DNA of 35,064 nt from NCBI GenBank assembly GCA_012523365.1, contig JAAYIQ010000126.1, positions 1-35,064 on the forward strand, written 5' to 3'. Position numbers and translations under genes: made by a program. Below the pieces are notes generated by a model, which did no database searches, was not told the DNA's origin, and saw nothing but the letters and a program-made list of their open reading frames with translations. Positions 1 through 35,064 of this stretch are shown in pieces; the stretch's first letter is position 1, and each line of letters begins with the position of its first letter. The stretch is from Clostridiaceae bacterium (GTDB taxonomy: Bacteria; Bacillota; Clostridia; Saccharofermentanales; Saccharofermentanaceae).

Positions 1-1506
1 GTCATAGTCATCACCGTCATAGTCGGATCTTCTGCTGATCATCAATGCTACTACCGCAGCGACCAGAGCGATTGCGATCAAACAAACCAAATAGAATATG
101 ATGGTGAAAGGATTTCGAAAATCCTTCAGATTCTGAAGAATCGATTTTGTTTCTGCAGTCTGTGCTTCGGATTCCGTCGGCACCAAAGATTCGCTCACGC
201 TCATCGACGGCTGAGAATCTGTCGGTTCGACCGAGGGAGTCGGGGACGGAGTCGGTTCAACGAGAACCGTCTTACCCCGATAAGGCATGAATGATTGATC
301 GAGAGTATCGTAAAGATAAAAGACCTCTTCAGCCTGAGCATTCATCAGAAGCATCAATATCTGTGGATTTGCAGGATCGCTGATCAACCGATAAGCGGTA
401 ACGGTTTCTCCATCGTGCGTGAAATCAAATGTTTCATACCCGTAAGGAATCTGATTCGCATCCGCCGCATCCAATACCCTTAACGAAGTCTCCGGTTGAC
501 TGATGAAAAGCAGAGGATAAACAGATTGACGACTTTGATCATATACAAACAATCGAATTTGCTCATCCGTAAGCAGTTGAACCAGCAGGATTTGGTCGGT
601 CGACCCGGCTTGAGCAAGTCCTTTGAATACCGGTATTTCCACCCCTTTATAGGTTGCGGTGGAAGTACTGAAGCCATCGGGGATGTCAGTATCCTCGTCA
701 ATCGGAACGATCATCCATTCCTGATTGAGATACTCCATTAAAGGAAGCGGCTGAGGAGTCGGTGTCGGCGACCCGGTCGGTCCGGTTGCCCGTGTGACCT
801 TGACGGAGTATACTTTCGACGTTCCGTCCTCCGCTTTTACGGTGATTTTAATCGTATTGACGCCCGGTTTGATATTGTTCTGAACACCATTGAGTGTAAC
901 CTTAGCCTTGCTGTGCTCCGCAACGGCAGTAACCGTCACCTTCGATACATCCTCCGCGACATCCATTGAATATGAAGTACGGGACGAAGAGAAGCTTGGG
1001 TTCAGCGTACCGGGAGACACCTTAAGGGAGGATAAATTCGCATTACCGGATAACGGGACCGGAGTTTTAATCGAGATTGATCTGGATGCGCTTGTGTAAT
1101 TAGCATCGACTTCAAAATCTGATAAAGAGATGGTCGTATCTCCTGCTGCCTTACAGGTAAATTTCGCGGAAACAATCGTGCTTCCGGTCGGAATGCTCGC
1201 TCCGGCGCATGAAAATGTACCCATCGAAATGCTCGAATACCAGTTATAGCTCGAATAATTACTGGATATTGACGTCAACGTCAATAAATTGGAATTATAG
1301 ACAAAGCCTCCCGAAAAACCGCTATACGGTCCATCGGTCCCGGACACCTTTATTGATACCGTAATCGTCTTGCCGACCTCCGCGGTTCCGCTAACGGACA
1401 TTGCAGCCGCTGCGGCGGCACGAACTGACGAAACAGGTATCCAAGTTATCAAAATCATTAACGTGAGTATCATCGCTACTGCGGATCGAAATTTCTTAAT
1501 TCTCAT
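1..1506 (-). CDS. Cohesin-like domain protein with cadherin-like beta-sandwich domain, Pro/Thr-rich linkers and C-terminal transmembrane segment (3' end truncated by window edge)
   Basis: My minus-strand translation from ATG at 1504-1506 is open to position 1. It reads MRIKKFRSAVAMILTLMILITWIPVSSVRA (signal peptide), AAAAMSVSGTAEVGKTITVSIKVSGTDGPYSGFSGGFVYNSNLLTLTSISS (cohesin-like Ig fold), LSSLKVSPGTLNPSFSSSRTSYSMDVAEDVSKVTVTAVAEHSKAKVTLNG (cadherin-like beta-sandwich), GPTGSPTPTPQP linker, ...NPFTIIFYLVCLIAIALVAAVVALMISRRSDYDGDDYD (TM plus acidic tail). It is missing from the ORF track because it has no stop in the window. Confidence 0.8.
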   Translation of the reverse strand, partial: MRIKKFRSAVAMILTLMILITWIPVSSVRAAAAAAMSVSGTAEVGKTITVSIKVSGTDGPYSGFSGGFVYNSNLLTLTSISSNYSSYNWYSSISMGTFSCAGASIPTGSTIVSAKFTCKAAGDTTISLSDFEVDANYTSASRSISIKTPVPLSGNANLSSLKVSPGTLNPSFSSSRTSYSMDVAEDVSKVTVTAVAEHSKAKVTLNGVQNNIKPGVNTIKITVKAEDGTSKVYSVKVTRATGPTGSPTPTPQPLPLMEYLNQEWMIVPIDEDTDIPDGFSTSTATYKGVEIPVFKGLAQAGSTDQILLVQLLTDEQIRLFVYDQSRQSVYPLLFISQPETSLRVLDAADANQIPYGYETFDFTHDGETVTAYRLISDPANPQILMLLMNAQAEEVFYLYDTLDQSFMPYRGKTVLVEPTPSPTPSVEPTDSQPSMSVSESLVPTESEAQTAETKSILQNLKDFRNPFTIIFYLVCLIAIALVAAVVALMISRRSDYDGDDYD

Positions 1507-1513
1507 TCTGTCC

Positions 1514-3673
1514 TCACTGCGGTAGTAATTGTTCCTTTAAAATATGTCGGGCAATCATTGTCATGTCCATGCTGTTCAGTTTTCCGCTCTTATCAACATC
1601 AGCGGCCAGAAATTCGATTCCGGAAATCAAGTTCTCCTTGATAATATGCCGTGCCGTAATCGTCATATCATAAGAATTAATGCGGCCGTCTCCGTTTACA
1701 TCGCCGAAAAGTATAACATAATACAAATTCACAGCTTCATTCTCGGCATTATACACCACAAGACGGTCGCCGGTTCGCATGATTCGTGTCATATCGGTGA
1801 CTTTTTGATTGAGACGGTCCTGCACCTCAGCTCGAGCTCCCTCCGCCAATGTCAATCCGCTTAAAAAGGTCTCTACCGTCATTTTTTCAGCGATTCCGGA
1901 TAAATACTGGTTAATGAGAGTGTAATCAGACGTAAATAAAGGTTCAACCCCTTGCTCAAGGCGAACAATGTTGATCGTATATGTCCGGACATCCCCGTTC
2001 TGAGCCGTACAGGTGATAACAACCTGATTCGTACCGACAAGAAGCGGAACGTTGCCGGTACGCACCAAAGGCAGTTCCGAATTCACCGCGTTCCATGAAA
2101 TTCCTGTCAGCGACGAGTATACAGATGCTTTTGTAACCGAGAAATTGACCGATTCAATCCCATAACCGACAACCAGGTCATATTCGAATATATTCGGGTC
2201 AAATGACGGAGTAATTGCCTGATCCGTAATGGATAACTCCGTCACCCAATTGTTGGGGTTCCCCTTCAACGCAGGAGGAGGGACGTTGGTTTCCGGCATA
2301 TTATTAAATACCGGAATCGAGAACAACAGCGGCAGATTCGTCAGGTCCTTATATGCTTCCTTTAACCGGATCGCTTCCGATATGGGAGCCTGAGTACTCG
2401 TCATATACTGATGACTATACAGACCGTCGGCATTATCGATCAGATCGAATCTTTGCAAATAAAGTGTATCTTGTCCGCGAGAAATATAACCACTGGCAAT
2501 CCACTCCGCTCCACCGACGATTGCCTTATATTGAGAGGTCCACGGGCGATTGAAATTATAAACAGGATTTTCGTTGGTGCTTGACGCATAAATCAGTGCC
2601 GGTCGAATCGGATCCGGGTTTGAAACAGCCCCAATATTGTAAAAGTTGTAATATCCTTTAAATCCGGGGTATGTTCCCGAGGCCGTATCTGCGGGCTGTC
2701 CGTTCGATTTCAGAATCTCCTGTTTGATCCTGGTTGTCAGGAAGTAAGGATTGATTTGATGGTTTTCCGCCGCATCCATGATTGCCTGGGCATAAGTAAT
2801 ATCTGCGTTGAGGTCGTTCTTGATGATTCCGGACTTCATAAAGGAATTGTCCGGTGACGACAGCATCGACTGAACGGTCTCCAGTGTTTGTGTGATCGGG
2901 TCATACGAAAGTTTGAAAAACTGAAAAATTTGAGTATCCGACAAGAAGTTTCTCGGATCAACCGAGTATGCGACATACCCTCTTGAAGTTTTTACCCATC
3001 TTGATGCGTCATACGAGATATACGTATCAGTCAGCCAATTGTACGCATCGTATTTTAATCCCAGGTTACTCGGATTTACGTATGGCTCCCAACCCGGCAA
3101 TGTCGCATCGTTTCTGGTATAAGTGGACTGCCATGCGTCGTTGACATAACTCTCAATCAGACTTCGTGGATTTGTACTGCTCTCATTGGCCTCCATCGAG
3201 ATAACCGTCTCATAATCGAGATTCGTCATGAACGGGGCAAATACCCAGTTCGGATATTTCTTGTGCAGTGCACGCAGAGAAGTCTTATAGGATTCCGGGA
3301 AACCGGATATCGACAATTCAAAAGAGGATTCCGGATCGATCGGATCCGGCGAGTCAAGGAGAAGATATTCAGACCAAATGAAGCCTACCCTCTCAACTCC
3401 GTCCAAGTCGGTCGCTTTGATCGGGTACCATGTATCTGAAACTAATGGTCCGGTGATCTGTACACGATGTCCGCAATAAAGAACGGCGACGATCGAGGAA
3501 CCTGTCGTCGCGGACGCACGTACGTTAACATAACTTCCGGACACGGTGGCATTTGCAAGCACTTCGGCCCGAACCGGACCCGTAGGAAAAAGGCATACAA
3601 CAATGAAGAATGATAATATTACACATATCATTCTCGAAATCGCAACGGACACATTTGCGCATCCGCCGTTCAC
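1514..3673 (-). CDS. Secreted SH3-domain / glucosaminidase (GH73/LytG-like) / cadherin-like beta-sandwich protein with C-terminal type I dockerin
   Basis: 719 aa ORF. Signal peptide; SH3-like region (VNVRASATTGSSIVAVLYCGHRVQITG); glucosaminidase core (YAQAIMDAAENHQINPYFLTTRIKQEI...FYNIGAVS...NFNRPWTSQYKAIVGGAEWIASGYI); two dockerin Ca-loops (DVNGDGRINSYD, DVDKSGKLNSMD), each followed by an ARHI(I/L)KE helix. Start at 3673 is GTG; see finding on an alternative start. Confidence 0.88.
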   Translation of the reverse strand: MNGGCANVSVAISRMICVILSFFIVVCLFPTGPVRAEVLANATVSGSYVNVRASATTGSSIVAVLYCGHRVQITGPLVSDTWYPIKATDLDGVERVGFIWSEYLLLDSPDPIDPESSFELSISGFPESYKTSLRALHKKYPNWVFAPFMTNLDYETVISMEANESSTNPRSLIESYVNDAWQSTYTRNDATLPGWEPYVNPSNLGLKYDAYNWLTDTYISYDASRWVKTSRGYVAYSVDPRNFLSDTQIFQFFKLSYDPITQTLETVQSMLSSPDNSFMKSGIIKNDLNADITYAQAIMDAAENHQINPYFLTTRIKQEILKSNGQPADTASGTYPGFKGYYNFYNIGAVSNPDPIRPALIYASSTNENPVYNFNRPWTSQYKAIVGGAEWIASGYISRGQDTLYLQRFDLIDNADGLYSHQYMTSTQAPISEAIRLKEAYKDLTNLPLLFSIPVFNNMPETNVPPPALKGNPNNWVTELSITDQAITPSFDPNIFEYDLVVGYGIESVNFSVTKASVYSSLTGISWNAVNSELPLVRTGNVPLLVGTNQVVITCTAQNGDVRTYTINIVRLEQGVEPLFTSDYTLINQYLSGIAEKMTVETFLSGLTLAEGARAEVQDRLNQKVTDMTRIMRTGDRLVVYNAENEAVNLYYVILFGDVNGDGRINSYDMTITARHIIKENLISGIEFLAADVDKSGKLNSMDMTMIARHILKEQLLPQ

Positions 3674-3961
3674 GCGATGTGGCTTGCTCCTGCTGTTTCC
3701 AATTCGATAAAAAATAATCTATTCCTCCGTCAAAATACGGAACATAAAATACGACATATACATTCTAGCAAAATCATTTAACAACTCCATTACAAAAGCG
3801 TATCACAGTTTCTGTATTTTAGAATACTTCCGTCAACTCATGATTATATCCGAAAAACCGCAAATGATAAACCCCGTGCGGATATTGTCCGTCAAAATCA
3901 AATATGTTTCAGTTCATCGTTTTTCCGAAAACATGCCTTCCGAAGCATTATTTAAAAAACA

Positions 3962-3993
3962 AAATCCCTTCGGGCGGATACCCGAAGGGATTT
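3962..3993 (-). terminator. Rho-independent terminator downstream of tRNA cluster
   Basis: Perfect 13-bp inverted repeat AAATCCCTTCGGG-CGGATA-CCCGAAGGGATTT followed on the minus strand by a T-rich run (TTTTGTTTTTTAAAT). Confidence 0.85.
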
Positions 3994-4068
3994 GGTGGCT
4001 CACCGGAGGTTCGAACTCCGGACCCCCTGATTAAAAGTCAGGTGCTCTACCAACTGAGCTAGTGAACC
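3993..4068 (-). tRNA. tRNA-Lys (anticodon UUU)
   Basis: Minus-strand GGTTCACTAGCTCAGTTGGTAGAGCACCTGACTTTTAATCAGG...GGAGTTCGAACCTCCGGTGAGCCACCA; acceptor stem pairs, CCA encoded, anticodon TTT. Confidence 0.95.
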
Positions 4069-4071
4069 GTT

Positions 4072-4146
4072 TGGCTGGGGTGGCAGGATTTGAACCTACG
4101 CATGCGGGAGTCAAAGTCCCGTGCCTTACCGCTTGGCTACACCCCA
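4072..4146 (-). tRNA. tRNA-Gln (anticodon UUG)
   Basis: Minus-strand TGGGGTGTAGCCAAGCGGTAAGGCACGGGACTTTGACTCCCG...GGTTCAAATCCTGCCACCCCAGCCA; anticodon TTG, CCA encoded. Confidence 0.95.
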
Positions 4147-4195
4147 TCGGATGCGAGAATTCAAGAATCGAGCCTGCCCCATCGGAAGGGAAAGT

Positions 4196-4273
4196 TGGGG
4201 TGGGATATGGGATTCGAACCCACGATATCTAGTGCCACAAACTAGCGCTCTAACCAGCTGAACTAATCCCACC
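4196..4273 (-). tRNA. tRNA-His (anticodon GUG)
   Basis: Minus-strand GGTGGGATTAGTTCAGCTGGTTAGAGCGCTAGTTTGTGGCACTAG...GGGTTCGAATCCCATATCCCACCCCA; anticodon GTG, extra 5' G (G-1) opposite C73, CCA encoded. Confidence 0.95.
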
Positions 4274-4333
4274 GTGTTGTGCCGATTGAAGGCACGAATG
4301 AAATTATATGTTTGGACGCCGGAAATGTCAACA

Positions 4334-5743
4334 TTAACCGTTCCCGAAAGAAAGTCCCTTACGCTTCATCACGGCTCGAGCTGCATGTACTCCGCTCGCT
4401 CCGGCTTGAGAAAGCCCGCGTGTAATGCCTGCTCCGTCCCCGATCGCGAAGAAATTCGGGATCATTGTCTCAAGCTCGTTCGTTAAACTGATCCGCGCAC
4501 TGTAGAACTTAACCTCAACCCCATACAGAAGCGTGTCCTGATTGGCGGTACCGGGTGCAAGTCTGTCCAAAACCTGCATCATCTCGATAATATTATCCAG
4601 ATGCCGTTTGGGTAAAACCAGCGACAAATCACCGGGAGTCGCGTTGAGCGTAGGCTTAACAAAGCCCTGCGGCAAACGGTGTGCGTTTGTCCTTCTGCCA
4701 TCCATGAGGTCGCCGAAACGCTGAACCATGATCCCTCCGCCGAGCATATTTGAAAGCGAAGCGATGCGTTTCCCGTATTGATACGGCTCATTAAAGGGGG
4801 TCGTAAACCGATTGCTGACAAGAAGCGCAAAATTCGTATTCTCACTTCTCATCGCCGGGTCCGTGTAACTGTGTCCGTTGGCCGTTATAATGCCGTCCGT
4901 ATTCTCTGTGACCACGTATCCGTAGGGATTCATGCAGAATGTACGAACGACATCCTTGTAACGGGAAGTACGATACAGGAGTTTCGCCTCATACATCGCG
5001 TCGGTGATCTCCTTGAAAACAATTGCGGGCAGTTCAACACGCAGACCGAGATCTACTTGATTGTTGATCATGACCAATTTCAACTTCTGACATTGTTTCG
5101 CAAACCATTCAGCTCCCGACCGACCCGGAGCCGCGATCAAGTAATCACATCGGATCGTTCCCCTGGCGGAGGCAAGCTCAAATCCTCCCTCCGCAGTTAC
5201 GGAGATATCATCAACGCGTGTCTCACACATAATCTCGAGCCGCTCACCCAACCATTCATATTGCGCCGCGAGGAGGTCTCGATTCCGCTCCGTTCCGAGA
5301 TGCTTGCACTTGGCATCCATCAGATGCAGATCCAGCGCGATCGCCTTGCGACGAATCACGTTCGCCTCAGGTGTATCCGTCGAGAAAATATCAGTAGTCG
5401 CCCCGAAAAGCATATTGACGCTGTCAACATACTCAATCAGTTTCATCAAATCCTTGTCCGAGACGTATTCATTGAGCCACCCGCCGAACTGCGTTGTAAA
5501 ATTGAATTTTCCGTCCGAAAAGGCTCCGGCTCCGCCGAATCCGCGCATGATCGCACACGGACTGCATCCGATACAGCTGTCGACCGCTCCTTTAATAATT
5601 GGACAGGATCTCTTGGAAACCGGCTGTCCCTGTTCGATCAGAACGACCTTCAATCCGGGATCGGAGATCAACAATTCATACGCCGCGAATATTCCGGCGA
5701 TACCCGCTCCGATAATGGCGACATCATATCTTTCCTGGCTCAT
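4334..5743 (-). CDS. FAD-dependent dehydrogenase / NAD(FAD)-utilizing oxidoreductase
   Basis: 469 aa, N-terminal Rossmann GAGIAGIFAAYEL, CIGCSPCAIMRGFGGAGAFSDGKFN motif, C-terminal FAIGDGAGITRGLSQAGASGVHAAR. Confidence 0.85.
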   Translation of the reverse strand: MSQERYDVAIIGAGIAGIFAAYELLISDPGLKVVLIEQGQPVSKRSCPIIKGAVDSCIGCSPCAIMRGFGGAGAFSDGKFNFTTQFGGWLNEYVSDKDLMKLIEYVDSVNMLFGATTDIFSTDTPEANVIRRKAIALDLHLMDAKCKHLGTERNRDLLAAQYEWLGERLEIMCETRVDDISVTAEGGFELASARGTIRCDYLIAAPGRSGAEWFAKQCQKLKLVMINNQVDLGLRVELPAIVFKEITDAMYEAKLLYRTSRYKDVVRTFCMNPYGYVVTENTDGIITANGHSYTDPAMRSENTNFALLVSNRFTTPFNEPYQYGKRIASLSNMLGGGIMVQRFGDLMDGRRTNAHRLPQGFVKPTLNATPGDLSLVLPKRHLDNIIEMMQVLDRLAPGTANQDTLLYGVEVKFYSARISLTNELETMIPNFFAIGDGAGITRGLSQAGASGVHAARAVMKRKGLSFGNG

Positions 5744-6696
5744 CCTTGTACTCCGTTCATCTCTGTCTGCCCGATTTCTTCCGCCTGTTGAACCGAAGGA
5801 TTCATAATAACTCCAATTTCCGCTTTACGGCGATTATAAACCTCCAAATACGCCGCTCTTTGATAAGGAAACACCCACAACTGAAGAATAAACAGCGTTA
5901 ACGCACTCAATATATACCAGCCGATAAAGGACAGATCCAAAACAAACAGATCCATCTTCATCCCACGGGTCATTTGTTTGCTCAGATCGATCGCAGCCTT
6001 TGCCGGCATATCGGTCCGCTCGGCCAAAATAAACTCCGTGAAGAGATACGCATACTTACGATTGAGCAAAACGGCACCGACCGCGACGCCGGCGACGATC
6101 ACATATATCAGAATAACAACCAACCAAACGATCGTGCGCCGAAATATATCCGTTCCGACATCGAATAAATCGTTATGGTTGCTCTGAATACCGAAGCCGG
6201 AAAATGCACTGATGATCATAACACCAAATATGATAACGGTTGGGACGACTACAACCATCGAGACACCCAAGCTCCATATCATCATCCATAGTTGTTTCCA
6301 AGCCGTTCCGGACACTACTCCGCTGAACCGCCCTTCTCGAAAAGCCCAGAACAAACTTCTGACACCGCTTCCGATATCATTCGATTTCTGTTTCACCGAA
6401 CCCAAATATCGGTTGTATCCGACAAACATGGGGTTGAACATCAAAAAAGCGAGAATGAGTTGCGCAAAGCCAATGATCGATGATACGCCGGTCATAAGCG
6501 AAGAAAACGCAATCAACTCCCCAAAACCGATGAACCTCCTCTGAACGGAAACATTCATGATCGTATTCAACCCGTAGCTGATCGACGGAAGCAAGGAAAC
6601 GATCGCTAAGTAAATAAAAGTAACAAGAACCACCGGCCAGAGCGATAATTGGATCCGGCTTCGAGCCGCTTGGCGAATTTCGGAACAAGTCCACAT
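5740..6696 (-). CDS. DUF975-like integral membrane protein
   Basis: 318 aa with several hydrophobic helices; pattern RSRIQLSLWPVV...FMFNPMFVGYNRY...FLDLSFIGWYIL...VFPYQRAAYLEVYNR resembles DUF975 proteins. 4-nt overlap with the next gene. Confidence 0.65.
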   Translation of the reverse strand: MWTCSEIRQAARSRIQLSLWPVVLVTFIYLAIVSLLPSISYGLNTIMNVSVQRRFIGFGELIAFSSLMTGVSSIIGFAQLILAFLMFNPMFVGYNRYLGSVKQKSNDIGSGVRSLFWAFREGRFSGVVSGTAWKQLWMMIWSLGVSMVVVVPTVIIFGVMIISAFSGFGIQSNHNDLFDVGTDIFRRTIVWLVVILIYVIVAGVAVGAVLLNRKYAYLFTEFILAERTDMPAKAAIDLSKQMTRGMKMDLFVLDLSFIGWYILSALTLFILQLWVFPYQRAAYLEVYNRRKAEIGVIMNPSVQQAEEIGQTEMNGVQG

Positions 6697-6780
6697 GGTA
6701 TTCTCCTTGTTTTCATTCTCAGGCTTCTTGATTATATCGTATTTTCGGTCGATAGGAATGAATAATCACGACAAATGGTG

Positions 6781-6786
6781 TATAAT
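6781..6786 (+). promoter_or_regulatory. Candidate -10 element (TATAAT) upstream of argJ
   Basis: Perfect TATAAT 35 nt before the ATG at 6821; no convincing -35 at 17 nt spacing. Confidence 0.35.
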
Positions 6787-6820
6787 ACGCATTCGTTCAG
6801 TACTTTTTCGAGAGGGAAAT

Positions 6821-8029
6821 ATGAGAAAACAAATTTCTTACATCACGATGCCGAAAGGTTTTCTGGCCGCCGGTGTTCATTGCGGAATGAAAAAGGACGG
6901 CAAGCCCGACCTTGCATTAGTCGTTTCGGAGTGTTCTGCATCCGTTGCGGGCGTATACACCCAAAATCTTATACAGGGACACTCCTTACAGCGCACCCGC
7001 CGGCTTGTATCGGAGTTTGGGACGTGCCGCGGCATTCTGATCAACAGTGTCAGCGCGAATGCCTGTATCGGTCCGCAGGGGTACGAGGATGCGGAACTTA
7101 CGGCCGCAGAAGCCGCCCGAGTGATTGGTGTTCGGCCGGAAGAGATCCTCACCTGCTCGACCGGCGTGATCGGGAAGCGTCTCTCCGTCGAGAAAATGAA
7201 GAAGGGCATCACCGAGCTCGGTAGAACCCTGTCCGCTTCTGAAGAAGCGGCACACTCCGCTATGAGAGCTATCATGACGACGGATCTCGTCCCCAAAGAA
7301 ACTTCGGCCGTTATTGAAATCAACGGACATACCGTCACAATATCCGGCATGGCAAAAGGATCCGGGATGATCCATCCGGATTTGGCGACACTGATCGGAA
7401 TCATCACAACGGATGCCGCCATTGACTCCTCTTCACTGGATATGCTGTTGCGTGAGGCGGTCAAACACACGATCAACCGGGTATCCGTCGACGGAGACAC
7501 ATCTGTATGCGATACGATCCTGATGGTCGCCAACGGGATGTCCGGACAGGAAGTCAAACAGGGAACGGATGAATATGCACTTTTCGCACAAGCTCTTCAA
7601 GATATTGCGCGGGATCTCGCTCAAATGATCGCCGCCGATGGTGAAGGTGCAACAAAACTGATCGAAGTCCGGGTCGAGGATGCTCCGAGCGAGGATGACG
7701 CACTCATGATCGTTCGAAGCATCTGCCGTTCGCCTTTGTGCAAGACGGCAATTTTCGGCGAGGACGCGAACTGGGGGCGAATATTGACTGCCGCCGGTTA
7801 TTCCGGAGCGAACTTTGATCCGGAACGGACGGACATCTTTTTCGGGGATTTACAAGTATGCAAGGGCGGATGCGCAGTCGATTTTGACGAGGATGAGGCA
7901 AAGCGAATCCTTTCTCAGAAATGCGTACTGATACGCGTCAACTTGGGGTCCGGCGTTTTTTCGGACAGAATGTGGACTTGCGATTTTTCTTATGATTATG
8001 TCAAAATCAATGGAAGCTATCGCTCTTAG
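6821..8029 (+). CDS. argJ: Bifunctional glutamate N-acetyltransferase / ornithine acetyltransferase ArgJ
   Basis: MRKQISYITMPKGFLAAGVHCGMKKDGKPDLALVVS...; ArgJ autocleavage motif GEGATKLIEV; ...AIFGEDANWGRILTAAGYSG. ORF track begins at 6695, but ATG 6821 has a GAGAGGG-type RBS and matches ArgJ N-termini. Confidence 0.93.
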   Translation: MRKQISYITMPKGFLAAGVHCGMKKDGKPDLALVVSECSASVAGVYTQNLIQGHSLQRTRRLVSEFGTCRGILINSVSANACIGPQGYEDAELTAAEAARVIGVRPEEILTCSTGVIGKRLSVEKMKKGITELGRTLSASEEAAHSAMRAIMTTDLVPKETSAVIEINGHTVTISGMAKGSGMIHPDLATLIGIITTDAAIDSSSLDMLLREAVKHTINRVSVDGDTSVCDTILMVANGMSGQEVKQGTDEYALFAQALQDIARDLAQMIAADGEGATKLIEVRVEDAPSEDDALMIVRSICRSPLCKTAIFGEDANWGRILTAAGYSGANFDPERTDIFFGDLQVCKGGCAVDFDEDEAKRILSQKCVLIRVNLGSGVFSDRMWTCDFSYDYVKINGSYRS

Positions 8030-8050
8030 CCAACACTTAAATCCAAGAAA

Positions 8051-8083
8051 AAAGCCCGGCGAGTTAAGTTCTCGACGGGCTTT
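8051..8083. terminator. Bidirectional terminator between convergent argJ and clpE-like gene
   Basis: AAAGCCCGGCGAG-TTAAGTT-CTCGACGGGCTTT, 13-bp arms with one mismatch, A-run on the left and T-rich on the right. Confidence 0.8.
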
Positions 8084-8106
8084 CTTATCTTCCAAAGGAA
8101 AATCGG

Positions 8107-10578
8107 TTATGATGTTTCTTCTCGCTCCTTAAGTTCAAACGTATACTTCTCACCATCGTGGCCGATTTGTATCTCGCAGACATGATCGAGTTTCGATGTG
8201 AGGAACATATCCGATAACGGATCCTCCAGACGACGCTGGATTGTCTTGCGAAGAGGCCTGGCACCGTATTTCACGTCATAACCCTCCTCAGCGAGGGCGT
8301 CTTTTGCCTTCTCGGAAACGAGAAGGGTTATGTGTTTCTCCTCCATTTGAGCCGAGAGTTCACGGAGCATCAGATCGACAATCTTACGGATCTCTTCCTT
8401 GGTCAGTTCGTGGAACACGATAATCTCATCGACGCGGTTCAAGAATTCCGGACGGAACATATCCTTAAGCACCGTTTGAACCCGGCTCTCCATCGCAACA
8501 TGACCTTCGGAGCCGAACCCGAAACCGTTGGACTTCAATGTGGTCCCGGCATTAGAGGTCATGACCAGGATGGTGTTTTCAAAATTAATCAATCGACCGT
8601 GGCTGTCCGTCAGTCGTCCGTCATCGAGAATTTGGAGCAATAGATTAAAGACATCGGGATGAGCCTTCTCGATCTCGTCGAAAAGAATGACCGAATACGG
8701 CTTGCGTCGAACACGCTCCGTCAACTGACCTCCGTCATCGTAACCGACATAGCCGGGCGGTGATCCGATCAATTTGCTGACGGTGTGAGCCTCCATGAAC
8801 TCAGACATATCCATGCGGATCAGCGCATCCTCGCGTGCGAACATCGCTTCCGCGACGGCCTTGACCAATTCGGTTTTTCCGACTCCGGTCGGTCCCACAA
8901 AGATAAACGAGGCCGGTTTGTGTTTCTTGCCGAATCCGGAACGATTCCGACGGATTGCACGCGCCAAGGCACTTACCGCATCTTCCTGACCGACGACACG
9001 CATATGCAGACGGTCTTCAAGCTTCATCAGCTTTTCCGATTCCGTTTCCGAAATACGTTTGACCGGTATACCGGTCCACATCTCAATGACCGATGAGATA
9101 TCCTCATGCGATATGATTGTCGGGACCAGCTCGCTTTCCAACGACGCCGACTCCTCCTCCAAACGTAAGAGCTGAGCCTTAGTCTCCGCCTGTTTCTCAT
9201 AAAGGCCTTCCTGCTCGATGATTTGGGGGGCAGATGCCTCGATTTTCTGTTCAATCTCCGTTAGGAGCTTCTGTTTCTCCGCTGTCTCTTTAGCCAACGA
9301 CTTTAGTTTGACCAAGCGCACCTCGCGCAGATTCGCTCTGGATCCGGACTCATCAAGCAAGTCGATCGCTTTGTCCGGAAGAAAACGATCCATGATGTAG
9401 CGTGCGGACGCCCGGACAGCATATTCAATCACTTCATCAGAATATGACACATGGTGGTGCTTCTCGTAATAGTCGCGGATGCCCTTAAGGATCTCAATAC
9501 TCTCCTCGACGCTCGGTTCCTCGACGATCACCTTCTGGAAACGGCGTTCGAGGGCGGAATCCTTCTCAATAAAGCGACGATACTCATCCAGAGTTGTCGA
9601 ACCGATCACGCGAATTTCACCTTTGGCCAATGCGGGCTTCAGAATGTTCGCCGCGTTCATTGCGCCTTCGGCATCTCCGGCACCCATGATATTGTGAAGT
9701 TCATCGATAACTAAAATGATATTCTCGCTCTTTCTCGCGTCATCGACAACACCCTTCATCCGGCTCTCAAATTGGCCGCGAAACTGCGTCCCCGCAACCA
9801 TCGCAGTCATGTCAAGAAGATAAACCGACATATCCAGAAGCTTCGCGGGAACCTGACCCGCAGCAATGCGGACCGCAAGTCCTTCGGCAATTGCCGTCTT
9901 CCCGACTCCCGGCGCGCCGAGTATAGCGGGATTATTCTTTGATCGGCGGTTCAAGATCTGAATCACACGCTCCAATTCCTTCTCGCGTCCGATAATTCTG
10001 TCGATCTTGCCTTCCCGGGCCTTCAGAGTAAGGTTGGTACCGAACTGGTCCAGGAATCTCAGTTTGGGCTCTCTTCTTCGTTCTCCGGTTCTGCGGGGTC
10101 CGGTTTCTCCGGCATCCGCCTTCTTATCCCCTCCGGGCATACCGTCCGAGGAATCTTCCGCGGCTTCGTCAGTGATTGCTTCATCACTCATGTCAAAGGC
10201 ACCGCCGAGGTCCTGATTCCCGATCTCAAGAAAACCGAGATCGGAGCTCTGCGGATCCTCTTCATCTTCGTCCTGAAACTCCTCATCTCCGTCAATCAGA
10301 TCATTCTCCGGAAGGAGGTTCTCCGAATTAAGAAGCATCTTGAAGATGTCCTCGGGCTGAGTCCCTTCGACACCGGTCATCAGGTTGTTGAGCCGATCGG
10401 ACACCCGATCAATATTCTTCTCATTGATTCCGGACTTGGCAAACATCTCGTCGATGCCTCCGATTCCGGTCTGATAAGCGCACTTCAGGCACAGCCCTTC
10501 GCTGATGCGACGACCATTCTCAATGCGTGTCGTAAAAACCACGGCAACGTTCTTTTTGCAGATTATGCATTTTGTCAT
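8107..10578 (-). CDS. ATP-dependent Clp protease ATP-binding subunit, ClpE-like (N-terminal zinc finger, two AAA+ modules)
   Basis: 823 aa; [15 protein letters not shown]...[19 protein letters not shown] zinc finger; Walker [16 protein letters not shown] and [19 protein letters not shown]; Walker B LVIDELH and [32 protein letters not shown]. Confidence 0.92.
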
Positions 10579-13500
10579 TTATTTGTCCTTTGTCTCTCTT
10601 CCGACTTTTCTTCTTCGGGGCTTGACCGACGTTTGAATCTCGAGGAGATCCCTGTCGACCTCTGCTTTGAATTTTAGTGTATCCACCTCATGAAGGGGCC
10701 CGAAATTACGGGCCTTTTCCAGAAGCGGGGCCAGATACTGTCCGGTATATGATGTGGGGTGGTTCGCGACCTCTTCCGGAGTACCGGATGCGACAACGGT
10801 TCCACCCTTGTCCCCTCCCTCCGGGCCTAGATCAATTATATAATCGGCCGTCTTAATGACGTCGAGATTGTGTTCGATTACCAAAACAGTATTACCATTT
10901 TCGGTCAGTCTCTGCAAAATGTCAACAAGCTTATGAACATCGGCAATGTGAAGACCGGTCGTCGGTTCGTCCAGAATATAAAAGGTACGCCCGGTGCTCC
11001 TTTTCGATAATTCGGTTGCCAGCTTGACGCGCTGAGCTTCTCCGCCCGACAGTTGAGTAGAGGGTTGTCCCAAACGAATATAACCCATCCCGACGTCCGC
11101 GAGAGTCTCCAGTTTTCTTCTGATCCTCGGGATGCTCGAAAAGAAGCTAAGCGCCTCATCGACCGTCATCTCCAGAACATCCGCGATGCTCTTGCCTTTG
11201 TACTTCACTTCCAGCGTTTCGCGGTTATAGCGTTTTCCCTTACAGACATCACACGTTACATATACGTCCGGCAAAAAATGCATCTCGATTCGATTGACTC
11301 CATCGCCACCGCAAGCCTCACAACGACCGCCTTTGACGTTGAAACTGAATCGCCCTTTGAGGAAACCCCGTGCCCTCGCGTCCCGGCTTCCCGCGAAAAG
11401 ATCACGGATTAAGTCAAAGCATCCCGTGTATGTCGCCGGGTTGGATCTGGGCGTCCTGCCGATCGGAGACTGGTCGATCGCAATGACCTTGTCCAAGTAT
11501 TCAAGTCCTTCCATGGAGTCAAACGAGCCGAACTGGCGTTTCGCTCCGTTGAGGTCCGCGGCTAATTTCTTAAGGATAATTCCGTTAACCAGAGAACTCT
11601 TGCCCGAACCGGAAACGCCGGTCACACATGTCATGAGTCCAAGCGGAATCCGGACACTGATTTCACGCAAATTGTTCTCCCTCGCATTATTGACGGACAG
11701 ATAATGACCGTTCGGGCGTCTGCGATTCAGCGGGATCGGAATATATTTCTTGCCGCTCATGTATTGTCCGGTGATCGAACGTTCCGCATTCATGATGTCA
11801 CTGATCGAACCGATCGCGATTAATTCCCCGCCGTGTTCTCCCGCTCCGGGGCCCAAGTCGATCACGCAATCCGCTTCACGCATGGTTTCCTCGTCGTGTT
11901 CAACTACGAGTACCGTATTTCCCAGATCGCGAAGTCGCTTCAGCGTACGAAGAAGTTTGGCATTATCACGTTGGTGGAGTCCGATCGACGGTTCATCAAG
12001 AATATAGAGAACCCCCATCAATCCCGAACCGATCTGTGTCGCAAGGCGAATCCTCTGGGACTCGCCGCCGGACAACGTCGCGGAGGCGCGGCTCAGTGAA
12101 AGGTAATCGAGGCCGACATCCAAAAGGAACCCGAGGCGAGAGCGTATTTCTTTGATGATCGGTTCCGCAATCGAATGATTTCTCTCCGAAAAAACCAGGT
12201 TATCGAGTACTTTGAGGCACTTCCGGATCGGAAGACAGGTCAGCTCATATATGTTATAGTCACCGACGGTCACCGACAAGCTTCTCTTGTTTAATCTGGC
12301 TCCGCCGCATGAAGGGCACGGATGAATGTTCATAAATTGCTCGTAATATTCCTTCATATCCTCCGACCCGGTCTCCCGATACCTTCGTTCCAGGCTCGGG
12401 ACAATGCCCTGCCAACTTGACCGGTACTCGGCACCACGGGAATATTTGCTGTTCCTCGTATCGATTTGAAGAACCTCACCGTCGTTTCCGAAAAGGATGA
12501 GATCGCGAATCCCTTGAGACAAATCTTTCCAGGGAACGTCGAGCGAAAACGAGTATTTCTTGGAAAGAGCGAGGATGAACGCGCGGCCCCAGCTGCTGTC
12601 GTCGTCCATGTTCCATCCCCCGGTTCGGATCGCGCCCTCGTTGATCGATTTATCCGGATCCGTAACACAAAGCAGGGGATCCACAAATGAGTGCGAACCG
12701 ATCCCCGAACAATCCGGACAAGCTCCGAACGGATTATTAAAGGAAAACATTCTCGGGTTGAGTTCTTCAAACCCGATCCCGCAATCCGGACACGAGTACT
12801 TCTGCGAGAACAGGAGCTCCTCTTCCTTATAAATGACATCGCCAAACTCATTCTCGTCCTCGGGAATCTGGATCGAGACCCGAAGCAGACCGTCCGATAC
12901 CGCTACCGTACTTTCCACCGAATCCCCGAGTCGTCCTTGGATATCCCGGCGAATAATTACGCGGTCAACGACCACTTCGATCGAATGTTTCTTGTTCTTA
13001 TCAAGGACGATGTCCTCATCCAGCTCAAACATCTCCCCGTCCACGCGAATTCGAGCGTATCCCGCCTTGCGCAATTCCTCAAAAAGCTTCGCGTACTCAC
13101 CCTTCCTGCCCCGGACGACCGGGGCCATCAGAACCGCCCGTGTCCCCTCCGGATACTTGAGCAATGTATCGACGATTTGATCGACGGATTGAGAACTGAT
13201 TTCCTTTCCGCACTCAGGGCAATGCGGTGTTCCGACTCGCGCATATAACAGTCTGAGATAATCGTAAATCTCGGTGACGGTTCCTACCGTCGATCGCGGA
13301 TTCTTGCTCGTTGTCTTCTGATCGATGGAGATGGCGGGAGAAAGTCCGTCGATCCGGTCGATATCCGGCTTCTCCATCTGACCGAGAAACTGACGTGCGT
13401 AGGAGGAAAGAGATTCCACGTAACGACGCTGTCCCTCGGCATAAATCGTGTCGAAAGCCAGAGATGATTTCCCGGAGCCCGAGAGGCCCGTCAGAACAAC

Positions 13501-13581
13501 GAGTTTCTCTCTGGGTATATCAACATCGATATTCTTAAGATTGTGTTCCCGTGCGCCTCGTATTTCAATAAATTCTATCAT
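10579..13581 (-). CDS. uvrA: Excinuclease ABC subunit A
   Basis: 1000 aa; [90 protein letters not shown] zinc motifs ([17 protein letters not shown]). Confidence 0.98.
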
Positions 13582-13709
13582 TCGGTCAACATCCTCAACT
13601 AAATCCGAATATATGTTCTTTTCTATGAAACCAGTTTATCATATATCCGGCATCCAAATACGGCAAGCTTGCGGCAAGCACAAAATTAACAATTTGTTCG
13701 ACTTATATC

Positions 13710-13739
13710 TTGCCTTATCGATTGTTCCTGTGTTATCAT
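13710..13739 (+). promoter_or_regulatory. Candidate promoter for tRNA-Glu
   Basis: TTGCCT - 18 nt - TATCAT, ending 21 nt before the tRNA. Confidence 0.4.
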
Positions 13740-13760
13740 TCCATTTGCGTTCATCATAAC

Positions 13761-13835
13761 GGCCCTATGGTCAAGCGGTTAAGACACCGCCCTCTCAAGG
13801 CGGAATCAGGAGTTCGATTCTCCTTAGGGTCACCA
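13761..13835 (+). tRNA. tRNA-Glu (anticodon CUC)
   Basis: GGCCCTATGGTCAAGCGGTTAAGACACCGCCCTCTCAAGGCGGAATCAGGAGTTCGATTCTCCTTAGGGTCACCA; anticodon stem CCGCC/GGCGG with loop CTCTCAA; CCA encoded. Confidence 0.95.
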
Positions 13836-13842
13836 GCGCAAG

Positions 13843-13867
13843 CATCCGCGACAGCGGATGTTTTTTT
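13843..13867 (+). terminator. Rho-independent terminator after tRNA-Glu
   Basis: CATCCGC-GACA-GCGGATG followed by TTTTTTT. Confidence 0.9.
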
Positions 13868-13870
13868 GCG

Positions 13871-13899
13871 TAAAAAACGCCGCGATGTGCTCGCGGCGT
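13871..13899 (-). terminator. Rho-independent terminator downstream of citrate synthase
   Basis: On the minus strand ACGCCGCGA-GCACA-TCGCGGCGT followed by TTTTTA; 9-bp perfect stem. Confidence 0.85.
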
Positions 13900-13923
13900 C
13901 AGAATTCAATTCCTTGATGTGCT

Positions 13924-15294
13924 CTAGACCTCGCCTCTGGACTCGACCGGAACATACCTTCTTCTCTTCTGAACACATTTATATGCGGGACGCATAATTC
14001 TGCCGCCCGATACCAATTCCTCGATCCGGTGAGCACTCCAGCCGGCGATTCGTGCACACGCGAAAATCGGTGTAAACAGCTCCGGCGGTATCTTGAGCAT
14101 CGAATAGATAAACCCCGCATAGAAATCAACGTTCGCACTTACGATCTTATCGTTCTTCTTCACCCGCGAGAATACCTCCGGAGCCAAGCGCTCCGTGAGT
14201 GTATAAAGTTCGTATTCGTCCTCTCTGCCCGCCTCGAAGGCAAGCATCCTCGCATAATCGCGAAGAAGTTTCGTACGCGGGTCGGAAACGGTATAGACGG
14301 CATGTCCTATGCCGTAAATCAGGCCGGACCGATCGTATGCTTCCTTGTTGAGTATCTTAGTCAGATATCCGCAAATCTCCATCTCGTTCCGCCAGTTTTT
14401 GACCTCGCCCTTCAGCTCTTGCATCATCGCATATGCCTTGTTGCTGGCTCCGCCGTGCTGAGGGCCCTTGAGTGAGCCGATTGCCGCAGCGATCACTGAA
14501 TAGGTATCCGATCCGGATGACGAGACGCAATGTGTCACAAAAGAAGAATTGTTACCGCCTCCGTGCTCGGCATGCAGAACCAACGCCAAATCGAGGATCC
14601 TTGCCTCGAGTTCGGAGAAAAGCCCGTCCGGACGAATCATATGAAGAATATTCTGTGCCGTGTTGTATTCGGGAAGCGGAGCGTGTAAGAACAAACTCTC
14701 CTTGTCAACATAATGTCGTCTGGCCATATAAGCATAAGCGGTCAGCACCGGAAAACGCGCAATCAGTTCGATGCATTGCCGCAGCACGTTTCGAATGTCA
14801 ATCGAATCGGCGTCATCGTCATACGGATACAGGGCCAACACAGAACGCGCCAGTTTGTTCATGATATCCGGACTCGGAGCCTTAAGGATCATGTCCTCCG
14901 TGAATCCCGAAGGTAACGGCCGCAGTTCCGCCAGAAGTTTCTCGAAATTCTCCTGTTCTCCTGTCGTCGGCAATTCACCGAAAAGGAGAAGGTACGCGGT
15001 TTCTTCAAATCCGAATCTCTTTTTCTCGAAAAACCCGCTCACGAGATCCGAAATTTCGATTCCCTGATAAAAAAGACGCCCTTCGATCGGAACACGCTCT
15101 ACATCGTCGACGATGTAAGACATCACCTCGCCGACCTCTGTGAGCCCGACCAAAACACCTGTTCCGTCGGCATTTCTCAGTCCGCGCTTAACATTATAGC
15201 GTTCATAAAGAGCAGGATCTATTTTCGATTTCTCCGTCGCCTTAGCGGCCAGATCCTCGATTATGTTCATCTTTTCACGTGATATCTTGCTCAT
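13924..15294 (-). CDS. Citrate synthase
   Basis: Motifs GRLFYQGIEISDL, LHAEHGGGNNSSFVTHCVSSSGSDTYSVIAAAIGSLKGPQHGGASNKA, GIGHAVYTVSDPRTKLL. ATG at 15294 is preceded by CAGGAGGAG; ORF track starts at 15312. Confidence 0.95.
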   Translation of the reverse strand: MSKISREKMNIIEDLAAKATEKSKIDPALYERYNVKRGLRNADGTGVLVGLTEVGEVMSYIVDDVERVPIEGRLFYQGIEISDLVSGFFEKKRFGFEETAYLLLFGELPTTGEQENFEKLLAELRPLPSGFTEDMILKAPSPDIMNKLARSVLALYPYDDDADSIDIRNVLRQCIELIARFPVLTAYAYMARRHYVDKESLFLHAPLPEYNTAQNILHMIRPDGLFSELEARILDLALVLHAEHGGGNNSSFVTHCVSSSGSDTYSVIAAAIGSLKGPQHGGASNKAYAMMQELKGEVKNWRNEMEICGYLTKILNKEAYDRSGLIYGIGHAVYTVSDPRTKLLRDYARMLAFEAGREDEYELYTLTERLAPEVFSRVKKNDKIVSANVDFYAGFIYSMLKIPPELFTPIFACARIAGWSAHRIEELVSGGRIMRPAYKCVQKRRRYVPVESRGEV

Positions 15295-15325
15295 CCAATC
15301 TCCTCCTGTCAATCAATCCCGGAGA

Positions 15326-17272
15326 TCATTGACCTTCTCCGGCTGTCTGACGGGTATAATTCAAAAGTCCGCCGGCCAACAATATATCCGCTTGTCTTTC
15401 GGAAATCCCACAGTTCATCTCAATATCAAACCCGCGGGTCTTGTCCGTAACTATAACGGTCGATCCTTCCGCGGCGCCCCGGATCTGATGCCGAACATCT
15501 TGAATCACGATATCATCAAGTACGGATATTTTATCATAATCGGAGGCATTTACAAACGTAAGCGGAATGATTCCGTTATTGATCAGATTGGCCATGTGTA
15601 TTCGGGCAAACGAAATCGCGAAAACTCCCTTGACCCCAAGCTGAAGAGGTGCGAGCGCCGCGTGCTCACGGCTTGACCCCTGCCCGTAATTCGCTCCCCC
15701 GATAATGAAACCTCCGCCGTGCTCTTTGGCCTTCTCCGGAAACGTCGGATCGGACGGAGTCAGGCAGAAGTCGGCCAGATATGGAATATTGGAGCGAAAA
15801 GGAAGCAGTTTTGAGTTCGACGGCATGATGTGATCGGTTGTAATATTATCCTCAAGTTTTACCAATGCTTTCCCTCCGATCCCCTCAGACAACTTCGTGT
15901 TGAGCGGAAAAGGCTTGATATTCGGACCGCGCACCACCTCGACTTCCGTCGAATCCTCTGGGGGAATAATCACGAGATTGTCATTGATCTTGAATTGCTC
16001 CGGCATCGTTACCACCGGCGGAGAGCCGAAATCGTCAGGATCCGTCACAACACCGTAAATCGCCGCGATCGCCGCGATTTCCGGACTGACCAAATAAACC
16101 TGCGCGGAAGCGGTTCCGGAGCGGGCGTAAAAATTCCGGTTATTTGTTCGAAGTGAAACCGCGTCGGTCTTGGGTGATTGCCCCATTCCGATACAAGGTC
16201 CGCAAGAACACTCCAGGATGCGCGCACCCGCGGCGATCATATCCGCCAGAGCCCCTTGCTCTGCCATCATGTTAAACACTTGCTTTGAACCGGGCGAGAT
16301 CACCAAAGACACGTCCGGATGGATGGTTTGACCTTTAAGTATAGCCGCGACCTTCAGCATGTCGTGAAGCGAAGAGTTGGTGCAGGAACCGATACAGACC
16401 TGATCGACCTTGAGCCCTGCAATCTCGGTAACCGGCACAACGTTATCGGGCATATGCGGCTTCGCCACCATCGGCTTAAGTTTCGAGAGATCAATAGAAA
16501 TGACTTCGTCATATACCGCATCCGGGTCTGCCTCCAACGGAACGAAATCATCCGGCCTGCCCTGTGCATCAAGAAAACGCTTTGTCACTTCGTCCGAAGG
16601 AAATATCGACGTTGTAGCACCGAGTTCCGCACCCATGTTGGTGATTGTCGCGCGCTCGGGAACCGAAAGATGGGCAAGTGCATCGCCGGAATATTCAATG
16701 ATCTTGCCGACGCCGCCCTTCACGGTCATGATCCGAAGAACCTCCAAAATGATGTCCTTCGCGGTCGCCCAGGGCGCCAGGCTCCCGGTCAATTCAACCT
16801 TGCACATCCGCGGCATGCTGATATAGTAGGGCCCGCCGCCCATCGCGACGGCGACATCCAACCCACCGGCACCGATCGCGAGCATCCCGATTCCTCCGCA
16901 AGTCGGAGTGTGACTGTCCGAACCGAGCAAGGTCTGGCCGGGAACGCCGAAACGTTCGATATGAACCTGATGACAAACGCCGTTTCCGGGTCTTGAGAAA
17001 CGGATCCCGTACTTGGCGGCGACCGTCTGAATATACTTGTGATCATCGGCGTTCTCGAATCCGGACTGAAGCATATTATGGTCTATATATGCGACTGACA
17101 GTTTGGTTTTAACACGCGGAACACCGATCGCCTCGAATTGAAGATACGCCATTGTCCCCGTTGAATCCTGCGTCAGTGTTTGGTCGATGCGGAAGGATAT
17201 CTCGTTGCCCGGCTTCATTTCACCGGAGATGAGATGACCTCTGAGTATTTTTTGAGAAATGGTATTGCCCAT
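15326..17272 (-). CDS. Aconitate hydratase
   Basis: 648 aa; LLGSDSHTPTCGGIGMLAIGAGGLDVA, CIGSCTNSSLHDM, ECSCGPCIGMGQSP, GGANYGQGSSREHAALAPLQLGVKGVFAISFARIH. Confidence 0.95.
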   Translation of the reverse strand: MGNTISQKILRGHLISGEMKPGNEISFRIDQTLTQDSTGTMAYLQFEAIGVPRVKTKLSVAYIDHNMLQSGFENADDHKYIQTVAAKYGIRFSRPGNGVCHQVHIERFGVPGQTLLGSDSHTPTCGGIGMLAIGAGGLDVAVAMGGGPYYISMPRMCKVELTGSLAPWATAKDIILEVLRIMTVKGGVGKIIEYSGDALAHLSVPERATITNMGAELGATTSIFPSDEVTKRFLDAQGRPDDFVPLEADPDAVYDEVISIDLSKLKPMVAKPHMPDNVVPVTEIAGLKVDQVCIGSCTNSSLHDMLKVAAILKGQTIHPDVSLVISPGSKQVFNMMAEQGALADMIAAGARILECSCGPCIGMGQSPKTDAVSLRTNNRNFYARSGTASAQVYLVSPEIAAIAAIYGVVTDPDDFGSPPVVTMPEQFKINDNLVIIPPEDSTEVEVVRGPNIKPFPLNTKLSEGIGGKALVKLEDNITTDHIMPSNSKLLPFRSNIPYLADFCLTPSDPTFPEKAKEHGGGFIIGGANYGQGSSREHAALAPLQLGVKGVFAISFARIHMANLINNGIIPLTFVNASDYDKISVLDDIVIQDVRHQIRGAAEGSTVIVTDKTRGFDIEMNCGISERQADILLAGGLLNYTRQTAGEGQ

Positions 17273-17304
17273 GTCATAATCCTCCGATCGCTTGTTAAGA
17301 TTTA

Positions 17305-17334
17305 ATTATCCTTTACGATCGGCGGTATTGTCAA
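17305..17334 (-). promoter_or_regulatory. Promoter for aconitase-citrate synthase operon
   Basis: Minus strand TTGACA (17329-17334) - 18 nt - GATAAT (17305-17310), about 33 nt before the aconitase ATG. Confidence 0.65.
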
Positions 17335-17420
17335 TAAAATCGGTTTATGCGAAACGACGAAAACAAAGCGCGGAGGGCACTCATCAATACACTTCCTCTG
17401 ATGAAATCAACACTCTCCGA

Positions 17421-18827
17421 TTACCCGATGTGAATCTTTCCTTCCGGGAAAACACTCGAATACTCCTTCGGCTCACGAAGCGCAAGGCTGACGGCAACGG
17501 TAATCGGGCCGACCCTTCCGATGAACATGACCGGGATTAAACACATTTGGCCGATTGACGTCAATTCCGGCGTTGAAGCCGCCGATACACCGACCGTACC
17601 GAACGCCGACGCAGACTCGAAAAGCAGATCCAAATATTCAATACGTCCGTCCGCAAGCGACGCGGATTCAGTGAATGTCAAAACAATTGACAACAGGGCG
17701 ACCAACCCCAAAGCCAGAACAAAGATCGATATCGCTCTTTGAACGGCCACCCGCGCGATCTGGTGTTTACGGATAACGATATCCGTCCGGCCTCGTATTT
17801 CGGAGTAAACGGAATATATGAGTAACCAAAAAGTTGACACCTTGATACCGCCACCGGTAGAACCGGAGCCCGCACCGATAAACATCAGCGCGACGCAGAA
17901 TATCTTGGTGCCGTCCAGAAGTGTCGCCATATTGATCGTATTAAAGCCTGCCGTCCTCATCGTAATCGACTGAAATAGCGCGGCTATCGGTCGTTGCCAT
18001 GTCGGCAGCAATCCCATTGCCATCTCACCCTCATTATTCCATTCCACCGAGAGGATAAACAACATACCCGATAAGATCAAAAGCGCGGTCGCCGCCAAAG
18101 TGATCCGACTGTGAATGTTAAGCCTCTTCGTCTTAATGGAAGCAAACAAATCTCTCCAGACGATAAACCCCAAACCTCCGGATACGATCAAGAACATAGT
18201 GGTAAAGAGAACGACCGGATTTCCCGAAAACCCGGTAAGACTCGCATACGGGCCGAACTTTGTGTCACCCATCAGGTCAAATCCGGCATTACAGAAAGCG
18301 GAAACCGATTGGAATCCGGCCTTTGCCAAACCTTCCGACCATCCGAAAAGCGGAACAAACTGAGTTGCAAAAAGCAAAAACCCGATGAACTCAAACGCGA
18401 ACGTTAAGAGAACAATGGACCGAAGGAGCGCAGGCAACTCCGTAAATGAGAAACTTCCCGAACTCTCTTGCGCCAAGACACGCGTTCGGAGCCCGACCTT
18501 TCTTCTGATCAGACTGATGAAGAATGTGGAGATCGTCACTAAACCGAGCCCGCCGATCTGGATGAGCGCAAGAATAACACCACGTCCAAACGTAGAAAAA
18601 GTTGACGCGGTATCCGCCACAACCAATCCGGTCACACAGGTGGAAGATACCGTTGTAAACAGAGCCGTCTTTATTCCGACACTTCTACCCGTAACGGAAG
18701 CAAGCGGAAGCAGGAGCAGAACGAAACCGATGATATCGACGAAAAGAAAACTCGTCATGATCATTCGGGCCGGTTTCGCCAGAAGCCACTTGAAAACTTC
18801 CTGCGTCCTTCGTTTGCGAATCAGCAT
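17421..18827 (-). CDS. TrkH/KtrB-family potassium uptake transmembrane subunit
   Basis: Hydrophobic protein with TVSSTCVTGLVVADTASTFSTFGRGVILALIQIGGLGLVTIS, SVSAFCNAGFDLMG, SITMRTAGFNTINMA, FIGAGSGSTGGGIKVSTF, SASAFGTVGVSAASTPEL pore-loop repeats. ATG 18827 overlaps the upstream stop (TAATG). Confidence 0.93.
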   Translation of the reverse strand: MLIRKRRTQEVFKWLLAKPARMIMTSFLFVDIIGFVLLLLPLASVTGRSVGIKTALFTTVSSTCVTGLVVADTASTFSTFGRGVILALIQIGGLGLVTISTFFISLIRRKVGLRTRVLAQESSGSFSFTELPALLRSIVLLTFAFEFIGFLLFATQFVPLFGWSEGLAKAGFQSVSAFCNAGFDLMGDTKFGPYASLTGFSGNPVVLFTTMFLIVSGGLGFIVWRDLFASIKTKRLNIHSRITLAATALLILSGMLFILSVEWNNEGEMAMGLLPTWQRPIAALFQSITMRTAGFNTINMATLLDGTKIFCVALMFIGAGSGSTGGGIKVSTFWLLIYSVYSEIRGRTDIVIRKHQIARVAVQRAISIFVLALGLVALLSIVLTFTESASLADGRIEYLDLLFESASAFGTVGVSAASTPELTSIGQMCLIPVMFIGRVGPITVAVSLALREPKEYSSVFPEGKIHIG

Positions 18828-19489
18828 TAAGTCTGGACCATCTCTTTCCAAATTTGATCGATATTTTTCCGCGAGCAAACCAAAACCATCAAATCTCCCG
18901 CATGCATCACGGTATCGCCTCGCGGAGTGATCATTTCCCCGCTGCTCTTGGTCATGACGACTACCTTCGCTCCCGAAGGAAATGAATAGTCAGCAAGCGT
19001 TTTCTCGCAAGCTCTCGCCTTCGGGGAGAGAATAAATTCGACCAGGACATAGTCGGATTCCTGGATGCGATGAACGATTCGAAGTCCCTCGTAGTCGATC
19101 TCTTGTTCAATCATTTCCGCGAGAATCTTTGTTCCCGAATAGGACTTATCTACTCCGAATCGCTTCATAACTTCGAGATTTCTCGGGTTATTGACACGCG
19201 AAATCGCAATCGGAACGCCGCAATGCCTCTTGGCGATCTGGCATGCGATCAGGTTAGTCTCGTCTTTGCCGGTCAATGCGACGATCATTTTGGCACCGAC
19301 ACAAGCCGGGGCCAAAACCGAATAAACGGAGCCGTCTCCGTAAACAACTTCAGCGGACAATTGATTGGCAATTCGATTGGCTGCCTTCTCGTTTTGCTCA
19401 ATAATCACGACATCGTGATCCTGAACGAATTCCTTTATCAAATAGAATGCGACTTTTCCGCCACCGACAATAACAATTTTCATACCCAT
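18827..19489 (-). CDS. TrkA/KtrA-family RCK (NAD-binding plus TrkA-C) protein, copy 2
   Basis: 220 aa; MGMKIVIVGGGKVAFYLIKEFVQDHDVVIIEQNEKAANRIANQLSAEVVYGDGS...; TrkA-C-like C-terminus GAKVVVMTKSSGEMITPRGDTVMHAGDLMVLV. Confidence 0.92.
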   Translation of the reverse strand: MGMKIVIVGGGKVAFYLIKEFVQDHDVVIIEQNEKAANRIANQLSAEVVYGDGSVYSVLAPACVGAKMIVALTGKDETNLIACQIAKRHCGVPIAISRVNNPRNLEVMKRFGVDKSYSGTKILAEMIEQEIDYEGLRIVHRIQESDYVLVEFILSPKARACEKTLADYSFPSGAKVVVMTKSSGEMITPRGDTVMHAGDLMVLVCSRKNIDQIWKEMVQT

Positions 19490-19493
19490 TTCC

Positions 19494-20123
19494 TCATTTT
19501 AACTTTTCTGTCGCTAAAATGAGTTTGTCTCCCTTCTCGATTCGAAGCCCGGGCACCGCCAGTTGGAGCTTCTCGTGTCGGATAAGGCCGAACACATGCC
19601 GACCGTCCGTATCTTCCAGATCCCGGATCTTTCCTCCGATTAAGTCCTCGGCAGGCTCGATCAGACTGAAGTTGATCTTATGCCCCAGTACATTCTGCTC
19701 GCAGAAGCCTACCTTTTTCTCGGCGACCTCTTCGCCGAGTTCCCGAATAAAAGCATCCACGGTCAATTCAGGGGAAGAAATCGTCACGAACCCACCGCCG
19801 TCAAAGAGACGATAGTCATCCGTGTCAAAGACACGGGTAATCACATGCTTCACGCTGAACATCTCACGGGCGATCTGGGATGCCATCAGATTCTGATTCT
19901 CGTTCTCGCTTACGGCGCATACGGCGTCCGCCATTTCAATGCCCGCCTCGCGAAGCACATCAAGATCGATGATAACGCCATCGACGAAAACGACGCGAAG
20001 CTTCATGTGTTCGACAATAGTAGAAGCCTCGGGATCCACCAACACGACTTCATGTTCTTTGGCAATTAAGCGTCTGACCAAAGCCAAACCGGCTCTTGAT
20101 GCACCTAATACAATAATCTGCAC
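19494..20123 (-). CDS. TrkA/KtrA-family RCK protein, copy 1
   Basis: 209 aa; MQIIVLGASRAGLALVRRLIAKEHEVVLVDPEASTIVEHMKLRVVFVDG...; TrkA-C-like end VFGLIRHEKLQLAVPGLRIEKGDKLILATEKLK. Confidence 0.9.
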   Translation of the reverse strand: MQIIVLGASRAGLALVRRLIAKEHEVVLVDPEASTIVEHMKLRVVFVDGVIIDLDVLREAGIEMADAVCAVSENENQNLMASQIAREMFSVKHVITRVFDTDDYRLFDGGGFVTISSPELTVDAFIRELGEEVAEKKVGFCEQNVLGHKINFSLIEPAEDLIGGKIRDLEDTDGRHVFGLIRHEKLQLAVPGLRIEKGDKLILATEKLK

Positions 20124-20144
20124 GAGTGACCTCCGAAAATGATA

Positions 20145-20948
20145 CTAGTCCTCTGTTCTGCTCCCGGACAAGACATATGAAAGAATTGCGCATGCCGAAG
20201 CAGCATTCAGGGATTCAGCTGCGCCAGGCATCATTATTTTTACCATCATATCACATTGCGAGACGCAATCTTCTCCGACTCCTCGCGCCTCGTTACCGAT
20301 GACCAAAGCGGCGGGAAATTTGAACCGGGCCGATTCCAATGCTTTCCCTGCCAAATGTGATGCAATCAATTGTACACCCATTTGTTTAATTATCAAGCAA
20401 ATCTCCCCGATCGTGCCGCCTTGGATAACGGGGACATGGAAGCACGATCCCATGGAAGCACGAATGGCTTTCTCGTTAAATGGGTCGACCGTTTCCTTCG
20501 ACAATATGACCGCTGTGAAATCAAACGCGTCTGCGGTTCGGATCATCGTACCTAAGTTTCCGGGGTCGGATACCCCGTCGGCGATAAGATATAGGGCGTT
20601 GTTCGAATAAGGGACTTCCGTGCCGGGATCCGGAGCCTCGATAATCGCCGCGATCCCCTGAGGGTTAACGGTTGACGCGATACTCTCCATCACATCGTCC
20701 GAAACCGCGAGAAATTCGGTTTTATCGGGGAGCATAAAACGCTCGCTCCATTCCGAAGCAAGCGTTTTGCGGTTTCGTGTGTAAATAATGATCTTCGGCT
20801 TGAGTCCGGATTTCAAGGCTTCTTCGCAAAGGCGAACACCCTCAACCGCTACTACGCCTTCGCGCAGAGCCGCTTTTCGATCATGCATAGATCGAAAATA
20901 CTTGATACGCGGATTCTGCCGGCTTGTAATCAAGGTCTCGTCACTCAC
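20145..20948 (-). CDS. TrmH/SpoU-family RNA 2'-O-methyltransferase
   Basis: 267 aa; LITSRQNPRIKYFRSMHDRKAALREGVVAVEGVRLCEEAL; LIADGVSDPGNLGTMIRTADAF; ALVIGNEARGVGED; GAAESLNAASACAILSY. Confidence 0.93.
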   Translation of the reverse strand: MSDETLITSRQNPRIKYFRSMHDRKAALREGVVAVEGVRLCEEALKSGLKPKIIIYTRNRKTLASEWSERFMLPDKTEFLAVSDDVMESIASTVNPQGIAAIIEAPDPGTEVPYSNNALYLIADGVSDPGNLGTMIRTADAFDFTAVILSKETVDPFNEKAIRASMGSCFHVPVIQGGTIGEICLIIKQMGVQLIASHLAGKALESARFKFPAALVIGNEARGVGEDCVSQCDMMVKIMMPGAAESLNAASACAILSYVLSGSRTED

Positions 20949-20952
20949 GGGA

Positions 20953-21306
20953 TTACAAAATGGCCTTGGCTTGCTCGCAAAGGGCCGAAAAACCCTTGGG
21001 ATCGGTGATGGCGATGTCGGACAGAACCTTCCTGTCCAAGGCGATCTCCGCCTTCCTTAGGCCGTTCATGAAGCGACTGTATGAAAGTCCGTTCAGTCGA
21101 GCGGCCGCGTTGATGCGTTGAATCCAGAGCTTTCTGAAATCGCGCTTCCTGTTTCTTCTGTCGCGGTATGCGTAATTTCCGGATTTCAGCACCTGCTGAT
21201 TGGCAACCTTAAACAACTTGCTCTTATGTCCGAAATAACCCTTCGCCTGCTTTAATACTCTGGCGTGCCGCGCACGAGTGCGAATCCCTCGCTTTATTCT
21301 GGTCAT
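20953..21306 (-). CDS. rplT: 50S ribosomal protein L20
   Basis: 117 aa; [83 protein letters not shown]. Confidence 0.99.
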
Positions 21307-21334
21307 GAGAATATCCTCCTAATGTCTATATATG

Positions 21335-21353
21335 CGTCCGTCTCTCTCGGACG
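21335..21353 (-). other. Hairpin in the rpmI-rplT intergenic spacer
   Basis: Minus strand CGTCCG-AGAGAGA-CGGACG, 6-bp perfect stem directly upstream of the rplT RBS region (AGGAGG). No T-run, so not a terminator. Confidence 0.55.
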
Positions 21354-21372
21354 GGTCTTCGTTATTTAAAGA

Positions 21373-21570
21373 TTATTTGTAAGGGATCATGCCGCGGATC
21401 ACCTTGGCGTTAGCCGGAGATACAACAAGACTTCCACGCAAGTGGCGCATTCTCTTGGTCGGTCTCTTGCTCAAAATATGGCGACGAAAAGCCTGCGAGC
21501 GGAGAATCTTCCCCGTTCCGGTGACCTTGAATCGTTTCTTGGATGAACTGTGTGTCTTCTGCTTTGGCAT
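21373..21570 (-). CDS. rpmI: 50S ribosomal protein L35
   Basis: 65 aa; MPKQKTHSSSKKRFKVTGTGKILRSQAFRRHILSKRPTKRMRHLRGSLVVSPANAKVIRGMIPYK. Confidence 0.99.
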   Translation of the reverse strand: MPKQKTHSSSKKRFKVTGTGKILRSQAFRRHILSKRPTKRMRHLRGSLVVSPANAKVIRGMIPYK

Positions 21571-21589
21571 TTTCTGCTCCTCCTTAATA

Positions 21590-22111
21590 TCAGTCCTTCT
21601 TGGGGGAAAGAAACATCACCATGTTTCGGCCCTCAACCTTAGGCGGCTTATCGATTTGGCCCAATTCCTCACAGGCCTTAGCGAACTTCTCCATAACCAC
21701 GTAACCTTGAGATTGGTAAGCCATCTCACGGCCACGGTACTTGATCAACACCTTAACGCGATCTCCGTCTTCCAGGAACCGACATGCATTCTTAACCTTG
21801 ACATTCAGGTCATGATCTTCGGTCGTCAGCTTCATGCCGATTTCCTTGATCTCCGTTACCTTCTGATTCCTGCGCGCTTCCTTTTCCTTCTTGGATTTCT
21901 CGAAAAGGAATTTGCCGTAATCCATGATCCGGCAAACCGGGTTCTCCGGGTTGTTAGCAATTAACACGAGATCCAAATTCTGATCTTCAGCCCTTTTTCT
22001 GGCTTCCATGATCGACACTACTCCGACCATATCCCCATCCGACTCGATCAATCTGACCTCTCTGAACCGAATAGCATCATTGGTTAACTGCCCGCCTGTT
22101 TGTCGTGCTAT
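21590..22111 (-). CDS. infC: Translation initiation factor IF-3 (probable AUA start)
   Basis: QTGGQLTNDAIRFREVRLIESDGDMVGVVSIMEARKRAEDQNLDLVLIANNPENPVCRIMDYGKFLFEKSKKEKEARR. The track ORF (start 22312) includes the non-coding leader. Strong SD CAGGAGGAGG at 22121-22130 precedes an in-frame ATA at 22109-22111. Confidence 0.93.
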   Translation of the reverse strand: MARQTGGQLTNDAIRFREVRLIESDGDMVGVVSIMEARKRAEDQNLDLVLIANNPENPVCRIMDYGKFLFEKSKKEKEARRNQKVTEIKEIGMKLTTEDHDLNVKVKNACRFLEDGDRVKVLIKYRGREMAYQSQGYVVMEKFAKACEELGQIDKPPKVEGRNMVMFLSPKKD

Positions 22112-22134
22112 AAGAACACACCTCCTCCTGAAAT

Positions 22135-22161
22135 AAAAAACGGAGCGAACCATCCGCTCCA
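22135..22161 (-). terminator. Attenuator terminator in the infC leader (L20-leader type)
   Basis: Minus strand TGGAGCG-GATGGTT-CGCTCCG followed by TTTTTT, immediately upstream of the infC SD. Confidence 0.8.
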
Positions 22162-22246
22162 CGCAAACCGGCAACCGCCGATTAAAAACCCGTGAACCTC
22201 TTCGTAAACACTCGAGGTGAGAAGCGGACGCCTCTTCTTGTTGTAA
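22135..22246 (-). ncRNA. infC-rpmI-rplT 5' leader, likely L20-responsive attenuator
   Basis: About 110-nt untranslated leader between the promoter and infC SD with a terminator hairpin and an alternative pairing partner; location matches the Firmicutes L20 leader class. Confidence 0.65.
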
Positions 22247-22253
22247 CGGTGAT

Positions 22254-22282
22254 ATATTACACGTTCCTATTTCCCTTGTCAA
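22254..22282 (-). promoter_or_regulatory. Promoter of infC-rpmI-rplT operon
   Basis: Minus strand TTGACA (22277-22282) - 17 nt - TAATAT (22254-22259). Confidence 0.85.
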
Positions 22283-22363
22283 CCGGCCGTCCGTCCGTTG
22301 CCGAATACTCAACGATTTTCATGATATAATATGCTTCATAATCGTTCTTTGCGGAGGCATGCT

Positions 22364-23536
22364 ATGATATCCAAGAAAATGTCCGTAAATATTCAGTCCG
22401 GCTCCCTGATCCGAAAGATGTTCGAGGAAGGCGCCCGTCTGAAGGAACTTTTCGGCGAAGATAACGTATACGATTTTTCGATCGGCAATCCCGATCTCGA
22501 ACCGCCCGAAGAAGTTCGGTCCGCACTCTGTTCGTTGGTCGATTCTCCGAAGCCGGGCATGCACGGTTATATGCCGAACAGCGGCTATCTTTCCACTCGC
22601 ACCGCAGTCGCCCGTTCCGTCTCCACCCCCCTCACAACCGTAGGTCCCGATGCGATCTGCATGACCGTCGGAGCGGCCGGAGCGATGAATGCCGTGCTGA
22701 AGTCAGTCCTTGACCCGGGCGACGAGGTCATTCTTCTGGCTCCGTTTTTTATGGAGTATGTTAATTACATTGAGAATCACTGTGGCGTGCCGGTCATCGT
22801 TCAAACGGATCCGGATACTTTTCTTCCGAACCCGGATCGCATTCGATCGGCAATCACCGCAAGAACCAAAGCAATTATCATCAATTCTCCGAACAACCCG
22901 AGCGGCACGCTGTACTCGGCGGATACGCTCCGTGAGCTCAATGATTTGATTCTCTCCGCGGATCACCTGATTCATGTTATTTCCGACGAGCCATACCGCG
23001 AATTGGTTTATGACGGCAGGACCGCGCCGGCGACCATGGATTATATCCAAAACCTCATCGTTTGCTATTCCTTCAGCAAATCGCTGTCCCTGCCCGGAGA
23101 AAGGATCGGCTATTCTGCGATCAGCCCGTCGCACGAGGATTTTGAGTTGCTCTCCAAGGCGGTGGTGTTGGCGAATCGAATACTCGGAAGTGTTAATGCT
23201 CCGGCGCTTTTCCAGAAAGTTATTGAATTGTCGATCCAAGCGAAGGTCGACGTCCCCAATTACGAAAAGCGAAGGAACATGCTCTACGAAATCGTGACCG
23301 GTGCCGGGTTCACTGCGCATAAGCCGGACGGTGCATTCTATTTGTTTGTTCGGTCCCCGGGCGATGACATGGAATTCTGTAAACGCTGTGCCGATGAAAG
23401 ACTTTTGGTCGTACCGGGATCCGCGTTTTCCTGTCCGGGCTACTTTCGGTTGGCTTTTTGCGCATCCGAGAAAACGATTATCGGATCCGAAAAGGCTTTT
23501 CGCACGATGGGAAAAGCATACGGTCTGTGTGACTGA
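22364..23536 (+). CDS. Class I/II pyridoxal phosphate-dependent aminotransferase
   Basis: MISKKMSVNIQSGSLIRKMFEEGARLKELFGEDNVYDFSIGNPDLEPPEEV; INSPNNPSGTLY; ISDEPYRELVYDG; YSFSKSLSLPGERIGY. ATG 22364 preceded by GGAGG; the track start at 22331 is probably too early. Confidence 0.92.
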   Translation: MISKKMSVNIQSGSLIRKMFEEGARLKELFGEDNVYDFSIGNPDLEPPEEVRSALCSLVDSPKPGMHGYMPNSGYLSTRTAVARSVSTPLTTVGPDAICMTVGAAGAMNAVLKSVLDPGDEVILLAPFFMEYVNYIENHCGVPVIVQTDPDTFLPNPDRIRSAITARTKAIIINSPNNPSGTLYSADTLRELNDLILSADHLIHVISDEPYRELVYDGRTAPATMDYIQNLIVCYSFSKSLSLPGERIGYSAISPSHEDFELLSKAVVLANRILGSVNAPALFQKVIELSIQAKVDVPNYEKRRNMLYEIVTGAGFTAHKPDGAFYLFVRSPGDDMEFCKRCADERLLVVPGSAFSCPGYFRLAFCASEKTIIGSEKAFRTMGKAYGLCD

Positions 23537-24262
23537 TCAGATATCCCCCGACGTCACCGGAAAGAAGCCTTCATCCGACGTCGCCCCGCTCCGGGCATCA
23601 TCGGGTCCGATGATCACAAAAAGGACGCCGTCGTCCAGAGCGACGATGATCTCCGACGCACCATCCGCGGGCTTGTTACTGACTCCGAGTGATTGACCCG
23701 GATGAAGCGTTCTTCCGCCGATCGGGTAATAGAGACCGTCCGAACGGACATTGGAAGCGGGGCCTGTCACGGGAATCGCAGAAATCAGAAGTTTTTCCGC
23801 ACCAAGAATATCCCTCGTCGATTCCAGCTCGATCTTCACTTCTCCCGGTCCTAAAAGGATGTCGATCAACGTCCGGCCGTCGGTCACGCGAATTTCGCGT
23901 CCCCCGCGCGCGTACTCCGCTGCGTTCAGCACGTTCGAGAGGACATGATCAAAACGTCCGCAGAACGGCATAACCAACAGAATCTCTTCCCGTTCCGGAA
24001 CCTCGGACAAACAGAGCTCGGAGTCTGTCATATCCTTTTCGGCCGGATATTCTCGAAGAGGTATACGATTTGCTTCGGCCCATTCTGAAGTCTCGGTATC
24101 GATCGAGTCCATGTCTCCGATGATTGCATCGGGAATAATCCCCATTTTGCGGGCGTGAACGGAACCTCCGTCCGCGCACAGGATGTGGTCCGACGGCAGG
24201 ATTTGTCGTTTCAGCCTTCGGATATCAATGCCGGTACCGCCGCAAATTACAACATAACGCAT
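23537..24262 (-). CDS. Thiamine pyrophosphokinase
   Basis: 241 aa; VVICGGTG...ILCADGGSVHARKMGIIPDAIIGDMDSID...EKDMTDSELCL; typical TPK motifs. Confidence 0.92.
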   Translation of the reverse strand: MRYVVICGGTGIDIRRLKRQILPSDHILCADGGSVHARKMGIIPDAIIGDMDSIDTETSEWAEANRIPLREYPAEKDMTDSELCLSEVPEREEILLVMPFCGRFDHVLSNVLNAAEYARGGREIRVTDGRTLIDILLGPGEVKIELESTRDILGAEKLLISAIPVTGPASNVRSDGLYYPIGGRTLHPGQSLGVSNKPADGASEIIVALDDGVLFVIIGPDDARSGATSDEGFFPVTSGDI

Positions 24263-24912
24263 TTTTGAAGTTCCCTGACCGCCGCGCTCGGGTCCCCGGT
24301 GCCGAAAACGGCGCTTCCGACCACCAGGATACCGGCACCCGCTTCGGCAATTTCCCTGGCATTCCAGGCGGTGATTCCTCCGTCAACAGAAATGACGGCA
24401 TTGCTGTGAGCATTCTCGATCGCATGACGGATGTCGGATATCCTTTCGATCGCCTCGGGCATGAATTCCTGTCCCCCGAAACCGGGACGAACCGACATCA
24501 CCAGAACATTGTCAAGTTTAGCGAGAAACGGGAAAATCAGTTCAATCGGAGTGTCGGGATGAACGGACAGACCGGCTTTTTTACCGGTTGAGTGAATGAA
24601 ATCGATCGCTTCGTCGGGATCCTGAAGAGTTTCGATGTGGAGTGTGATCACGTCTGAGCCGGCCTGCGCGAAAGGAACCACAAAAGGAACCGGATCGACA
24701 ACCATCAAATGAACGTCAAAAATCAGGCTCGTTATCTTCCGGATCGATTGAATGACCGGAATACCAATGGTCAGATTGGGAACATAGTGACCGTCCATTA
24801 CATCAATATGGATTCTTTTCACGAACGGCTCGACGCTCTTTATTTCCTCCCCGAGGCGGGCAAAATCCGCCGCCAGAATCGACGGCGCGATTTCAATCTC
24901 ACTTGATTTCAT
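24247..24912 (-). CDS. rpe: Ribulose-phosphate 3-epimerase
   Basis: MKSSEIEIAPSILAADFARLGEEIKSV...IHIDVMDGHYVPNLTIGIPVIQSIRK...VLVMSVRPGFGGQEFMPEAIERI...ISVDGGITAWNAREIAEAGAGILVVGSAVFG. Confidence 0.97.
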   Translation of the reverse strand: MKSSEIEIAPSILAADFARLGEEIKSVEPFVKRIHIDVMDGHYVPNLTIGIPVIQSIRKITSLIFDVHLMVVDPVPFVVPFAQAGSDVITLHIETLQDPDEAIDFIHSTGKKAGLSVHPDTPIELIFPFLAKLDNVLVMSVRPGFGGQEFMPEAIERISDIRHAIENAHSNAVISVDGGITAWNAREIAEAGAGILVVGSAVFGTGDPSAAVRELQKCVML

Positions 24913-25840
24913 TCTTCTTCTCCCTGTCAGTATTTTTGTAAACATTCAGCGATGCGGATTCACGGATGAACGCACGGTAACGCTCCAAACGTCCCGGGTC
25001 GATCCGCGCTTCGGCGACCGCACAGCCCTTCTCACCGATATGAAGACAATCATCGAATTTACATTTGCCTTCGAATGCTTTAAGTTCATTATACCCGAGC
25101 CTTATATCCTCTGTTTCGATTTGCATACGAAGAATATCGAGATTTGTAAACCCGGGCGAATCCGCCAAATATCCGTCGAGAAAAGGATACAACTCAACAT
25201 GTCGCGTGGTATGCTTGCCCAAATTCAACCGTTCGCTGATCCTGCCCACCTCTCGTTCGGATACACCGGTCAGCATATTGCAAAGAGTAGATTTCCCGAC
25301 ACCGGACTGACCGGCAAATCCGACGATATTCCCCCCGAAATAGTGGTTGAGGATCTCCGGATCAATCGGTTCGGTATGAGTCGAACAAACCACGTCATAA
25401 CCTGCGTTCGCGTATACAGATCGAAATTCCTCTCCGGATTCGGGATCCAGATCCATCTTCGTGATCCATATAACCGGCTGAATATCGCTCTTGGCACAGA
25501 GGATCAGAAGCTTGTCGAGCATTTCGAGATAAGGAGACGGCTGACGAATCGAAAAGGTTAGTATCAAGACATCCAGATTAGCGATCGAAGGCCGGAGAAT
25601 CAAATTTCTCCTCGGACCTACAGATGTTATGACATAAGGAATATCCGGATCTCCGGATTTCTCACATTGAACCCGATCTCCGATCGTCGGCGTTATTTTC
25701 CGTTTTCTGAATATACCTCTCGGTTTCGCACGAATGATTTCCCCCTCGTCCAACCGAACCGTGTAAAGGCCGCCAACTCCCTTAACGATGATTCCGGACA
25801 GTATATCGGAACTTAAATCGGTATCCCTGCTCATACTCAT
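24899..25840 (-). CDS. rsgA: Ribosome small subunit-dependent GTPase A
   Basis: 313 aa; circularly permuted GTPase motifs ITKMDL, GQSGVGKSTLCNML, LADSPGFTNLD, C-terminal zinc motif CKFDDCLHIGEKGCAV. Confidence 0.96.
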   Translation of the reverse strand: MSMSRDTDLSSDILSGIIVKGVGGLYTVRLDEGEIIRAKPRGIFRKRKITPTIGDRVQCEKSGDPDIPYVITSVGPRRNLILRPSIANLDVLILTFSIRQPSPYLEMLDKLLILCAKSDIQPVIWITKMDLDPESGEEFRSVYANAGYDVVCSTHTEPIDPEILNHYFGGNIVGFAGQSGVGKSTLCNMLTGVSEREVGRISERLNLGKHTTRHVELYPFLDGYLADSPGFTNLDILRMQIETEDIRLGYNELKAFEGKCKFDDCLHIGEKGCAVAEARIDPGRLERYRAFIRESASLNVYKNTDREKKNEIK

Positions 25841-25858
25841 TACACTCCGATCCGGAGA

Positions 25859-27952
25859 TTATTCATCCGGCACCTCCGGTGTCGTGGATGATGTCGGAGC
25901 GGTTGTCGGGGTCGGCAACGGTGTCGGTGAGACGGTTGGCGTCGGTGAAATGGTCGGAGTTGGTGTCACCTCAATAAAGTATGCAGTCAAAGCCAGATCC
26001 ATAGGCGGCATGATAATCGTATACTGAGCCTGCGTACTGACTACGGTTCCCGCTCCGTCCTGCCAATGAGAGAAAATAAAGTCGCTGTTTGGTATCGCCG
26101 TAACCGTCACTTGCGTTCCTTCCAATATGACCCCTCCGCCCTGGACGACACCGCCGATCGTCGGAACGGCGGACAGCGTTAATAGATACGGTGCCGGCGT
26201 CGGAGTCGGAGTCGGGGTGCCACCGTTTAAAACATCCTCAATGGTTCCCACATACATTTTGATGGACGACTTCCGATTAACGACCGTCCCTTCAACGGGA
26301 TCAGTCAGCAACACGTATTGTTGTTTCTTGGATAACCCCACTACAGCGGGAGTTGCCTCAATGGGTCCGAGCACAAGATCGTTCTGTTCCAACACCTTCT
26401 CTGCTGCTTCAAGAGTCAGCCCGAAAAGTTTCGGAACCGTAATTCTCTCGCTCTGGATGCTGTAGATGATGGCAATTTGGCTTCCCTTTTGTAATGCGGA
26501 ACCAAAGGAGGGCTCCGTTCGGATCACGATGCCCGGCTCAAGCGCACCATTGATTTCGGGGCTGGATGTAACAAAGTATCCCATCGCGGTCAGTACAGTT
26601 TCCGCCGTCCGGTAATCCATACCACGGTAATCCTCAAGGATGAATGTGTCCTCCCGAATGCTTACCTTCAGTATCAATTTATTGCTGGTGGATTTGATCT
26701 CGGTTCCCTCGGGCAGACTCTGTTCAAAAATGATATTTTCCGCGAATCCGGGATTGGGTTCAAAAGAAATATCATAATTGTTGAAGCCGAGCATGCGAAA
26801 TTCATTACGTACTTCATCCACGGAGCGGGAAACGTAATTTCCTACGATAAACGAGGTCTTCGGCTGGCGGTTGATTCCATCGGTGAGCGTACCAGTTACC
26901 AGAACCACCACACCGATCAGCACCCCGATAATCAATGTGACCAGAGCGATGACCAGCAGATTGTCCTTCAGGCGAGAACGACGTCTCTTCTCAATAGAGC
27001 GCTCAATATCTCTGAGCTTCGAGTAATTCGGCTCCTGCCGCATCGACGGCATATGGTTGGTCGTCGTGTCATAGGCTTCCGTCTGGGTAACGACACCGTA
27101 CGTTCCGTTCGGATCGATCATTAATGAGTCAAGCTCCTCGACCATTTCCCGAACCGAGCTATAACGCGCTTCGATCCCTTTTTGCATGCTTTTTTGAATG
27201 ATGGCATCCAGTCCGTTAGGAATTCCGGACACAAAGCCGGAAGCCAGCGGTGCAGGTTCCTGAAGATGTTTGACCGCAACGGCGACGGGGGTTTCTCCGT
27301 CAAAGGGAAGTCTGCCGGTGACCATCTCAAAAAGCATTACACCCAGAGAATATATATCCGATGCGGGGCCGACCATCGCACCCCGGGCCTGCTCGGGAGA
27401 GAAATAGTGCACGGACCCCAACGCACCGCCGCTTGTTAACGTGATCGTATTGCTCGTCGCCGCGCGTGCGATGCCGAAGTCCGTCACCTTCGCCAGACGA
27501 TCCTTTGTGATCATGATATTGTGCGGTTTAATATCCCGATGAACGATACCGTTCTGGTGTGCGTGCTCCAACGCCAGCCCGACCTGAATCGCGATCGGCA
27601 CGGCGATCCTCCAATCCAAATGGCCGTTCTGACGAATCAGCTCCTTCAAAGAGATGCCTTCAACGTACTCCTGAACCATGTATCGGAAATTGCCTTCCTG
27701 GCCGATCCCCAGAACGCGAACAATATTCGAATGTGTAAGAGCGGCCGCCGCCTTCGCCTCGGTATCAAATCGCTTGATAAATTCGCTGTCAATTGAAAAT
27801 TCCTGCTTAAGAATTTTGATGGCCACAACCGCTCCGGTCGCCATATCCGATGCAAGATAAACATTCGCCATGCCTCCGGTGCCGACCAATTTCGCGATGC
27901 GATAACGACCGCCCAAGACCATTCCTTCCGGGCCGTTCGGTGCTGTACTCAT
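25859..27952 (-). CDS. PASTA-domain Ser/Thr protein kinase with C-terminal InlB-like repeat domain and Thr/Pro tail
   Basis: 697 aa; VHRDIKPHNIMI, DFGIARA, TM LLVIALVTLIIGVLIGVVVLVTG, about three PASTA-like units, then TPTPTPAP-YLLTLSAVPTIGGVVQGGGVILEGTQVTVTAIPNSDFIFSHWQDGAGTVVSTQAQYTIIMPPMDLALTAYF and a T/P/S-rich tail. Confidence 0.93.
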   Translation of the reverse strand: MSTAPNGPEGMVLGGRYRIAKLVGTGGMANVYLASDMATGAVVAIKILKQEFSIDSEFIKRFDTEAKAAAALTHSNIVRVLGIGQEGNFRYMVQEYVEGISLKELIRQNGHLDWRIAVPIAIQVGLALEHAHQNGIVHRDIKPHNIMITKDRLAKVTDFGIARAATSNTITLTSGGALGSVHYFSPEQARGAMVGPASDIYSLGVMLFEMVTGRLPFDGETPVAVAVKHLQEPAPLASGFVSGIPNGLDAIIQKSMQKGIEARYSSVREMVEELDSLMIDPNGTYGVVTQTEAYDTTTNHMPSMRQEPNYSKLRDIERSIEKRRRSRLKDNLLVIALVTLIIGVLIGVVVLVTGTLTDGINRQPKTSFIVGNYVSRSVDEVRNEFRMLGFNNYDISFEPNPGFAENIIFEQSLPEGTEIKSTSNKLILKVSIREDTFILEDYRGMDYRTAETVLTAMGYFVTSSPEINGALEPGIVIRTEPSFGSALQKGSQIAIIYSIQSERITVPKLFGLTLEAAEKVLEQNDLVLGPIEATPAVVGLSKKQQYVLLTDPVEGTVVNRKSSIKMYVGTIEDVLNGGTPTPTPTPAPYLLTLSAVPTIGGVVQGGGVILEGTQVTVTAIPNSDFIFSHWQDGAGTVVSTQAQYTIIMPPMDLALTAYFIEVTPTPTISPTPTVSPTPLPTPTTAPTSSTTPEVPDE

Positions 27953-28704
27953 ACCGTCTCCTTATTCTTTTCCATTGCGCAATGGATCAATATCGCGGTA
28001 ATATTATCGGGACCTCCGGCCGCATTGGCCGAATCGACCAGTTGGCGAACACAAGAGTCCAGATTCTTGTGTCTTTTTAATATCTTGCGAATCTGTTCTT
28101 CTTCGACATAGCCGTAAAGGCCGTCCGTACACATCAGGATCAGGTCTCCCTCAGAAATATCAAACGAGTAGGTATCCGGCTTCATATATTCGTTAACACC
28201 CAAAGAACGTACCAGAACATGCCTTTTGGGGTGAGTCTCTGCTTCCTTTTCGGAAATTGAGCCCATATCAACCAGCTCCTGTACCAAGGTATGGTCAATG
28301 GTCAGACGTTCGAGCGAACCGCCGTGCAACAGATAAACGCGGCAGTCACCGATGTGAGATATGTAGAGCCTCCAGTGCCTGAAAACGGCCAACGTCAGCG
28401 TGGTTCCCATTCCCCTGTACTCCCGGTTGTCCAAGGACTGAAGATACACGCGCACGTTTGCCTTCTCGATGGTTTCCTGCAGGATCAACTCGACATCCTC
28501 AACCGATCGGGCCTTTTCCAATTGCTGAGGCAAGGCGGAAAGTGCAAATTCCACGGCGGTTCTGCTGGCAATCTCACCGACCGCATGGCCACCCATACCG
28601 TCCGCCACGACAAACACACTGCTGTCCCCCACGCTGAGAATGGCGTGAAAGTCCTCGTTCTTTTCGCGAACCATACCTTTGTCTGTCGCACTGGCATATC
28701 TCAT
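27949..28704 (-). CDS. PP2C-family Ser/Thr phosphatase
   Basis: 251 aa; DKGMVREKNEDFHAIL, VFVVADGMGGHAVGEIAS, YRGMGTTLTLAVF, SHIGDCRVYLL, LMCTDGLYGYV, GGPDNITAILI. Confidence 0.96.
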   Translation of the reverse strand: MRYASATDKGMVREKNEDFHAILSVGDSSVFVVADGMGGHAVGEIASRTAVEFALSALPQQLEKARSVEDVELILQETIEKANVRVYLQSLDNREYRGMGTTLTLAVFRHWRLYISHIGDCRVYLLHGGSLERLTIDHTLVQELVDMGSISEKEAETHPKRHVLVRSLGVNEYMKPDTYSFDISEGDLILMCTDGLYGYVEEEQIRKILKRHKNLDSCVRQLVDSANAAGGPDNITAILIHCAMEKNKETV

Positions 28705-29744
28705 ATTTTATCGTTCTCTCCGAGGCTTCTGCGCAATTGACCGCACGCCGCCATAATATCCGTTCCCATTTCTCTTCTTACCGTAACATTCATGCCCAGC
28801 CGCTCAAGTTCTCCCCGAAAAGCAACGACCGTCGAAGGCTTACTTCGAAGAAACGGGCATCCGGGAAACTCATTGGCAGCGATCAGGTTCACATGGGCAT
28901 TGATGCCGCGAAGTAAAGCCGCCAACTGTCGAGCGTCCTCGACGGAGTCATTCACACCGTCCAACAGGGCATACTCAAAGGTAATCCTCCTTCCCGTCTT
29001 CCTAACATATTCCCGTGAGGTGCGGATCAGAGAATCCAAAGGATACGCCCGATTGATCGGCATCAGCCGGTTTCTTAATTCATCCGTCGCCGCATGCAGG
29101 GAAACCGATAGATTCACCTGCTTGTCGACACACATGAATTCTATCATTTGAGGCACCAGTCCGCAAGTTGATATGGTAATGTGCCGAGCGCCTAAATTCA
29201 AGCCTTTCGGCGAGTTGGCCATGTGAAGAAAAGAGATAAGATTGTCATAATTATCAAACGGCTCGCCGATTCCCATCACCACTACCCGCGAAACACGCTC
29301 GGATGTAATCTTTTCCGGAAAAGTTATCTGTGCGAGCATTTCACCCGCAGACAGGCTTCTCCCGAAGCCTGCATGAGCGGAAGCACAGAAAGCGCACCCC
29401 ATTTTGCATCCCGCTTGAGAAGATATGCATACCGAATTACCGAAACGATACTTCATCAGAACGGTTTCAATGCGATTCCCGTCGCCGAGCCGGAAAACGA
29501 ATTTTCGCGTGCCGTCGATTTCTGAGATCGATTCCTTTTCGAGAACAAAAGCATTCGTATCGAAACTTTTTTTCAACTCTTCGATGATCGTCTTCGGCAG
29601 ATTTGTCATTTCAGCAGGGTCCGTCACGCCTTTGTTGCACCACGAAGCAATTTGTTCCGCTCGAAAACGGGGAAATCCCCGTTCTTCGGTCCACTTCTCC
29701 CAAGCCTCGGCAGTCATGTCCAATATAAATCGACTCTCACTCAT
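28701..29744 (-). CDS. rlmN: Dual-specificity 23S rRNA/tRNA (adenine-C2)-methyltransferase
   Basis: 347 aa; radical-SAM motif CISSQAGCKMGCAFCASAHAGFGRSLSAGEMLAQI; VVVMGIGEPFDNYDNL; ITISTCGLVPQM; NLSVSLHAATDELRNRLMPIN. Confidence 0.96.
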   Translation of the reverse strand: MSESRFILDMTAEAWEKWTEERGFPRFRAEQIASWCNKGVTDPAEMTNLPKTIIEELKKSFDTNAFVLEKESISEIDGTRKFVFRLGDGNRIETVLMKYRFGNSVCISSQAGCKMGCAFCASAHAGFGRSLSAGEMLAQITFPEKITSERVSRVVVMGIGEPFDNYDNLISFLHMANSPKGLNLGARHITISTCGLVPQMIEFMCVDKQVNLSVSLHAATDELRNRLMPINRAYPLDSLIRTSREYVRKTGRRITFEYALLDGVNDSVEDARQLAALLRGINAHVNLIAANEFPGCPFLRSKPSTVVAFRGELERLGMNVTVRREMGTDIMAACGQLRRSLGENDKI

Positions 29745-31117
29745 ACGATCCGCCTCATTTTCGAAATAAAAAAACCGTCACATCCGTCCTCGTCGGGCAA
29801 TAGCAGGAGTCGGCCTTCCTTCGCTTCATTTCGGTGCCGCTCGGAAAAAGCCGGCTTTGAAGCGATGATTTCCGTTATTGGTTCAATGCGGAAATCACTC
29901 CGTTCGGCGAGAAATGCCGCGACCCGATTCTCGTTTTCATCCGGATTGATCGTGCATGTGCAATACATCAGACACCCGCCCTTTTTGACATAACGGGCAG
30001 CGTTTCTCAAAATCTCATCCTGAATCGGATATAGCGCCCGAATCCGTTCGTAACTTATCGTCAACCTTATATCCGGCTTACGTTTCAACAGTCCGAGCCC
30101 GCTGCACGGAACGTCCGCCAAAACAAGATCAAAACTCTCTTCCGGCCCGAAAACAGATGAATCGGGCTCTCTCGCGTCGGCAATTCCGGTTCGAATTGAA
30201 CGGATGCCTAGCCTTTTCGCGTTTTGTTTGACGAGTTCGAGTCGACTCTCGTTGATGTCCGTAGCAAGTATTTCCGCATCGTCGTTCGACAGCTCGGCCA
30301 GGTGACAACTTTTGCCGCCCGGTGCCGCGCACAGATCGAGAATACGATCTTCGGGCTTCGGATCGGTAATGATGCCGGCCAACATAGCCGCTTCGTCCTG
30401 AATCATAAATAGCCCGTCCCGATAAGCCTTCAGGGCATCCAGTGGCGTCCCCTGAAGCCGAAGCGTAAGCGCCTGATCGGAATATAACCCGATATCACTT
30501 TCGACTTCTTCCTCTTCCAGGAGCTCTTGTAACCGGTCCCGGGAACAACGAAGAGTATTCACGCGAGCCGTCACCTTCGCTTCTTCAAAAAAAGCTGCGG
30601 CGATCGATTCCGCCTTATCCTTACCGTACCACTTGATCAGAAGCCCGGCAATTTCACTGCTCATCGAAAACCGAACATCGGGCTTTGCCGTTCGAATGCC
30701 TGCTTTCAGGAAGTCGGCCTCTCCTGCGACCGCTCGAAGCACTGCGTTAACCAAAGCTTTCGCTCCGTGTCCGACACGCTTCGAGATGATCTCGACCGAT
30801 GTGTTGACAGCGGCATGATCCGGTACCGATCCGGAAAACAGAATCTGCCAAACCCCCATTCTTAATACGGTCCGAACCAACGGATCCAGCGATCGGATGT
30901 TTCCCTTGATCTTCAACCCGATGATGTGATCCAGCGTAAAAGTCCGCGCAATTACTTCGTAGAAGACGGCCGTAATGAAACTCTTGTCTCGCGAGGACAG
31001 GCCGGTCTCCGACTTGAATCTCTGCTTCAATACCAGTTGGGCGTACCCGCCCCTCTCGAACACATCGAAAAGCATTTCAAAGCAGATTTTCCTCGCCAAA
31101 AAGCCCTCCCGGCTCAT
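29741..31117 (-). CDS. rsmB: 16S rRNA (cytosine-C5)-methyltransferase
   Basis: 458 aa; NusB-like N-terminus; ILDLCAAPGGKSCHLAEL, VLADVPCSGLGLLKRKPDIR, LMYCTCTINPDENENRVAAFL. Confidence 0.95.
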   Translation of the reverse strand: MSREGFLARKICFEMLFDVFERGGYAQLVLKQRFKSETGLSSRDKSFITAVFYEVIARTFTLDHIIGLKIKGNIRSLDPLVRTVLRMGVWQILFSGSVPDHAAVNTSVEIISKRVGHGAKALVNAVLRAVAGEADFLKAGIRTAKPDVRFSMSSEIAGLLIKWYGKDKAESIAAAFFEEAKVTARVNTLRCSRDRLQELLEEEEVESDIGLYSDQALTLRLQGTPLDALKAYRDGLFMIQDEAAMLAGIITDPKPEDRILDLCAAPGGKSCHLAELSNDDAEILATDINESRLELVKQNAKRLGIRSIRTGIADAREPDSSVFGPEESFDLVLADVPCSGLGLLKRKPDIRLTISYERIRALYPIQDEILRNAARYVKKGGCLMYCTCTINPDENENRVAAFLAERSDFRIEPITEIIASKPAFSERHRNEAKEGRLLLLPDEDGCDGFFISKMRRIV

Positions 31118-32085
31118 TTTTCACCGCCGAAATGATCCGACGGCGCAAAATTATGCGCGCATTCACACGCTTCAAGCCTTTTGCAGGACTCCGGCTGAAT
31201 GCATCGAAGGAGAAGGGGAATATCTCCGCACATAACGGCGAGAACATCCTTGCGTGCGCAAACTACCGTTCCCGGTCTTAATTCAGCGCCGGTTTCCCGA
31301 AAAGCTTCGGTAATACTGTCCGGATCATTCGGTAAAGAGGATCGATAAATCTTCACTCTTTTACCCTTGAATTCGGAATATGCTCCCGGCCATTCCGCCA
31401 AGCCGCGGATTTGGTTATGAATCTTATTTGCGGGATCGTTCCAATCGATCAAGCCCTGCTCTTTGGTAATAAGGGGCGCAAAGGTTGCGAATTCATCATT
31501 CTGGGGAATCGGAGATATCTCTCCCCGGATATATTCGGGAATGGTTCGAACAATCAGATCCGCGCCGAGTTCGGCCAAACGTTCCGTCAACTCGGGTGCG
31601 CTTTCCTCCGGGCCGATCGGAATGGACGCGCTTCTCAGCATGGGGCCGTTATCAATCCCCTCATCCATGAGCATCACCGTGACGCCCGTTTCACTTTCTC
31701 CGTTCAGGATTGCCCATTGAATCGGAGCCGCCCCCCTGTATTGAGGCAGGAGTGAGCCGTGCACATTCAGACAACCGAACGCGGGGATCCCGAGGATCGA
31801 CGGCGGAAGGATCTTGCCGTACGCGGCGGTAACGATCATATCGGGGTGTAATTTCCCGATATCGATCAAGACGCTCTCGTCTCGCATGCGATTCGGTTGA
31901 AACACCGGAATACCCAGAGTTTCCGCCGTTACTTTCACGGGCGGCGGAGTCAGTTGCATTTTACGGCCGACCGGTTTGTCCGGCTGAGTAAAACATGCAA
32001 CAATACGAAAGCCGGAATCGTGAAGGCGTTCCAGCACTACGGACGCAAGTCGGGGAGTCCCCATGAATATGATTCGCTCGTTCAA
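31114..32085 (-). CDS. fmt: Methionyl-tRNA formyltransferase
   Basis: 323 aa; IIFMGTPRLASVVLERL, ACFTQPDKPVGR, VTAAYGKILPPSILGIPAFGCLNVHGSLLPQYRGAAPIQWAILNGESETGVTVMLMDEGID. Confidence 0.97.
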   Translation of the reverse strand: MNERIIFMGTPRLASVVLERLHDSGFRIVACFTQPDKPVGRKMQLTPPPVKVTAETLGIPVFQPNRMRDESVLIDIGKLHPDMIVTAAYGKILPPSILGIPAFGCLNVHGSLLPQYRGAAPIQWAILNGESETGVTVMLMDEGIDNGPMLRSASIPIGPEESAPELTERLAELGADLIVRTIPEYIRGEISPIPQNDEFATFAPLITKEQGLIDWNDPANKIHNQIRGLAEWPGAYSEFKGKRVKIYRSSLPNDPDSITEAFRETGAELRPGTVVCARKDVLAVMCGDIPLLLRCIQPESCKRLEACECAHNFAPSDHFGGEK

Positions 32086-32546
32086 TCCTTCTCTTCCTGT
32101 TCCACGACCTTGTCGATAAAAAGTACTCCGTCGAGATGGTCGTTCTCATGACAGACACAGACCGCAAGGATCCCTTCCGCCTCCAACTCAAACGTCTCGC
32201 CCTTACGGTTCAACGCGCGTACTTTCAACCGCTCCGGCCGCTTAACACACCCGGATCGGCCGGGTACCGACAAGCAACCTTCCTCACTTAATACTTCTCC
32301 CTCGACCGATAAGATCTCGGGATTAATAAACTCGATCAGACCGTGCTCGTCTCCGACATCCACAACAAACACTCGTCGTAAAATACCTACCTGCGGAGCG
32401 GCCAACCCGATCCCTCTACCCTCATATTTCATCGTCTCGGCCATGTCATCGAGAAGAATGCACAGTTTGTCGTCAAACCGGTTCACCTCACGCGCTTTCT
32501 TACGAAGGACCTCGTCTCCCACGGTCACTATTTCACGAAGAGCCAT
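32082..32546 (-). CDS. def: Peptide deformylase
   Basis: 154 aa; GIGLAAPQVGILRR, EEGCLSVPG, CHENDHLDGVLFIDK. The last motif is HENDHLDG in place of the usual HExxHLxG pattern, which it satisfies. Confidence 0.96.
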   Translation of the reverse strand: MALREIVTVGDEVLRKKAREVNRFDDKLCILLDDMAETMKYEGRGIGLAAPQVGILRRVFVVDVGDEHGLIEFINPEILSVEGEVLSEEGCLSVPGRSGCVKRPERLKVRALNRKGETFELEAEGILAVCVCHENDHLDGVLFIDKVVEQEEKD

Positions 32547-32698
32547 TCAATTATCCTCTTTCTTGTCTTTATTTCTTCGGGAATAAACCCGTACACTCAT
32601 ATTCTCACACCGACAGATTATCACAAATGAAGCGTTCAAGGTACCCCGGACGATCGGGTCGACGGCAAAACGCTCGAGAAATCCGACGCAAGCAAAGA

Positions 32699-34930
32699 TC
32701 AGTACGGGTCAATATCGGTGTGCATGGAATATTCCTTGTCGGAGAAACGCGCGAGAACCTTATCGTACAACAAGGAAAGCGCGCTTTTATTTTTTGCCTT
32801 GATATTGATCTGGAATCGGTAGCGATCCCGAAGCTTATAAACCGCCGCCGGACCGGGCCCGAATATGCGGAATAGCCCTTCCGGGGCGGAATCGGCACAT
32901 TCGACCAAAAAGGCCTTGATCTCAGACGCCTGACGAGCACCTGAATCCTCATCCCTGTTCGAGAGAATCAGGCTTCCGAACGCCAGAAACGGCGGATAAC
33001 CGAGCCGCTTTCGATACTCCAACTCTTTCTCAAAGAAGCCCTTATAATCCGAAGCCGCCGCGTAAAGAATAATCTCATCCTCCGGTTGATACGTCTGGAT
33101 GTATACGCTTCCGCGCTTCTCGCCTCTGCCCGCCCGGCCCGACGCCTGGGTGATGAGCTGAAACGCGCGCTCACCGGCCCGAAAATCGGAAGCGCGAACC
33201 AGCATGTCCGTGTTCATGATGCCGACGACGGTCACGTCTGGAAAATCATGCCCTTTTGCAATCATCTGAGTGCCCAGAAGAATATCGGCCTCCCTGTTTC
33301 GAAAAGCGTTGAGAAGCCGCGCATGCGCTCCCCTGCCTGCAGTTGTGTCCTGATCCATTCGAATGATCCGGCTTTCCGGAAACGCTGATTTAACGGCTTC
33401 CTCCAATTGTTGTGTCCCGATTCCGATCTTTCCCTGAAGCGTACTTCCGCATTCCGGACACGCCTCCGGGACCTTTCTTGCAAACATACAGCTGTGACAG
33501 ATCAAAATCGGTTTGCGCCCCGGACGCGGAGAATGAAGTGTCATCGCAACCGAGCAATGCGGACAAAGAATCGTGTTCCCGCATGAACGACAAAGAATGA
33601 AGCTTGAATAGCCGCGCTTATTCAGAAATAGCATGATCTGATCGCCCCGCTCGAGCGCTCGACTCATCTCGGATCGGAGCTCAACGCTCAACAGTGAACG
33701 ATTGCCTCTGATCAGTTCATCTCTCATATCGACGATGCGTACCCTCGGCATCACCGCCTCCTTAACCCGCTCCGGCAACTCCAGAAGACGCGTGAAACCG
33801 GTGACCGCCGAGAAATATGTCTCGATCGCCGGCGTCGCCGAGCCGAAAACCAACCTCGCACCGGTGATCCTCGCGCGCATCCGTGCGATATCCCTCGCGT
33901 GATATCGAGGATGAGTTTCCGACTTATAGGAAGTGTCCTGCTCCTCGTCGACGATAATCATGCGCAGATTTTGAACCGGCGCGAAAACAGCCGATCGTGC
34001 ACCAACGACTACGCGTGCTTCTCCCTTACGGATACGATTCCACTGTTCATATCGCTCGCGGGGCGTCAACCGGCTGTGTAGTACCGCCAACACATCGGGG
34101 AATCGTTCTTTGACCCATCGAATCATCTGAGGAGTCAAAGAGATTTCGGGAACCAGGAAGATCACGCTTCCACCGTCCGCGACGATCTCCTGAGCACACC
34201 GGAGGTACACTTCGGTCTTACCGCTCCCGGTTACACCGAAAAGAAGACACTCGCCCGGACTGCTTTCGGACATAATATAATCGATCGCCGTTTTCTGATT
34301 CTGCGTTAAGGTCGGAACCTTTGAAATTTCCGTTTCGTCTTCACAGACTTCATCCGTTTCGCATGTTTCAATTGATTTTCGGGTGCAAATCTCGATCAAG
34401 CCCCGTTCCTCCAGTGTTCGAATCGGGGACCGTGACACCGAAAGGGCGTTCATGATTTCAGTGACGGGAATTTCGCCGGCCTCGAGCAAAAGCTCCAAAA
34501 CGCGTATCTGCGCGAGACTGGAAAGCTCGTTCTCGGACAAAACGGATATCGCGCGTTCTTCGTCACAAACGCAAGCGATTTTGTGGGTTTTCGCCTTGTG
34601 GTCGGAAACAACGGACGGAACCATCAGACGGACCGCATCACCGTGCGTACACGAGTATCTCGACCTGATTTTGGAAATCATCCCGATCTGATCGTCACGT
34701 AAGACAGGCAGGGGATCGACGATCTCTATGATCGACTTCAAACGATTCGAAAACTCGCTCTTCCCGGCAACGGAAATAATCAGGGCGACTTCCGTGCGGT
34801 TACCTCCGCCGAAGGGCACACGAACATATTGTCCCGGCAAAACCTGCTCTTCAAGCCCGGTCGGAATAAAATAATCATATTCACGGTCGGTACGGCGTAC
34901 GCTGTCCCGTAAAACGACGGTTGCGATCAT
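32699..34930 (-). CDS. priA: Primosomal protein N' (replication restart helicase)
   Basis: 743 aa; LLFGVTGSGKTEVYLRCAQEIV, VDEEQDTSYKSETHPRYHARDIA, zinc motifs CRSCGNTILCPHC..CHSC..CPEC, GTQMIAKGHDFPDVTVVGI, QLITQASGRAGRG. Confidence 0.97.
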   Translation of the reverse strand: MIATVVLRDSVRRTDREYDYFIPTGLEEQVLPGQYVRVPFGGGNRTEVALIISVAGKSEFSNRLKSIIEIVDPLPVLRDDQIGMISKIRSRYSCTHGDAVRLMVPSVVSDHKAKTHKIACVCDEERAISVLSENELSSLAQIRVLELLLEAGEIPVTEIMNALSVSRSPIRTLEERGLIEICTRKSIETCETDEVCEDETEISKVPTLTQNQKTAIDYIMSESSPGECLLFGVTGSGKTEVYLRCAQEIVADGGSVIFLVPEISLTPQMIRWVKERFPDVLAVLHSRLTPRERYEQWNRIRKGEARVVVGARSAVFAPVQNLRMIIVDEEQDTSYKSETHPRYHARDIARMRARITGARLVFGSATPAIETYFSAVTGFTRLLELPERVKEAVMPRVRIVDMRDELIRGNRSLLSVELRSEMSRALERGDQIMLFLNKRGYSSFILCRSCGNTILCPHCSVAMTLHSPRPGRKPILICHSCMFARKVPEACPECGSTLQGKIGIGTQQLEEAVKSAFPESRIIRMDQDTTAGRGAHARLLNAFRNREADILLGTQMIAKGHDFPDVTVVGIMNTDMLVRASDFRAGERAFQLITQASGRAGRGEKRGSVYIQTYQPEDEIILYAAASDYKGFFEKELEYRKRLGYPPFLAFGSLILSNRDEDSGARQASEIKAFLVECADSAPEGLFRIFGPGPAAVYKLRDRYRFQINIKAKNKSALSLLYDKVLARFSDKEYSMHTDIDPY

Positions 34931-34954
34931 GAGGATCCTCCTCGTTCCATTCTC

Positions 34955-35064
34955 TCACAGCAAGGAAAAAAGGTCTATCTGAACCGTTTCCGGAAGATGA
35001 TCGAGAATACCCGACGCCGCGAGTTTCTCAAGCGCTGACGGTCCGATCCCGCTTCTGATCAGGA
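34955..35064 (-). CDS. polC: 3' end of DNA polymerase III alpha subunit PolC-type (partial)
   Basis: My minus-strand translation to stop at 34955-34957 gives LIRSGIGPSALEKLAASGILDHLPETVQIDLFSLL*, resembling PolC C-termini (LEK..G.L..LPE..QLSLF) with a clamp-binding QxxLF motif. Confidence 0.7.
   Translation of the reverse strand, partial: LIRSGIGPSALEKLAASGILDHLPETVQIDLFSLL

Follow-up and report, generated by a model that had tools for sequence, protein, structure and literature searches.

The window, a single whole contig of 35,064 nt (G000:C56), carries at one end two minus-strand genes that appear to form a wall hydrolase and its membrane-anchored docking partner. Both open reading frames described in the initial annotation are present. 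The hydrolase (3673..1514, 719 aa) begins at a GTG preceded by an AGGAG-like ribosome site. The partner (1506..1) begins at an ATG 7 nt downstream (gap 1507-1513) and runs without a stop for 502 visible residues to the contig end, which cuts its C-terminal tail after about 6 residues. The neighbours are, as described, tRNAs and housekeeping genes. Because a terminator of the tRNA cluster (3993-3962) and a promoter-like site (3870-3843), both consensus matches only, lie upstream, the sequence suggests that the pair is its own two-gene unit. The features are as follows.

3843..3870 (-): promoter-like site TTATCA-16-TATAAT upstream of the pair, 10/12
1514..3673 (-): predicted secreted SagB-like N-acetylglucosaminidase with a C-terminal dockerin (ORF, Pfam, NCBIfam, PDB profile, fold)
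3566..3673 (-): hydrolase signal peptide, residues 1-36, approximate (sequence; hydrophobic helix 6-28 in the model)
3362..3532 (-): SH3_3 domain, residues 48-104 (Pfam PF08239, E 1.6e-7)
2291..3331 (-): SagB-like GH73-type glucosaminidase core, about residues 115-461 (PDB profile, fold, alignment)
1961..2239 (-): cadherin-like beta-sandwich, residues 479-571 (PF12733, E 6.5e-11; 1.7e-12 in another search)
1709..1954 (-): X module, residues 574-655, immediately N-terminal to the dockerin (X-dockerin profile matches and sequences)
1538..1705 (-): type I dockerin with loops DVNGDGRINSYD and DVDKSGKLNSMD and recognition pairs SY and SM (PF00404 and repeat symmetry)
1..1506 (-): membrane-anchored cohesin protein (ORF, relatives, model)
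1414..1506 (-): partner signal peptide, residues 1-31, approximate (sequence; helix 2-22 in the model)
1066..1413 (-): cohesin domain, residues 32-147 (profiles, AlphaFold2 model, Foldseek)
790..1035 (-): cadherin-like domain, residues 158-239 (PF12733, E 2.5e-15)
262..744 (-): conserved beta-rich region of two related ~75-aa repeats (..IPxGF....YxG......YD...), with no Pfam family (relatives, model)
142..255 (-): Thr/Pro-rich linker of low model confidence (sequence, model)
19..111 (-): transmembrane helix, residues 466-496, C-terminus inside (sequence, model)

The upstream gene encodes a putative peptidoglycan glucosaminidase with an intact catalytic glutamate. The SH3/glucosaminidase character first proposed for it is borne out by Pfam for the SH3_3 domain and by NCBIfam, PDB profile and fold for the catalytic domain. 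A PF01832 assignment was dropped, since Pfam returned no match to that family; the domain is instead SagB-like by NCBIfam, matches 6u0o_B and 6fxp at E ~1e-23 in a PDB profile search, and has the SagB-SpdC structure 6u0o_B as its nearest fold (E 2e-11). The core contains a YNFYNIGA motif, and E319 (nt 2717-2719) occupies the alignment column of the ALxETG Glu in SagB/Autolysin E. Across 18 aligned homologues E319, N343, N346, G348 and A349 are invariant.

The C-terminus is an X-dockerin dyad whose recognition residues are kept symmetric. The two-loop dockerin is unambiguous in Pfam (residues 657-712, PF00404 E 2.4e-13, 50.5 bits against a cut-off of 22.9) and consists of a duplicated EF-hand-like calcium loop, each copy with its F-helix, the two loops lying 34 residues apart. 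At recognition positions 10/11 the two repeats agree in 73% of cases within a protein versus 18% between proteins (64 proteins), and none of 5000 shuffles reached the within-protein value. The window's dockerin, with SY and SM in its repeats, is near-symmetric in the same sense. The X module is conserved and also precedes the dockerins of NlpC/P60, SpoIID and carboxypeptidase proteins; together with the dockerin it gives a weak match to the CipA X-dockerin 2b59_B (E 0.0016, PDB profile search).

The Ig-like domain of the partner is a cohesin by three routes: Pfam matches of its relatives, a PDB profile search and modelled fold. Partner cohesins are often too diverged for Pfam. A Pfam search of this partner protein by itself returned no cohesin match, and in the genome search it scored 17.5 bits against PF00963 (cut-off 24.1), while 17 of 31 homologous partners match that family at E <= 0.1, the best at 1.7e-9. 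The best PDB matches of the partner family profile are cohesins. The AlphaFold2 model of the domain, with pLDDT about 90 or above over most of its length, retrieves with Foldseek the Clostridium perfringens cohesins 2w1n, 2vo8 (TMt 0.73) and 2jh2 at the top, and also CaCohA2. The cohesin call of the initial annotation thus stands, as does the rest of the architecture it gave (signal peptide, cadherin-like domain, T/P linkers, C-terminal helix), the cadherin-like domain by PF12733 and the remainder by sequence and model. Its acidic cytoplasmic tail holds for complete relatives, which carry roughly 150-220 acidic, low-complexity residues, and cannot be read here beyond the few residues before the contig end.

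The surrounding genome does not look like that of a cellulosome producer. In profile searches, on which all genome-wide statements rest, we detected a single cohesin and two dockerins, each dockerin on a peptidoglycan hydrolase; the second sits on an NlpC/P60 endopeptidase. Pfam and partner-profile searches found no further cohesin besides a paralogue (contig C121, locus L038), where a cohesin-TM gene adjoins a glucosaminidase without a dockerin. A cellulosome, taken as a multi-cohesin scaffoldin plus many dockerin-bearing plant-polysaccharide enzymes, was not detected: these searches found neither a multi-cohesin scaffoldin nor any such enzyme. Many dedicated scaffoldins had been named as what would make the adjacency unspecific; no scaffoldin array was found.

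The pair recurs as neighbouring genes in many gut and rumen Clostridia. Of 78 order-level relatives, 43 carry a single dockerin each, and in 40 of these it lies on this glucosaminidase ORF; in two of the remaining three it lies where the contig ends, with the cohesin gene immediately after it. Across 110 distinct homologues, counts that are not phylogenetically independent, a cohesin-TM gene directly follows 76 of 81 dockerin-bearing hydrolases at a median gap of 15 nt. The five without a partner (L077, L083, L084, L113, L131), from Oscillospiraceae or unclassified Clostridia, have shorter tails without an evident X module. No natural protein in which the dockerin and cohesin of this pair are fused into one chain was seen. 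Distance-matrix co-evolution was rejected as evidence of specific pairing because the partial correlation between dockerin and cohesin (0.49) hardly exceeds the 0.42 obtained when another part of the partner serves as control. Other cargo occurs beside cohesin-TM genes: in other Clostridia SpoIID proteins with the same X-dockerin adjoin one, as does a D,D-carboxypeptidase, its dockerin almost the same as that of the adjacent glucosaminidase. Counting against the tether reading below, some X-dockerin/cohesin pairs involve a transglutaminase-like surface protein or an apparent subtilase.

We propose that cohesin and dockerin here tether one enzyme to the membrane, in analogy to SagB-SpdC, and consider this reading probable. 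The glucosaminidase would be secreted, and its C-terminal X-dockerin would bind the single cohesin of the next gene's product, probably with calcium. That product would be held in the cytoplasmic membrane by its C-terminal helix, with the cadherin-like, repeat and Thr/Pro regions forming a stalk. This would keep the enzyme near the membrane, the place at which new glycan strands appear, and let it trim or release them, as SagB does with SpdC in Staphylococcus aureus; the cytoplasmic tail may connect the site to internal machinery. What the analysis shows are the domain identities, the conservation of the adjacency, a single cohesin with few dockerins in each genome, the symmetric repeats and the intact catalytic Glu. 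Binding itself, its calcium dependence, the position near nascent peptidoglycan and any regulation we infer. The tethering of a peptidoglycan hydrolase put forward in the initial annotation is supported by the cohesin match and fold, the scaffoldin-free genome and the deeply conserved adjacency.

Docking is perhaps not the partner's sole role, because several dockerin-less lineages keep the cohesin gene; it probably has a dockerin-independent role or an undetected ligand. In these lineages (about 4 independent contrasts; Anaerocolumna, Mobilitalea and others) a cohesin-like TM gene still lies downstream of the hydrolase, and in the majority of the genomes checked among them Pfam finds no dockerin at all. 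We set aside artefactual dockerin-less tree labels at contig ends (L011, L052), one whose end is not clear (L129), and Roseburia inulinivorans L089, which has a frameshift inside the dockerin. N-termini are much longer in dockerin-less hydrolases (median 513 aa versus 133 aa in dockerin-bearing ones; raw p 8e-11), but on the tree, with its roughly 4 contrasts, dockerin loss is not significantly tied to them (sign test p 0.25).

The same retention, seen in several separate lineages and in the C121 paralogue, is what speaks for the partner being mainly a stalk-like cofactor or regulator that touches the catalytic part as SpdC would, with dockerin-cohesin contact an optional reinforcement. We regard this as unlikely: wherever the dockerin is present its recognition residues stay symmetric, and cohesin-TM genes pair with unrelated enzymes such as SpoIID that have the X-dockerin in common, not the catalytic core. 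It would take still more to make the neighbour's domain an ordinary Ig-like stalk, with the dockerin's cohesin located on a different protein or cell, in surface assembly or adhesion. Many bacterial Ig-like folds are alike and the window's own domain falls under the Pfam cut-off, yet relatives' domains exceed that threshold, the adjacency is strict and the paralogue is the only other cohesin that Pfam and the partner profile found in the genome, so we give this little credence.

The best-known cohesins and dockerins are those of cellulosomes, and the X-dockerin dyad weakly resembles that of CipA, as a degenerate remnant left after loss of plant-polysaccharide use might. We rejected this, and hold it very improbable: profile searches of the genome found one cohesin and wall enzymes as cargo, the single-dockerin relatives leave no room for plant-polysaccharide cargo, the wall-enzyme pairing recurs across families, and the recognition residues are maintained.

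Cohesin-dockerin is known as the clip of plant-degrading complexes, and the recurrence of the pair in many gut and rumen Clostridia leads us to think that it is probably also widely used to keep wall-remodelling enzymes at the cell's own membrane. A broader version, in which such docking is general in the Clostridia envelope and membrane cohesins with cytoplasmic tails bring wall enzymes that bear a matching X-dockerin (glucosaminidase, SpoIID lytic transglycosylase, D,D-carboxypeptidase, NlpC/P60 endopeptidase) to peptidoglycan-processing sites close to the membrane, has in our judgement an even chance of being right; it would explain many non-cellulolytic genomes with few dockerins and no cohesins. 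If the binding is true, many non-cellulolytic gut and rumen Clostridia place wall hydrolases at the membrane by this clip; they would then be a source of numerous natural cohesin-dockerin pairs, possibly orthogonal ones, and give access to their control of glycan strand length and release.

We found no prior description of a hydrolase-cohesin tether in the searchable literature, and the known systems resemble it in part. With cellulosomal type I systems (Cip/Sca scaffoldins) it shares the two-loop dockerin, symmetric recognition residues and cohesin fold. Unlike them, it has a single cohesin with one dockerin or a few, and it lacks plant-polysaccharide cargo, CBM and SLH; its cargo is predicted to cut the cell's own wall, its anchor lies in the membrane and its genes are adjacent. 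Ruminococcus flavefaciens ScaE is a single-cohesin anchoring protein (PMC2930009); single-cohesin proteins with a TM anchor also exist, their partners being unclear (PMC11557425). RflaF_05439 of R. flavefaciens, an NlpC/P60-XDoc protein that binds the cellulosomal anchor ScaE (PMC3573020), likewise joins a presumed peptidoglycan peptidase fold to an X-dockerin, but belongs to a very large cellulosome system. The C. perfringens cohesin/dockerin glycoside hydrolases (NagJ/GH84C X82 cohesin) provide the closest cohesin structures and a non-cellulosomal, pairwise use; in that system the enzymes themselves carry the cohesins and act on host glycans, whereas here a membrane anchor carries the cohesin and a wall hydrolase is the enzyme. 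SagB-SpdC, the peptidoglycan release complex of S. aureus (reviewed in PMC12272431), is closest to the catalytic domain in fold and sequence and likewise has a glucosaminidase acting at the membrane together with a membrane partner, here a proposed one. SpdC belongs to the CAAX protease family and is integral to the membrane; the adjacent gene here is not SpdC-like, and the proposed anchor of the secreted enzyme is a single-TM cohesin protein.

Two adjacent minus-strand genes in the window encode a secreted SagB-like hydrolase with a C-terminal dockerin and a membrane partner whose Ig-like domain we concluded, by family and predicted fold, to be a diverged cohesin and putative dockerin binder. 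The window is the entire contig C56 of a 2.0-Mb draft genome that is 94.7% complete. The relevant features are:

3993-3962, terminator-like hairpin 3' of the tRNA genes (consensus match only)
3870-3843, promoter-like site ahead of the pair (consensus match only)
3673-1514, minus strand, secreted 719-aa hydrolase (ORF reading)
1506-1, minus strand, 502-aa partner, 7 nt downstream of the hydrolase and running off the contig end (ORF reading)

Because the hairpin and promoter-like site precede them, the two genes may form their own transcription unit, as these consensus matches suggest. A domain search found SH3_3, a cadherin-like domain and Dockerin_1 on the hydrolase, while its catalytic part had no Pfam match. 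Sequence profile and fold both place that part closest to SagB and other glucosaminidases of staphylococci. E319 does not vary among the 18 homologues aligned and falls in the same column as the ALxETG Glu of SagB and Autolysin E.

Family matches and predicted fold both bear out the initial annotation's reading of the partner's Ig domain as a cohesin. A Pfam search of the window partner alone did not recognise the domain, and in a PF00963 genome search it scored 17.5 bits, under the cut-off; of 31 homologous partners, however, 17 hit PF00963, the best at E 1.7e-9. The partner family profile ranked cohesins best in the PDB (3l8q, 4e-9, then 4ums), followed by 7urp under another molecule name and C. 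perfringens NagJ. Residues 32-147 of the AlphaFold2 model are confident, and their closest PDB structures are C. perfringens cohesins and CaCohA2. The partner runs from signal peptide through Ig-like and cadherin-like domains, a two-repeat beta region and a Thr/Pro linker to a C-terminal membrane helix. The proposed acidic cytoplasmic tail holds for complete relatives, which have roughly 150-220 acidic cytoplasmic residues, but in the window the contig end cuts it off. Between the cohesin/cadherin part and the helix lie paired ~75-aa beta repeats (262-744, minus strand), conserved in partners across Clostridia and matching no Pfam family.

The hydrolase-cohesin pair is well supported as a conserved module. 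We read gene neighbours in relatives and in GTDB genomes, there for the 80 top-ranked of 577 homologues, picked by similarity to a query that contains the dockerin. Deduplication left 110 hydrolases (rows not phylogenetically independent), 81 with a dockerin and downstream room. A cohesin-TM gene, counted with a partner profile derived from the same families, directly follows 76 of the 81 and is absent after 5; the gap has a median of 15 nt and is at most 60 nt in 70. The hydrolases come from Lachnospiraceae (Roseburia, Lachnospira, Tyzzerella), Oscillospiraceae and MAGs with a Bacilli label, among others. When 293 genomes were drawn evenly from the class, 58 of them, in 37 of 181 genera, had a hydrolase-profile hit at E <= 1e-20.

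Genome-wide counts agree with the suggested specificity of the pairing: profile searches of the source genome found one cohesin, two dockerins and no scaffoldin array. The second dockerin (contig C181, 5768-8750, minus) lies in a protein ordered Big_2 x2, X module (the conserved domain directly before the dockerin), dockerin and C-terminal NlpC/P60, a presumed peptidoglycan endopeptidase. The gene after it again specifies a TM protein; the beta-rich domain at that protein's N-terminus cannot be recognised as a cohesin. Among 78 order-level relatives, 50 have a dockerin and 43 exactly one, which in 40, by hand comparison of search coordinates, lies inside the SagB-like glucosaminidase ORF. In two of the other three (G047 and G071; the third is G056) a dockerin fragment stands at a contig end directly before a cohesin gene, that of G071 starting within a PT-repeat, which is what a break in the assembly would produce. 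In one genus, 16 of 18 genomes lack a dockerin, and in most of these the search turned up only the dockerin-less paralogue type of glucosaminidase. In relative G070 (7523-11325, minus), the TM partner of a dockerin-glucosaminidase has a different beta-sandwich where the cohesin would be.

The dockerins carry a signature that dual-mode cohesin binding would predict, with repeats matched within a protein and varying between species. At recognition positions 10/11, repeat identity across 64 distinct dockerins is 73% within proteins versus 18% between them, a symmetry reached in 0 of 5000 shuffles, although relatedness among rows raises the statistic. Calcium ligands are similar throughout (84% and 74%).

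The pairing rule, a cohesin gene behind an X-dockerin gene, is general, and genes for other proteins pair likewise. One Lachnospiraceae genome (5407-11065, plus) encodes a glucosaminidase-dockerin, a D,D-carboxypeptidase-dockerin (Peptidase_S11, E 3e-41; the two dockerins nearly identical) and then a cohesin-TM protein. In L207, L208 and L209, three genomes from a different family, the gene for a SpoIID-domain protein with SH3, X module and dockerin has a cohesin-TM gene next downstream, the L207 cohesin exceeding the Pfam cut-off. Cohesin genes also follow an other-type glucosaminidase-like X-dockerin gene (L214, by sequence judgement only) and the genes of two non-wall proteins with X-dockerin, a transglutaminase-like one (L210) and an apparent subtilase (G068, contig C99, 4523-7384, plus). 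Wall enzymes are thus the main cargo seen, not the sole one. The three SpoIID loci have an extra cohesin-like TM gene close by, beyond one opposite-strand gene. At locus L212 (6019-6933, minus), a protein of 304 aa, possibly an adaptor, combines a cohesin-like N-terminus with an X-dockerin of its own; the gene immediately downstream encodes a cohesin-cadherin x2-TM protein.

On the tree of catalytic domains, with contig-end and frameshift cases taken out, hydrolases without a dockerin split into several distinct groups. A downstream cohesin-like TM gene persists beside them in 19 distinct cases (a frameshifted Roseburia counted in), which suggests that the partner does something beyond dockerin binding; in most of the genomes concerned, Pfam detects no dockerin anywhere. 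Their N-termini are long (median 513 aa versus 133 aa in dockerin-bearing forms), and those inspected carry either several SH3 repeats or, as in the source genome's own paralogue, a membrane anchor. This looks like one means of holding the enzyme replacing another and supports a holding role for the dockerin, though in about 4 independent contrasts only (p 0.25). The paralogue (G000:C121:5000-14000; 1273-5399, plus) has an N-terminal membrane helix and precedes genes for a signal peptide-cohesin-like-cadherin-like-TM protein, GtrA-like and folC-like proteins and later a threonine-synthase-like protein; order-level relatives share this order with the dockerin form. In Roseburia inulinivorans DSM 16841 (5545-7902, plus), a frameshift, possibly a draft-sequence error, falls within the glucosaminidase dockerin, and the partner gene is intact.

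Binding and physiology are proposals from sequence and modelling, the conserved module itself being the well-supported part. According to PMC12272431, the SagB-SpdC complex cuts nascent glycan off its membrane lipid anchor and sets strand length. A cohesin-dockerin clip could hold a SagB-like enzyme at the clostridial membrane, where a comparable job would fit by analogy. In the open-access titles, abstracts and passages found, no description of this pair appeared, leaving priority uncertain; passages of PMC6118326, PMC11557425 and PMC3573020 make related remarks. Cellulosomes are among the closest cohesin systems, and membership of the pair was rejected for want of a scaffoldin array in the source genome. 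The other closest system is the pairwise cohesin-dockerin glycosidases of C. perfringens.
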